Made by a program: the position numbers and the translations under genes. Below, piece by piece: positions 1 through 64,000 of a DNA stretch of 64,000 nucleotides. Positions within the stretch are counted from its first letter, which is position 1. Every line of letters starts with the position of its first letter. This stretch comes from Rhizoclosmatium globosum (lineage: Eukaryota > Chytridiomycota > Chytridiomycetes > Chytridiales > Chytriomycetaceae). The notes below the pieces were generated by a model. The model had not been told where the DNA came from and did no database searches. It saw only the letters and a program-made list of their open reading frames with translations. The stretch is from contig MCGO01000005.1 of assembly GCA_002104985.1 (NCBI GenBank), forward strand, positions 620,001-684,000. The letters are read 5' to 3'.

Positions 1-1805
1 TTTGCGGCAAAGTTGGAGCATGCGACAAGTTGGTTCTGAATGATGGATTGTACATCTTCCTCAACAACCATTTTTCCGTCTTCAATTCCCTTAAGCAGGA
101 TTCAGAATGTATTGTTTTGAGTATTGTTTGCCGCAAGTGTATTGAACAGCTTCCCAGATACTACCGTATTTGAAGTCAATCGCTTCTGCTATTTTAGGGT
201 CCAGTTTGTCGGGAAATTCCACGCCCATCCAAACAGCTTCCTTCACGCGTTTCAAGATGCGCATCCACTCTCTCGTTTCGGCATGACTCCATGAGAGCCA
301 GGATCTCGATTGAAACTGATTTGTATAATTTGATTTCGAGTAACATAACGGATTGCGTATTTGTGTAAGTTGTTGGAATTTTCAGGGTGAGAATCCAATG
401 CCCAATTTGCGTCGTTGACTGTTGTGTCGCTCTCAAACGACTTTTGATGACGAACAAAATTCGCGTCTGCGTTGAGAAACATAACTGCTGAGTCCTTTCG
501 CAATGCTCCACAGACCGTCGCCATTCTTGTGCGGCCAATATCGCAAGGAGAGAATACTGAAGGGCTCCCACAGGACGGGCATTGAGTGTATTGTTTTGGA
601 TTTGTTGTTTTTCTTGATTGCATTCGTGCATTTTGAGACAAGTTCAGAGATGGAGTCAAGGGGGAGAGAGGGGATTTTGCAAGAGTGAGTAGGAGGGTTT
701 CAGTTGCGAGGAAGGAGAAGGATGGAGGAAACGAGACTTTATTTGCAGGAGCGGTCTCGAAGGTTTATAGTTGGACGATGAGAGGAGTTGGCAGTGCTGG
801 AGTGGAGGAATTTGTCGTTGGAGACGTGTGGTGCTTATGAGGAAGAGACATGATTTCAAGAAAGTGTCAACTGTGATTTGAAGGGATTGCGCAGTGGGAA
901 TCCCAATCGTACAGGGACCAATAGCATTGCATTTACATCCTCTCGCGACACTTCAGTATGGATTTCGAAGGATTAAAAAGGGGAGGCCCCAGTAGAAGTT
1001 GCTTCACAATATGGTTTGTTATGATGGCAGTCGATGCAGATGACGCGAGAAACCATGTTTGGACATCTTCGAATAGAATTTGGGTACTGTGAGAATTGAA
1101 GATATCCATGAAGGTAGCTGACAAGTGATTATGCAACTCCTTGTCCTTTGCAAGGTCGAGTTTGGCTAAATTCTTGACTATATAGGCAAGAAGGACACGA
1201 GTAGCCTGACGTCCAAGACAAAGGAAACTTGCTGATTGGGTTGAGGTTTCAGATATTCTTTGTTTGGTTTCAACGTGTTTGCCATCAGATGCAGAAGCAC
1301 GGCGGCATTGACAGCATCCAACAAAATCTTTAGATTCGAGTTACGTTTCGCGTTTATGATGAGAGCATTCGCGATTTGAGGAATGTTTTTGTTTTCAGCA
1401 CAATCGCGAGCGAGTTTGACGAGCATTTGAGACGGTGAGTGTTCAGGATTGAGAGCAAAGAGGAAGTATTTGCGATCGGCGAAGACGAGGCGACACGAGG
1501 CCGCGTGAACACGCCTAAGGACGGGCGGGCGCGAGAGATAGGCGGCGTGGAGGGCGGCGCGCAGAGAAGCGACGTGGGCGAAAGTGGCGGCGGTGGCGTC
1601 GAGCGGCTTTAGCGATGCGAGGCGGAGTGCGGACGTTGGTCGGAGGCTGTTTGGTTGGTGGTTGGTTTTTGGTTGGTGGTTATGTAGAGGTGGCGAGTTA
1701 CCGCCATTCGTGCGACATCTTCTGCACGGCATCCCACTGCTGCTGGACGGCCTGTTGCTCAACGAGTGAGGCGATTCTTGTCCAGTTGGTGGTGCTGCCA
1801 CTCAT
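1..1805 (-). CDS. Unidentified multi-exon protein, C-terminus beyond left edge
   Basis: The start codon at 1805-1803 opens a short first exon (MSGSTTNWTRIA...), followed by a donor after an EWR codon context and a long Ala/Leu-rich helical second exon (about 1620-1300). A third exon at about 1190-945 reads VLLAYIVKNLAKLD and continues as a helical, Leu-rich segment. Further exons at about 780-450, 330-190 and 80-1 contain the segments LRYWPHKNGDGLWSIAKG and REWMRILKRVKEAVWMG. The composition suggests a soluble alpha-helical protein. I do not recognise the family. Several exon joins are uncertain: one donor would be GTTGAA and another GTCGTT. The gene starts 60 bp from the presenilin start on the other strand, so they share a promoter region. 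Confidence 0.5.
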
Positions 1806-1865
1806 TTCATTTCAAGTTCAGTGAAGTGTTAATCAGAAGAAAAGAAAGAAGACACAATCCAACCA
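1806..1865. promoter_or_regulatory. Bidirectional promoter interval (60 bp)
   Basis: This is the only sequence between the start codons of the unidentified minus-strand gene and presenilin. It contains an AG-rich run (agaaaagaaagaag) on the plus strand and no evident TATA box. Its promoter role is inferred from position. Confidence 0.45.
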
Positions 1866-3695
1866 ATGTCTTCAGTGCCCTGCTCCACGTGCGGCAACCC
1901 AGCCCTCTTTGTGTGTTCGCTGTGTCCATCAGACGATCTTGCATCGGCGGCAAAGTACTGCAGCGAGGCCTGTCAGCGATCACACTGGCCCACGCACAGA
2001 CAAGAACACGCTTCAGCCACAGCTGCCACCCCGGCCGCCGCATCCCCCTCAAATCAGACAAACGACTACGATCCGGACTGCGATTCAACGGCCCTCTCAC
2101 GGCAGCGGCTGCAGCAGCGCAAGGAACCACCCAAACAAGAAGAAGAAGAAGCGGCCATCCGTGTCTTGGACAGCGATACAATAGACGATCTCAAATACTA
2201 CCTCTCTCAAATCTACTCTATTGTTAAGCCCGTCGTTGCATGCATCATTTTTGCCATTCTATGGGTCAAGCTACTCAATCCACCCTCCCAATACTATGAC
2301 CATGCATACACCTCGCCCCCCGACATTTACGCCCTCAACTACGGTGGTGGAAATGTGAATTCTAATGTTACAAATACTGTCATCAATCCTGGTCGTGAGA
2401 CTACTGAACAGCAACATGCGGATCTCCTTATGGCTCTCAAAACTCTTGGCTCTGTCGTTGCCGCCACTGTCGTTATTTTTGTCTTGTTTTATTTCAACTG
2501 TATGAAGGTATGTATTTGTTTCAGTTTGGATACGGATACTGGCAACCATTCAATTTCCTCCTTTCGTTCATTCTTTATTCATACTCTGACATGTGTTTCT
2601 TCAAGATTCTGTATGGAATCTTTGGTTTCATTATTCTTGGTACCTTGGGCTCTTTACCTACTCTGTCTCCGTCTCCCTTCTCTGGTTATACCTCGTTCCG
2701 TTCGACTACATTACCTTCTTCTTTCTCCTTTGGAATTTCGTCGCTGTAGGCTCGTCGCCGTGTTTTGGAAGGGCCCACTAATCCTACAGCAGTCCTACTT
2801 GGTAGTCATGTCAAGTTTGATGGTTTGTTTCATCTTTCTGTGTATAAATTTGATGCTGACTCTTTCTAACAGGCATTCATGTTGACAATCCTGCAGTTCC
2901 TCCAATTACAAGTTGGATTTTATTGGCGTTACTTGCTGTTTGGGGTACTTTTGTCTGCTTCCTGAGTCAACTGTAACTAATGCGATCATTTATCCAGATC
3001 TGATTGCAGTTCTGTGTCCATATGGACCCCTTCGTCTTCTCATTGAAGCTTCCCAAAAGCATAACCGTGAAATCCCAGCAATTTTATATTCTGCTGGTCC
3101 AACAACCATGATGGCATCACCAGACCCTTCTCGCTCAAGCCAAGGCAAGAATCAGTAGTAGAAGAGACGGAATTGAAGTTTTACAGCCAAAGTCTGTTCC
3201 AGTGTCACACAACCAATCATGTCATTGAAGAACAAGACACACCTTACAATCAATCCCTCAAAGGCAACAACCAAACAATAACAATACCAATGACAATGAC
3301 GATGATGATGAAGACGGCAACGGAGGAATGAAACTTGGTCTCGGAGACTTTGTTTTCTACTCTGTCCTGCCTCCCGTGCAGCCCTCTCAGACTGGATCTC
3401 CACATCCAGTGTAACAATCGCTCTCCTAACAGGCCTCAACTTTACAATCTTCCTTCTCGTGATTTGGCGGAAAGCACTTCCCGCGTTACCCTTCTCGATT
3501 GCGTTTGGGCTGTTGTTTTACTTTTCGACGGGAGTTTGTCTTGTGCCGTTTGTGAATGGGTTGTCGCGGATGCCGGATTTCCAGAGTATGGGAACGAGGC
3601 GAGGGCGGCGAGCAGTGGTTGATTGTGGGGCAGGTTGGGGGAAGTGGGATGGTTTATGTTTGATATACTTCAAGTTGTGGTTTTTTCTTGGGTGA
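1866..3695 (+). CDS. PSEN: Presenilin with N-terminal MYND zinc finger (gamma-secretase catalytic subunit)
   Basis: Residues 6-48 form a MYND-type zinc finger (C6, C9, C17, C20, C32, C36, H44, H48). The same uninterrupted exon (1866-2507) continues through an acidic linker into TM1 (VKPVVACIIFAILWVKLL) and TM2. Later exons, at about 2606-2822, 2873-2944, 2998-3154 and 3264 onward, carry FDYITFFFLLWNF (TM4), WKGPLILQQSYL, the TM6 aspartate in VWDLIAVLCP (usually YD), an Asn/Asp-rich loop, the TM7 aspartate in GLGDFVFYSVL, and the PAL motif in KALPALPFSIAFG. These are the conserved catalytic features of presenilin, an intramembrane aspartyl protease. The frame breaks by one missing base at about 2650, 2748, 2898 and 3367, so the record is either mis-sequenced or a pseudogene. 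The exact C-terminus is uncertain. Confidence 0.88.
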
Positions 3696-3804
3696 TGTGC
3701 ATTGTTTGAATACATTATAGATGTTTATATTTTACTTCAACTGTTGAGTGAAATGATCGTAGAAACAACATTAAAAACAAGGAAAGATGAATAAGAGGTG
3801 CAAG

Positions 3805-5363
3805 TTATGGACGCCAGGTAATGACTTGAATGGCTCGTTTGGCAACTTCTCGGATTTGAGGGTTTTTTGCGTTGACAGAGAAAGACTCCAACTGATGGAT
3901 TGTTGTTGTGTAAATTGCAGTGAACTTTAATGCGTGAACCAAACAAACCTTTTTCACACAAGAATGAAGTTCAAACCGTCCACGTAGTCTTCAGCCACAT
4001 TCGTAATAACCTTAACGGTCAAAATGAGTTATCGTAAGAATAAAACTACTACACCAAACCTTGATGACATTAAGCACAACAGACTCATTCGCATCTTCCA
4101 ACAAGTTCATCAACACATTAATTGCGTTCTCTCGCACCACAAACTTTTTGGCTTCACAATCAATCGTGATACTCATCAAAGCTCCCGCCGCAGCAGCACG
4201 AACCGCACTCTTTCTATCACTCAACATATGAATCAAGATCCAGTCGTCTCAGTCTGACAAGCAATCACTTTACAGACTTTGTAAAAACTATCATATATCA
4301 ATAAACAAACCCAGCGTCGTAACTGAACTTACCTCAACATCATAATACACTTGCCGCCGCGACCCTCGTATCCGCAACAACTTCCTTCTTCAGAATCTTT
4401 GTGAAGGCACCCATCGCATCACACTTGATGGGTTCATCCGGCATATACTGCATCCCTCCCATTCGAATACAGTTATACAACGTATTCAGAATCATGATTT
4501 GGATGTCCATTCGTTCCTCTGGGAGACGCTTCACGAGTTGTGGGAGGAGGGCAAAGTGCAGGAGGTTGAGGACACCTAGTTGGGAGGGAAGTTTCTTGGT
4601 GAGTTGTGTTACGTGCAGGGGGAAAAGTTGTTCATGTCGTACCGGCTTCTTGTGAGGTTACCATTTCAAAGACGCGGTGCATGTTGGAACGCGTGAGATC
4701 ACAAGGGTCGTGAAACTAATCGGATTGTTAGGCTTAGATTACGACGAAATGGACATGTAGGCACAATACCAGAATAGAGAGGTGCATTAGCGCGTCATGG
4801 GAAACCAGAACACTTCGACCAATTGCGTGGGCTATTCAGAAAAGAGGTTCAATCGCAACTTTTAAGAGCAAGACAGACCAAAAACACTCAACTTGAGAGA
4901 ATCGCCAAACATTCTGTCGACTTTTGTCGGATGGTCAAATCAGGGGATTTGATGAGCTCAAGACAGAGTTTTACAATGTCTGAAGAATATACATACACGC
5001 CTTCAGGAAACAATCAAACTACAGAAAACAGTACCTTGCTTCAAAGCTTGGGCTATGTTTAGCGGATCGTGCAATAGTTCCGCCAGGAAAACCAGTGACC
5101 TCTGCTGTTTCAACAAATCTGCAGCTGGGATTTCAGTCACCTAAACCAAAAAAGTCAACGCGAGCCCGTTGGGAATAATAAAGACAAACCAGCTTTGGAA
5201 TAGCTCGGCGTCCATAGGCGAGCTGCATTTTAGTTGGATCGACATCAGGTGGAAGAGTTGGAACCAAGAGTCTGCTAGCTTCCAAAGGCGTCAACCCGGA
5301 GCGATTAATCTCCTGAGCAGTCCATTGCTGCTTTACAGCTACTTCCGAAGAAACGTCAGCCAT
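3805..5363 (-). CDS. RSPH14: Radial spoke head 14 homologue (armadillo repeats)
   Basis: The N-terminus (5363 downward) contains DVDPTKMQLAYGRRAIPKL, followed after an intron by a segment reading QQRSLVFLAELLHDP. This is the characteristic start of RSPH14/RTDR1, an ARM-repeat protein of ciliary axonemes. Later exons include LSDRKSAVRAAAAGALMSI and NAINVLMNLLEDANESVV, typical ARM helices, and the last exon ends REVAKRAIQVITWRP before a stop at 3805-3807. At least six short introns split the gene. It starts 52 bp from the divergent gene at 5416. It is one of four axonemal or ciliary genes in the window and supports a flagellated organism. Confidence 0.8.
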
Positions 5364-5415
5364 GACTTGAAGCTACTTTTCAAAGAACAAAGAGATTTTT
5401 TTTTTTGACATCGCG
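5364..5415. promoter_or_regulatory. Bidirectional promoter interval with oligo-T tract
   Basis: Only 52 bp separate the divergent start codons. The interval contains a run of about 11 T followed by GACA. Similar T-tracts ending in TGA occur in the other short divergent intervals, at about 28590, 32925 and 48275. A nucleosome-excluding poly(dA:dT) promoter element is inferred. Confidence 0.4.
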
Positions 5416-8400
5416 ATGGATCCTCGTTATGCAGATCCACCACTTTGGCTGCAGAATGCCAAATCCAGCTTAATGAACTCGTCTAAATCCGTCGCAATTC
5501 TTCGGCTTCGAATCGCCACTGAATTACGGGCGCGGTTGCATGCTGCAAACAAACTGGGTCCTCATGCATTGTCGCTGATGCCGAAACAAGATCGGGACGC
5601 GATATTTAGGGCGGTTTCGGATGCAGTGCTTTCGGAGGGTCCATTGATTCCTGGTGATGAAGAGTCGGGGGTGAATGGGCGGACGCTTTGGATGGATATT
5701 CGGGAGGTTTGGGGTTTGGGTTTTGACGTTTGAGTTGGCAACTTATCTTTTCAAACGTGTAGGAGGCTGAAGCTTCTGTGGATGAGCAATTAGGCGTCGC
5801 GATAGCTGCAGGACTGTTTAAGGAGCGAGGAGGCTCAGGGGCTGACACTCTGGAAGCCAAGGTTGACAAATCATATTCTTGACCTGTGATAATGAACTAG
5901 AATCTAGATGAAACTGGCCATGAAAGAGTCTGAGATGGGAATTATGAATCTCCTGAGTAAATGGCCTGACTCCAGAATCGCGTTGCGAGGATTTGTTAAT
6001 GTAGCACTTTCGAGAGATTTGAGACGAGTAGCGTGGCTCGCCTGCCTTTCTGATAATGATACAGTCAAAGGTTTGTGCGAGATAGTTCGCTAGGAAATAA
6101 TTGACTTTGTGCCAGATTTCTTTCATTACGTGAATACCGATCGAATCCAGAAAAACACAGTCATTTATGGCACATCATTCTTTCATATGTTAGTCTTTAC
6201 CAAGTTACTTTATGCTGTAGTCTCAACGATGATGTAGCTGTCAGTCATTCTTGGGATCCTTTCCTCTTTTACTTCAGCTTGCCAGCCAGTACCGAGTCGT
6301 TAAAAGAATGGAACAAGTTCTTGGTTACTTATTAACGGAAAAATCAGTCCCACATTTACGGTCGATGAATCTCGCTATTGAAGCGTTTCCCCCTGATGAA
6401 CTCACGGAACGACTTAACACAACTCGGGCGCATCCCAAACTGTCAGAATTTCAGTCTCTGGGTGAAGGAAGTGTGCGAAGGCGACAGATGATGCTGCTTG
6501 TCCCGTTTCTGAAAGCGCTTGAGTTGGACGATATTGATATCACAAATACAAACATGCTTGGCGAACGACAGACGAAATACTTAGATGAGGACGGGGAGTT
6601 TACGCGTGTCGTCGCTAAAGCTGCTGAAGGAGAATCTCGTGATTGGTTGAATGTCTTCTATGCAAATGATGATGTGAATCTTCGAAAGAAGGGTGGTTAC
6701 AACATGGATTGGGATGAGTCCCGAACCGCTCGGCTTACAGAAGTTTATGCACGATTTTGGTCCATCATTCCTTTCAGCTGGAGGGAAGGAGGTGATTTGA
6801 TGGTTCAAGCCATTTCTGCAGATGTCGAGGCTTACCTGCACAAGGAAGATCCGGAATTATATTCCTTCCTCGCCAACATGTTAGGCAAACGTAAGTCGGA
6901 CTCTTTTTTGAAAGTATTGGCATAATGGTTCGAATTTAGCTGGAAGCGGTCATGACTTTTCTGGCTTCGGAAAGTATATCAGGCAACTACTTGGCGACGT
7001 ATTTGTTGGTCGATGTAGTTTAACAGTGCTTTGCTACATATTTGATCAATTTATCGTGGCGTCATTTGAATCCACGGGCGATGAAAAGTTTCCATCCATG
7101 GATTCACTGTGTGCATGGATCTGCGGTTCTATGATGATTCAAATGAAAGACAAGCTGATGAAATGCACTTCTGTGAGTTTGATGACGTACGCTCGTGAAC
7201 TTATGGTCTAATTGTACTGAACAGGCTGACGAATTGGGTCCAGTTTCAGCCATTTATCAATCAGCTATGACTGTCAGCGTTTTGTCCACAACTATGGAAG
7301 TGCACTTCCTTAGCAAGTTTCGAGCCAGCCTATTGAATACGTTTCCCATACCACCGCCTTTTGTCGACCTTCCAAATCACGTGTTTGGTTATAATGCAAC
7401 TGCTATGTCTTTGCTACCCGCCGAGCGAAAAAATGCCGAAATGTATGAAAAGGTCGTTGCGTATCTAGCGAACGTTAAACGGCTGGAGGACGAAAAGAAA
7501 GACATAGGGAAACGTGGAACTGATCTGGATCCGTTGAGCGAGAAAGACTTAATCTTCGCTGAAACTGAAGAATATGCTTTGCTGAAAGAGTTTTACATTG
7601 AAAAGCGAAGGAAAGAAAGAAGACTAAAACAGCTGATGAGACGTAAGGATTTTCGTGTTTGTAAAATTGATGCTCATCAAATTTAGGATGGAAATCGTTT
7701 GCACGAAGTTTGTCACTTTGGTCCATATACATTAAACGTGTTAAGAAAAAGGTGGCGATAAGAGCTCAAAAAACTCTGGAAAGAGAGAGGATCGAGAGAG
7801 AACGGTTGCGACAACTTCAACGTAAGTCAGAAAAGCATTTCTCACGTATCGACTCAACCTTTACTTAGTGGATGAAGAATTCAGACGGAGACAAGCTGAA
7901 CAAGATGAAATTGGAACATCTTTCTTGCATCGCATGGTAAACAATGCCGACGAAGAAGGATCCATATATGGCGTCTGGGGAAATGAGGATGGACGATTAA
8001 ATGATGACGATGATGTTCATATGCATTCCAACGATTCATTCGGTCTCAACAACGACCCTCTCTTTGCCGAAGAACTGCGGCGCCAAGAAGCCATTCGAGC
8101 CGCGGAGGCTGCTGCTGCCGCTGATGCTGAATATAAACGACAACAAGCAAAGTCGCAAGTCAAAAAGCCTCCACTCGTGAAAAATACACTGGTTGTGCGA
8201 ATGGCAACGTAATTATTTTTATTTGCATTAACTCATCACTGACCTAATCCCAAAAAAGGTTCGTTGGCGAAGAGTGCATTAATTTAACGGTTCTTGGCCA
8301 AATCTTCGCTGCTATATTCAAAAAAGTCCAATATCGTGAGTTGACACATGTAAATTTGTTGTACGCTGATTCCAAAATCTATGTAGTTTTGCAAGGGGAA

Positions 8401-9100
8401 TTCTGCATGAACTTGGCCATGATTGATCTTGTTGGGCATGCTCTCAGTTTTGAGTCTCTGCTTGAAAAGGATTTGGAACAAGTGTTGAAGAAACAAGTGC
8501 CGAAAGGAGAATTCTATTCTGTGCTGAGGGCGATATCTGAGAAAAACCGTCACAAAGTCCTTGAGTTGCTGGAACGTGCAAGGATAAAGAGGTTAGAACA
8601 TGCACTCGCAGCAAGCGGATCCAAAGCGGCAGCAGCGGATGAAGGACAGATTATGAGGGTCGAAGAGGATGAATCCATCAAAGATTCCATCCGGTATGAG
8701 TAGTGGTTCATAAAACCACCGACTAAATTTGGCTTTTGACAGAGACATGGCTATGGAACTAGTTGCAGGAAAAGTATACACTCGCAAGATAAAGGACATG
8801 AAACGATTTACAGGACTTTTCTCAAATATTGTTGAAGGACTGCGAATAGGTGAGGGAAGATCTTCTTTCTGATCAATCTAAGATTTTTCAGTTGTTGAAG
8901 GAGACCAAGATCTCCGAGAAACAAATTGGGTAGCTTCTTTGCATCGAGAAAATGAGTTCCATCAAGCAGAGAAAGCAGCTTGGAATACCTTGTTCGGGGA
9001 AAAACCTGAATATTCAGAAGCGCGCGTGAAAACTCTCGTTTCTGGAAATGACCCGAAGAAAGAGGCATTCTTGCGGGAAGTTGAGAAGTTATTGAAATAA
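5416..9100 (+). CDS. Large unidentified protein, many exons
   Basis: The first exon begins MDPRYADPPLWLQNAKSSL, and at least eleven short introns follow. The N-terminal half is helical, with segments such as RLRIATELRARLHAANKL and GFVNVALSRDLRRVAWLAC. The middle contains YEKVVAYLANVKRLEDEKKD and a basic coiled coil (KEFYIEKRRKERRLKQLMRR, then RERIERERLRQLQ). After an acidic stretch and an Ala-rich helix comes a more globular region with VGHALSFESLLEKDLEQVL. The protein ends DPKKEAFLREVEKLLK. There is no signal peptide and no clear membrane segment. I do not recognise the family. The junction near 6240-6260 is unclear and may include a frame break. Its head-to-head pairing with RSPH14 is suggestive of a ciliary role, but nothing more than that. 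Confidence 0.6.
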
Positions 9101-9213
9101 CGATAACGATAAGAGTTGAAGGGGAATCACTTTTGCCAAAATCACTTTCAGACCACCTTTCCCAAATTTGCTAAAAATCGAGAACCAAAAAAATCATTAA
9201 AAATCCAAACAAG

Positions 9214-10045
9214 AATGAATTTTATCCTCGCTCTGCTCTACTGTGTTCCCCTTTCTTGGGCCGTACCGGTTTCAACCAAATCAAGCGCAAACTGTGTCGA
9301 AACGATTAACTTTTTGGGGAAAGTTTACTGTGCGGATACTCTTGACGTGGGAAGCACCCATGCCTTCGTCTCCAACCCGACGCACATTGAAACTACCAGA
9401 AGTGAACCAAGTCGTAAATGGAGGTTTGGGCCCAGAAGTTCCATTTTACTTCCTTTGAAAGTTCCTTCATCGAAAAAGACTGAAGGGGAATCTCCTTCAA
9501 CTTCGGCAACTTCTACGACTACCTCTTCAACTGCAACCACCACCACATCGACTACTAGTTCCACTACCACCACTACGACGACAACAACCACACAAGCCCC
9601 ACCATCCGAAATTGATTCTTCTAATTTGAGCCAAACAGACCAATCCAACATTCTCGCAGCACACAATAATTTTCGCGCTCTGCATGGCATTCCACCACTC
9701 TCATACGACGTTTCGATTGGTACAAAAGCATCCTTTTGGGCTCAAACTCTTGCTTCACGAAACTGCGCCTTGGAACATGGGGATCACGATGGATTAGGCC
9801 AGAATCTGGCAATGATGAGTGGGACGTATCATCCCACTTCATCGATGGAGGAATTGTTTTCGTTATGGTCGTCTGAATCATTGAATGAGGCATACAACCA
9901 TGCGACACAGGTGCTTTGGTATTCTACGAAGAGTGTGGGTTGTGCGTTGCAGTGGGGAAATGATGGGAAATGTGAAGTATTAGTGTGCAACTATTATCCT
10001 CCAGGAAACGTAATTGGGACACGATATGATGGCACGAAACAATAG
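9214..10045 (+). CDS. Secreted CAP/SCP (PR-1-like) domain protein with Thr-rich linker
   Basis: The single-exon ORF opens with a signal peptide (MNFILALLYCVPLSWAV). The start at 9214 is preferred over an upstream in-frame extension because it gives this signal. A linker very rich in Thr and Ser (about residues 90-130) is probably O-glycosylated. The C-terminal CAP domain begins at about residue 145, with LAAHNNFRALHG, the metal/active-site-like LEHGDHDGLGQNLA, YNHATQVLWYSTKSVGCA and the final signature VLVCNYYPPGNVIG. CAP proteins act outside the cell, often binding sterols or lipids. It lacks the propeller repeats found in the CAP genes at 49-52 kb. Confidence 0.88.
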
Positions 10046-10114
10046 GAATGAAAGTATATCATTTTTTTTCAAGTGCATCAAAGTTTGAATAAATACGTTA
10101 GCGAACCACATTCG

Positions 10115-11635
10115 TCAACCCCACACTTGCTTCACAATGTTCGAAGTCTCCATCAATTCCTGTTCATCAACTACATGAGTATCATTCTTTGTCTGAGGAT
10201 TTCCTTGGGGAGGAGCCACTTGTGGACGGGGAGGAGATATGGCTGGCATCACAACCATAGGAACTTGCATCTTCAGAATCTGCTCAGCAGGAACCAGCCC
10301 GATTCCAGGAAGGTCTACCATTGGAATTTGGACTCCTGGGTTACTTGGATCCTTTACCATAACTACTGCTAAGACAGGAGGTGCGGGAATATTAGGAGGA
10401 ACTTGGGGCTGGGCTGGAGTGGGAGCATTCACTGGATTTGTCGCAGGAACAAAAGGAGGAGTCACAGGAACTGGTTGTGACGGTTGGCGTTGAGGCGTGA
10501 GTTGCTTTTTCTTGACAACCACTGTGACACCCACTCCTTTACAATTTTGGCAAACTTGACAGTAAAAGCAACGCAAATTCGGTGGCGCATCATGCGGTCG
10601 TTCGTCGGATACAGGGTGGAAGAATCCAGAGAGCTCGCATGATGTGCACGGAATTGTGTCTTCATCTACCTTTCCTTTTCCTTGACAAGCTGTTGCGATA
10701 TAAATATCAGTACAAATAAACAACTCAGATGAAGCAAACCTTTGCAGTTAATACAGCTTTTACATCTAATATTGTCTTTCTTATCATGTCTGGCGGTAGA
10801 TTCGTGTTTCCATCCTCGAGCTTGAGAACAACATAGTAAGTATGGCACTTTGAGAATCCGTTGATACAAACCTGCACATCTAGGGCAATCAATAGTTTTT
10901 TTCAGGGCCTCTGAGAAAGCGGCGTCGTTTACAACGTTGACAAGGGTTTGTTGAGCAGTTTGATGTTTGGATTGAAGGAGCTTCTTCGATTGAAAGTGGG
11001 CCAAATCAGAAGTAAACAGAGAGTCAAAGAAGGGACTGCTTCCAATAAGAGTTGATTTCCCACGCGCAGGAGAGGAGCCATCAGGAATAGCTGACGGGTC
11101 CCAAGTCTGATCTTGCTGGCCAGGACTCGCACGAGGAAGCTGCTTTGCGATATGACGAGGGATACCACGTACACAATCTGCACAAATTAATAGCTTAGAG
11201 GGTGTAAAGAGAAGGTTTAGGTTGTGAAAGAACCTTTGCACTCGATACAGTCCACGCAAGCAATCATATTGTTGAATGGGTGTTTACTTGGCGCAGAGTT
11301 TGGATGGATGAAGCCACGAGCTTATCCGAGAAGCGAGTGAGTCAGCGAGTGAGAGAGAGAGCGAAGGACAAACCCTTGCAAGTCTTGCACGCCGTCTTTC
11401 CAACGACGATTCCGCTTCCGCCGCAAACTGACTCGCTTCAGCAAACATTCAACAACGAGTCACACTCACTGTTGCAGTCGTTGCACTTTTTGCAGCGCTC
11501 AAACAGCGTTCGCTTGTCGTGTTTGTCAACGGTGTCGTGGATGAAGCCGTATCCTGTCCCTCGATGTCAGTGCCGCACCTTCAGCCCTCTAAAGTATCTA
11601 CCTTCACACTTGGGGCACGCCGACCGCGCATTCAT
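10115..11635 (-). CDS. Cysteine-module repeat protein (CxxCxG zinc-ribbon-like)
   Basis: Splicing of short introns gives a protein beginning MNARSACPKCEG. It then repeats a module of CxxC pairs, a Gly-Phe-x-His segment and an HD dipeptide: CPKCEGTGYGFIHD, CKKCNDCNICGGSG, CKTCKARGFIHP, CIECKDC, then CPRCAG, CKSCINCKACQGKG, CTSCELSGFFHP and CFYCQVCQNCKGVG. The two halves look like an internal duplication, separated by about 80 residues without cysteine. The CxxCxGxG pairs resemble the DnaJ central zinc domain, but there is no J domain. The C-terminal 120 residues are Pro/Val-rich and low in complexity. No signal peptide is seen. The function is unknown. Metal binding is inferred from the cysteine spacing. 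Confidence 0.65.
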
Positions 11636-11754
11636 GTCTGTCAAGGCATGATGGGATGCCATGGGACTGTGAATCAAATGAAGAATGAAGGAGAGAAATC
11701 ACCACTCCATTTACATCATTTTCTCATAATGTGGTTATTCTCACGTCAATTTAT

Positions 11755-12200
11755 TTAGAAAAGTATGGATGCCATCACTATAAGTCCAACGGTAACACCA
11801 CTATCCATAACGCGATTTGCAGACGACCACCATTTCTTTGGCTGAGTGTTGTTTCCAGTCCCTGCATTTCCATATATATAGCCATTGTTACCACTATTCC
11901 CATTCCCATTATTATTCCCATTCACGCTGCTGGTACACGTTGTAGTTGGTACTGGTCCAGGGTAGTTTGTAGTAATTGGTGCGATTGGTCCAGGACCAGG
12001 ATAGTTATTTGCGGCTGTGGTGGCGATTGGTCCAGGGTTGGGATAATTGTTAGCAATAGTGGTGGTTGTCGGCCCATTCGGGTAGTTGGCTGTATGCATG
12101 ATAAGCCAAGACAAGAAGAATCAGGATTATTAATACCTTGGCCATGAACAACGGCACAGCCAATAGTTACTACAACTGCAATAAGACAAGATGGTTGCAT
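11755..12200 (-). CDS. Small secreted NYPGP-repeat protein, probably GPI-anchored
   Basis: Exon 1 encodes a signal peptide (MQPSCLIAVVVTIGCAVVHG). One intron of about 47 nt follows, and exon 2 encodes repeats of NYPNPGPIATT / NYPGPGPIAPITT type, then an Asn/Gly-rich stretch and a hydrophobic C-terminus (SGVTVGLIVMASILF). A signal peptide, low-complexity Pro/Thr repeats and a C-terminal hydrophobic tail are the usual layout of fungal GPI-anchored wall or surface proteins. No family was recognised. Confidence 0.65.
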
Positions 12201-12268
12201 TGAGTGTTTGTTTGATAAGTTTGGTGGGATGTTTTTTCAACAAGGGGGTTATCAAAACTGCACTGCAT

Positions 12269-13336
12269 TTATTCGTGTCGAAACAGGCGAAATTCCAGCG
12301 CATTCACTGCAGAAAGACGCTCACTAGGAATGAATTGAAGAAATCGTAACACTACATCAAGAAAGTCTATCCCCATTCTCATTTTCAAGCCTTTCCCTAC
12401 CAAGACATCATTCAAGTCTGTCCGACAGGCGTTCCGAAAATAAGAAGACAAAAAGTCCCAATCTGTTTGTGGTAAATAATTCAATTTGAACGCGTGAAGA
12501 ATCAAAGTCATCTGTTCTTGATCGGTATCACCAGCAAACAAGGGTTTACGAAGTGCAATTTCAACTAATACACACCCCAAAGCCCACAAGTCCACAGAAA
12601 CTGTGTACATTCTTTCTCCGAACAATATTTCAGGAGCCCTATACCATAATGTCTCGATTTCTCTTGTCAACTCTGATGGAAAGGGTTCCAGAACAGGTTT
12701 TGGCAGAATTAATTCAGAAGTAGGGACCTTCAAGGAAAATGCATCGTCAAAAGGGATTTCCAGGAGCTCATCGGGGAAGCATGGAACTGGGTGTGGTGGT
12801 GACGTCGCCAACGGAGAATTTGGTCGAGAGCGCATCGGAAACAGTCGCGCGGAACCAAAATCACATAGTTTTACATGAAATGTTGAAATGTCGACCAGAA
12901 TGTTTGCAGGTTTCAAATCTCGATTCATGATACAAATGCCATGCAAATAAGCAACCGCAGATACAATCTGCTTCATCATCTTCAACATGTTAGGTTCTGA
13001 AATAATGAGTTCAGAGTCCAAGACCATTTTCAGATCCGAATCCAAAGACTCGGTTTGAATGTAAACATTTTGTCCAAAGATGAACGAATCCTGAATCAAA
13101 ATGATGTTTTGATGCCTCACAGTCTTGAGGATATCAATTTCGCGGAATGCATTGGCTTTTTCTTTGGCTGTTCCAAGCGTATCACGTATGATCTTGATGG
13201 CGACAGGTGTCTCATAATGTGGAGATGTTGCACGAATTACAAGACCAAATGTGCCAGACCCAAGTACTTTGACAGGTGTAAGTGGTTCTGGTAAAGCATA
13301 TTGGACACCGTTGAAGGTGTGCAGTTTGAAGTTCAT
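12269..13336 (-). CDS. Divergent CMGC-type Ser/Thr protein kinase
   Basis: This intronless 355-residue kinase has a Gly-rich loop (VLGSGTFGLVIRA), the VAIKII lysine and a C-helix glutamate in FREIDILKTVRHQN. The catalytic loop reads MNRDLKPANIL, with Asn in place of the His of HRD. The DFG motif (CDFGSAR) is present and ETLWYRAPEIL marks the P+1 region, as in CDK/MAPK-like kinases. About 65 residues separate DFG from APE, including a Pro/Ser-rich insert, against about 25 in typical CDKs. The C-lobe has VDLWALGCVLVEI and ends soon after PSERLSAVNALE. All catalytic residues appear present, so activity is likely. The subfamily is not assigned. Confidence 0.85.
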   Translation of the reverse strand: MNFKLHTFNGVQYALPEPLTPVKVLGSGTFGLVIRATSPHYETPVAIKIIRDTLGTAKEKANAFREIDILKTVRHQNIILIQDSFIFGQNVYIQTESLDSDLKMVLDSELIISEPNMLKMMKQIVSAVAYLHGICIMNRDLKPANILVDISTFHVKLCDFGSARLFPMRSRPNSPLATSPPHPVPCFPDELLEIPFDDAFSLKVPTSELILPKPVLEPFPSELTREIETLWYRAPEILFGERMYTVSVDLWALGCVLVEIALRKPLFAGDTDQEQMTLILHAFKLNYLPQTDWDFLSSYFRNACRTDLNDVLVGKGLKMRMGIDFLDVVLRFLQFIPSERLSAVNALEFRLFRHE

Positions 13337-13428
13337 TCCAAAAATAGACTATGGTATAATTTAGAATAGTTGAAAGATAAAATCAATTTATTAGATTACA
13401 AGTAAATTCAACAAGAATGTGAAAGCCA

Positions 13429-15245
13429 TTAAGCGCGACGTTTGTTGCTTGCAGATCGAGCTCTGTTGTCAAACAAGTTGGCAACAAACGCGTTGATTTC
13501 AGCACGTTCTTGCGATGAGATTGCCTTCTTTGGAGCGCGATTCCGAATGATGGCTGACTCGTGAATCAAAATGTAACCCTTCTTGGGACCATTCCAAACC
13601 TGCTTGATGTCATTAACAGCAGCTTGCCACTTAATATGCTGGACAGGGTACTCGTAGAGAGCATTAATTCCTGCTCGGAGCTTGTCGGCGTCCGCCCAAT
13701 TGGTGTAAATTGCTCTTCTCGCAAGTTGCCATTCAAGAGACTCTGGAGAATACAAGTACATGGTGTTCAAGTGCTTGCGGTAACGCTGGTTGCCAAAGAA
13801 CTTGGATTGAGACGAAGCGTCGTCAAAGAGATTCTTGACGAAGGAGTTGATTTCGGACTTTTCTTTTGGTGAGAGCTGGTTCTTGTGGTGGACACGTTGT
13901 TTGATGATGGCAGATGGGTGGTAAGTGGTTCCAACCCACTTGGCTCCCCAGTGAGCGGAACGAGCTCTGGCAGGACCGTCGAACAAATGCTTGACAAAGT
14001 AGTTGATTTCGGCCTTCTCTTTAGGGGTAAGAGGTCTCTTGTTGACCTTCTTGCGCAAGATGCTTGCTGATGGGTGCAAGCTTGTCTTTACCTTTGGAGC
14101 CCAGATTGAAGTGATTCCGTTCTTGGCGGCTTGCCATTGCGCGCTGTCAGCAGCCGAGAAGAATAGAGTGATCAAGTGATTTGTAAGTTGATCAGCAATA
14201 GTCCAGTTGTTTTGGATTTCTTGAACCGCAAGTTGCCATTCACGGGATTCTGGGGAGTGTACAAAGAGCGAGTCAACGTGTCTCAGGTTGCGTTCGCGGG
14301 CGAAAAAGTTGGAAGGTTGAAGGTTTTTGTTGCTGGCAGATCTGGATCTGGTCGACTGAACGCTCTTTGTGCTCGCCGCACGGGATCTGGTTGATTGAAC
14401 GCTTTTGGTACTAGCAGCACGTGATCTGGAGGTTTGGCCGTCAAAGAGATTCTTGGTGAATGCGTTGATTTCAGCCTTTTCTTGAGACGAGAGCTGCTTC
14501 TTTGGGCCATGGTCATGAATAATGGCTGATGGATGGTAAGTTGTACCGGTCCATTTTGCTTTCCAACTTGCTGAGCGTGATCTGGATGGGCCATCGAACA
14601 TATGCTTAACAAAGTAATTAATTTCGGCCTTTTCTTGGGCAGTAAGAGGCTTCTTTGGAGCACGTTTTTTGATAATAGCTGAGTAATGCTTTGTAGGGAC
14701 GGATTTAGTCGTGGATTTAGCTTTAGCTGGAAGTGGTGGCTTGCTCTTTGAAACTGGAGAAGTGTTTCCGTCGCCGAACAAATAATTCATGAACCACAAG
14801 TCGTTCTCATCGTTGTTGTTGTTTGATTTACTGTTGTCAAACAAGTTGGTGTACCACAAATCGTCAGCGGGCTTGTTCAACTAGAATCTTTTAAGTCCAA
14901 CACCAGTGGTGAATGTGCTACGAACCTCAGTCATAGATTGGTCGTCATTACACCAATCTGGTTGCTTATGGCTAACTTTCTTGCTGTTCTTTGGAGCAGC
15001 ACTGTTAGTTCGAGAAGAGTGACTGCTGAAGTTTTCTTTGAATTCCACTTCTGATGGGTTTAAGGAGCGAGTGTTGTTTTGTTGGGCCTGGAATCCAAAT
15101 GTCAGAAATGTGAATATTGGAAGCAAGGGTGTTTTACGGCAGGAGTACGAGACTTTTGCTGGGGCGTACTAGGCTTGCTGTTTGGAGCAACCTTAGTTTG
15201 CAAGGGAGCATTGGGAGTCTGAGGTCTGGAAACCACACGAGTCAT
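13429..15245 (-). CDS. Internally repeated protein with five EKAEINxFVKxLFDG motifs
   Basis: Two short upstream exons (about 15245-15130 and 15080-14925) join to a long exon beginning LNKPADDLWYTNLFDN. The long exon carries five copies of a motif like LTAQEKAEINYFVKHMFDG, each near a basic or Arg/Ser-rich segment and usually a Tyr/His-x-Ser-Ala-Ile-Ile element (YHPSAIIHDHGPKK). Between them lie two longer related blocks, one starting LFVHSPESREWQLAVQEI and one MYLYSPESLEWQLARRAI, each ending in a WQAA..I..IW segment. Two extra LFD/LFG motifs lie at the N-terminus. There is no signal peptide or membrane segment. The family is not recognised. The first Met could instead be at 15293. Confidence 0.65.
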
Positions 15246-15373
15246 GTTTTTTGCGTTGTTTTGCGGATTCCCTCTTTCTTTTAATAGAGTCATATTGGTT
15301 GTGCGCCTCTTTTTTCATAATGCCTCATTGCAGTCCTTTTGCCTCAATTGTCAGCTTATTTTTGGAACAGGGA

Positions 15374-16721
15374 TGAACTTCTTTCTGGGACTATCACAAT
15401 CTGAAACTGAAGGATGTTCTCCTCACTGGCAGCATCAAGAAATCAGGAATGATTCTTCTGAGAGGTGGGTTTGAATTGTGTGTTGTTAACTGAAAGCTAT
15501 CCAGCTCCCTGAAGTTACGACCTGGAGAAGTCCTCGTCGCTATGTACGACAATATCGAAGACTCAAAAGATGTGATGAAAGAGATAGGAACTCTCTCAAT
15601 AACAACACTTAGGTTAATATGGCGGTCTCAGAGGAATAGAAAAAGCAATCTATGTGCGTCACTCTCATTTCATTATTTACTTTAACTTCCGATAGCGATA
15701 GGATATAACTGCCTACTATCTGTGATAACATCAGTTTCCGAGTCACGGATCAAAGGAGATCGGGTTTCTTTGTCCCTAACCGCAAAGTTCGAACGATCAC
15801 GCTTTGAGTTTAGCTTCTCTGGATCAAAGGAATCACGGAGCACATTGGCCCAAGAAGCTGCAAATCATGATATCTTTGCATCTGTCTTCGAAAAAACATA
15901 CCAATCGTTTTCATCCAGTAAGATCTATCGCGATTTGCGAGTAAAGGGAGCTATAGTCACGAATAATGAGTTGGATCTTCTGGAGTACGAGATTGTGTAT
16001 GCACAGGTATTTGTATTCTCTGTTTAATCAATCCATGAAGACTTGAATGGTAGATAAATGGAGTCTTAAATGTTTCAAACGACAAAGGAACGATTGGACG
16101 GATGGTTTTCACGAATATAAGGACAGTTTGGTTCTCTACAATGGAAGACTTCTCGAATGTATCTATTCCGCATCTACAAGTGGTTCGTTCATTTGACTCG
16201 AAACTTGCAAAATTCAACCATTTCAATAGTTACACGCTCGAGTGCAAAATTCTAAGTATGGTCCCGCACTGTGTATTGAAACATACAAAACTCCACTTGT
16301 TTTGTCATACAAGTTGGGATTTCAAGTCCCATCTGAGCCTCCAAACAAACTAAAGCAAATGGCCAACTTTATTCGGGATCTGGTTGTTTCATATTTTGAG
16401 AACCCGATATTTGGAGTTCAGTTTGAGGTAAGTTGTGTTTGCACTGAAGCCTGGATACTTATCCAGACAAATCAGGAATCTGTTAATGTCTCCGAACAAA
16501 GAACTTGTGATGCACGCGACAGCCAAGCAACATTAGCGACTGATGATGAAGAAGAAAACGACGGTATCACTGATGAGGAGATCCCGAGTCTGTTGAAGTA
16601 CATCGCTGAGGAAGAAAAGGAGGAGTTGGAATTCGTGTTTGACGAGAGACTCGGGTTAACCGTCACACGACCGAAAGGAAGTTCGTTAACGTCAGGTGAT
16701 TTGTGGAAATTGGTGGGTTGA
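15374..16721 (+). CDS. BBS5: BBS5, BBSome subunit
   Basis: Spliced exons give SLKLRPGEVLVAMYDNIED, then GTLSITTLRLIWRSQRNRK, IGYNCLLSVITS, KIYRDLRVKGAIV, INGVLNVSNDKGTIGRM, VFTNIRTVWFSTM and NPIFGVQFE, ending ERLGLTVTRPKGSSLTSGD-LWKLVG. The two PH-like (DM16) repeats and their order match BBS5, the phosphoinositide-binding subunit of the BBSome that moves membrane cargo in cilia. About five introns of 40-60 nt are used, for example the one ending before CGATAGGATATAAC near 15700. An acidic linker (DDEEENDGITDEEIP) precedes the C-terminus. Frames are intact. It is a further sign of a flagellated life stage. Confidence 0.88.
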
Positions 16722-16755
16722 TTTGAAAAGAATTTGTTTGAAATCTTGACCGAAA

Positions 16756-17627
16756 ATGGCCGCCATCACAACTCCGCCCTCATGCTGTGCACTTCCTGCT
16801 GTCCAGAGCAACTACACTTCCAAAGGAGAAGTGATTAAAGTCGGTGACCTCGACGTGTACGTTGTTGGACCAAAGGGTTCCAGCCGTGCCATCCTTGTCA
16901 ACTACGACATCTTCGGTGATCACCCATGCACCCGTCAAGTCTGCGATATTCTCTCTACCCAAGGATTCCGTGTCGCGATGCCAGACTTGTGCCGAGGTGG
17001 GTGATGTTAAGCGTGGTAGCGGATTGACAGGAACCGAACATCTAATTTCAAATCTCAACTCATCTAGGTGATCCATGGCCAGCCAACATCTGGCCACCTC
17101 CAAACGGCTTCCCGGAAGTATTGCAGCACATCCAGAAGCACGCCTCTTTCCCTGAAATCCAAAAGAACATGAAGGCTACTCAGGAGTTCTTGAGAAGCGA
17201 AGGATCCTCCCACTTTGGACTTATTGGATACTGTTGGGGAGGTTACATGGTTGCCCTCTTGTCCCAGGATCCTGTCTACGAGGCTGGTGCGATTGTTCAC
17301 CCAGCAGCTTTCCCCCTCGAAGAAGCTGCCAAGGTTTCATGCCCATTACTCATCTTGCCAGCAAGAGATGACGCTAAGGAGACCTTCGACGCCATCTTTG
17401 ATGTTGTTGTCAAGAAGAACCCAGCCAGCAAGCAGAGACGTTTTGACGATGGTATGTCACAATGTCACAACGATATACATTCCATTACTAATCCGTGTTA
17501 TTTCCGAATAGTTCACCACGGTTTCTGTGCTGCTAGAGCTGACTTCTCCGACGCGTTGAACGCCCAACGTGCCAACGAAGCTATCGAGGAAATGAGCCAC
17601 TTTTTCAAGGCTAACATCAAAGCCTAA
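16756..17627 (+). CDS. Dienelactone hydrolase family protein
   Basis: Three exons encode an alpha/beta hydrolase of about 240 residues. After the N-terminal strand region (GEVIKVGDLDVYVVGPKG) comes an ILVNYDIFGDHP segment, then the nucleophile elbow GYCWGGYM with catalytic Cys, the acid in LPARDDAKE and the His in VHHGFCAARADF. This is the Cys-Asp-His triad of the dienelactone hydrolase (carboxymethylenebutenolidase-like) family. In fungi most members are cytosolic esterases of uncertain substrate. Introns at about 16997-17068 and 17451-17510 interrupt it. It is convergent with the repeat-peptide gene to its right. Confidence 0.88.
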
Positions 17628-17684
17628 TCTTTATTTTTGGCGATTATGAAATAAATGAAAACCGGGGTATTACTTGGAAATAAG

Positions 17685-17702
17685 GTGTGTGTGTGTGTGT
17701 GT
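17685..17702 (+). repeat. GT dinucleotide microsatellite, nine units
   Basis: An uninterrupted run of nine GT units sits just past the stop codon of the minus-strand repeat-peptide gene, in its probable 3-prime UTR. Confidence 0.9.
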
Positions 17703-17710
17703 GCGAGGGA

Positions 17711-18790
17711 TTATTTCCCAGGGTTCTCCCATTGACCCGTAAAGTTGGGAGTGTATGGGCGGTTGATTGGTTCAGGCTAGTATTGTTGTTACATTCGTGA
17801 TTAAGGATATGTGCGTAACTTACGTCTCTGTGCTCATTGAAGTGAGTGTATGGACGGACAGGCTCAGGCTTTTGGGTTGGTAATTTCAGATAACGTAACT
17901 TTTCACCAAGTAAATATGTGATATTCACCTCACGCTTTCCTGGGTTCTCCCATTGTCCTGTAAAATCTGGGGTGTATGGACGCTTTGCGCGCTGAGGCTA
18001 TTTAACGTGTTTGTTAGCGAAAGTTGGGTTGATACAACGTTTTCTCACATCTCTTTCTTCAAAGTGGGTGTAGTAATGAACTGGCTCCTCCTAATAACGT
18101 TAGAGTAGTTAGAGATCATGGTTGTTGTTGATGAAATCGAATATTTACATCGCGTTTTCCTGGGTTCTCCCACTGTCCAGTAAAGTCTGGAGTATATGGA
18201 CGGTTAATGGGCTATATCAAAGTTAGCAAATTCATGAATTCCATTTTAATGGCTTACGTCTCTCTTTCCAGGGTTTTCCCACTGGCCAGTAAAATCAGGT
18301 GTGTAAGGGCGGTTAATTGGCTGTGAAGTTGATCAGTACCGGAAGTCCAACACCTGACTTAAACCCTTACATCTCTCTTTCCTGGATTCTCCCATTGTCC
18401 AGTGAAGTCAGGGGTGTATGGGCGGTTGATTGGTTCAGGCTAAAACATAGCATTAATTCTGGGCTCAATCTTTAAGTAATAGCACTCACGTCTCTCCTTC
18501 CTGGATTCTCCCACTGTCCCGTGAAATCAGGAGTATATGGGCGGTTGATTGGTTCAGGCTACAAAGAACGAAGTTAGAGTTGACACCCCAAACTAAAATC
18601 TGAACATACATCTCTCTTTTCTACTTCTGTGTAGATGTGCTCAGGCTCATCCTGGTATAAAGCGTTAATTTTCAACGAATAATTACAAAGCAGGACGTTT
18701 ACATCTCTCTTTCCTGGGTTCTCCCATTGTCCTGTGAAATCAGGGGTATATGGGCGGTTGATTGGCTCTCGCTTTCCGTGGTCAACCTTA
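17711..18790 (-). repeat. Exon-per-unit tandem repeat (seven 63-69 nt coding units plus introns)
   Basis: Each repeat unit is one exon flanked by its own intron. The coding parts are nearly identical in DNA as well as protein: reverse-strand CCATAYACYCC...GGACARTGGGAGAA recurs at about 17740, 17960, 18185, 18275, 18390, 18510 and 18730. The introns differ. Expansion by duplication of exon-plus-intron units, followed by intron drift or coding homogenisation, fits this pattern. Confidence 0.8.
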
Positions 18791-19167
18791 TTAACGAAGA
18801 TAGTCAGATTAGTTATTATGTGTTGCCAATTACTGAAATGTACCTCTCGCTCCTGAATGTGAGGTACGTCTCGTTCAACTGGAATTGGCTGATAAAAGAG
18901 TCGTAAGAATTGATGTTGGCAATCAAGTTAAGTCTATTACATCTCTCTTGTGAGATTCTCCGTTGAAAAACTTTGGTTCGGGCTGCCAGTGATTTAGCAA
19001 ACGCTTAATAATCTTGAAGTTAATCTTACCACTGGGCCTGGGGCGGGAATAGGGGCAGTTTGAACCACCTACGGCATATATTGTTAATCTGCATGCACCA
19101 ACAAGCAAAGGCAGCTTACAGTCGCAGTGACGATAGCGCAAATGGTGGCAAGGTTGGAAAGCTTCAT
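17711..19167 (-). CDS. Secreted repeat-peptide precursor, Kex2-type (seven PYTPDFTGQWENP cores)
   Basis: Exon 1 encodes a signal peptide (MKLSNLATICAIVTAT). About a dozen tiny exons follow, separated by phase-0 introns of 45-60 nt. Seven exons each carry one copy of PINRPYTPDFTGQWENPGKR followed by D or E. One copy has GRR, one has TPN for TPD, and the last ends at GK-stop. Four interspersed exons carry a second, shorter module (EPEHIYTEVEKRD, EPVHYYTHFEERD, EPVRPYTHFNEHRD, PIPVERDVPHIQERE). Copies begin with acidic/Pro dipeptides (PEPIN after KRD), like the Ste13-trimmed spacers of yeast alpha-factor, and end in dibasic KR/RR, the Kex2 site. Gly before KR would be an amidation signal where the enzyme exists. 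Release of multiple identical peptides is inferred. Pheromone, signalling or RiPP-like roles are all possible. Confidence 0.82.
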
Positions 19168-19869
19168 TTTGGAGGACCTTTTTTCGTAATTCTGCGGTAC
19201 ATGATTGGGATCGTGAAAACAATGGATGGAAGCAGAACAAAATTTCTGATTGGTGTTCTCTACACGTAAGTGATTGGATGATTTGCTGAACCCTTTGATT
19301 TTGATTGGGGCTTCCGTCGTGAGGACGTTGGACAGGAGAAGGTAAGGCGCTGATGCCGTGATTGCAGGTTCACTGCAATGGGGTATTGTTTTTAAGGGTT
19401 ATAAAGAGTGTTAAACGTGTTTATTTGGTAACATGAACGAAAGTGTGACATTAGTTATCTATGACATTCAACTTTATCAAGGGCTTTGGCCAGCAACCGC
19501 CACAATATTAAGTGGGACGGCGTTTGGTGGCATAGGAGATCCTGGAATTGGTGGGCTTGTATCAATGAGCTTTTTAGCATTGACTCCCTTGATTATATAA
19601 TGTGTTAATGAATGTTTTCAGATGGCAACAGTTAACTGACCAACAGCATGGCAGATAGCAAGAAAAGTACGTTCGAAGCTTTCATTTCTTCAAGATATAG
19701 AGGCAAGATTCGTTGGTTGTTTTTTAAATGGTTTTTTCTAATTCTTGTCTTCCCCAATCAGGAATCACCGTATGACTTACAATATTCAGATAAACAATGA
19801 AACAACTGAAAGTAATTACAATCAAATGTAAGAATTTTATTATTTAAAGATTGAAAGAAATCAACGGTT
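19168..19869. other. Intergenic region between two secreted-precursor genes
   Basis: About 700 bp upstream of the repeat-peptide gene and downstream of the next minus-strand gene. On the minus strand it should hold the repeat-peptide promoter. One possible 55-codon plus-strand ORF lies inside and is listed separately. I see no tRNA, transposon or longer ORF. Confidence 0.5.
19433..19600 (+). CDS. Possible small ORF (55 aa), uncertain
   Basis: The ORF begins MNESVTLVIYDIQLYQGLWP and continues into a Gly/Leu-rich hydrophobic tail before TAA at 19598. A TATAAAG-like element lies about 35 bp upstream. There is no homologue I recognise and no repeat or motif, so it may be chance. It is listed because it lies in an otherwise empty 700 bp stretch. 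Confidence 0.2.
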   Translation: MNESVTLVIYDIQLYQGLWPATATILSGTAFGGIGDPGIGGLVSMSFLALTPLII

Positions 19870-20349
19870 TTAAAACATCATCTCGCGTCCTGTGAACCGC
19901 ACACCACCTGCTGCATCAGCCAAAATCCGTCGCTTTTGTTGCTGCATCAAAAGGTTTGGGTTCATGCCATACCGCACCTGTGATCCAAACCGTTGGGAGT
20001 CTTCATTCCATTCAACATATTGCTGTTGACGGCGACGGAGTCGTGATGAGCGAGAGTTTCGAGGTGTTACTGTTCGAATGAAGGTTGGAGGTTCATCTCG
20101 TTTATGGTGTGGGACGTGGGTTGGTTTCTGGTGATGTAATGTTAGTGAGACACGTCAAGACTCTGCGCAAAATGTGGGTGTATACTTCAATTGGAGATTT
20201 AGTGCCTTGAGGAACTGGAATGGCTGTTGTTTGTAGCTGTTTTGTGGATGTTGCATTTAAGTGGTTGGAAGGGGTTCAAGGTCGTTGAATAATACCGTGC
20301 AGAGTGTGAGAGCCAGGAACCCAAGAAGGGAGAACAGTGAGAACTTCAT
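19870..20349 (-). CDS. Small secreted protein with dibasic processing sites
   Basis: Exon 1 gives a signal peptide (MKFSLFSLLGFLALTLCT). The final exon reads KPTHVPHHKRDEPPTF, then an Arg-rich segment (SRSSRLRRRQQQYVEWNED), QVRYGMNPNLLMQQQKRR and ends TGREMMF. The KRDEPP element mimics the KRD-EP junctions of the neighbouring repeat-peptide gene, and RRR and KRR flank a 31-residue segment that could be released by a kexin. The middle exon is short and its junction frame does not close cleanly, so the precise N-terminal mature sequence is uncertain. It is probably a second secreted peptide precursor. Its function is unknown. Confidence 0.5.
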
Positions 20350-20528
20350 TGTACGGTAACTTAGGAACCTTTTTCGTTTTGAATGACTTTTTGTGTGCTA
20401 TTGTTTCAATGTGAATACAATGAGAACAATGGATACAATGCAAATATCGCGTATTTATATTTATATGACATTTTCCTATATCCAAAAACTTATAAATAGA
20501 TTACAACAGAGAGAAACCATGAGTCAAG

Positions 20529-21340
20529 TTAAACTTCCATATCCAAATCCTCAACCACCATTCCTTCGCCCTTTGGTACAGCAGCTCGTAACGCTCTCGC
20601 TTCTTTCCATATTCTCTCCGCCTCTTTTGCACGCTCTGGAACTCGAGCTTTGTATAGAGCGAGAACTTTGTCTTTTGACCATACGCCTCCGGAATTCGCC
20701 AAATGACCCTGGTATTTCGGAGCCAGAATCCCGACACTACTAGTAGCTTTCGCCAGACTTTTACATGTTGATGCCTGATCAGATGCGTCGGATACAGAAG
20801 TGAAAGATGAATTTGAGGTTGTCCACGACTCTGTTTTTGAGATGGTAACAATGGGCTTCGGGTGGTGTGGGAGGGATGACGGTATTGCTTGAGAAACGAT
20901 GTTTGAATTATTATCAGAGATTTTCGACACTCCGGCAACAGCGGTGGAGGTTACTTGAGTCTTTGACTTTGCTGTTACTGAACGTGGGACAAGGCTGAGC
21001 TTTTTAAGATTTCCAATCAAGGACTGAAACGGGTCTTCCTGATTATTGCTTGATTCATCCTCTGCTGCAACATTCAGATTCGACGATGGTGGCTCTGTTT
21101 GCATCTCGTCATCGGACAAAGGTTGATCTTGTTGACCTTGAGTAGACTTTTTGCGGCGATTTTTGTTGCGCTTTTTAGTGGTAGAAGCTGCAGCTGGTGG
21201 TGTTGATTGATCTTCGTCCATCGAGTCTGGGGTATTTGAGGTTTGTTTCGGGAGGGACTTTGGTGAGCGTGGAAGAAACTGTGGAGACTTTTTGGGAGAT
21301 TTCGCTTTGATTGCAGGAGCAGCCGACTGTCCTTTCCTGT
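20529..21340 (-). CDS. Unidentified Ser-rich protein, or C-terminal part of the ZNF511-like gene
   Basis: An open frame from a probable acceptor near 21340 reads RKGQSAAPAIKAKSPKKSP, then STTKKRNKNRRKKSTQ, a Ser/Thr-rich middle and a C-terminal helical end (GGVWSKDKVLALYKARVPER). The first Met in frame is at 21221. It contains basic nuclear-localisation-like clusters and much predicted disorder. The frame is closed upstream by a stop, so the exon needs a splice partner, and the ZNF511-like gene directly upstream on the same strand is the obvious candidate. I cannot decide whether it is a separate gene. Confidence 0.4.
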
Positions 21341-21429
21341 GATGCAGAGTGAGTTAATTGAGTTGGTTTGCAAGTATGAGGAAGACACTGCTCTTGGAAT
21401 TCAAGCCAATGACCCCGCCATTAACAATT

Positions 21430-22071
21430 TCAAATTCGTCGATGCAATTTCACGACTTTGGTCTGAAACGTAATTCCTCGCTTCTTCGCAAACCTCTGAT
21501 ACCGACAAAATCCGACAAAAACATACCCGAGAATGACATGGAAATCAAAGGAATGAGGAAACTGATGGGCATCCATTAAATGAAGTTTCCGTTTGAAAGG
21601 TCCTGAACACTTGCGAACACATCCTTCCACAAAGCATTCGTAAGAGTTTTCGCGTTCAGCGAGAACACTAAAAAACGAGTCGTGAAGTTCTTTAAGGTGA
21701 AGATCGAGAAGGTGCTTTGAAGGCAGGATACGTTTACAGATGGAACACGGGTTGTGGTGGATGGAGCGGCAGTGGTCCTTGTAGGCCGCACGAGAGGAGA
21801 AGGGCGGGAGGGAGGAGCAGGCGTTTGAGAGCGAGCACGTAATGAGAAACTGGGTAGATAAACTAGGTTAATTGAAATGAAAGAAAGAGGGAGACACTGT
21901 GACACACGATACCTGAGGGTGCTTGGATACGGGTTCGAGAGGCAAGTCCTCCACTTCTTCCTCGCCACGAAAGTACTTTTGCCAATGCTCTGGCTCAGAG
22001 GCCTCTTCGTTCTCGTCGTCCTTGCCCCACTCTTCCCAGTCGTCAACCTTCCGTTTTGCGCCAGCCATCAT
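21430..22071 (-). CDS. C2H2 zinc-finger protein, ZNF511-like
   Basis: The N-terminal exon is acidic (KVDDWEEWGKDDENEEA, then WQKYFRGEEE). After an intron the second exon contains three C2H2-like fingers: a first with YKDHCRSIHH, a second with CSICKRILPSKHLLDLHLKE-LHDSFF, and a third with YECFVEGCVRKCSGPFKRKL ending in HLMDAHQFPHSFDF. The order, the LAERENSYEC spacer and the final H...FP..F signature match ZNF511, a little-studied conserved nuclear zinc-finger protein. The end of the gene is uncertain: it may stop at 21430 or splice into the Ser-rich exon further along. It is divergent from TSC1 with about 66 bp between starts. Confidence 0.65.
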
Positions 22072-22137
22072 TCTTTTTGTTTAGTTTGTTTGTTCTTGTT
22101 TTGTTCTTTTGCGATAGAGATTAAAGAACGAACAAAA
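22072..22137. promoter_or_regulatory. Bidirectional promoter interval, T-rich
   Basis: The 66 bp between the ZNF511-like and TSC1 starts is dominated by T-runs on the plus strand (ttctttttgtttagtttg...). There is no TATA box. Promoter function is inferred from position. Confidence 0.4.
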
Positions 22138-24754
22138 TGAATGCGGGACTTGCCTGGTCGTCTGCCCTCGCAGCAACATTCGAACACGCAACCGAATCAA
22201 ACGAATCGGCGGCAGAGGCGGCACTCGAGCGACTCGTCGGCCGTGGATTCGGCGACAGCGAGAGCGACACAGACGCTTTGGTGGCGAATGTGGCGGCGCT
22301 TGCTTCGGCCGCAGTCATTCTAAGCCAGAAGCGGCTTCTTGTGCGACACGTGACTAAATTGGTTGGAAGTGGGCTTGAAATTGGCGGTCGCTTTGACGTG
22401 GTTGCCGAGTTGGTGGCGGAGGTCGACTCGGACGAAGCCGCTGCTCTGGCGTCAACGGTCATCAAGAATGCAAATCAGAGTGTTGCTGAACAGATTCTTG
22501 ATCGTTTGTGGCGCTGTGAATATCCTGCCGAGCGCGTCTGGCTCGGCCTTGTTCTTGTTCGGCCAGAATCAACCCTCTCATTTCTTGCGTCCACTGCTGA
22601 ATTGACTCCCCAATCGCGTTCTCGCTGTCTGCTGCTCATTCTTCATGCTATTGCCTTACATTATACTCTCCTGGACCCTGCACTCGTCGCAGCATCCACT
22701 CTCCTGCCATCCCTTATCCTAATTGCCCGCAATGATTCTACTCCATCTATTCTAGCCACAACGTTCTCGATACTCTCACTTGCCATCCCGTTGATCCGTG
22801 TCAATCTCTCTCCAACCGACCTATCCTCACTCTTACATGTGCTGATTCGGGCAATTCACTGGGAAGTAGTGATGAATGCAGTTTTTAGAGTCACGAAAGA
22901 ATCGGATGATGGAAGTGATGTCCAAATCGAGGACTCCAAAGAAGTTGTGCTCCAAATGCTTGACTTGGATGCAAGTGATGAATTTTGGGGGTCATGTACG
23001 TTATCATTTGAGACCGAGTTCTATAAATTGCTCTAAATCATTTTGACAGCAAGTTTACTTCAATCAATCATTGCAGATCCTCCAACGACAGCATCCATTG
23101 CAGATATCCAGCAAGACACACTCAAAACTCTCTTCGCAACAACTTCAGCTACCATCGTTCGTCGCAGCGTGGATTCTTTGTACACGATCCTTTATGCCCT
23201 TTTCCCACACTCAACGCTCAACCAACTCCGCACAAGTTTTTCACCGAATGTTGAACTTACATGGCTTCAAGAAGTTGAAACTACAACCAGACCGAATAGT
23301 CCGAGATCACAACCAAAGTATGCTCCTTCTGTGAACCCGTTTCATGCTCCCATGATTCGATTACTTGAGCTGGAAGTCCTTGACGAGTCATTTCTTGTCA
23401 GGCAACGTGTTACTTTTCTAATTCGTGCCCATCGAATGCATCCTATTCTTGTGTTTGGCGGTGGGAGGGAGGAAGAAGTACGAGGAATCAAGGAGAGTGG
23501 AGGAAGAGGTTGCAATGAAGTTCTTGTCGAATGCTTGTTGTTGCGCGCTGCTTCGGATGGAGAAGGAATAAGATCTGGCAACACAAGTGACAAACTTGAT
23601 GTCAACACTGTTTTGTCTGTAAATCGGGCATTGCGAAAATCTGCACTGGAACAAACTGTACGTATTACCACCTATAATCCTGTACATTGATTCTTACCCT
23701 CACATAACAACAAAGGCCCCAACAAGGGCTCTCACGAAATCCCACACATCCCCACACATTCTATCCCCTCATCCATACCATCACACAACCCTCCTCCTCG
23801 CAGACCTCCACTATGACCTCTGTCTCCGGTCTGCCCTCCTCCACCAAATCACCCTCCTCAAACGCGAAAAACCAATCCACATTCTGAGCACGACAGACCG
23901 TGAAAACGTGTTCCAAAAGCTTCGGTCCCAGCAACAAGAGATTTCACACTTGACTGCTGCGTTAGAACAGGTTCGGGCGGAGAGTGCTGTAATGCGGGAG
24001 CGGCATCGGAAGTACGAGGAGGACTTGAATCGTCGTGTTAGGAGTGCTAGGGAGGCTGCGAAGGAAGCGAAGGAAGAACTTGAGTCGTTTGTTAAAACGA
24101 GGGAAGGAGAGGTTGAAGCGTTGAAGAAGGAGTTGGAGGAAAGTCATCGAAGGTATTGCTGTCTATAAGTGAAAATTTCTGTTTTATTGATGCACGAGGT
24201 TTGTAGGATTCATCACTTGGAACAGGAAATTCACCTTGCTGAACCTGATCTTGAACGGCTCGCTGCAAGTGAAGCAGCTATCAAGACACTGAACAACAAG
24301 TTTGTGCAACATGAAATGGATTCTTCAACGCGACAGGCTTTGTTGAAGCAGATTGAGGAAATGGAGAGTCAATTGCTTGCACATGAGATATTGTTGGCTG
24401 AAGCGGAGAAACGAGAAAAGGGTTTGAAAGAGCGTGTTGAGTTGAGTCGCTTGTCTTTGTTTTAACTTGATATTAGTCTTACTCTATATCTTTTGTAGGG
24501 CCTTAGAAGCTGCTGCGGCTGGTACCTCATTGATAGAGATTTCGGAGTTTGAAGCTCTCAAGATTCAGCATAAGAAAGCATTAGATGACGTAAGGTCGTC
24601 CAATTTGGATCGAATTAAGGTCGTGGAGGAAAAGTATCAGACTGTAAATGAGATTAATCTCGCTTTAGAGGTACGTATGTCTTGACGATTACTCTCTTAA
24701 CCTTTCATACCTGGACAGATGCGAGTGATGGAATTGGAGGCTGGAAGAGGTTGA
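22138..24754 (+). CDS. TSC1: Hamartin-like protein (TSC1)
   Basis: A long first exon encodes an Ala/Leu-rich helical-repeat N-terminus (FEHATESNESAAEAALERL and onward). The middle exon contains SVDSLYTILYALFPHSTLNQL and a Ser/Pro segment. The C-terminal half has the fungal Tsc1 signature LLLADLHYDLCLRSALLHQI followed by long coiled coils (KLRSQQQEISHLTAALEQV, ELESFVKTREGEVEALKKEL). Helical N-terminus, a conserved LHYxLxLxxQ block and a C-terminal coiled coil are the known layout of hamartin, which with tuberin restrains Rheb/TORC1. At least six introns are used. The N-terminal assignment is weaker than the C-terminal one. Confidence 0.65.
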
Positions 24755-24850
24755 TACGCAAATGAACTATCTCACAACCCAACATTAACAGAATATAAAT
24801 GATATGAGCATATATATTTTTATGGGATTGATTGAAATGAATAAGGCTTA

Positions 24851-26102
24851 TCAGTTTGAATCCTTTGTTGGTATGAAGCTCTTCAGTGCTTCACTCACTG
24901 ACATCCCATTCGCGATATTCAAGTCGAAGTCCGCTATCTTTTCCGAAGTTATGTCGACTGGACAACTGAGTCCACCGCGATCATTTGTCATAACAGGATA
25001 AATTCCAAGTGACGACAAAAACGGAATGGTTGCCTTGGCGTTATGCGTAATCCCCATAAACTTCTTCCCCGACTTTGACGTAATTCCACAGGCACTAGCA
25101 AGCTCCAGAACCGTGCGATCATACAATACTCCAACGTACTGGTCAGGTGTATAATCCAAGTAAAACGTCATTGAAAAGTTTGTAAAAGCATTTGGCGCGA
25201 AAAAGAGGCCCGACGTCTTGGCGAAACCAATGTAAGAGTTGTTTTGGGGGTTGTAACCTTCTGGCTTGGAGTCCAAGAGTGGTGGCTTCCCAACGGCGGC
25301 TCGTCCCTTGTCTCCTACTAGTTGCGCTAACACGTAATTGTACCGTGGGTTATCGAGCGTCGCGTTTTGTCGAACGTGGACGTCGACGTACAAGGAATCG
25401 ATTGTGAGGCCGTACCAGTTTGGATTCCATGCTGAAATGTCCATGAGGAATTCACCTTGGATCCTTATTTGGTTGATGTCGTTCTTGTCGTTTGGGTACG
25501 AGGCTGTGAAGGAGCGGAGTTGGACACCGATGACGCTTGTGTCTGGCATTCTGGAGTATGGTGGTGAGTGTTTATTTTGAAAGAAATGGTGGAGGGTTGG
25601 TACCTTGGGATGACAAAGTATAACAGAATGCCAAGGAGGAGGAGGATACCAGCAGTTACGCTTAAGCAAATGATTTTACGCTTTCTGTTACGAGGAACGC
25701 AGCAGCAGAGGTACTTGTCGATCTTTTCTTGATAGTGAAGTGGAATAAATTTGAACAAGCGTTGGTCGCTGTCGTAGCCCAATTTCAAGTCAGAAGCAAA
25801 AGGAGTGGTTGAGTTGGCGCTGACAAGCTCCATGTCTCCGTCATGATTGTAATAGTAGTCTTGATGTGCTGGTAAATTGGATTGGTTGTTACGGCGGTGT
25901 GGCTCTTGATACTGTTGATTTCCCGAAACCTGGCTATAGAAAGGTACATCCTGTGGATATGAGTCTTGAGCTTGTGGGTAGTTATTGTTTTCTGAGCTTG
26001 TGCCGGCAATACGAGATCGTTCTGCTTGGCTTTGGTTTTGACTGTTGTTGTGGGCCTGGTACTGGTTCTGGGAAGGCCGTCTCTCTCGTCTTGGGGCATC
26101 CA
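24851..26102 (-). CDS. Single-pass membrane protein with LEA2-like extracellular domain
   Basis: The cytoplasmic N-terminal region (about 165 residues) is rich in Gln, Asn and Tyr. A basic cluster and one membrane helix follow (RKRKIICLSVTAGILLLLGI). After an intron near 25570-25610 comes an extracellular domain with IRIQGEFLMDISAWNPNWYG and NFSMTFYLDYTPD, the beta-strand pattern of LEA2/NDR1-like domains found in many fungal plasma-membrane or vacuolar proteins. Four or more N-glycosylation sites are visible. The start at 26102 (MDAPRRERRP) is chosen, but an upstream in-frame Met at 26157 is possible. The precise function of this family is not known. Confidence 0.65.
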
Positions 26103-26607
26103 TTTTTTGAGTCGAATTCTGTCTTACACTCTGTTTGGGAGGATCTATTAAGAGCAATTAAAAGTAAAGCTTTTTCGAGAAAAATTCCATTGTAAAATTC
26201 ATTTCGAGATCAATTCATGTCTTTTGAGTGGTAAGCCGAAAATCCGATTTCATTCCAGCGGCATGCTTTGTCAATGAAGAATTTGAGAACGAGAAGACTG
26301 GTATCCAAGAGGGGAGTTAACACCACCAGTTTCCGAACAGAAAGATGAATCGCCTGTGTTCACCAAAACAGTGGACAAAAGATTGGCGCCTCGTCATATA
26401 TATGCGTTTCGTTGAGTTGTTGAGAAATTATGGCTAATGCTCCGGATGTGAAACAGTAACAGGTCAATACCAACCGTTTTCGTGTTTAGGAGAATGTTGT
26501 CGGTGTTTCCTTCTGAATTCAATAGATTCCTGACTGTATTTGCTTTATTACAATGAGAGGCATTTGGAAATCAGAACGGTCCAGCCCCCCCATGAGGATT
26601 TTTGCAT
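26103..26607. other. Intergenic region without recognisable gene
   Basis: About 500 bp between the divergent LEA2-like and TLC genes. It contains a catatatatgcg element at about 26395 and no ORF of note. I see no tRNA or known ncRNA. Confidence 0.5.
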
Positions 26608-27438
26608 ATGACAGTGGACTCTCAACTCCTCCTACCATTCGCAGGCTTCACAGCTCTGCATTTCGCAACAGCCAATGCACTCATCAAAGCTGGAATTCCT
26701 CCATCAAAAGTCCACATCATAGCTGAGAAGCTTCCCTCCACTGTAAATGCACTCACTGTCTCCACACTTGGCCTCTGGGTCCTCTTTGTCAAGAAGAACT
26801 ACCAACACTCATGGATCACTGCAGAGTACCCAAAGTTACTCGATACCATCTTTGCGATCCACGGGGGGTTTACAGCCTATGATCTGATTGTGATGCTGTC
26901 AAGTAAAGAGACGTCACACATCTCGTCCTGGCTGCATCACGTGTTTGGGATCGCTGGTGTAGTAGCGACACGAGCGTTGAAGAAGGGCGCTTATTATCCG
27001 GCTTGCTTCATGCCGACGGAAGTGACGGTCGTGTCGTCAAACTTGTTGTATCTTGTTCAAAAGTTCAGCCCGGACTCGCATGAACTTATTACTGCGATTA
27101 TGGTGTTTCGGTGTATTTTGTTCACGGTGTTTCGGCTTCCGGCTGGACCTTGGTGTCTTTACCATGCGATCAACACAGTGCCATTGGTCGAAAATGGGGA
27201 AAAGGAAACAAAGAAGGAGGATAGTGTATTCAATCGGGTTAAGAAGCGTTTGACTGCTTTCGTTCATCATTTTTCTGAGCTGCCGTTGATTGTGAAGGCT
27301 GGTGTGATTTGTAACGTGTCGTTGTTTGCAGGTTTGAACACCTATTGGACGTTCTTGACCTATAGAGCATTATGGAGGCAATTGGCCTTGAGTAAGCGGA
27401 AAAAGTTGACTAGCGCAGGGAATATTCACCACATTTGA
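26608..27438 (+). CDS. TLC-domain membrane protein
   Basis: This intronless ORF starts at ATG 26608 (MTVDSQLLLPF). It is hydrophobic, with about six to seven membrane helices. The TLC (TRAM-LAG1-CLN8) fold is recognised from the order of conserved elements: a TM with HSWITAEYPKLLDTIFAIHG, then YDLIVML, the SWLHHVFGIAG histidine pair, and later CLYHAINTVP. It lacks the longer Lag1 motif of ceramide synthases, so it is closer to the TLCD/TMEM56-type proteins thought to tune membrane lipid composition. It is convergent with mL46, with 89 bp between stops. Confidence 0.75.
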   Translation: MTVDSQLLLPFAGFTALHFATANALIKAGIPPSKVHIIAEKLPSTVNALTVSTLGLWVLFVKKNYQHSWITAEYPKLLDTIFAIHGGFTAYDLIVMLSSKETSHISSWLHHVFGIAGVVATRALKKGAYYPACFMPTEVTVVSSNLLYLVQKFSPDSHELITAIMVFRCILFTVFRLPAGPWCLYHAINTVPLVENGEKETKKEDSVFNRVKKRLTAFVHHFSELPLIVKAGVICNVSLFAGLNTYWTFLTYRALWRQLALSKRKKLTSAGNIHHI

Positions 27439-27527
27439 AGATTCAGGAATAAACAAACCAAATGGACCATTTATTGATTTCTGCTCAAGTCCCCGCCATT
27501 CATGCAATTAACCACGCAGCCATCGTT

Positions 27528-28555
27528 TTAAATAACATCTTGAATTGCTTCAAAGTCTTCCTTCCCCAACTTTTCCTTCATCTCCTCCTTTGTCAGCCAT
27601 GCGTGTTCTGATACTACAGATGGATTTAAGTCTACTTGACCAGATAGAATTAATTGCTTCATGATGAAGGTCTTGTCCTTCTCGCTCTTTGCAACGTGGC
27701 CGATGGGGATTTTGCCTACAGCCCATGTCTCCATTTTAGTTCCGCATGATTCTTCGATACTTCGTTTGGCAGCCTGAATTAAATATTATTAATATGATTT
27801 TGTTTTAGAGGGTCCAAAGAAATAGGAGCTCGGTTGGTCTCCAATGCTGTTCCAGCAAGCTGATGATTTATCCCGTATTCAGCTGAATCCATTTTCGTTA
27901 TCTTTTTAGAGCATTTGTTGAACGAAACTGGCGACTCTCAGTTCTGATTGAGGTTTTGCTGATGTCAACTGCCCAACCAGAAGTGCTCTCCAATACAACC
28001 GTTCGCCTCCGAGCCCAGCAAACAATCTCCATTTCAATCCATTAATTCTGAATTGGTCGCCCTTCAGATTCGGACAGGGCGGCACGACTCAAAAAAAGGC
28101 AAAAGTGTGGAGTGTACCTCATGCAACAACTCTCCCTGCTTAATTTGCTGAAACGAGCCTGGCAACGACCATTTCCCGGTAGATTTGCTCTTAACGACCA
28201 GAAAGACAGGGTCGGCCAGCTTGCGATCCAACGACTTCACATCAGCGTCCTTTGCCGAGAACTTCTCGACGGTCTCGTTGATAGCGGCGACGGCAGCGAT
28301 GAATTCGTCCTCGACTTGTTTGCTTGAGATTGAGGGAGAGGCAGGAGACGAGTGGGCGAGGGAGTTGTGGAGGGCGAGCCACTTTTGCTGGAGGATTGAT
28401 CCCTTTTTGAAGAAGTGATCGTGCGAGAACTGTTTCGTGTTTGAGGCTTTGAGGGCGAGCGTGTCTCTGTACTGGAGATAGGCTGTCTCGAAGGCGGACA
28501 AGGGACGAAGGGTCACTGGGTTGCGTGTCAGGAGAACGGCGACTGAGGGAAGCAT
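27528..28555 (-). CDS. MRPL46: Mitochondrial large ribosomal subunit protein mL46
   Basis: The start at 28555 gives a mitochondrial-type N-terminus ([19 protein letters not shown]). Conserved elements follow: [17 protein letters not shown], then the Nudix-like fold [19 protein letters not shown], and in the second exon [11 protein letters not shown] and [15 protein letters not shown]. mL46 is a Nudix-fold protein of the mitochondrial large ribosomal subunit without Nudix catalysis. Two exons are split by an intron of about 343 nt (28117-27775), far longer than its neighbours. It starts 67 bp from bystin on the other strand. Confidence 0.85.
27775..28117 (-). other. Unusually long intron (about 343 nt) in the mL46 gene
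   Basis: The donor GTACAC follows a CATGAG context and the acceptor is attcag before GCTGCCAAACG. Most introns in the window are 45-60 nt. No nested ORF is visible. A plus-strand gctgatga...ctgat pair is reminiscent of C/D boxes but is on the wrong strand for a host-gene intronic snoRNA. Confidence 0.55.
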
Positions 28556-28622
28556 TCTTTTGGTTTTGTTTTTCTTTTCTTTCTTTTTTTTGAACACTCT
28601 CTCACACAAAACAACTCAAAGA
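28556..28622. promoter_or_regulatory. Bidirectional promoter interval with T8-GA tract
   Basis: Between the mL46 and bystin starts (67 bp). It holds a pyrimidine-rich run ending in TTTTTTTTGAAC. Comparable tracts occur at about 5400, 32925 and 48275. Confidence 0.45.
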
Positions 28623-30128
28623 ATGGGCAAGGCGTCCAAGGGAAAGAAGGAGGTCCTCAGACACAATCCACTCCACGTCGACATCATCAACGACTCGCCG
28701 TACTCGCACTCGCTGGCCGCTTCAACGGCGCTCGACAAGGCCGATCCACTTCTCAACAAACAAAAGAAGCAAGCGAAACCGGCTGCCACTGCCACTGCCA
28801 CTGCCGCTGCGGCTCCAAAGAAGGCCGATCTCGACGACGATGAAGAGTCCGAGTCGAGAATGGTCGATGCCAAAACATCACAGAAGATCATGGACTTGGC
28901 TCGTGCTCAACAGAATGAGGAAACGGTCGAACTCCAGCGTCCAAAGAAGAGTGCCGCTGCAGCTCAGAAAGCTCAGTTCCGCTTCTCGGCAGCCAAGAAA
29001 GCCGATTCCGATGACGAGGAGGAGGAAACTGGTTTGGGCGATGACTTTGATGCAGACGCTGCCTACGAAGCAAACCTCGATATCGATGAAGAAGATGCTG
29101 CTTTGATTGAAAAGTTCATGGCAAAGGAGCCCCGGAAGCAGCTCAACTTGGCTGACTTGATCATGGAAAAGCTCAGCGAAGCTGCCACGGCTCCCAAACC
29201 CATCGACCCTGCCAAGGAGAAGGAAATTCAGGACAATATGTACAAAGACTCTTCCAACTTGGATCCAAAGATTATCGAAGTCTACTCGAAAGTTGGTGTC
29301 ATCATGTCGCGTTACAGATCTGGAAAGCTCCCCAAAGCATTCAAATTAATTCCAAGTCTGCCAAACTGGGAACAAGTCCTGTACCTCACAAATCCATCTG
29401 GTTGGACACCGCACGCTACATACCAAGCCACTCGTATCTTTGTTTCCAACTTACAAGCTCGTATGGCCCAACGATTCTTCAACTTGTTCCTTCTTGACCG
29501 CGTTCGAGATGACATCGCTGAAACCAAAAAGTTAAACTACCACCTGTACCTTGCCCTCAAAAAGTCTCTTTACAAACCTGCTGCTTTCTTCAAGGGTCTC
29601 TTGTTGCCACTCTGTGAGGTATGTTGTTATCATCCTTCCCGCCTTGTTTTTAAAAACTAACGAAACTGCGACTACCTACAGTCGGGACAATGTACTCTCC
29701 GTGAAGCCGCCATTATTGGATCCGTTGTCACCAAAGTCTCAATCCCCATTCTGGATTCCGCGGCTGCCATCCTCAAAATCGCTGAAATGGAATACAGCGG
29801 TCCAAACTCTCTCTTCATCCGTATTCTTCTCGACAAAAAGTACGCCTTGCCCTACAAAGTCCTTGACGCACTGGTATTCCACTTTTTACGATTTGGAAAG
29901 AGTGAACACAGCCATGAAGCCAATGTCGCGTTACCTGTGCTGTGGCACCAGAGTTTATTGGTGTTTGCGCAGAGGTATAAGGGGGAGTTGGTTCCTGAAC
30001 AGAAAGAAGCTTTGTTGGAGCTCATCAAGTACAGGTCGCATCCTTTGATTACACCGGAGATAAGAAGAGAAATCGTCAACTCGAAATGTAGAGGGGAGGT
30101 GTTGGACTTGGATATGATGGAAGCATGA
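28623..30128 (+). CDS. ENP1: Bystin / Enp1, 40S ribosome biogenesis factor
   Basis: Two exons (28623-29618 and 29682-30128) join in frame. The N-terminus is charged with Ala/Lys-rich low complexity. The conserved bystin domain begins with [20 protein letters not shown] and continues [80 protein letters not shown] and [19 protein letters not shown]. Bystin/Enp1 binds pre-40S particles in the nucleolus and is needed for 18S rRNA maturation. The frame is intact throughout. Confidence 0.95.
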
Positions 30129-30811
30129 TCGCAATTTTCTTCAATTGATATTTCTGATAATAAAAGCAGACTGTTTGTTACCTGTATGCCTTGTCAGATT
30201 TATTGCTCAACTTCAAAGTCTGACTCTCGGAATTCTTGATACTGTGGGAGGACTGTGGCAGAGGCTCAAAATACTGTTATACGGCAATAGCGAATGCACA
30301 GGACCTGTCAAAAGCCAGAGCAAATATTTCATTACATGGGACTAGGAGCCGAATAAACAGAAACCCAGTATCTCCTAACTTGAATATATTTAAGATGCAT
30401 CAGAGTGGAGAAGTAATTCAACTTTATTCAGAATTGATCCATCGGAAAATGCATTAATTCTTCGACGGCAGATTATAACAGTAAGAGTGTAGATAGCCAT
30501 GAGTAATCTAGACTGTTTACTGCACAAAATGCCTGCGAGAAGGATTCGTCCGAACAAGGACAAAAAGGGTTTCCAAAAATTGATTACACTCTCCTTGTGG
30601 CCCTACCACACGGCAATCTTTAGTAAAAGGCGAAAGATTGAAGCGCTGTTGCGATAAAGCCAGAGAGGATGTGGTTCAGTGGAGGAATTGGGCGAAGCTT
30701 TAAGGGATTCGTTCAACTGCGCATCACCAGGGCTAGACCAATCAGAACACCGACTGCGCACCACCCACATTCCTATAAAACGCGCCTCTGTTTCTTCCGT
30801 TGTTCGGTACA
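30129..30811. other. Intergenic region, no gene recognised apart from the U2 promoter
   Basis: About 680 bp between bystin and U2. An AATAAA-like polyadenylation signal (ataataaaag) lies soon after the bystin stop. The right end holds CCAAT and TATA elements listed with U2. Short ORFs here look like chance. Confidence 0.5.
30774..30780 (+). promoter_or_regulatory. TATA box of the U2 snRNA gene
   Basis: TATAAAA lies about 32-38 bp before the inferred U2 start. A CCAAT element is at 30738-30742. Position and sequence support a promoter. Which polymerase uses it cannot be told from sequence. Confidence 0.6.
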
Positions 30812-30990
30812 ATCCTCTCAAGCCTATTGGCTAAGATCAAGTGTAGTATCTGTTCTATTTAGTGTGATAACTAAATCTGCGTACATTGTACGTATTCTAT
30901 TATCACAATTATTTTTGAGCCTCTCCTGTGGACCCTGTGTGCTTGCACCTGACCCGGGAACTGGTGTCGCTGGCCTTACACTGCCGCCTG
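30812..30990 (+). ncRNA. U2: U2 spliceosomal snRNA
   Basis: The 5-prime part reads ttggctaagatcaagtgtag followed by tatctgttct, which is the near-invariant U2 region that pairs with U6 and with the intron branch site. Stem IIa is followed by a gtacattgtac hairpin. A TTATCACA element just before the Sm site (aattatttttgag) is perfectly complementary to TGTGATAA in the stem IIa loop, the conserved U2 stem IIc/IIa switch. A gtgcttgcac hairpin matches stem-loop III. The 5-prime end is placed by alignment to the usual start and the 3-prime end is approximate. U2 base-pairs with the branch point during splicing, consistent with the many introns here. Confidence 0.93.
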
Positions 30991-31206
30991 CTGACGCCGA
31001 GCCCCTTCCTCCTTCTCTAAAACAAATGATGAAAAATACGATCCATACAAATAAAATAAATTGCTTTGACATTGAAGAGAAATCTAGGTTTACAATCTAT
31101 GGAAGCAAGCCCTGATTTTGAGAGAGTAAGCTAGCCCTGATTTAACGAAACGTTCAAAACGACAGGCGGTAACAATAAGAACAACTTTAATGATAAAATA
31201 GGCAAT

Positions 31207-32897
31207 TTAAAATGAAGCCATCATGACTTGTGGTTGCGCTTCGGCGTAGAATGGTCCCTCTTTCACATACTTTACAAATCTGTTGTAGATAACCTCCTGA
31301 AGAGCTTGCTTTGATGCATCTCCGCGTGAGAGTATTGTTTCAATCACAGAATATCTCCACTTCTAAATGACGTGTTATTGAAATAAAGATCATAGTTCCA
31401 CTTACCCTGCAAATCTGTGTAGATTCCGTAGCTCTGTCAAGCAAGAATGCAATCATCTGTCCACTCTCCCGAAGAGCATTCAATCCCCAAGAATACTTGG
31501 CGACACCTTTCAAACAGGCATATCCAGCAATGCGCACTTCTTCATCAAAGCTCTTAATCAACGGCAGAATTCCCTTATCCATCCCTCCCAATTCTTGGAA
31601 AAACAAACGCTCACACCACCCAGACACGTCATCCCTCTCCCAATCATCATTATCGAGAATGCAACTCAAACTCTGCACCGCAACAACCTTGTAAGCCCCT
31701 GTACCTCGCAACCCAGTTTCAACAATCCCCACCAAACAACCAGGATACCTTGCAACCAACAGCGACAGCCCAACTCGACTACCCCCAATATTTCCCACAG
31801 CAACAAGACACGCATCTCGAACCTGTGTCGACACATGTCGCTCCCCGTCCCACGACTGCATCAAGGCAAAGCAAATCGCCTCACAGAACCCGTACCCAGT
31901 TTCCAATACACCCACAGCCTCCTTCAACACAACCACGAGTTTCGCATAGAACCCAATCGCCGCAACACGTGTCAAGACTGTATCCACGTCATCATCTGTC
32001 GCCTTAACAAATTCACTCATTTTCGTGAGGACACCACTCTTTTCGAGGAACGTGAGTCCATGTGTAGCACGGATTAGGGAAGTCAAGAGCTCGATTCCAG
32101 TGAGTCTAGTCATAACATCTTTACTCTCCAAAGGTTCTTTCGCGATTGGGTTCAAAAGACCGCTGGTTTCAACAGCTGTGAAAGAAGCTTCTGATTTCGA
32201 AGCGATTGTGATGAGCAGATCTGCAGTACGGATTTGTGCAGTTTGGGAGGATGCATTTGAGTGGGAGGGGGTCAGGAAGTAGTGGAATTCGGAGACTGTT
32301 TCAGGAGAGAAGAATGTTTCTGGAGAGGTTGTTGCGGTGAGTGTGAGGAGGTTGATTACAGATTGAGCAACGTCGAGTGAAGGAGAAGAGAGAAGAGAAT
32401 AATTTGCGTAGTGTATTGCACGCGAAGCTTTAGGATGCGTTTAGAAAAGTATGAACAGGTCAATCACACACACAACATTACCTCAGTTGATGTTGAAGGA
32501 TCGGCAAGCAAATCCAACACCAAAGATTGTACTCGAGTGACTGGATGGCTGAGTCCATCGGAGATGAGGCCACTCTATTGCTTGGTGTTAGAGACTAACC
32601 ACCAGAAGTCAACCCATATACCTCGTCCATGTTCGCAAGACCAAGCACTTTGCACACAATAGCAATGCATTTGCATGCAAGATCCACGGACTGGTCCGAC
32701 TGTCCCGACACAATGATCCCGATAAAGTCAGTGATTGTGAGTTGCTTCTCTTGGAGGTATTTCAGCATTCCCGGGGCCGCGGGACTGGCAGCAGACGAGA
32801 GCTGAGTCAGGTCATACCAAATGCCTGACAGCGATGTTTCGAGTATCGCACTGCCGTCATCGTCGTGGTCGGGGTGGTTTCCAGTGGGAGCTGTCAT
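31207..32897 (-). CDS. PSMD5: 26S proteasome assembly chaperone PSMD5 / Hsm3-like
   Basis: The N-terminal exon (32897 downward) reads TSLSGIWYDLTQLSSAASP. After introns a long HEAT-repeat exon contains TRLTGIELLTSLIRATHGL, then DACLVAVGNIGGSRVGLSLL and YACLKGVAKYSWGLNALRES. The last exon gives WRYSVIETILSRGD and ends VKYVKEGPFYAEAQPQVM. The ARM/HEAT layout and the C-terminal YxxEGPFY signature match PSMD5 (S5b), which holds the Rpt1/Rpt2 base ATPases during proteasome assembly. It is divergent from PIERCE1 with 68 bp between starts. Confidence 0.72.
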
Positions 32898-32965
32898 AGC
32901 CTGTCTGTTTCTTTTTGAAAGATCGATTTTTGAAGAAAGGCCAACGCGTTCACGCCACACTTGAA
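32898..32965. promoter_or_regulatory. Bidirectional promoter interval
   Basis: 68 bp between the PSMD5 and PIERCE1 starts, with TTTTTGA elements on the plus strand (tttctttttgaaag, tcgatttttgaag). Promoter role is inferred. Confidence 0.4.
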
Positions 32966-33360
32966 ATGGACGAGAAGCCACTGTACAAGATGCCGCTGGA
33001 GCACCAGATCAGACAGAAACCTGTCAAGGCGGAGCTTCCACCAAAACCAACGTTACAGGATACGAGCCAGGAACGCGAACCTCTGACTACTACGCCTGTG
33101 AAAAACTTCCAAGACGATTTGAGTGTCCAGGTTTGTTGGAATATATTCTTCGGAAGCGTAAACGCTGTAACTCCCGATCCTCAAGGTGCCTGGCAATACA
33201 CACCAAAGAAACAGAGCCAACTTATATGACAACCTCAAATATGTACGGAATGTATCCTCCAACCGTCCACGAAATGCCAAACAAGTTTTATGGGCAAACC
33301 AGCAAGTTTACTGAGCTGATGGGAGCCAGAATATCGCGTGACTGTGGTCTCAATCCGTGA
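32966..33360 (+). CDS. PIERCE1: PIERCE1-like ciliary microtubule inner protein
   Basis: The coding signature is GTRTSDYYACEKLPRRFECP, an intron near 33130-33185, then YMTTSNMYGMYPPTVHEMPN and a Phe/Tyr-x-Ser-Lys-Phe segment ending RDCGLNP. TSDYY, the F.CPG element and [TS]TN..YG...PTVHEMP are diagnostic of PIERCE1 (C9orf116), a protein inside doublet microtubules that helps outer dynein arm docking. Two one-base frame breaks (about 33057 and about 33204) interrupt the record in the same direction as in presenilin. The N-terminus MDEKPLYKMPLEHQ is therefore tentative. Confidence 0.75.
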
Positions 33361-33482
33361 AAATCCTCACTCCACTCAACACCTCCTATTCTATATGATT
33401 CAAAGAAGGACGTAAATTAAAAGCACAGTATATATGTCTGAAGAAGATATATTTAATTGATAATGAACTATCTGTCTCTCCT

Positions 33483-35971
33483 TTATTTGCTGTTAAACTT
33501 CGCGTCAACGAACCGCTGAATGTAATATGTAGCCACAGTAGCCACCAACGTTAATGACAACCCAACTCCGATTTGCATTCCTTGATATTGCGGTGAAACA
33601 GACAAGAATGTTCGAATACGCTGCTGCGTTGAGTTATACCTAATCAACGAGTTTAGATTCATACGCTCGTATTCCCTTAGGATAAGTCTTACCCGCTCTG
33701 CACCCAAGTTGGTTTCTTTGCATCGACAACAACAAACTTTGAGGTTGAGTAGTCCATCTCGATACCGAGTCCGTAAGCGTAGTGAGGGTACGTCTGCGAA
33801 TATACACATTGGTTTGCAACACAGTTGACTGTTGGGTCGTTTCCACAGTTGGGGTCGTTTGGATTGTTGCTGTTGCTCACACAGGCACCGGGAACTCGCT
33901 TAGCTGCCGTGTAATTTGCGAGTAGGTTGTACACCATATATGGAGGAACTGAAGTGAAGGCGCTTTGTGTGAAGATGCCGGGGTAATTTGTGTTGTATAC
34001 TTGGTCATCTAATTTCATTGCAGTGCAATCAGATGATGAATTCAAGACTCAGGATTCTTACTTCGGTAAATAGATTGGAACAGGGAACAAGTCGCGTTTG
34101 TGGTGAAACAGTCAAACAGCTCAGCAATCAAGTGCAATTGGCATTGAAGTTTCCAGCATCTGACGATGATCCACCGGCCAGCTGGAACACTGATCGAGCA
34201 GTCTGAGTCGCAACACCACACATCACAGCGATATTATCAGATGTAAATAGCGAAGCATCATCGTAGATAGAATTGTAGTACCTTTTGTGAGAGTGAGTAA
34301 CAAAAAGCAACTCTTACAAACTTACTTGTTCGTAAAGCTAGTCTGGAAATCACCAAGCACGACAGCTGGAATCTTTTTCTTGGCCAAAAACGACATGGCC
34401 GAACTAGGCGGCAGCCCTAATCCCTTTCCAGAGGTGGTTGCAGGCCCAAACTTAACATTCACATTTGACGCATTCCAATCACGCCAATTTTCTTCCCCGT
34501 ACCATTCGCATTTCCAGTGAACAACTTCACCAAATCTTGAACTCCACTATCCGTCGCATCGTCAACGTGCAAGAAAATCTGAGGACTTCCGGTTGACCCC
34601 AGAGCACTAACTTGATTCAATTCCACCACCGCACTGATTCTGTTAAAATCAAGATTCGTGAATCCACCGGTTGGTTGGCAAGGATTGGCACAGAAGGGGC
34701 CCTGGTAATTACAAGAAGAAGTGGTTGTAGAACCGTCAACAGACTTAAGACATTGGAAAGGCGACGAAATATCCTGAATAAAGCGTTGAGATCCTGCGAA
34801 TCCAAAAGCTTCCGTTGAAAAGAGGGTAAAGAGGATATCAGATGGGAGAGCAGTGACAGCGGCTTGGTTCTACTCAAAAAGTTAACCGCAATAACACAAA
34901 CGAAGAAACGCACCTGAGACAACGCATTTGCAACAGCCAACAAAGTCACATACCCAGAAGCAGTCGTCGCCGCCCCAGTCACAAAGTCATGGAAAAACCC
35001 GTTCCCATCCAACTGCGACGAAACCACAACCACATTCTTTGTGTCCTTCCGCGAAATATTGTACGAAAACGTTCCCCACACAGAGGAAGCACCAACAGGT
35101 GAGCAAGTTCCTCGTCGTAAACAGGTAGAAGCATCAACAGCACCCCACATAAACTCATTGAATTCGACAGAATAAAGCGGGTATCGAGTATATCCACGGT
35201 CCAGATTGTATTTTGCAGTCTACAGAACATCAGAAATAGTCACAGTATTGACCAAGTGAGATACCTGTAACAAAGTCCCAACTGACTGCGAGGCCGACAG
35301 ATCATTCAAGTTGACAGGCATAACGAAAACCGGGAAGTCAAAGCTTCGATAGAGCATACTAGATCCCTGTTTTCGTGTGAAACAATCAGTATGGAGCCTG
35401 GGAATTGGAGTCTAAGACACAGTCAACTAACACTAGGGTTCCATGCATGTGGCGGTGTGCTCGAGTTTGCATAAAGCGAGAACTGAAAGTTTGGGAACGC
35501 ATCATCAGGGGACTCTGTTGGGGGAGAAGGGAAGTTGGGGCCTTGGTTCTCAATGACAATGAGACCCGCAAGTTTGTTGGAGCCCCTCAGTGAGTCAATC
35601 ACCGATCTGCCATTATTCGAGATCAGTATATTCGGAGAGAGTTGAAGTTGATACGCACGGAGTAAACATGGCATAGGGCAATACAACAGCAAACTTGACG
35701 AAGGTGGGACTGAAGGCCAGGAATGCGTTGAGGTCATTTGTGTTGAGGATTTGGTATACGACTCCAACCGTGGGATTGGCTGTATGTGGATAAATAGTGA
35801 GACAGGACGGTGAGTAGCTGTTGTCGTACTTTGAGGTCCAGTGACACCCGTCGCATTCAGCATCCTAACAGCCCCAAATGCTTGAATTTGTTGATAGATT
35901 CCTCCTTCAATATATGTGTTCTGGGCGAGAACGAAGGCGCTTAGAAGAAGAGCCGCCAAGAATCGAAACAT
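33483..35971 (-). CDS. NCSTN: Nicastrin, gamma-secretase subunit
   Basis: A signal peptide (MFRFLAALLLSAFVLAQ) starts the protein. Later exons contain NKLAGLIVIENQGPNFPSP, RSFDFPVFVMPVNLNDLSAS, EFMWGAVDASTCLRRGTCSP, NVVVVSSQLDGNGFFHDFV, LFSTEAFGFAGSQRFIQDI, LGLPPSSAMSFLAKKKIPAV and a C-terminal membrane helix (VGLSLTLVATVATYYIQRF). The aminopeptidase-like fold with V.S.LD, the Cys-rich lumenal loops and the single C-terminal TM are those of nicastrin, the substrate-gating lumenal subunit of gamma-secretase. About eight introns are used. Its partner presenilin lies 30 kb away in this window. Introns and frames look intact. Confidence 0.88.
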
Positions 35972-36064
35972 CGTTGCTGATTTTGGAGTCTTAATTCAGA
36001 AAGTAGTCTTAAAGGTGAGAAGATAATTCTATACTTCTATTTGTCTGTATTTTCCATCTCTGAA

Positions 36065-36579
36065 ATGCCCTTTGTTCGTTCTCATCTTGAGTTGTATCGC
36101 AACATTCGACGGGTCCACAAGCACCTCCCTCCAGCCCTCCGTTTCATGGGAAACAAGTATATTAAGGATGAATGGAACAGACATCGCCAGGCAAGTGTAA
36201 ACAAGATCGCGCTCAACCAGTCTAAAACCTGAACAAACAGGTGCTCAAGGAAGCTTCATCAACAGCAGCAGCAGTAGGCTCACAGGCGTCAGCTCTCACA
36301 GGAAGTCCAGAGTCCCAAAAGTGGCTCAACGGATTCATTGGAGAATGGACAAAGTATTACGACACAATGAAAGCTCAAGTGGAGAGTGTTTCGAGGTGGG
36401 ATGATGGAGCCAAGTATGGCAAAAACCTGGAGAAGGATAAGGTCGAGATTATGAATGATCAGCAGATTGGTAAGTTTGCGTGTCATTCGATGAAGATGTT
36501 GTATGCTCAAACCTACACTTAGGACAATTGCATGCTTTGAAAACAGAAGTATTTGAACCATCGACAGGAAAGAAGTGAT
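36065..36579 (+). CDS. SDHAF3: SDHAF3 / ACN9-type succinate dehydrogenase assembly factor
   Basis: Exon 1 encodes LYRNIRRVHKHLPPALRFMG followed by NKYIKDEWNRHRQ, the LYR-motif start of ACN9/SDHAF3. Exon 2 holds WLNGFIGEWTKYYDTMKAQ, the usual second conserved block, and exon 3 a short tail ending STGKK. SDHAF3 is a mitochondrial matrix factor that helps insert Fe-S clusters into Sdh2. The first intron (36191-36240) uses a GC-AG boundary (CAG|gcaagt). It is divergent from nicastrin with 93 bp between starts. Confidence 0.82.
36191..36240 (+). other. GC-AG intron in SDHAF3
   Basis: The donor is CAG|GCAAGT, the strongest form of the GC donor class, and the acceptor is AACAG. Splicing restores the conserved second block of the protein, whereas reading through gives a stop. 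Confidence 0.75.
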
Positions 36580-36656
36580 AATAAAGCTGGCATCAAGTTT
36601 ATTGGGATCATACTGTTCCGTTCTCTCTTCCTCAGGTCAAAACTTCAGTTGGTAAC

Positions 36657-37183
36657 TCAGTTATCCGCACATCCATCGCGCCATCTCTCAAATACTTTAG
36701 AGCAATCGAATTGAGGCTTCCCGAGTCGTTCGTTTACTTCGTTGTGGATTTGACACATCCTGACGAAACGCATTTCAAATCGATGGATGAGAAAGAAGGA
36801 TCAAGCGAACGAAAAGTATCAAGAGACTTACCATAGACTAAACTCCTTTGATGAAGAGACCTTTGGAGGAGTCTTTTTGAGCTCCTGTTGAAGATGTTGG
36901 GCACAGTAAGAACATGGATACAGTTTTGAAAACGAGCGCATAACGTAGAAGCGTTCTTTTGCTCAGCTTCCGTAGGATTATCTGGGTAGTAGGCAGCCAT
37001 TGTATGCAAGAAAGTCCAAGTGTGTCTGCCCAGTTGCTTTGAGTCAGGAGGACATGGTAGTTTGGCTTCTACGGCAGCCTTCTTTGGCTTATCGACCTTA
37101 TCCTTCTTTTTCTGATCTGATGAGAATGTTTTGAAGCCATCGCAGACACGGCAGGGTTTGGCGCCTTCTTCGGGTGAGCCCAT
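36657..37183 (-). CDS. ERV1: Erv1/ALR FAD-linked sulfhydryl oxidase
   Basis: The N-terminal region carries a shuttle pair ([11 protein letters not shown]). The FAD domain has [19 protein letters not shown], the active-site pair in [16 protein letters not shown] and, after an intron, [18 protein letters not shown] ending RWRDGCADN. This is Erv1/ALR of the mitochondrial intermembrane space, which reoxidises Mia40 in disulfide relay import. One base appears missing at about 36941 (ACG-TT-ATG), shifting the frame between NAST and MRSFSK. The start at 37183 is chosen, and an in-frame Met exists upstream at 37252. Confidence 0.88.
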
Positions 37184-37322
37184 CGTTGTTTTTGACGTGT
37201 TTTTTGAAGTTTGAACGGTTGCAGAAGCCACGTCAGGACAAATATAATCCAAGTTTATAAGAAGGTAAGTAGATAAAATTTAAGAAGTAATAATATGTCC
37301 GAATTCTGGGACAAAGGAGAAG

Positions 37323-38472
37323 ATGCTGAAAAGGAAACGGAACGAAACAGTAGCCCCACGCATCACTTCCTTCTTCACCCGGACAACCAAACCAACCATC
37401 GAAAGCCTCAGTTGTGGATCGTCGTGTTCTCCACCGCCGTCAACAGCACCGTCAAAGGCAACGACGTCACCTTCTCCAACGACCGAAGCCCCTGATGCAA
37501 CCACTCAAACCACTCAAACCACTCAAGCGACCCAACCCGCACCGCATCAACATCAACAACAACAACAACCCTCTCATCGCCGCCGCCCGTCGTCTCTTTC
37601 TTGCCAACCAAAGCGCCGCCGCGAACAAGTCGAACCGTCCAAACAATCCTCAATCTCGGACAAAAGAACGCAGGTCGCCGCACTTGTCCGGACTGCGGAA
37701 TGCGCTTTGCCCGCTCCGCCCACGACGATGACGTAATTCATGCAAAGTTTCACGCCTCGGTCATCGGCGGAATCGACTACAACGTGCGTACTCTTCCAAG
37801 TTTCGGACTTCTCTGACCCACAAACAAACATATACACACAGGGTTATGCTAACGATGTTGTAGTACACGACCTTCTATCTGAAAAGATTATTTTGATCAC
37901 TATGGCTACGGCTTCGCCTGCTCAAAAAAAAAAGTGCCTTGAAATATTGGATGTTGTGAATCAGGAATTGGGTGCTGTCCCCATCTCTCCCGAATCTCTC
38001 GCCCGATGCAAACTATTTCTCTATATTGCAAAATCAAAAGTTATCGGATGCGTGCTTGCCGAAACCATCGAGTCTGGATTTAGACTGAGTGCGGGTGATA
38101 TTGACGGCGTTGATGAGAATGAAGACTTGATAAGCTGGTTTGTAGGACCTTCCTTGCGAAGATGATAGAACTTATATGCCTCAAGTGATTCCAGTAATAG
38201 TGAGCCAGCAGTGTGCGGAATCAGTCGAGTATGGGTTTCAAAGAAACACAGACGAAATGGAATTGCTATTAAACTATTGGATGCGTGCAGGTTTGTGGAA
38301 AACACATAAGTTATTTGAAAATCTAACCAACTTTTGAAGGCGGCGATTCTTGTTTGGCTGTACATTGGATAAAGAAGCTATGGCATTCTCACAGCCGACC
38401 GTAGAAGGTCGGAAATTAGCTACTCAGTATTTCGGGAAATCTGATTTTCTTATTTACACTATTGGTGCATAG
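37323..38472 (+). CDS. ECO1: Eco1/ESCO cohesin acetyltransferase
   Basis: The N-terminus contains RITSFFTRTTK, a PIP-box-like element lacking the leading Gln, then Thr/Gln/His-rich low complexity. The C2H2 finger reads RRTCPDCGMRFARSAHDDD with IHAKFH. After an intron comes the acetyltransferase domain (HDLLSEKIILITMATASPAQ; later VCGISRVWVSKKHRRNGIA, the acetyl-CoA loop), and the last exon has FLFGCTLDKEAMAFSQPT-VEG. Eco1 acetylates Smc3 to establish sister-chromatid cohesion. The N-terminal frame must shift by one base somewhere between about 37500 and 37640 to reach the finger. Confidence 0.87.
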
Positions 38473-38654
38473 TAACTGCAGTAATCAATTAAAGGAACAA
38501 TCCTATCGAAACGCTTTTCCCACCCATTGTGTCCAATCGCATTGTCTTTTCGTGATCATTGTCTCGCTCTCTTTGTTTCCTTTGTCGCTTCTCACAATTG
38601 TCAAATGACAATGAAGGAAAGAAAATCGAAACAAAATTACCCTCAATAAGTACC

Positions 38655-39196
38655 ATGCTCTTCCAGTCTCTTATCACTCTTGCAAGCATCGCACTTAGTT
38701 CAAACGCTTTGCCTGCGCCTCTTGAGGAAAGACAAGCCGTCGTTGCAAATGGGTGGCAAATTTGTGGTGGATATATTACTGTGAACAACCTTAACATCAG
38801 TCCATACACTCCACCATATCCAATTTCGATCCAAAGCAGCGGCAACAACCCAAACCCCAATGGTCTCACTTCAGGTAACCTTGTCTTCCGGTATTCCGTC
38901 ATGGACCCAGTGACTGGCAGAAACCTTGTAACAAACACTAAGGTGATTAAACAATTAAACCGCGTACAAATTTCCATTTGTCTGAACAAATCCTACCATA
39001 GATTTACGATCTTTGTACCGGTCTCCCAAACTTCTCATGCCCAGTCTCAACAGGACTCAACTTACTCAACTTCTTGATTCCACCACCTACACTCGCCATT
39101 TCATCCCAAGGCTTGATTGCTCAAGTGAACGTGACTGTCTTTGACCAAAACCAAGGCGTCTATCTCTGCGTGACAAACCCTGCCTACGCCGTTTGA
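38655..39196 (+). CDS. Secreted ML-domain (NPC2/PI-PG transfer-like) lipid-binding protein, copy 1
   Basis: Two exons. The signal peptide (MLFQSLITLASIALSSNALP) is followed by a short pro-segment (APLEERQAV) and the ML domain: WQICGGYITVNNLNISPY, then PYPISIQSSG, a beta-strand LVFRYSV, YDLCTGLPNFSCPVSTG after the intron, and the end VYLCVTNPAYAV. Four Cys are shared with the three neighbours. ML proteins are small beta sandwiches that bind sterols or phospholipids. It is first of four tandem paralogues on the same strand. Confidence 0.78.
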
Positions 39197-39323
39197 TTCG
39201 ATCTTCAACATTTTTCTCAATCTTTCTATTTCTATTGCAATTCGCTGATATTAGTGACAAATATACCCCCCAATTCTGTCAATTTATTGTTTTTGATTGG
39301 TGGAAAGAATCGAAAAACACACA

Positions 39324-39872
39324 ATGTTCAAAGCCGCACTACTCATTGCACTGATATTCGCTTCACTGTCCTTATATGCCAGGCCTGTGTCTATGGAGGA
39401 CCGTGATTCCATCATGGAAGGGTGGCAGAGTTGTGGTGGATATGCCACAATCTATTCCTTGAACGTTTCGCCATATTCTCCTCCATACCCCATTTCGATT
39501 CAACTTAACGCAAATACGAATAATACCAAGGGGTTACAGGATGGGAAGGTTTCGTTCAAGTATGGACTCACGGAAGTACAAAACGGAAAAAGATATGTTC
39601 GAATTCGCAAAACTGGACCTGTAAGTTTTCCTCTAGTTGTTAAATACGAGCTGAAATTGAGTTATTAGGTGAAACCATACGCGTTTTGCTCGTTACAAGG
39701 AACGTATTGTCCCTATGACCCAGGATTTATGCTAGCAAACATTCAAATTCCAAGTCCAACGATTCAAAAAAGTCCTCCTCAGAAGCAATATTTTATGAAT
39801 GCTACAATCAGTATCTATGATCAGGATGACAAGTTGTTTTTGTGCCTTTCAAGCACTTCGTACCCAGTTTAA
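39324..39872 (+). CDS. Secreted ML-domain protein, copy 2
   Basis: Signal peptide MFKAALLIALIFASLSLYAR, then the pro-segment PVSMEDRDSIM and the domain start WQSCGGYATIYSLNVSPYSP. After one intron (about 39620-39668) exon 2 reads KPYAFCSLQGTYCPYDPG and ends LFLCLSSTSYPV. The intron position and the four Cys match copy 1. It lies 127 bp after copy 1. Confidence 0.77.
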
Positions 39873-40054
39873 GCCCTATATTCCTTTTAATTCCTATCGA
39901 TACCTCTGAATAAAACGATATGCGTGATAATTATACGCGGTAGTTTGAAAGTGATTCTGTTTATTTCAATCTGGAAGGGACGAAAGCCCCAATCACAAAG
40001 CAAGCGAATCGCTTTTACAATTTCAACCAACAAAAACCACCAACCACCCTTCCC

Positions 40055-40639
40055 ATGAAGTGCTCGCTCATCTCTCTTGCTACTGTATTTGCTACATTGA
40101 CCTCAGCTAGACCTGTCCTTTTGGACGAAAGAGATGCACCACTCATTTCCTCTGGCTGGACAGTCTGTGGAGGTTCTGCCGACGTAAAGCAGATTATTGT
40201 GAGGTAAAGACAAGGAATCTCAATTTCCTCTCGCATTCCATAACTAACGTAAGGTTTTACAGTTCATACGACGCGCCAAATCCAATTGTTGTTCAGTACA
40301 CTGGAAACACCATCACTGCACTCAACAACGGAATTGTTGATTTCGCTTACACGCTTTTCTTGCCCACTGGAAAGCGGTTGTTTTCTGATGATAGAGTGAG
40401 TCCAGTAACGTCAAACAAACGCTCGCATCTCTAACATACTTCCCACTATACAGGAATACGACCTTTGCACGTTGGCAGGAATCCAATGCCCTATTCAAAC
40501 TGGAAGTGTCAGCTTCCAGATCCCAACTCCAAGTCAATCCAAATCAAAAATCGGATTGGTTTCGAACGCAACCATCACTATTACTGACGGCTCAAACAAA
40601 CAGTTTTTGTGTCTCAACAACCCGTCTTACGCTGTTTAA
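40055..40639 (+). CDS. Secreted ML-domain protein, copy 3
   Basis: Signal peptide MKCSLISLATVFATLTSAR, pro-segment PVLLDERDAPL and SGWTVCGGSADVKQIIVSS. It has an additional intron (40205-40261) inside this block that the other copies lack, then YDAPNPIVVQYTG, a second intron at the shared position, EYDLCTLAGIQCPIQTGS and the end FLCLNNPSYAV. The extra intron marks intron gain here or loss in the others. Confidence 0.77.
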
Positions 40640-40840
40640 ATCTTTATTATTTTTCTACTTGATATCGAAAAAGAGGGTTGCAATCGTAAATCACAAATGC
40701 GATAAAATAATAAACAGTAATTCTAGGTATTTTTTGCTTCTTCAGTGATTCTACCAATCAGAATCATACTGTACTTCACGGAAATTGATACGTCAACATT
40801 TTCGCAACCAAAACAACACAAGACTCAAGAATAGTTCTAC

Positions 40841-41395
40841 ATGTTTGGTACAATCCTTACAGCCACTCTCGCAATTGCCGCGACCGCATCTTCACGTCCA
40901 GTTTATCGCGACAACTATTTTGAGGAACGCGGACTGAACGTGAAAGCCAACAATACATTCTTCTTCTGTGGCGGCACAGCGCACATTAAGAGCATATACG
41001 TGTCGCCGTACAATCCACCGAATCCAATTAATATTCAATTGACGGGTACAAACTTTGATACGGCGTGGTTGGGTGGAACAGTAGAATTCAATTACACGTT
41101 GAAGGACACTTCGGGACTTGCGGTTGAGGGAAGTGATAAAAGTATTGTAAGTGTTAAAACTTCAATCGCGTGAAGTTTCTTTTTTAAACTGTCTTGTGAT
41201 TCTCAGACGGTTGATATTTGCAAGAGTGGTGTAACATGTCCAGTTTCACGCGGGAACTTCGTCGTCAACTTCAATATCCCACCACCTACAGCTCAGAGAT
41301 CCCAAACAGGTCTCTTATCAGCCGTAAACATTCAGTTCACTGATAGCTACGGATATCAAAAGTTCTGCATCTACAACCCCGTCTATGCCCTCTGA
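40841..41395 (+). CDS. Secreted ML-domain protein, copy 4
   Basis: Signal peptide MFGTILTATLAIAATASSR, pro-segment PVYRDNYFEERGLN, then FFFCGGTAHIKSIYVSPYNP, a shared-position intron, VDICKSGVTCPVSRG and the end KFCIYNPVYAL. It is the most divergent copy, with Trp missing before CGG. Confidence 0.77.
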
Positions 41396-41531
41396 TCTCA
41401 CATCGATTGTCACCTTATTTTCTTTTTGATAAATACCAATCCATTTCTTTTTGCAATAAACAGTTCTACTTTTGGTAACAACTCCCCCCAAAATAACGAC
41501 AGCAACATCAAAATTTCAATAACCACCAAAT

Positions 41532-44500
41532 TCATCCTTTTGTATCCATTTGACTACCTCCACCTTCCTCTTCCCCTGAAAAAGAGCCCGTTCGCCTTCG
41601 CTTCATGGTAGACGAATTTCCTTTGTTGAGAGTGAACGAAATCCTCGCACCACCCCCAGGTGTACTCGCCCCGTTATTGGTCCCTCCATTACTGCTTCCT
41701 TCCTCCAGTTTCTTTGAAGCCGTCGGACTTGGCACCGAGCTGATCGGCGAAGCTGACCGCTTCGCCATGATATTGAACATATCATCTTCATCGTCGTCAT
41801 CATCGTAATCCACAAGACCAAGCGGTGACGCGCTTCGTTTCATGGGTAGACCACTTCGAGCCAGCAATGTTGCCGTTGTAATGTGTGGAACAGTTTTTCC
41901 ACCCGTTTGCGGTCTCGGTGATGGAGCAGTCGTCGTTTCTGGCTTAGAAGCTGGCTCAGGATCCAATTCATCATCTGATTCATCGAAATAGGCTTCTTCT
42001 GCATTGTCCCATCCATTCGCGTTGGGTTTACTTGAAGGCTTCGAGCTTCATTGAATCAAGTTAGTAATTCGTAACAACAGTAAGAGAATCCCACCTTTCA
42101 TCATCCTCAGCCCCAAGACTCGTTACAGGTGTTTCCTGATTCTGTTCATGCCTCAGAATCAACCCCTTGAACGTGTCAACGTAGTCGATATCAATAAACT
42201 TTGATTTATGGTTCTGAACGAGATTTGATACAAGACTTTTGATGTTTTCCTGTATGCAAAGATCAGGATATTGAAAGCACTTCATTAATTTACAAACCTT
42301 GCGTATGAACTCAAACACATCCAGACATGCCGAATTCAATAAATTATATCGCCCCTCCGTACTCTTCAAGCAAGTCAAGATTGCGCTGAAAATGTCATGC
42401 TTCAGAAAATGCCGGTTATAGAATTCATCCTTCATTCCGAAACATGTTCGGAAAAACCGCAGCGCCGCTAGTTTCACGTACGATTCTTTGGCGCGGAGGA
42501 GGAGTATAAGGTTTGAAGTCATGTCGCTTTGAAGGATGTAATATTTGCTTTTGTAGGCATGTGATTTAACCGCGAATGATAATAGACCGACAATGTGGGT
42601 GATGATTGAGGCTGGTTCTCCATCCAGTGTTTTTATGGATTCTGGCGTAACGGTGAAAATGGGGGCGACGAGCGAGGCGATGCATTTTTCATAGAATAGG
42701 TTTAGAAAGTCGTGAAGTTCCGATTGTTCCGTTGCTGGTACCGCGCCGGCCGGTTCATCAGCCTCCAGTACTACTCGAATTAATTCAGACAGTTGCGATT
42801 GCAGGCCGGGATCCGGATCGGTATGAAACCGATTTATTAGCAGATTGATCAAAAGTTGAGGCTGTTGTTGTTTTTGCTGGTATGTACATCAGTATGCAAT
42901 AGGAGATTCAACATTTTGTTTACCTGAGCCATACAGAACGACCGAACTAATGCAGGATCGTGATCCAAAATTGAAGCTAAAATAGCGGCAGCGGCCAACC
43001 GAACTTTGATGTCTTCATGGACAAGTGTATAATCGAAGATTGCAAAGAGTCCCAGCTTTGCCATCGTCCTGAAACCCAGGTTTAATGCTTCTGTCTCTAA
43101 CATGATTTGAACTAACCGATAATAACTGGCCCGAAGAGTCAACTGCATCCCTTTAGCAACTGTACTCAGCTCATGAAGAAACAGAACGACATCATCCCGC
43201 TGTACGGATAATCCTTCTTCTCCGATATCCTCTTCATTGAGAATCCCAATGACTTTGGCCAGATAATCCTCCCCAGGTCCAGCATTCACGAACCATCCCA
43301 CAATATCTACTTGATTGAAGAAAACCATGCTATTCATAGCTGCATACGTTCCATCATCAAGCATTCGAGCCAAGGCTGTATCTCGAAGAAACTGAATGCG
43401 ATATGTCTGAGTAATCTTCAAGGCAATAGCTGCGTCGGGGATTGGAAGAAGCTGCTTAAATTTTGCGGCACTAGTTTGCTGTCGATATGATGTCTTCGCA
43501 GCTGGATATTCACGATCGTCTGGGTTGGGCAAGGTCAGATTGCGTATTCAGACTATGGCCACAACTCACATTCCAACGTCCCCACAATGAAAGGAAAGAT
43601 CTCGTCTTTCAGAATATAGTCATATACTTTGGAGTCATTCAGGAACACTACATGGGTGTCAACTTGTGGTCTACTTTATCATCGAACGTACCAATCATCT
43701 TGACTATATGTGAGAGCGAATACAGCTCTTCCAGACTTTCCAAATCCTCGCACATTTCCAAAAGCGGAACCAACTTGTCAATAAAGTTCTGAAAGGAATG
43801 AGTTTCGATCGGCAGAAATGTCCGAAGCTTACGTCCTGTTGAATGGCACGACTCAGTTGTCCCCGCCCATACGCTCCTTTCGAGGCTGCAAACATAATTT
43901 CTTCGATTTCTTTGATTGTGCTCATTGAAGGAACAGGTAAGTTGATTCCGTTTTCGCTTCGTCGGTCATCCTCCTTCAAATCTTCGTCGTCTCCTTTCAA
44001 AAAGGGTTAATAAAAAAAGTATTGAATTCAGACAGGCCTACCATTGTTGGTGAATGGCAAGTTGTCAATATCAATGTCTGTGCCTCCCTCAACTCCATTG
44101 AGCCTGTTTTTGGCCTGACGAATCGTGTTCCTACCAGTATGAGAGCATAGATTTTAGCGCATGGTTTGAGCAATGTCATTAGACGTTTGGGCGCTGAAGT
44201 TGGATGAGGTCCGACATCCGCAGTTGTTTGAGGAGCGACGGTCGAAGGAAGTATTGTTTCTTCGCCAATGAGATTTCCGTGCTTCATATATGCCGAACGA
44301 CAACCATGTTTCCAGATATTGGCAGGACAGTTCTACTACGTGGGGGATGGCACAAAATACACACCAGAGAGTGTTGCAGCCCTCCTGCTCCTGAAAGCTG
44401 AGAGCCATATCAGAGCCGTCATCTTCAGTCCAAACAATGAGGGTATCTGAGGCGCGGAGGATTGAGTGAGTAAGTAAGAAAGCGAGCGAGACGGACAAAC

Positions 44501-44780
44501 CTTGCTGTCTGATAAAGTCGAGGTCCTTTCTGATGCGAGTTTTGAGGAGCAGCGGCGGGTCGGAACCCTCGACTGTTTCTGGCGGTGTTTCGTAGGCGAC
44601 TTCGATGCAGAGCGCGGGCGAGACCTGAATTGAGTTGGAGAGACAACTAAGACAACGAGTCGAGCGGAACAAGTCAAGTCAAACAAAAGAACGACACGCA
44701 ACTGCCACCGAACCGGTGCCCTTGTCTTCCCACGCGCCGTCTGAGTCAAGTTGGTACACTTTGACCCGGCGCAAGTTCAT
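41532..44780 (-). CDS. PPP4R3: Protein phosphatase 4 regulatory subunit 3 (SMEK/Psy2)
   Basis: The first exon reads MNLRRVKVYQLDSDGAWEDK-GTG, followed by DTLIVWTEDDGSDMALSFQE-QEGC, the EVH1-like N-terminal domain of PP4R3. The SMK-1 domain spans several exons: LPIPDAAIALKITQTYRIQF, MNSMVFFNQVDIVGWFVN, then ALRFFRTCFGMKDEFYNRHF and CLKSTEGRYNLLNSACLDV. The C-terminal tail is acidic and Ser-rich (DYDDDDDEDDMFNIMAKR). PP4R3 directs the PP4 phosphatase to substrates in DNA-damage and metabolic signalling. It is divergent from the TM9SF gene, with 66 bp between starts. Confidence 0.9.
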
Positions 44781-44846
44781 TTTCGGATCTTGTTGTTTGT
44801 TGTTGAGTAGAAAGTTGTTCTCTCGGTGAAACTTTGTTTTTCGTTC
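44781..44846. promoter_or_regulatory. Bidirectional promoter interval
   Basis: 66 bp between the PP4R3 and TM9SF starts, GT/T-rich on the plus strand, no TATA box. Promoter role is inferred from position. Confidence 0.4.
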
Positions 44847-47184
44847 ATGTCCAAACTGGCGTCTTCGCTGCTTCTTCTGTTAGCAGCGTCAGTTGTCCGT
44901 GCTGACGAGCATTCGCATCGTTACCAAGTTTGTGTTGCTCGTGTTTTAACCGGACTTGTACTCATCACTCCCTGCCCCCCTCAACCCCCCATTGCTACAA
45001 TAGGACAAGGAACAAGTGGTACCTCGATGCACTTTTGCTTTGCATTCGTTGATGATGATTCTGATATCGTGTTGTGAAATAGGTTCCCTGGGTGAACGGT
45101 ATTGGTCCTTACGCAAACCGGTGCGGCGTCCCCACTTTCATTACATCCTCCATCTCACTCTCGTTTCCTTCCCACAGACAAGAGACATATGATTACTTTC
45201 AATTACCGTTCTGCAAGGGAGATGCTGTTGTTGGCCACAGACACGAGAGCCTTGGAGAAGCATTGCTGGGAGTGAACATGGAGTTCACTGGGATTGAGAT
45301 TGACTTCAAGGGTAAGCATCACTGAATATAGTCTGAAACTAATGGAACGTATTTGCAGTGCCTGTGAAAAACAAGGTGCTCTGTGTGGGAGAGCTGACCA
45401 AAGACGGAATATTGGATTTCACATACGCTATCGATAGGCATTACTGGTACAAGATGATCATTGGTACGCACTCCTTCTAAAATTGCATGCTCTAATATCG
45501 AAAAGATGATCTTCCGGTCTATGGTTATATCGGAGAATTCGACACCTCAACGAAACCAATCACTCGTTTCCTCTACACGCACAAAACCTTCAAATTCAAA
45601 TACAACAAGAATCAAATCATTGATGTCGAAGTAGAATCCGAGAAAGTGCCCCTTCTTGACGAAACCGAAGTTCCTCGGAATTCCCAAAAAGACGATATCG
45701 TCCAGCGGATTGAGTTTTCTTATTCTGTCGAGTGGACGGAAACAGATGAGCTGTTTGCAAATCGTTTCAAGAACCACATCACATTCTTTGAAAACAAGGT
45801 TTGGTTTCTGTCTGTATGTATTATCTCATAAGCTAACTTTCATCCAATTGGAATCCAGATCCATTGGTTTTCCATCATGAATTCTTCAATGATTGTAATC
45901 TTCACGATGGGTCTCGTCGTTGTCATTCTCATGCGAACGTTGAAGAAGGATATGATCCGATATGAGGGAATGATTGGCGAAGACGGATTTTTGGATGCAG
46001 ATGATGTCAGCGATGAATATGGATGGAAGCAAATTCACGGAGACGTTTTCCGTCCTCCTATTCACTTGACCGCCTTGTCGGGATTACTAGGCTCAGGATT
46101 GCAATTAGGGATTTTGGCTTTCATTGTGATTCTGTACGCTGTTTGTGCCGACGTAGAGACTGAGTATGCTTTGAACTATGAAATGCCGTATACGTCGTCA
46201 CTGATTCGCCTATTGTTTACGTCATTAGGAACGGACACACCATCTCTGTCGCCCTATTCTTCTACGCAATCAGCTCCATTCTCTCTGCTTTCTACGCCGG
46301 ATCATACTACACCCGCAACGGTGGCAAAAACTGGGCCCGACTCGTATTTGTCTCGTCTGGACTCTGGCCAGGAACTGTCGCGTTGATGGTCCTCGCTATC
46401 AACTTTGTCTCAATCTACCAAAACTCTTCTCGCGCGATTCCATTCACATCCATGATTACTGTAGTTGTTATTTGGGCGCTGATCGTGCTTCCTCTTTCGT
46501 TCCTTGGTGTTGTGCTTGGAAAGAATTGGTATGGCGTCAATGACGCTGTGTGTAGAATCAACCCTATTCCGCGTCAAATTCCAGACTGTGAGTGGTACGC
46601 GGATCCTGTGTTTGTAGTTGCTGCATCGGGAATTCTTCCGTTTGGGGCCATCTTTATCGAAATGTACTACATTTTCACATCGTTCTGGGCGTATCGAAGC
46701 TACTATGTGTTTGGATTCATGATGTTGGTGTTTTTAATTCTCGTTCTTGTGACTTCTTGCGTATCCGTTGTTGCAACTTGTGAGTTCGGTTTCTGATTTG
46801 TGTGTCAAGCTAAAATCTCACCCCACAAAGATTTCTTGCTGAATGCTGAAAATCATCGATGGAACTGGGTGATGTTCTTTTCGGGAGGATCGACTGCGTT
46901 TTACATTTTCTTGTACTCGATCTATTACTTTATGGCCCGAACAAGGTACTTCTCACTGGGTTTTAATGACAGTAACTAACCAGACTACCTTAGAATGCAC
47001 GGACTATTTCAAACAACTTGGTACTTTGGATATACGTTACTGATGTGTTTTGGAATCTTTTTGATTTTGGGTAAGACAAAGGTTTTTGGTATGTCCAATT
47101 CTCATTGTAGCTCTAGGTTTCGTTGGTCATTACTCTGCCAAGAAATTTATTCGAACTATATATAAGAATATCAAGCTGGATTAA
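44847..47184 (+). CDS. TM9SF: Transmembrane 9 superfamily protein (TM9SF3/EMP70-like)
   Basis: A signal peptide ([19 protein letters not shown]) precedes a lumenal domain with [20 protein letters not shown] and [20 protein letters not shown]. Nine membrane helices follow, beginning at [18 protein letters not shown], with the conserved [30 protein letters not shown] and [20 protein letters not shown] blocks, and the end reads IYKNIKLD. All about seven introns restore frame, for example the one at about 46165-46230. TM9SF proteins act in Golgi/endosomal sorting of membrane proteins. The KxD ending is a retrieval-type signal known in the family. Confidence 0.93.
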
Positions 47185-47251
47185 TTCAATAAACCTTTGT
47201 GATTCTAGTACTTAAAACTTCGTGTGAATAAGTATTCCGTGAAAACCCTCT

Positions 47252-48256
47252 TTATTTCGCACGAATTATGTATCTTGTTCTGAACCTGTCCTCTTTATCT
47301 TCTTTACCTGGCGAATCTTTCTTGACACCTTTCGCAACCTCACTGACCTCACACTGCAAACCCGCCTCTTCCAGCAGAGCTTTGATGCTATTAAGCATTT
47401 CAGCGGATTTCTTCGGTGATTTCAACGTGTCATTGAGTTTCAGCTGAACAGCATAACCCTTCTTCAACAACTCCCCCATCTTCTTCACCTTGACACCCAA
47501 ATCATTTGCCCCAATTCCAGTCTTGATTTCAATGTCCTTAACCTCATTTTTATGCGATTTTGGAGCCGGAGTTGACGACGCTTCAGAACTCCCTTTCATA
47601 GATTTATAAGCCTTCTTCCCAAGTTCCACCGCCGTCTCCAAATCCTTTCTGTTCAAAATCTTGCACGCAGGCGGCTTCGCTTTCTCTCCCTCTTTCGGTG
47701 GAGCACCAGCACCCACCAATACCAAGTCTTCTCCAGGACGACACATTGCAAGCGCCTCCTTTGAAGTCTTAACACCAACTCCAACAACCAGAACGGTTGG
47801 ATGCGCATCAACAACCTGCTGGTTCCGTGGTGCAGCCAACAACTTTGCAGCCGCCGCAGCAGCAGACGCGAGTTTATCCGTGTCTGAGGTCGTCACGACA
47901 CGACAAAGCGGGAACGGTGCGTATGACGCATCTACGAGAACGATATCCTGAGGTGTTCCTTTGAGGTCGGCAAGGGCAGCTTGGAGTGTTGTGGTTTGTG
48001 GGGCCTGGCCCTTTCCGGGTGAGATGAGAGTGATATCGGTGAAAGGAATTGCGGAGTTGCGCAGGCCATTGGGATTTGTTTGGGAAGCCGGTGTTTGGGT
48101 GTTGGTTTTTGGTTGTGGCTTCCCTGGTTTCGTTGTTGCTGTTGCTGCTGTTGCTGTTGGCGGGATCGTTACTTTGAGGCGAATGGGTATAATGGACGGA
48201 GCAAATAAGTTTGTGCGGAGGAGTCGAGGCGGAACGCGGCGGAGTATTGATAACAT
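47252..48256 (-). CDS. Mitochondrial translation initiation factor IF-3
   Basis: The start at 48256 gives a basic presequence (MLSILRRVPPRLLRTNLFAP), so it is preferred over Met 48298. An Ala/Pro/Thr linker follows. The N-domain has LRNSAIPFTDITLISPG and DIVLVDASYAPFPLCRVV. The C-domain has VKDIEIKTGIGANDLGVKVK, then GYAVQLKLNDTLKSPKKSAE. The order and the KxI.....I...D...K motif match IF-3. It prevents premature subunit joining in mitochondria. The linker between domains (about 90 residues, Ala-rich) is longer than in bacteria. Confidence 0.8.
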   Translation of the reverse strand: MLSILRRVPPRLLRTNLFAPSIIPIRLKVTIPPTATAATATTKPGKPQPKTNTQTPASQTNPNGLRNSAIPFTDITLISPGKGQAPQTTTLQAALADLKGTPQDIVLVDASYAPFPLCRVVTTSDTDKLASAAAAAAKLLAAPRNQQVVDAHPTVLVVGVGVKTSKEALAMCRPGEDLVLVGAGAPPKEGEKAKPPACKILNRKDLETAVELGKKAYKSMKGSSEASSTPAPKSHKNEVKDIEIKTGIGANDLGVKVKKMGELLKKGYAVQLKLNDTLKSPKKSAEMLNSIKALLEEAGLQCEVSEVAKGVKKDSPGKEDKEDRFRTRYIIRAK

Positions 48257-48300
48257 CCTTCTTCTGCTTTCTTTTTTTTGACCCAGACTTCCTCCCAAGA
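48257..48300. promoter_or_regulatory. Very short bidirectional interval with T8-GA
   Basis: Only 44 bp separate the chosen starts. The interval contains TTTCTTTTTTTTGACCC. If the upstream IF-3 Met is used the interval shrinks to 2 bp. Confidence 0.4.
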
Positions 48301-49089
48301 ATGGCTCAAATCAGTATTTCTGCTGCGATCAAACTGACGCTGAATACAAGTACCGAATCAAATGAGTCAGGAACAACTGTATGGGAAGGAGGAGTAGCTC
48401 TTGCACGGCATCTGGTGATCATCTCAACCACGTAGTTGACAGTTGAACTAATCTGAGACTACTTGCCCAGGCGGCTGAAGCTGGCAAAAATAAGCTGAAC
48501 TTAGCGGGAAAGTCCTGCATAGATTTGGGTAAGCATCGGCTTCAATCTCAACTCTATGGAGGCTGAACAAATTATCCATGAAACAGGATCAGGAACCGGA
48601 ATAGTTGGAATTGCATGTGCAAAGCTTGGAGCAAACGTATTCCTGACAGATATCGACCACCCCGACGTGATGGGTCTCCTTGAAAAGAATGCAGGGCAGA
48701 ATACAATCAAATCTGCTGTTAGCGACAACCTCAACATCGCAAACAAGAAAGCAACGGTTATTCCCCTGGAATGGAATTCACCTCCTGTAATTCCGGAACA
48801 AATTCAATCCATGGCACCATTTGATTTTATTCTTGGGGCTGATGTAGTTTTCGCAATGGAGGCTGTGGTCAAACTTGTGGATACAATAGCAGCTCTGAGT
48901 GATCGGAAAACAGATGTGTGGATTGGGCACGAACATCGTGATCCACGTGTTTCAGAAGAGTTTCTAACATTAATGAAAGATCGGGGATTCAAAAGCAAGA
49001 ATGTGAAACGGCAGATTGTTGGGAGCGAAGGAGATGAAGACTATATTGGGGATCATGTTGCACTTTATCGTTTCAAGAAAGAGAAGTGA
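48301..49089 (+). CDS. METTL21-type protein-lysine methyltransferase
   Basis: Three exons. N-terminal TTVWEGGVALARHL is the usual entry of the family 16 lysine methyltransferases. Exon 2 ends with CIDLG, and exon 3 completes the SAM-binding motif (DLG-SGTGIVGIACAKLGA, then VFLTDIDHPDV). Motif post-II reads FILGADVVFAMEAVVKLVD, and WIGHEHRDPRVSEEFLTLM lies near the C-terminal end. Members methylate lysines of translation factors and chaperones. The exact substrate cannot be told. It ends LYRFKKEK at 49089, 119 bp before the CAP array. Confidence 0.82.
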
Positions 49090-49208
49090 ATATATTCAAA
49101 TCCAAGCACAAATCTTTGACAACCGATTTCAAATGCCACAAATTTAAGGGGTGGTTCACTCGGCATCTCCGACAAAAATAAGTTTCCGGAACCACTGTAC
49201 CAAACAGT

Positions 49209-50328
49209 ATGCCGAACGCACTAACCTCTACGGATATCACTACGATTGTGGACCTTCACAATGCATACCGCGCAAGTAACGGCATTGCACCTCTTCAGTG
49301 GGCCTCAAACATTGCAGACTATGCCGTCAGTTGGGCAACAGCATCCGCAACGTTTCCACATTGTACCAACACAACGTACCCCCACGGTGAATTCGGACCA
49401 AAAGGAGAGTACGGTCAAAACATTGCCTCATCCTGGGGAGACTCTCCTTCCTATCCCGTCGATCAGCTTTATAGTGTGACAGGCTTGATCAAAGGCTGGT
49501 CGGATGAAGCTATTCCTCAGTCCCCGGGCTCATACAACCACGCAACGCAAATGCTTTGGGGTGCAACTACCAGCGTTGGTTGCGCTAAGGTGAATGGACA
49601 GGGTTGTAATGTGCTCGTGTGCGACTATTTCCCTAGAGGTGGGTGATATTACTGCCCTTATTCTCATACTTTGATAACCAAGTATTGACAACGTTTATCC
49701 AGGAAATTTTATAGGACAACAGTGGAATACTGTTGGTGGAAAGCTAGGTTCTACGGGTGCAATGATCACTGGAATCGGAACGGACACAAGACTCTACTCC
49801 AAGAACGCTCTTGACGGCCAATGGACGAAAGTTAATTCCGGTGCTGGGTTGATTGATTTGATCAAAGTCCCGACTGGATTTGTGGGGGTTGCTCCGATAA
49901 TACCTTGTGGTCTGCCACTTCACTTACGAGTGCCTGGTCATTGGTTCCCAACTCAGGAGTGTCTTGAGTATTGCTCTCTTGAACGATAAGACTACGTATG
50001 TTGGTGTAGGTTTGGACAATCAACTTTGGGTGGAGGCTGGAACCTTGTTCCCAATTCTGGTGCAGTCTTTGATATTTCGGTTTTATCAGATGGTCGTATT
50101 CTTGGTGTCGGTCTTGACTATCAATTGTACGTCAAGCCTGATTTGTACGCTAACTGGCAGTACATTCCAAACTCTGGCTCGGTTACTCGTGCCAAGCAAC
50201 AGCCAGATGGATCCATTCTTGGTGTTGGAATGGACAAATCTCTTTGGAAAATGCAAACCTTGGGTTCGGGATGGACATATGTGCCCAATTCCTGTTGCGT
50301 CCTCTCTATTGTTTCTTACAGCTTGTAA
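49209..50328 (+). pseudogene. CAP domain plus five-bladed-propeller-like repeats, copy 1 (frame-broken)
   Basis: The CAP part (MPNALTSTDITTIVDLHN, YNHATQMLWGATTSVGCAKV, VLVCDYFPRG) is intact and, after an intron, runs into repeats such as TGIGTDTRLYSKNALDGQW. Relative to the intact copy at 50842 the reading frame slips at about 49895, 49961 and 50030, and one repeat is shortened by several residues. The last repeats (ILGVGLDYQLYVKPDLYANW, then SILGVGMDKSLWKMQTLGSG, ending VPNSCCVLSIVSY) are again in one frame. There is no signal peptide, unlike the CAP gene at 9.2 kb. Real decay (the shortened repeat) and sequence error are both possible. Confidence 0.7.
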
Positions 50329-50427
50329 TCTCATTTTTTTCTATGCAGTTCGTTTCCTTGCAATGCCTCTTACAAATAAATGCCTCATTAGAAGTTTAGA
50401 GATCAGAAGGTCGAACAGCCTCATTCA

Positions 50428-50724
50428 ATGAAATTAAAAGCATGGCTCATTCTCTTCTTGAGGCTCTTGAAAACGTCAACTAACCTCAACTCCGACGCAA
50501 TCAATTCCATCCTCCGTCTTCACAACTCCTACCGTGCGGCACGCGGGGTGCTGCCACTGAAATGGGACCAATTCAGCAACATTCCCACTAACTCTGGTTC
50601 AGGAAAGTGCAACCAGATGGATCCATTCTTGGTATTGGAATGGATAAGTGGTTGTGGAAAAAGCAAAATCTGTATGATTCAAGTACCAAATTCGTGTTGT
50701 GTTCTTTCCTTTGTGTCTTATTAA
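50428..50724 (+). pseudogene. CAP-propeller relic (internal deletion)
   Basis: The 5-prime end retains the start of the CAP domain (NLNSDAINSILRLHNSYRAA, RGVLPLKWD). It jumps directly into the last propeller repeat, whose original frame reads QPDGSILGIGMDKWLWKKQN but is now out of frame, and ends VPNSCCVLSFVSY. The middle, about 270 codons, is deleted. It sits between the two longer copies. Confidence 0.8.
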
Positions 50725-50841
50725 CCTTATGGTTCCTTATGAATAAATGGATAACGTTCAAATGTTTGTTTTGAGTCTCCGAAAGTCCGACAAAAACAAA
50801 AGAATTGTCACTTTTCATAACAACCCCCCACAGAAAAAAAT

Positions 50842-51972
50842 ATGTCAACCAACTTGAGCCCATCTGACGTCGCAACGATCCTCCGCCTACACAACGACTT
50901 TCGTGCAGCGAATGGAATTGGGCCGCTTCAATGGAGTGATACTGTTTCTACGCAGGCTGTCGAGTGGGCCACACATTCAGCCACATTCCCTCAGTGTGTC
51001 GACACAGTATCGCCGCATGGAGGATATGGGCCCTATGGGCAAAATCTCGCTTGGTGTTTTGGCGGTGCCGGGTTTCCCATAGGATCGCTTTACGGTGTGG
51101 ACGCACTTGTGAATAGTTGGAATGCAGAGGCGATTCCAACAATTCCAGTCGGAAGTGGCCCTAATAGCTATAACCACGCGAGTCAAGTGCTCTGGGGAGC
51201 TACTACGAGTGTAGGATGTGCTCGTGGATACGGTGATGGTTGTGAAATGCTTGTTTGCGAGTATGATCCACCAGGTATTTTGTTTGAATGTAAGTACTTA
51301 CATCAGAGTCTTACGTTACTTTTTACAGGGAACATGGTTGGTCAACAATGGAACACAGTAGGCGGACAACTGATAACGGCATCAACTTCACAAATTATAG
51401 GAGTCGGAACTGACAATTTATTGTACTCCAAAAATGGGCTTAATGGCGGATGGAGCAAGATTGCAGGTGCACCAGGGCAACTAATTGATTTGATTTATGT
51501 TAGTGGTGGCTTTGTGGGTATTGCCCCAGACAATTCAATGTGGTCTACGACCTCCATCAGTGGCAGTTGGACTATGGCGCCAAATTCTGGGCAATTGAAG
51601 AGCATTGCTGTTTTTGCAGATAAAACCACTTATGTAGGAGTTGGAATGGATAATCTGCTTTATTCACGTGTTGGACTGACTGGAACCTGGGTGCTAATTC
51701 CCAACTCGGGATCAGTGTTCGACGTTACGGTGTTGGCTGACGGAAGAATTCTTGGTGTTGGCTTAGACAATCAATTGTACACCAAAGCCAGCTTAACTGC
51801 CAATTGGCAGCTTATTCCAAATTCAGGGGTAGTCACTCGTACTGCACAGCAACCAGACGGGTCGATTCTTGGAGTTGGAAAGGACAAGACCTTGTGGAAA
51901 ATGCAAACTCTTGGATCTAGCTGGGTGTCTGTACCAAATTCATGCTGTGTTTTGTCAGTCGTATCTTATTGA
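50842..51972 (+). CDS. CAP domain fused to tachylectin/tectonin-like propeller repeats, intact copy
   Basis: Begins MSTNLSPSDVATILRLHNDF without a signal peptide. The CAP domain (about residues 1-150) has AANGIGPLQW, GGYGPYGQNLAW, YNHASQVLWGATTSVGCARG and MLVCEYDPPG. One phase-preserving intron (about 51278-51328) follows. The C-terminal 210 residues hold five repeats of roughly 40 residues with the pattern GVGxDNxLYxKxxLxxxWxx-xPNSG, as in TSTQIIGVGTDNLLYSKNGL and GRILGVGLDNQLYTKASLTA. These resemble tectonin/tachylectin-2 sugar-binding propeller blades. It is the only complete member of a three-copy array. Confidence 0.8.
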   Translation: MSTNLSPSDVATILRLHNDFRAANGIGPLQWSDTVSTQAVEWATHSATFPQCVDTVSPHGGYGPYGQNLAWCFGGAGFPIGSLYGVDALVNSWNAEAIPTIPVGSGPNSYNHASQVLWGATTSVGCARGYGDGCEMLVCEYDPPGILFECKYLHQSLTLLFTGNMVGQQWNTVGGQLITASTSQIIGVGTDNLLYSKNGLNGGWSKIAGAPGQLIDLIYVSGGFVGIAPDNSMWSTTSISGSWTMAPNSGQLKSIAVFADKTTYVGVGMDNLLYSRVGLTGTWVLIPNSGSVFDVTVLADGRILGVGLDNQLYTKASLTANWQLIPNSGVVTRTAQQPDGSILGVGKDKTLWKMQTLGSSWVSVPNSCCVLSVVSY

Positions 51973-52023
51973 ATTGCGATGTTTTCATGTCTATTTTCTT
52001 TGTGTTTTCTTTCTAACACTTTG

Positions 52024-53330
52024 ATGCAATCGGACATTTCGCACCTCCGGACACAGACCCGCACGGCCCTTCGACGAGTACGCGAGGCCCTCCACGATCT
52101 CGGGCACGTGCTTCCAGCGGGATACACGTCGAACGGGACACCGGTGGCGCGACTCGACGACGCGGCGCTTCAAAGTCCGACGGCGGCGGCGGCGGCTCGA
52201 CCAATCAGAACACCGCGGACACCACGTGCGCGTTCGTGGGCGAGTCCGACTACTCAGAAGAGAAACGCACCGCCGATTGATCCGGTTATTGACTAGTGTG
52301 GTGTGTGTGTGTTGTGTGTGGGTTTCCTCCTCACACTCAAACAAAAACTACCTCCAAAACAGGGTCCGCAAATCAGACAACAAACTCCCTCAATTCAAAT
52401 TCAAGATCAATTCAGTAAGACCCAATCAAGGGATGCCCGGTCGCCGTCGCCAACGAGTTCCCGCCCACGCTTCAACAACTCGCCACGTGTCGCCTCTCCC
52501 GCTGAGAAGGAGAAACTCGTCCAGCGCGTCCAGTCGCGTATTGAACACAGTAGGGCCGCGCGTCGCTCTCCGAGTCCGATATTCCAATTTCACAACGAGA
52601 GACTGAAATACTCTGTGAGTTGATATCGGAATTGATTCCTGTTCGCACCACACCTCTAAATAGTACTCGAATAGGTGGAAGAAGCTTTGCGAAAAGATGA
52701 TGATTATTACAAAGATATGCAGCAGTTTCGGGCTCTTCATCCCGATTTGTGTACAAACGAGGTGGAAGCACGGAGGTCAGCCATATTACCTTATTAGTCC
52801 CAGATTATGGTTATCTCACTTTGCATTTAGCCCAGAGCGGACAGCCCATATGTATAAACACTATACCCGGGATGAACCATTAGGTCCCAAGTCTCCGAAA
52901 CAATCTGACCCACTAGATATAGATGATAGAGAAGTCGACACGGAGTATTACAGTATGTAATCGATGCATTCTATCGATTTTACTTATTCTTTCAGTGACT
53001 GGATTCTTCACTATCAACGATCGTCTCTTTCCCGAACGAGCAACCCATACTCCCTTCATGAATAATGAAGGTCTTTTGGCCACAGAAGAGCCCCCCGTCA
53101 AGTAATACGAACTTTAAAAAATAATCGTAACTTTTGTTCACGATCATTATAGAGTATCGATTCCGCTTTCAAAACTGCAAACCCAGGCCAAAGTATACAA
53201 AGCCCACAGACGAAGCTCTTTTGATCCTACAGAGAGCATGAATATCGCCGCGCATTTGCACAAAGGATACGAAACTGCGGGAGCCTTGTCGAACAAAAGC
53301 AGTTGGGTTTATAGTCCTGGTTTTTCTTAA
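52024..53330 (+). CDS. MIIP: MIIP-like protein
   Basis: Exons give an N-terminal helix (SDISHLRTQTRTALRRVREA), Arg/Pro/Ser-rich disorder (DARSPSPTSSRPRF), then DDDYYKDMQQFRALHPDLCT. The conserved end reads GFFTINDRLFPERATHTPF, then VSIPLSKLQTQAKVYKAHRR followed by SSFDPTESMNIAAHL and the end SSWVYSPGFS. The [FY]xxNxRLFP element followed by VSIPLS and a K/R-HRR-SFD block is the signature of vertebrate MIIP (migration and invasion-inhibitory protein). The match is from memory of the family and limited to these blocks. At least five introns are used, including one with a GT-rich microsatellite (52297-52320). Confidence 0.6.
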
Positions 53331-53473
53331 AACTTACTCATCATGACCATAGAATTCAGTGATGGGAGAGTCGCTATGCAGGATCATATTCGAAAGAAAA
53401 AGCCGAACATTGTATCATTTTTCTAAAATGCATTGCCAAGTATGCTTATTTTATTCTTGAGCAATAAAAGGTG

Positions 53474-54151
53474 TTATATTATGACACCGAAAAGGAAAAT
53501 TACCATAATTCCAAAACCAACGGACTTGACACTGCTAGAAGTTTTGGACACTGTCAAAGTAGCAGCTGCAGATGCAACTTTTGTAGCTTCTGCCTTAATC
53601 TCAGTGTTTAAACTCTTATCCAACACCTATGTTTGCAACGTTAGCAAATCCTCTACACAACAAAACCCAACACTCACCACATCCATACACGAATACAAAA
53701 TTCCATCAACCGTACTCATAACAACCTGAAACGTAACATTCGCTCCATCCACACATCCCGGAACAGCGGACAAGTCCACAGGCCGAGTAGACCAAACCCA
53801 GCCGTAAACCTCACATTAGTGCCCTCTGAAAAGTACGTCTTTCCAAAATCAGCTGGCTGAGGTGCATCGCTGACAACGACAGAAAAGTTTCCAAGGCCAG
53901 AAGGGTGGTAAAGTGCTCCCTTGATAAGACCGCCGACTATTTTCGAGTGGTTAAGGTTAGTTTTTTGTGAATGTAAGAGATGGGAGTACTTAACCGATTG
54001 GGAAACGGGTTCTTGGGCCGAGGGGTTGACCGCCGCATGGTGCAACAGGTTGTAACGGCTCATCGAAGGGTCGTGACTTTGGAACGTCTACGGCGAAATG
54101 GGCGGAGACTGAGTGGAGCAGGAGGAGAAGGAGAGAGAAGGCTGGATGCAT
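53474..54151 (-). CDS. BIM1-like (X325) copper-binding GPI-anchored protein, copy A
   Basis: The signal peptide ends so that His is the first mature residue (HSVSA|HFAVDVPKSRPFDE). Then come PVAPCGGQPLGPRTRFPI, an intron, LYHPSGLGNFSVVVSDAP, VDLSAVPGCVDGANVTFQ with VVMSTVDGILYSCMDV, a second intron, and a Ser/Ala-rich tail with a hydrophobic end (VGFGIMVIFLFGVII), a GPI signal. N-terminal His, R-P-F-D, PCGG and P.C.DG are marks of the LPMO-like X325/BIM1 family, which binds copper and contributes to copper uptake in Cryptococcus. One base is missing near 53796 (GGGTTTGG). Confidence 0.8.
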
Positions 54152-54421
54152 TTTGGTTCAACTTCTTTGAAGTGGTGATGAGGGAATTTTGCTGCGAATT
54201 TTGCAGTCGGAACAGATGACATCCAATGACGAAGCCTTGATTTCATTTGTTTCGTTTTCGATTTCATAACGAGTGAGAATGAATATCATGTCATGAAGTA
54301 ATTAAGGAAACGAGGAGGACTTTCAACTGGACAGAAACGATTTTCATCGTTGAGCGATGAATAGGAAACTTAACTTCTCTCCTTTCTATCTCTATAAAAT
54401 AAGCAGAAGAAAGTCTCGCTT

Positions 54422-57400
54422 ATGCATAATATTTATCAGCAAATGGAGCAAAGCAGAGATCAATCCGATGCTCCCACCAAGAAACCTGATACAGCCATTA
54501 CCAATGCAAGGCCACAATGGTTAAACTTGTATTCTAATTCTTCGAAAAGCGTAGTCCAAAGCCCCAGTAACAGCCGCGCAAGTCGAAACCCTGTCAATCA
54601 ACTTAACATCTTTGCTAAACCATTCGTCTCTCAATTCGTAAAAGGTGCGTTCTTCCAGAAATGCTTGAAAGCAACTTGTTCTCAGGCATGTATAGATATC
54701 AATGCTCTGCCAGCAACTCGGCTCCTTGGGATCCCACCTCCAACTCCAAACCCCATCAACTACATCCTTTCATGGGTCTCTCCAAGCCCCGGAAATCCGT
54801 AATGCCCCTGATAATATTAATACTGTCTACTCACTGCCCTGCTCTTCCCTTCCTATGTAGTTTCAAACCCAAGGTTCCTGTTGTCCAAATCGCACAATCT
54901 ATCAGCCAAGTGCCGCCTGTCTTATCAACACCAAATAACACTCCAATAACTACTCTTTCTCCTTCTACATATGCCCAGCATTTCGCTGAGTTGACTTCGA
55001 TGGAAGTGGAAGCACGAACGCAAGAAATGTTGGGATTCACGTTGTATGGAGTAACTATCAGCACATCCTCTCCACTTCAAAAGAAACAAAGTAGGGGGCT
55101 GCAATTGTGGGAAGTGATTGTACCTGGTGTGCTCGAAGATTCTCCACGTATTCGTATTGGCGATGCCCTTCTCATTCGTGCGATTTCCCCGTTTGATGGG
55201 GTCGAGTATGAAGCATTCGTGTACAGTTGAGTTTCGAAATTCGATCAATTAAGTCTGATTTGTACATGATAGGTGTCGTACGGCGAACTGCTACCATAAC
55301 ATTCATCGCACCCGCTTTGCCAAATATCGAAATAGGATCAACTGAATTCAATATCCAATTTATATATACGGACATCGCTGCGCGATACGCAACGAGAGCG
55401 CTTTATTCTCTGCAGTACTACGTATCAAAAGATTGTGGTCGAAAACTCCTTTTTCCTGAGCCAGAAGACGCGATTCTAAAACTTGCTACGGAACCGAAAA
55501 GCTCCTTTGACTTCGGGTTGGATTTCTTTGACGATCAGTTGAATAGGGCCCAAAAGGTATACGTTTCATGTGATTGGCAACCTGTCGCAACCACTTACCA
55601 TTTTACCATCAGAAAGCAGTGTATTCTATACTGAATAGCAAATATGGAGACATTCCATACCTTATCTGGGGACCTCCCGGAACCGGAAAGACAAAAACCT
55701 GTATCGAAGCAATCCACCAAATAATCGCCCACTCTCCAAACGCCCGAATCCTCGCATGCGCACCATCTCACAGTGCAGCAGATACTATAACCCTCCGTCT
55801 AATTCCATTCATGTCCCCCTCAACCCTCCTCCGCTTCAATGCAGCAACTCGTCCCTTCTCTGAAGTCCCTACCGCCATCATGCCCTTCACACACGTCGAA
55901 GATCTAACAAACAGCGGCGGCATACAACAAAGCTGTTTTGGAGTCCCGCCAATGAGTTTCATGATGGGACTTCGAGTTGTTGTGTGCACATGTGAAGATG
56001 CGGGACTGTTGGTGCAGTGTGGCTTAACGAACGCGTTTACGAGGGATGCTTTTGAGGCGTATTATCGGGAATTGAAGGCGGATTATCCGTTTTATGCTGT
56101 TGGCAGTGTAGTTGAGGAACGGGAATTGTTTTGGACGGTATTTGTATTTAGTGTGCGTTTATATCGGGCTGAAGGTTTTGGTTTTTAGCATCTGTTTCTT
56201 GATGAGGCTGGACAAGCGACGGAATCTGAGTCGGCGATTCCATTGCAGGTCGTTGTTTCTGACCCAATTGTCACGAAAGAGAGCATAAAAGTTGCTCGTG
56301 TGATTTTATCCGGAGATCATATGCAGGTAAATGATTTTCTTGACGATAGTTGTGAGTTAACTGAGGACGTTCAAAAGTTGGGTCCGATTGTTCACAGTGA
56401 AAAGGCACGAGGCTATGGATTCAATATTAGTCTTTTTGAGCGACTTATTCGCAGACCACTATATCGGGATCACCCGGAAAGTCGATGCGCGCCGCGCCCA
56501 CTTGTCAATTTGAAGGGTCAAGAAGAAGAGGATGGAGCTACTGAGAGTTTCGTACTCAACGATTGTGTTGCACCATTTGCCAATCTTGTTAGAAATTATC
56601 GCTCACATCCAAGTAAGCAGTCTTATATTAGCTGTCAGCATCATAATGCCTGCTTTCACTAAAAGGTTTCTTGATGACACCCTCTCACTTGTTTTACAAT
56701 GACACGTTACTTCCATCGGCACCGGAAAGCATCACCCACTCTTTTATTGGATCAGACTTTCTTCCAAACCCGGAGATTCCAATAGTATTTCATGGAATTC
56801 GCGGATCTGACGAACGATATTTGAGCCGAGCTTCAATACTCAATGAGAGCGAGTCTTCTTCTGCCGCATGGTATAATTCATCCGAAGCCGCCATCATCTT
56901 GGGAACTGTGCAAATGCTTATGACAGTGGAGGGAGTTACTCAAAAAGATTTTGGAGTTGTGTCGCCTTCAGAGAACAAGTCAAGGTACAGTGTTCTTTAC
57001 TGTTGTTTTAGTTTCATAACAGCCCACAGGTTATTAGAACCCTTCTTCGCGCAAATAATCTCGGAACGGTGGATGTAGGAACAGTTGAAGACTATCAGGG
57101 AATGGAACGCCGTATCATCCTTTTGTCAACAGTCCGAAGCAATCGGCTTCATCTTCCTCACGACCTTCGCAACGACCTTGGACTCATTCACTTTCCGGCC
57201 CGATTGAATGTAGCATTAACACGTGCACAGGCGTTGCTGGTTGTGGTAGGAGACCCCGAGACGTTGTGTTTAGATCCATTGTGGATATCTGTGTTGTCTT
57301 TCTTTTATCGAAATGGGTGTTGGAAAGGAGTCGAGGTGCCTGAAAGGATTTTAAATGGTCTTGATAAAAAGGATGTGGTAGAAGGAGACCTTGGTGCTTT

Positions 57401-57542
57401 AGAGAAGGCGAGGAATGTTACTCGACTATGTATGGAAGTTCCTAAGACAAAGTGGTTGGGAGCGAGTGCTGGAGATGGCGGGAATATGACAGATGGATTG
57501 GAATGGACTCAAGAATATTTGGAATTGATGGGGTTGTCATGA
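54422..57542 (+). CDS. MOV10/SDE3-type SF1 RNA helicase
   Basis: An N-terminal low-complexity region is followed by a beta domain (TYAQHFAELTSMEVEARTQE), then the helicase core: motif I LIWGPPGTGKTKTCIEAI, Ia ILACAPSHSAAD, motif II LFLDEAGQATESE, motif III RVILSGDHMQ followed after an intron by LGPIVHSEKARGYG, motif IV FANLVRNYRSHP, motif V VEDYQGMERRIILLSTVRS and motif VI FPARLNVALTRAQALLVVVG. MOV10-type helicases unwind RNA 5-prime to 3-prime and act in RNA silencing and transposon control. About seven introns are used. The N-terminal 130 residues are tentative because the exon near 54800-54860 needs splicing. It lies within the BIM1 cluster. Confidence 0.87.
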
Positions 57543-57790
57543 GTTTGATATATCGCGCCTTGGCTTTTTTCCCCTGCGCCTATTCACTGAATTGCAGGGT
57601 TTTTTGTCAGGCGGGTTATCGCAATATTATTCTTCTTGTATAATTCCTTGGTATTGTCTGAACTCAACCATCACAATTCTATCACAAAATGCTTATCAAC
57701 AAGCAACTAATCGGAGAAAGAGGAGAAGAAGACAAAGTGGTGGGAGGTAATGAAATGTTTACTAATCAATGAGTATGAGGAATTCCCCAT

Positions 57791-58651
57791 CTAAAACAAG
57801 AAAGCAAAGAAAGCCGTAAAAAGGGTAGCACTAACAGAGTCCACAAATCCGTTAGAGCCTTTGGCAGATGTTGTAACAGCGCTGGTTGGCACAACAGCTT
57901 TGGCAGTTGTAGCCGTAGCAGTTACGTTTGCAGCTGGCCCATCATCATCTTTTGCTGGAACTGGAGATGAAATTGGGTCTGCAGTGAGGGTCTTATCGAG
58001 AGTCTAATAAGAAAATTAGATGTGAACCACTTAAAAATTGGGTTTCCTACTCACCACATCCATGCAGACATATAAAGTTCCGTCAACAGTAGTCATAACG
58101 ACTTGCATCGTGACATTTGCACCATCAACGCATCCAGGAATTTGGGACAAGTCAATTTTATCAGTGCTCCAAAGACCCTCGGTAAACTTGACATTGAAGC
58201 CAGGACCAAAGGGAACTTGACCGAATTCTGCAAAACAGTTTTGACAATGTTAGCTTCAGAGATAAGGGGAACCTATTTTTAGTTACTCACGATCAGCAGT
58301 TGGATCAACATTAGAAACAACTAAAGAGAAGTTTGCTGTTCCGGTTGGGTGGTAAAGGCCTCCAGAGACAACACCTCCAGCTGAAGTTCGGTATTAGAAA
58401 TGGAAATGCCAAGAAGGTGTGGGCTCAAGACACTCAACTGAGAGGGAACTGGGAACGAGCACCAAGAGGCTGTCCTCCACATGGGGCAATGAGCTCTCCG
58501 TCGTCGTCGAATGGTCTACTTGGCGGCGCTCCAACCTGAGGGATGAACAGTCAGGTGTGAATGTAGGAGAGCAGAAGCAAAGACTCACAAGGAAGTGAGC
58601 CGAGACAGTCGAAGCCAGAGCGATGAGAGATACAGCGGATAAGAGTTGCAT
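57791..58651 (-). CDS. BIM1-like (X325) copper-binding GPI-anchored protein, copy B
   Basis: Signal peptide MQLLSAVSLIALASTVSA with mature N-terminal HFL, intron, then APPSRPFDDDGELIAPCGGQ, LGARSQFPL, intron, SGGLYHPTGTANFSLVVSN, FGQVPFGPGFNVKFTEGLW, IDLSQIPGCVDGANVTMQ, VMTTVDGTLYVCMDV and a Thr/Ala-rich tail ending in a hydrophobic stretch (ATLFTAFFAFLF). Frame is intact through five exons, making it the best reference for the other two copies. Confidence 0.83.
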
Positions 58652-58961
58652 TTGACGGGTGCTTTTTCAGATGAGTGGTTTTTGCAGTTTTTGCGCTGTT
58701 TTTGCGATGCAAGCTGATGCAAGTCTCCTCCACCCATTTGAAAAAATTCATTAGGCTTGTGAATCTCTCTCTTCTTTTGCAGAAAGGATTCGTCACAATG
58801 TGTTGGGGGCTGCCCTTTACCGCATTTCTTCAGCATGCGTTAACCAGTTCTGAATAAATTGAGAAGATCACGCTTGCTTCTTCAAATACTTTGCCCTTAT
58901 CATGTACTGACTTGAGAATTAAAAGTTAACTATATGTTTATTATGCCAAGACTAGATTGGT

Positions 58962-59921
58962 TTAGAAAATGAGAGAAAGGAGAGCTGCGAAACCGAAGGA
59001 GACCGAAACGGCGGAAGACTTGGTCGTGGTTGAAACAGTAGTATTTGCTGCTGCAACAGCCCTGAGGCTGTCTTGCTTGAGACTGCAACAGCGGAAGTAG
59101 CCTGAGTTTGGGCAGGAGTAGTTCCTGTAGCGGCAGGAGCATCAACCGGAGGAACAGCAGCAGCTGTCGTAGTTTGTTCTGGTTGAATAACGGGAGGTGC
59201 AGCAGCGGTTGTAGCGGCAGGCTGGGAAATTGAACGAGCAACAAGATTCTTTTCAAGGAAACAAGTTGGTCACTTTGTAAGCCTGCAATTTCAAGACGAA
59301 CTCACCACATCGATGCAAACATACAAAACGCCGTCAACGGTTTGCATAACAACCTGGAAAGTGGCTGGTGCACCGTCCTTGACACCAGGGATTGCAGAAA
59401 GGTCCATTGGTCCCGTCGAGAACACACCTTCAGTAACTTGTACATTGTCACCTGGACCGATCAAGACTTGTCCAAATTGATCAGCGGTTGGGTCCACCTT
59501 CGAGAGAACCATAGAGAATCGAGCCTTTCCGGTTGGGTGCAACAAACGTCCAACAATAGAACCACCAGCTGCAGAGAAGTCAATTTAATGTCAAGTACTA
59601 TAGTGATAGTTAGATGATACTCACTGATTGGAAAGTCTGTTCTTGGGCCAAGGGTTGACCGCCGCATGGATTCTTGACTTCAAGCTCGTCATCGAATGGA
59701 CGAGACACTGGACTGGTAATCTAGAGGCGTATAAGCGTGTGAGGCATCGTGGAATGATGATGAGGAGGAGTAATGACAGATATAATTGGACGATCCAAGT
59801 TGGTCCGGCTTGTTGAGCCACAGCGACTTCATGAATGCGGCTCCTTGTACACTAGCTATATACGTACGATAAAGTGGGCAGAAGCAACAGCAGCCAAGAG
59901 GAGCGAGAGGAGGAACTGCAT
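58962..59921 (-). CDS. BIM1-like (X325) copper-binding GPI-anchored protein, copy C
   Basis: Signal peptide MQFLLSLLLAAVASA and mature HFI, a long first intron (over 170 nt), then PVSRPFDDELEVKNPCGGQP, LHPTGKARFSMVLSKVDPTA, FGQVLIGPGDNVQVTEGVFS and VVMQTVDGVLYVCIDV. The tail is an Ala/Thr/Pro-rich stalk longer than in A and B. One base seems missing at about 59653 (CCCTTGG) and at about 59062 (the ggg run). Restoring the second frame gives a hydrophobic GPI-type end, LLSLIF. Confidence 0.8.
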
Positions 59922-60122
59922 TGTCGTCTTCGTTTTTTGAATGGGAAAGGAAAATTTCTCGCAAAAACAGCTCACCCCATTGGTTCCGCTACCAGGTGAT
60001 ATAATTCGTTCTGAACACGTATGGTACAGAAAATAGATTAATTTGTATTACAGCATCATAAATATGCCCGAGATTTCCATTTCACTTTCTCGAAACGACA
60101 ATTCCTCCCCTCTCATCACACC

Positions 60123-63100
60123 ATGTCGAACCTCCACCTCACCAAGAAGTGGAATACGGCCCATCAAGAGCTCCTTGATCAAATCGACTATGAAACTCCA
60201 AAAGACGTCGTTATGGCCCCAAAGGATAGGGAGATGGCGTTCCAGCACCTTGCCGTTCTTTACATCAAGTACATCCAGGCGTTCCGTAAGCTGGAGGTAC
60301 AAACTATTCATCAAAACATGAAATACTGAAGTTTTCAATCACAGGTTGCGTATGATCAACTAGTTCATCCACAGAAAAGACGGTTGTTGAAGGAAATCCT
60401 CACTGGAGTTATGGGACGAGTGATCGACTCAAGAGCGTAAGCAAGAATATATATAATGGCCAAAAAGAGTGTCTAATACTCCAGAATCTATAGAAAATCG
60501 TTGAGGTTGAACTGAGCGACATTTCCTATTATTCAGAAATACTCTTGGATCTGAAGCTCATTCCCGAAGATTTAGCTCTTCCTATTCCTCGGTTTATCTT
60601 AGAAGAGCGGGAGAAGGAGTTGGCGGAACGTCGAATGATTTTGGTGAAATTGATAATATGATTGTACTGGACACTCATCCATATCAGGACACTTTGGGAG
60701 CAAGAGATGTGTCACTTGGTGATTCCGTTCGTGTGTTTCCTGAAATCACAACGTTGGACGCCATCAAAATGATTCAAATCAATGAGAGAGGGCGCAGGGG
60801 CGATTACGTGCAAAGTACATGAGAGATATAAGTTGAGTTCTCTTGTCTATATTTATAATTGAACTAATATATCTCAGAATCCAAGCCCAACGTGAAAAGG
60901 ATCTGGATGCTGGTGATGATGAGGGCGAGCTAAACTCGGCAGCACTCAAGATCCAGAGAGTGTATGGACTTTTTCAACTCTCATATCCGAAACAATCTTA
61001 CGTCCAAAATAGATTTCGTGGTCACAAGGCTCGTAAACTCGCGAAAGCAAAACTTCGTGAAGAATTGATCTTTCTTGGTAAATTCCAATACAATTTTGAG
61101 AGTGAGCTCAGGAAACGTTTTAGGAATGGCGGCCGCTCCTAGAGATCCGAAACAGTCTGCCATTGCAAAAGCCGAACTTAATCGGAACCGCCGCAAAATC
61201 ATCCAAGTTCAGCATGAAGAAGAATACCAAGCCGCCCTTGTCAACACGAAGGAAAAGTAAAGTTTTTCCTCCAATATCACGATCATACTCAACTCGAGCA
61301 TAGAATTTCCAAAGTTGAAGGCCCCGACATGAAAGAAAACATGCAAGACAGTTTCCGACAATGGTATATGGAATACAAGCGAGTGAATGGAAAGTTCCCG
61401 GATTTCCCTGAGGACTCTGTTTGGCAAATGCCAGGATTCCAGTTTGGACAGGCGCCCATTGCTGCCGCTGAACCAGCAGCAACGCCTGAAACTCCGAGTG
61501 GCAAAGGAAAAGGTAAAGGGAAAAAGGAAGAAAAGAAAAAGGAGGCCAAGAAAGAAGATAAAGGAAAGAAAGGAAAGGTGAAGAAGGGGGAGGCAGAAGA
61601 AGACGAGGGGCCCAAATGGAAGTATGATGAGTCTAAACATTTGACAACAATCAAGATTGAGTTGAGTTTCCCTGCTATTCGATACTTTCGATTGACCCTT
61701 GTTGTGTTAGGTGTGGAACATACAACGATCAATGGCTCCACAAAGATGACCACGAAAACTTTGCTCAGAAGCACGATCAAGAAATTGTAAAGAATGATAA
61801 GCGAAAAGAAGTGGAAGCGGAGGTATTTTGTTGCTGACGTTTGGTGTATTTGATTGACGAATTTCATCAGATCAAAACTGAAGTGTTCGAGATTCTGAAA
61901 CAAGAACTTGTCAACCTCAAACTTGCAGTTGATCGTGCCAAGAATGGTAAAAAGGGCAAAAAGGGAAAGAAAGATAAGAAAGGGAAGAAGGGAAAGAAAG
62001 GAAAGGGTAAAAAGGTTTGTATTCTGAATATTTGCAAAGCGCTCTAACAGTGACATTTTCAGGACAAGAAGGGCAAAAAGGGAAAGAAAGAGAAAGATAT
62101 CACAGCAAATAGAACCATGGAGTCTTTGGTCGAGGAACTCATTCAAACTGGGCTGCTTCAAAGGGTAAGATGCTCTGAAGGGAAATTTCATAATCTGAAC
62201 AATAATTACAGCCAACAAAAGTTAATATCAGCGATATTAAAGCCGAATACGATCTCCTCTCTCCAACCGTCACGAAAACGCCTTTGATTCTTCCTACCAT
62301 GGCAGAAATCAAACGAGTCATCACGGAGTATTGTATTCTCCCCATTGGGTTTCCTCGACCATCCGAGGTTCCAGGAGCACCATCCGTTCTGTTGTTTGGT
62401 CCACACGGAACAGGGAAGACAATGCTTGTTAATGCAGTAGCGACAGAAGCTGGTGCTCAACTTTTTAACTTGTCACCAAGAAACACAGCTGGGCAGTATG
62501 TTGGGAAGCAAAATGTGACCAAGATGATCCACATGGTATTCAAGGTAATCACAACGTAAAAAAGTATATTATACTAACGCTTGAGAAGGTTGCCAAAGCG
62601 AATCCACCGGCTGTTATTTACATTGATGGAGCTGAAATGATTTTCGCAAAGAAAGTACCAAAAGATGACACGACTGACCCGAAGCGTATCAAGAAAGATC
62701 TGTTGAAACAAATGAAGGGATTGAAAGTGGAAGATCGTGTTGTTGTCATGGCATGTAGTTATCAGCCATGGGCAGGTGATATCAAGGCCCTCATTCCACC
62801 ATTTGGAAAGGTCTTGTACGTTCCCAAGCCAGATTATGGCTCTCGATTTAGCATTTGGAGAGAATTTATTACAAGAAAAGTGCCTGCACAAGCGAAGGAG
62901 ATCAACTATAGCTTGTTATCGAGAATGTCTGAAGGACTATCTGCTGGAGCGATCCATTTGGCTACAGAACGAGTCTTGACTGAACGACGCATGAAACTAG
63001 TATGTTCGCCAAAATCATACTTTGTGTCTCTATCGTCTAAAACGTTGTTACAGTTCCGGACACGCAAGTTGATGACAGCGAGTTCATCGACCAGATTGTC

Positions 63101-63307
63101 TCACTCCCACCTCAAGAGCCTGGTGAAGATCAAGAATTCAAAGTAAGGAAAGTTTAAGACTATTGTTCTATTTACACTATGTTCGTGCAGGAATGGTTTG
63201 AGAAAACGCCGATGGTCAAGAAACGCACAGCCTTGCTCACGGCCCCTGAAGATGGAGAAGATGACAAGAAAGGTAAAAAGGGAGACAAAGGAAAGAAGAA
63301 GAAGTAA
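60123..63307 (+). CDS. IQCA1: DRC11 / IQCA1, nexin-dynein regulatory complex AAA protein
   Basis: The first exon reads HLTKKWNTAHQELLDQIDYE and continues into DREMAFQHLAVLYIKYIQAF. Later exons hold DISYYSEILLDLKLIPEDLA, an IQ motif (SAALKIQR...NRFRGHKARKLAK), and a long Lys/Gly/Glu-rich stretch. The AAA domain has Walker A LFGPHGTGKTMLVNAVATEA and Walker B VIYIDGAEMIF, in which the usual second acidic residue is Gly-Ala-Glu. The C-terminus is GKKGDKGKKKK. The order of N-terminal helical region, IQ and AAA matches IQCA1/DRC11, part of the nexin link of motile axonemes. About ten introns are used. Confidence 0.87.
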
Positions 63308-63323
63308 AATGACAATAAATTTA

Positions 63324-63597
63324 TTACTTCAAAGTCCGAATTTGATGCAATTCTCGAACGAGAGCCACGCCCTGTCGACACTTCGGCAGAATCTCGGCAA
63401 AGGCTCAGACGCGGTTCTTCTCGATGTTCTCAGCAAGCGCGCCTGCCGTCGTCGCTCGGGATTGCCCTTGATGAGCGCAACGTGTTTCTGCTGGTACTCT
63501 CTCCAACCTTGTCTAACGCCAACTTCAACTTAACCAACCAAACCAAACCAAACAAAGCTCGGAGCGGCGTGCGGAGCCTGGGCCAACATCGCGTCAT
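63324..63597 (-). pseudogene. Possible small mitochondrial-like protein, frame-broken
   Basis: On the minus strand MTRCWPRLRTPLRAL, a putative 40 nt intron, then QGWREYQQKHVALIKGNPER and RRRQAR, a one-base frame shift at about 63437, LAENIEKNRV and a TGA at 63404-63406. In the same frame after the TGA the sequence reads AFAEILPKCRQGVALVRELH before TAA. The short basic helical composition suits a small mitochondrial protein. It overlaps the region just after DRC11. I do not recognise it, and it may be chance. Confidence 0.3.
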
Positions 63598-63715
63598 CGC
63601 CGAGTGCCGGGGCGTCACTTGGTTGGTTCGCATTGAATTCATTCGTTTGTTTGCATCAACTGACCCCACCAATCGAACACTGTCCTGCAACTCGACTCGA
63701 CTCGACCCAATTCAG

Positions 63716-64000
63716 ACGCCTTGTTCCGCATCTTCAAAAACGTGTCGCAATCGCCGGCCGCCTGGAACGTGGCCGTTGAGTCGGTTGCAACGCACATTGC
63801 CGATCTGTTGGCTGCTGTCAGAAACACGGGAAACTTTTCTTTGCTGGCTGTGGCTGTGAAGGCGTCAGTAACGTTGTTCAGTGAGGGAATCAGCGCGTGA
63901 GTCTGGCTGTTTGTATGGGCTCCTTATTCATCACTTGTCAGTCCCTGCTGGCTACCTCCTCGGATTCTCAGAGAAACACTCGTTCTATATATTCGTGAAC
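63716..64000 (+). CDS. Partial gene at right edge, unidentified
   Basis: After a plausible acceptor (caattcag, 63715) an open exon reads DALFRIFKNVSQSPAAWNVA, then ESVATHIADLLAAVRNTG and KASVTLFSEGIS, followed by a donor (GC|gtgagt, 63897). A further exon would begin after the cttgtcag at about 63942. The upstream exon with the start codon is not resolved. The sequence is helical. No family is recognised from this fragment. Confidence 0.4.

Follow-up and report, generated by a model that had tools for sequence, protein, structure and literature searches.

The window, the whole 64,000-nucleotide stretch of Rhizoclosmatium globosum DNA that was analysed, carries on its minus strand, from 19167 to 17711, a predicted gene of 14 exons with a product of 261 aa. 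The ATG start codon lies at 19167 and the TAA stop codon ends at 17711, in agreement with the coordinates 17711..19167 of the original prediction. The host is a Rhizoclosmatium-type chytrid, which matches the zoosporic fungus that had been proposed. The exons, with boundaries from the gene model unless further evidence is given, and the neighbouring gene are as follows:

19120..19167, minus strand, exon 1, predicted start of the signal peptide (MKLSNLATICAIVTAT); 1 residue differs in R. hyalinum P0001
19030..19068, minus strand, exon 2, predicted end of the signal and pro region (VVQTAPIPAPGPV)
18941..18982, minus strand, exon 3, short unit PEPKFFNGESHKRD
18844..18888, minus strand, exon 4, PIPVERDVPHIQERE; gene model and comparison with the R. 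hyalinum protein
18703..18786, minus strand, exon 5, VDHGKRE and long core 1 (PINRPYTPDFTGQWENPGKRD)
18610..18651, minus strand, exon 6, short unit DEPEHIYTEVEKRD
18490..18558, minus strand, exon 7, long core 2 (PEPINRPYTPDFTGQWENPGRRD)
18371..18439, minus strand, exon 8, long core 3 (PEPINRPYTPDFTGQWENPGKRD)
18258..18320, minus strand, exon 9, long core 4 (PINRPYTPDFTGQWENPGKRD)
18149..18211, minus strand, exon 10, long core 5 (PINRPYTPDFTGQWENPGKRD)
18049..18090, minus strand, exon 11, short unit EEPVHYYTHFEERD, monobasic end
17929..17997, minus strand, exon 12, long core 6 (PQRAKRPYTPDFTGQWENPGKRE), KR-P probably uncut; gene model and R. hyalinum comparison
17824..17868, minus strand, exon 13, short unit PEPVRPYTHFNEHRD, monobasic end
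17711..17776, minus strand, exon 14, long core 7 and stop (PEPINRPYTPNFTGQWENPGK*)
16756..17627, plus strand, dienelactone hydrolase, convergent neighbour outside the precursor; Pfam and R. hyalinum homologue HDU99_002004

Directly upstream, at 20349-19870 on the minus strand, there is a second small predicted secreted precursor (MKFSLFSLLGFLALTLCT, LQTTAIPVPQGTKSPIE, KPTHVPHHKRDEPPTF and onwards). It seems to have two phase-0 introns and contains a KRD-EPP site as well as RRR/KRR sites. By eye, exons 1 and 2 are similar to those of the main gene, and its third exon matches only itself and a duplicate contig in the genome. A match to BBS5, a ciliary BBSome subunit, lies close to the precursor at 16230-16718 on the plus strand, and fits a flagellated fungus.

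All 14 exon lengths are multiples of 3 in the final model, and the 13 introns (46-60 nt, with GT..AG ends) all fall between codons (phase 0). This structure is a gene model built from sequence. Since IPHIQERE is retained in the R. hyalinum protein, GTACAT was taken as the donor of exon 4; an earlier version had a shorter exon 4 and an 81-nt intron. Exons 1-2 form a signal-like start by eye (MKLSNLATICAIVTAT-VVQTAPIPAPGPV), in which MKLSNLATICAIVTATVVQTA is the candidate ER signal peptide. The long core RPYTP(D/N)FTGQWENPG is found in seven exons (5, 7, 8, 9, 10, 12 and 14) and shorter modules in four, namely FFNGESHKR, IYTEVEKR, VHYYTHFEER and VRPYTHFNEHR in exons 3, 6, 11 and 13. This is the inventory of seven long and four short modules that had been described, except that exon 4 (PIPVERDVPHIQERE), a further unit beside them, had been missed and that exons 1-2 are assigned to the signal and pro region. 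Nearly every unit is its own phase-0 exon, where this had been claimed of every unit. Exon 5 also carries the short VDHGKRE leader before its core. Exons 3-13 end in a basic residue and Asp/Glu, with KR or RR in 8/11 and a single Arg in exons 4, 11 and 13 (3/11). The flanking of the cores by GKR/GRR holds in so far as six of the seven end in KR or RR; the seventh, in exon 14, has PN instead of PD and ends in PGK-stop.

Cutting the predicted protein after KR or RR, except before Pro, yields ten computed fragments. After the nine expected cuts the P1' residue is Asp or Glu in all nine cases, and the second residue is Pro in seven, which corresponds to a Ste13-type X-Pro spacer behind the Kex2 site; a DPP-IV gene is present in the genome. 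The Kex2-type multi-copy arrangement that had been predicted, with seven cores, dibasic sites followed by an acidic residue, and Ste13-type spacers, is thus recovered. The product is probably a secreted precursor that holds multiple peptide copies and belongs to the Kex2-processed repeat proteins (KEPs), with alpha-factor-like processing. In such a route the chain would enter the ER, a kexin would cut after KR and RR, a Kex1-like carboxypeptidase would trim Lys and Arg to leave ...ENPG, and a Ste13-like dipeptidyl peptidase would strip X-Pro pairs and stop at Ile-Asn. The expected product is INRPYTPDFTGQWENPG, a peptide of 17 aa with a monoisotopic mass of 1990.917 Da as the free acid, and a few other peptides would be released beside it. 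Single Arg is a poor Kex2 site, as is KR before Pro. Copies 6 and 7 would remain joined to the preceding short units because those end in single Arg, and five clean and two N-extended copies of INRPYTPDFTGQWENPG are therefore the likeliest outcome. For the same reason of site quality exon 12 was rejected as an exact copy starting at PYTP, since its KR precedes Pro, and this copy is probably N-extended. The peptide boundary is probably INRP...NPG rather than the PYTP...NP of the original prediction, because X-Pro trimming should halt at Ile-Asn.

Candidate enzymes for each cleavage are found in the genome, where a search for Kex2 and Ste13-like genes had been proposed. The P_proprotein model gives 24 matches, 8 of them on contig C43, and DPPIV_N, the DPP-IV/Ste13 relative, gives two, on contigs C175 and C323. 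One kexin-like gene piece matches the PDB kexin 2id4 at 5e-53, and behind it a membrane anchor and an acidic tail can be made out by eye; this places a kexin in the organism. Peptidase_S10 has 43 matches, a number in which Kex1 and other serine carboxypeptidases are not told apart. These enzyme families also do other jobs, and their presence only permits the processing route. The kexin-like proteases are clustered, with 21/24 P_proprotein matches on C43, C420 and C390; the clusters appear to be an expansion, in which some copies are perhaps haplotype duplicates.

To what extent the copies have been kept for their peptide was judged from the cores themselves, selected by the pattern demanding most residues; all exons were read, every long unit was included, and the short units, being different modules, stand outside the count. 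Codon by codon, the seven cores (16 codons, all 21 pairs) give pS 0.743 and pN 0.015, and the amino-acid differences of all pairs add up to 12. Neutral simulations were run at four levels, set to either side of the DNA divergence seen in the cores; their mean totals were 84-143 amino-acid differences, and 0/8000 runs were as low as 12. The core repeat is not due to chance. Among 78 intron pairs there is no clear similarity (best z 2.7). The core comparison shows purifying selection across the copies. With high pS, low pN and dissimilar introns, the copies look old, individually selected and kept for their peptide, and not recently homogenised. The array is absent from the Tandem Repeats Finder list, probably because the introns differ, and an exact DNA pattern for the core, which was too strict, had no match even within the window.

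A protein search (E up to 1, lengths of about 139-443 aa, the 8000 candidates sharing most words scored) returned as sole match of the precursor HDU99_002005 of R. hyalinum, which is deposited as a hypothetical protein. It is an apparent orthologue with 256/261 exonic residues identical, and one of the five differences is a D to A change at P1' that retains X-Pro. The deposited protein is without the sequence of 11/13 R. globosum introns. Introns 5 and 12, however, are treated as coding in its model; both are open in the R. globosum frame, so splicing at these junctions may differ. An in-phase stop is missing from four of the 13 introns, and three of these (4, 5 and 12) are also multiples of 3, so that the gene would tolerate their retention. 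Because R. globosum and R. hyalinum are so similar in sequence, conservation between them adds little to what the comparison of copies within the gene shows.

The hydrolase next to the precursor shares 99% identity with HDU99_002004 of R. hyalinum; as the tags HDU99_002004 and HDU99_002005 are consecutive, with 8376 bases as the longest contig for both entries, the gene order is conserved. With E no higher than 1e-60, the hydrolase retrieves 15 proteins; they come from R. hyalinum and a further 12 chytrids, which include Obelidium, Siphonaria, Chytriomyces and Physocladia. No precursor homologue was found in other chytrids, though the same protein database has their hydrolase; the conservation expected of the repeat was found in one close relative, R. 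hyalinum. Short exons and tiny introns may have been missed by gene callers in the relatives. A shorter composite query did not bring up a homologue either, as none of its 31 candidates had an E of 10 or less, and the PDB had no match to the precursor at E up to 1. When Pfam was run on the entire precursor, Tn7_TnsA-like_N scored 33.1 bits, over its cut-off of 26.5 (E 8e-8), and SnoaL_2 and Cap15_CD_rec stayed below theirs; we take all three to be repeat artefacts, as no single stretch passes.

Within the genome itself, two long units and one short unit joined as a query gave 14 matches at E up to 10, seven at the precursor locus and seven on the duplicate contig C313, where positions 11500-19500, the 8001 bp that were compared, match the window with 100% identity. 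C313 is possibly an assembly duplicate or an identical haplotype, and holds no information on allelic variation. Like-built genes were sought genome-wide with two patterns of KR-Asp/Glu followed by a donor site. These matched 39 and 41 times, and their backward controls 27 and 35 times; 10 and 4 of the matches are the precursor locus and the duplicate contig, and these two narrow patterns brought out no other cluster of such genes. The string GGAAAAAGAGATGTGA, among the matches of the pattern search, is found unchanged on nine contigs, perhaps as part of a dispersed repeat.

Two surveys describe KEPs as widespread in fungi, chytrids included, and report X-Pro trimming motifs outside Ascomycota (PMC6339444, PMC7329392). 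As in the chytrid precursor, fungal KEPs there have a secretory start and near-identical cores between Kex2 sites, and the X-Pro trimming motif is shared with alpha-pheromones and with some basidiomycete and Rhizophagus KEPs. In contrast to KEPs, the chytrid units are their own phase-0 exons; the words intron and exon are absent from the main texts of both surveys, and no report of a one-peptide-per-exon precursor in fungi was found in the open-licence literature. Ascomycete alpha-factor (MF(ALPHA)1) likewise has KR followed by acidic-Ala/Pro dipeptides, several copies and a Kex2/Kex1/Ste13 logic, whereas the chytrid precursor has no MF_alpha Pfam match (E up to 0.01) and an unrelated 17-aa core. 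Judged by sequence, the locus is well supported as a gene and would represent a new version of a known precursor type, precursors of this kind being already known in chytrids and the one-peptide-per-exon build being the apparent new variant feature.

The same build is described for honeybee apidaecin, in which each exon holds one peptide and maturation is compared with that of yeast alpha-factor; splice variation is proposed as well (PMC1847501, PMC3415428). The likeness is presumably convergent. It raises the idea of a peptide that acts against microbes or competitors and whose output is raised by copy number. In apidaecin, too, several exons each encode one peptide and Kex2/Kex1/dipeptidyl peptidase maturation is proposed in the same reports, and the chytrid core does have Arg-Pro and further Pro. 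The 17-mer is, however, net acidic (one Arg, one Asp, one Glu) and not cationic, and apidaecin, an animal antimicrobial with variable copies, has exons that are reported to vary greatly in number and sequence between individual bees, whereas the chytrid copies are nearly identical. We regard this reading as unlikely. A surface or structural repeat peptide, comparable to the Ustilago Rep1 repellents that assemble on the cell wall, is improbable as well: identical repeats could favour self-assembly, and amyloid-like fibrils of Rep1-derived peptides are described (PMC9769878), but the chytrid core is short and polar, contains Pro and Gly and has no hydrophobic stretch, and X-Pro trimming signals are best known from diffusible pheromones.

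The original prediction had also allowed for amidation through the Gly before the basic pair, and Gly indeed precedes a basic residue in all seven long units (in the last, Gly-Lys-stop, Lys only). A search for the amidating PHM looked positive, with 12 PF01082 matches on three contigs (C388, C384 and C133), but the genes read, on C388 and on C384 near 116 kb, carry an HMH motif and are dopamine beta-hydroxylase (DBH)-like. For the second copper domain of the one piece compared with the PDB, dopamine beta-hydroxylase (9e-17) is favoured over PHM (6e-7), and two residues before the first His it has Gly where PHM has the Arg that binds the peptide. No PHM/PAM was found in the genome, where one divided among very short exons might go undetected, and PAM is missing throughout fungi according to a review. 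No direct report of amidation in early fungi was found in the open-licence literature. A C-terminally amidated peptide, as in animals, is accordingly very improbable, and a free Gly end would be the better guess. The DBH-like copper monooxygenases form a family with DOMON-like first exons on C388, C384 and C133, unusual in a fungus to our knowledge, whose copies on different contigs share about 97% identity; for the second C384 locus and for C133 the assignment comes solely from about 97% DNA identity to C388. The first exon of one gene has a DOMON match below the Pfam cut-off (29 against 32.7 bits), and the paralogous first exon has no Pfam match.

A RiPP core had also been suggested. A RiPP precursor with core Tyr/Trp cross-linked by UstYa-type oxidases (the dikaritin kind) would suit a multi-core Kex2 precursor with aromatic residues and is very improbable, as PF11807 has no match genome-wide (a profile run without positive control), no biosynthetic enzyme cluster appears among the nine neighbour segments given to Pfam, and the 178 chytrid KEPs in the table cited include 0 in the DUF3328 count (PMC7329392).

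The role towards which we lean slightly is that of a diffusible signal read by one specific receptor, because the seven copies stay nearly identical and are not diversified. A pheromone or a swarming signal is possible. The STE2 model gave 0 matches and the STE3 model none genome-wide (both profiles run without positive control). According to the literature, only Ascomycota have STE2-like receptors, and chytrids show an enrichment of Glutamate-type GPCRs (PMC12842992). More tentatively, and as a rather doubtful extension, the peptide may be a cue for mating, settlement or swarming that is read by another receptor class, in a lineage that seems to lack Ste2, with splicing of the one-peptide exons setting the number and kind of peptides per transcript. 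The exons are symmetric and phase 0, so units could be skipped without frame shift. Coprinopsis KEPs have been expressed in Pichia pastoris, and knock-outs of C. cinerea KEPs had no detectable phenotype (PMC9769878); the latter result cautions against presuming a strong role.

No direct report on Rhizoclosmatium and pheromones, or on chytrid STE3/KEX2, was found in the open-licence literature. On peptide pheromones of chytrid zoospores that literature gave just one paper, a GPCR survey, and the peptide signals of zoosporic fungi seem hardly explored. The gene supplies an exact predicted peptide and mass to look for, and the copies themselves give strong sequence evidence that the peptide matters. 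Its copy number could be tuned by exon skipping, and the exon design, being like that of apidaecin, may be a modular solution that two kingdoms have both arrived at.
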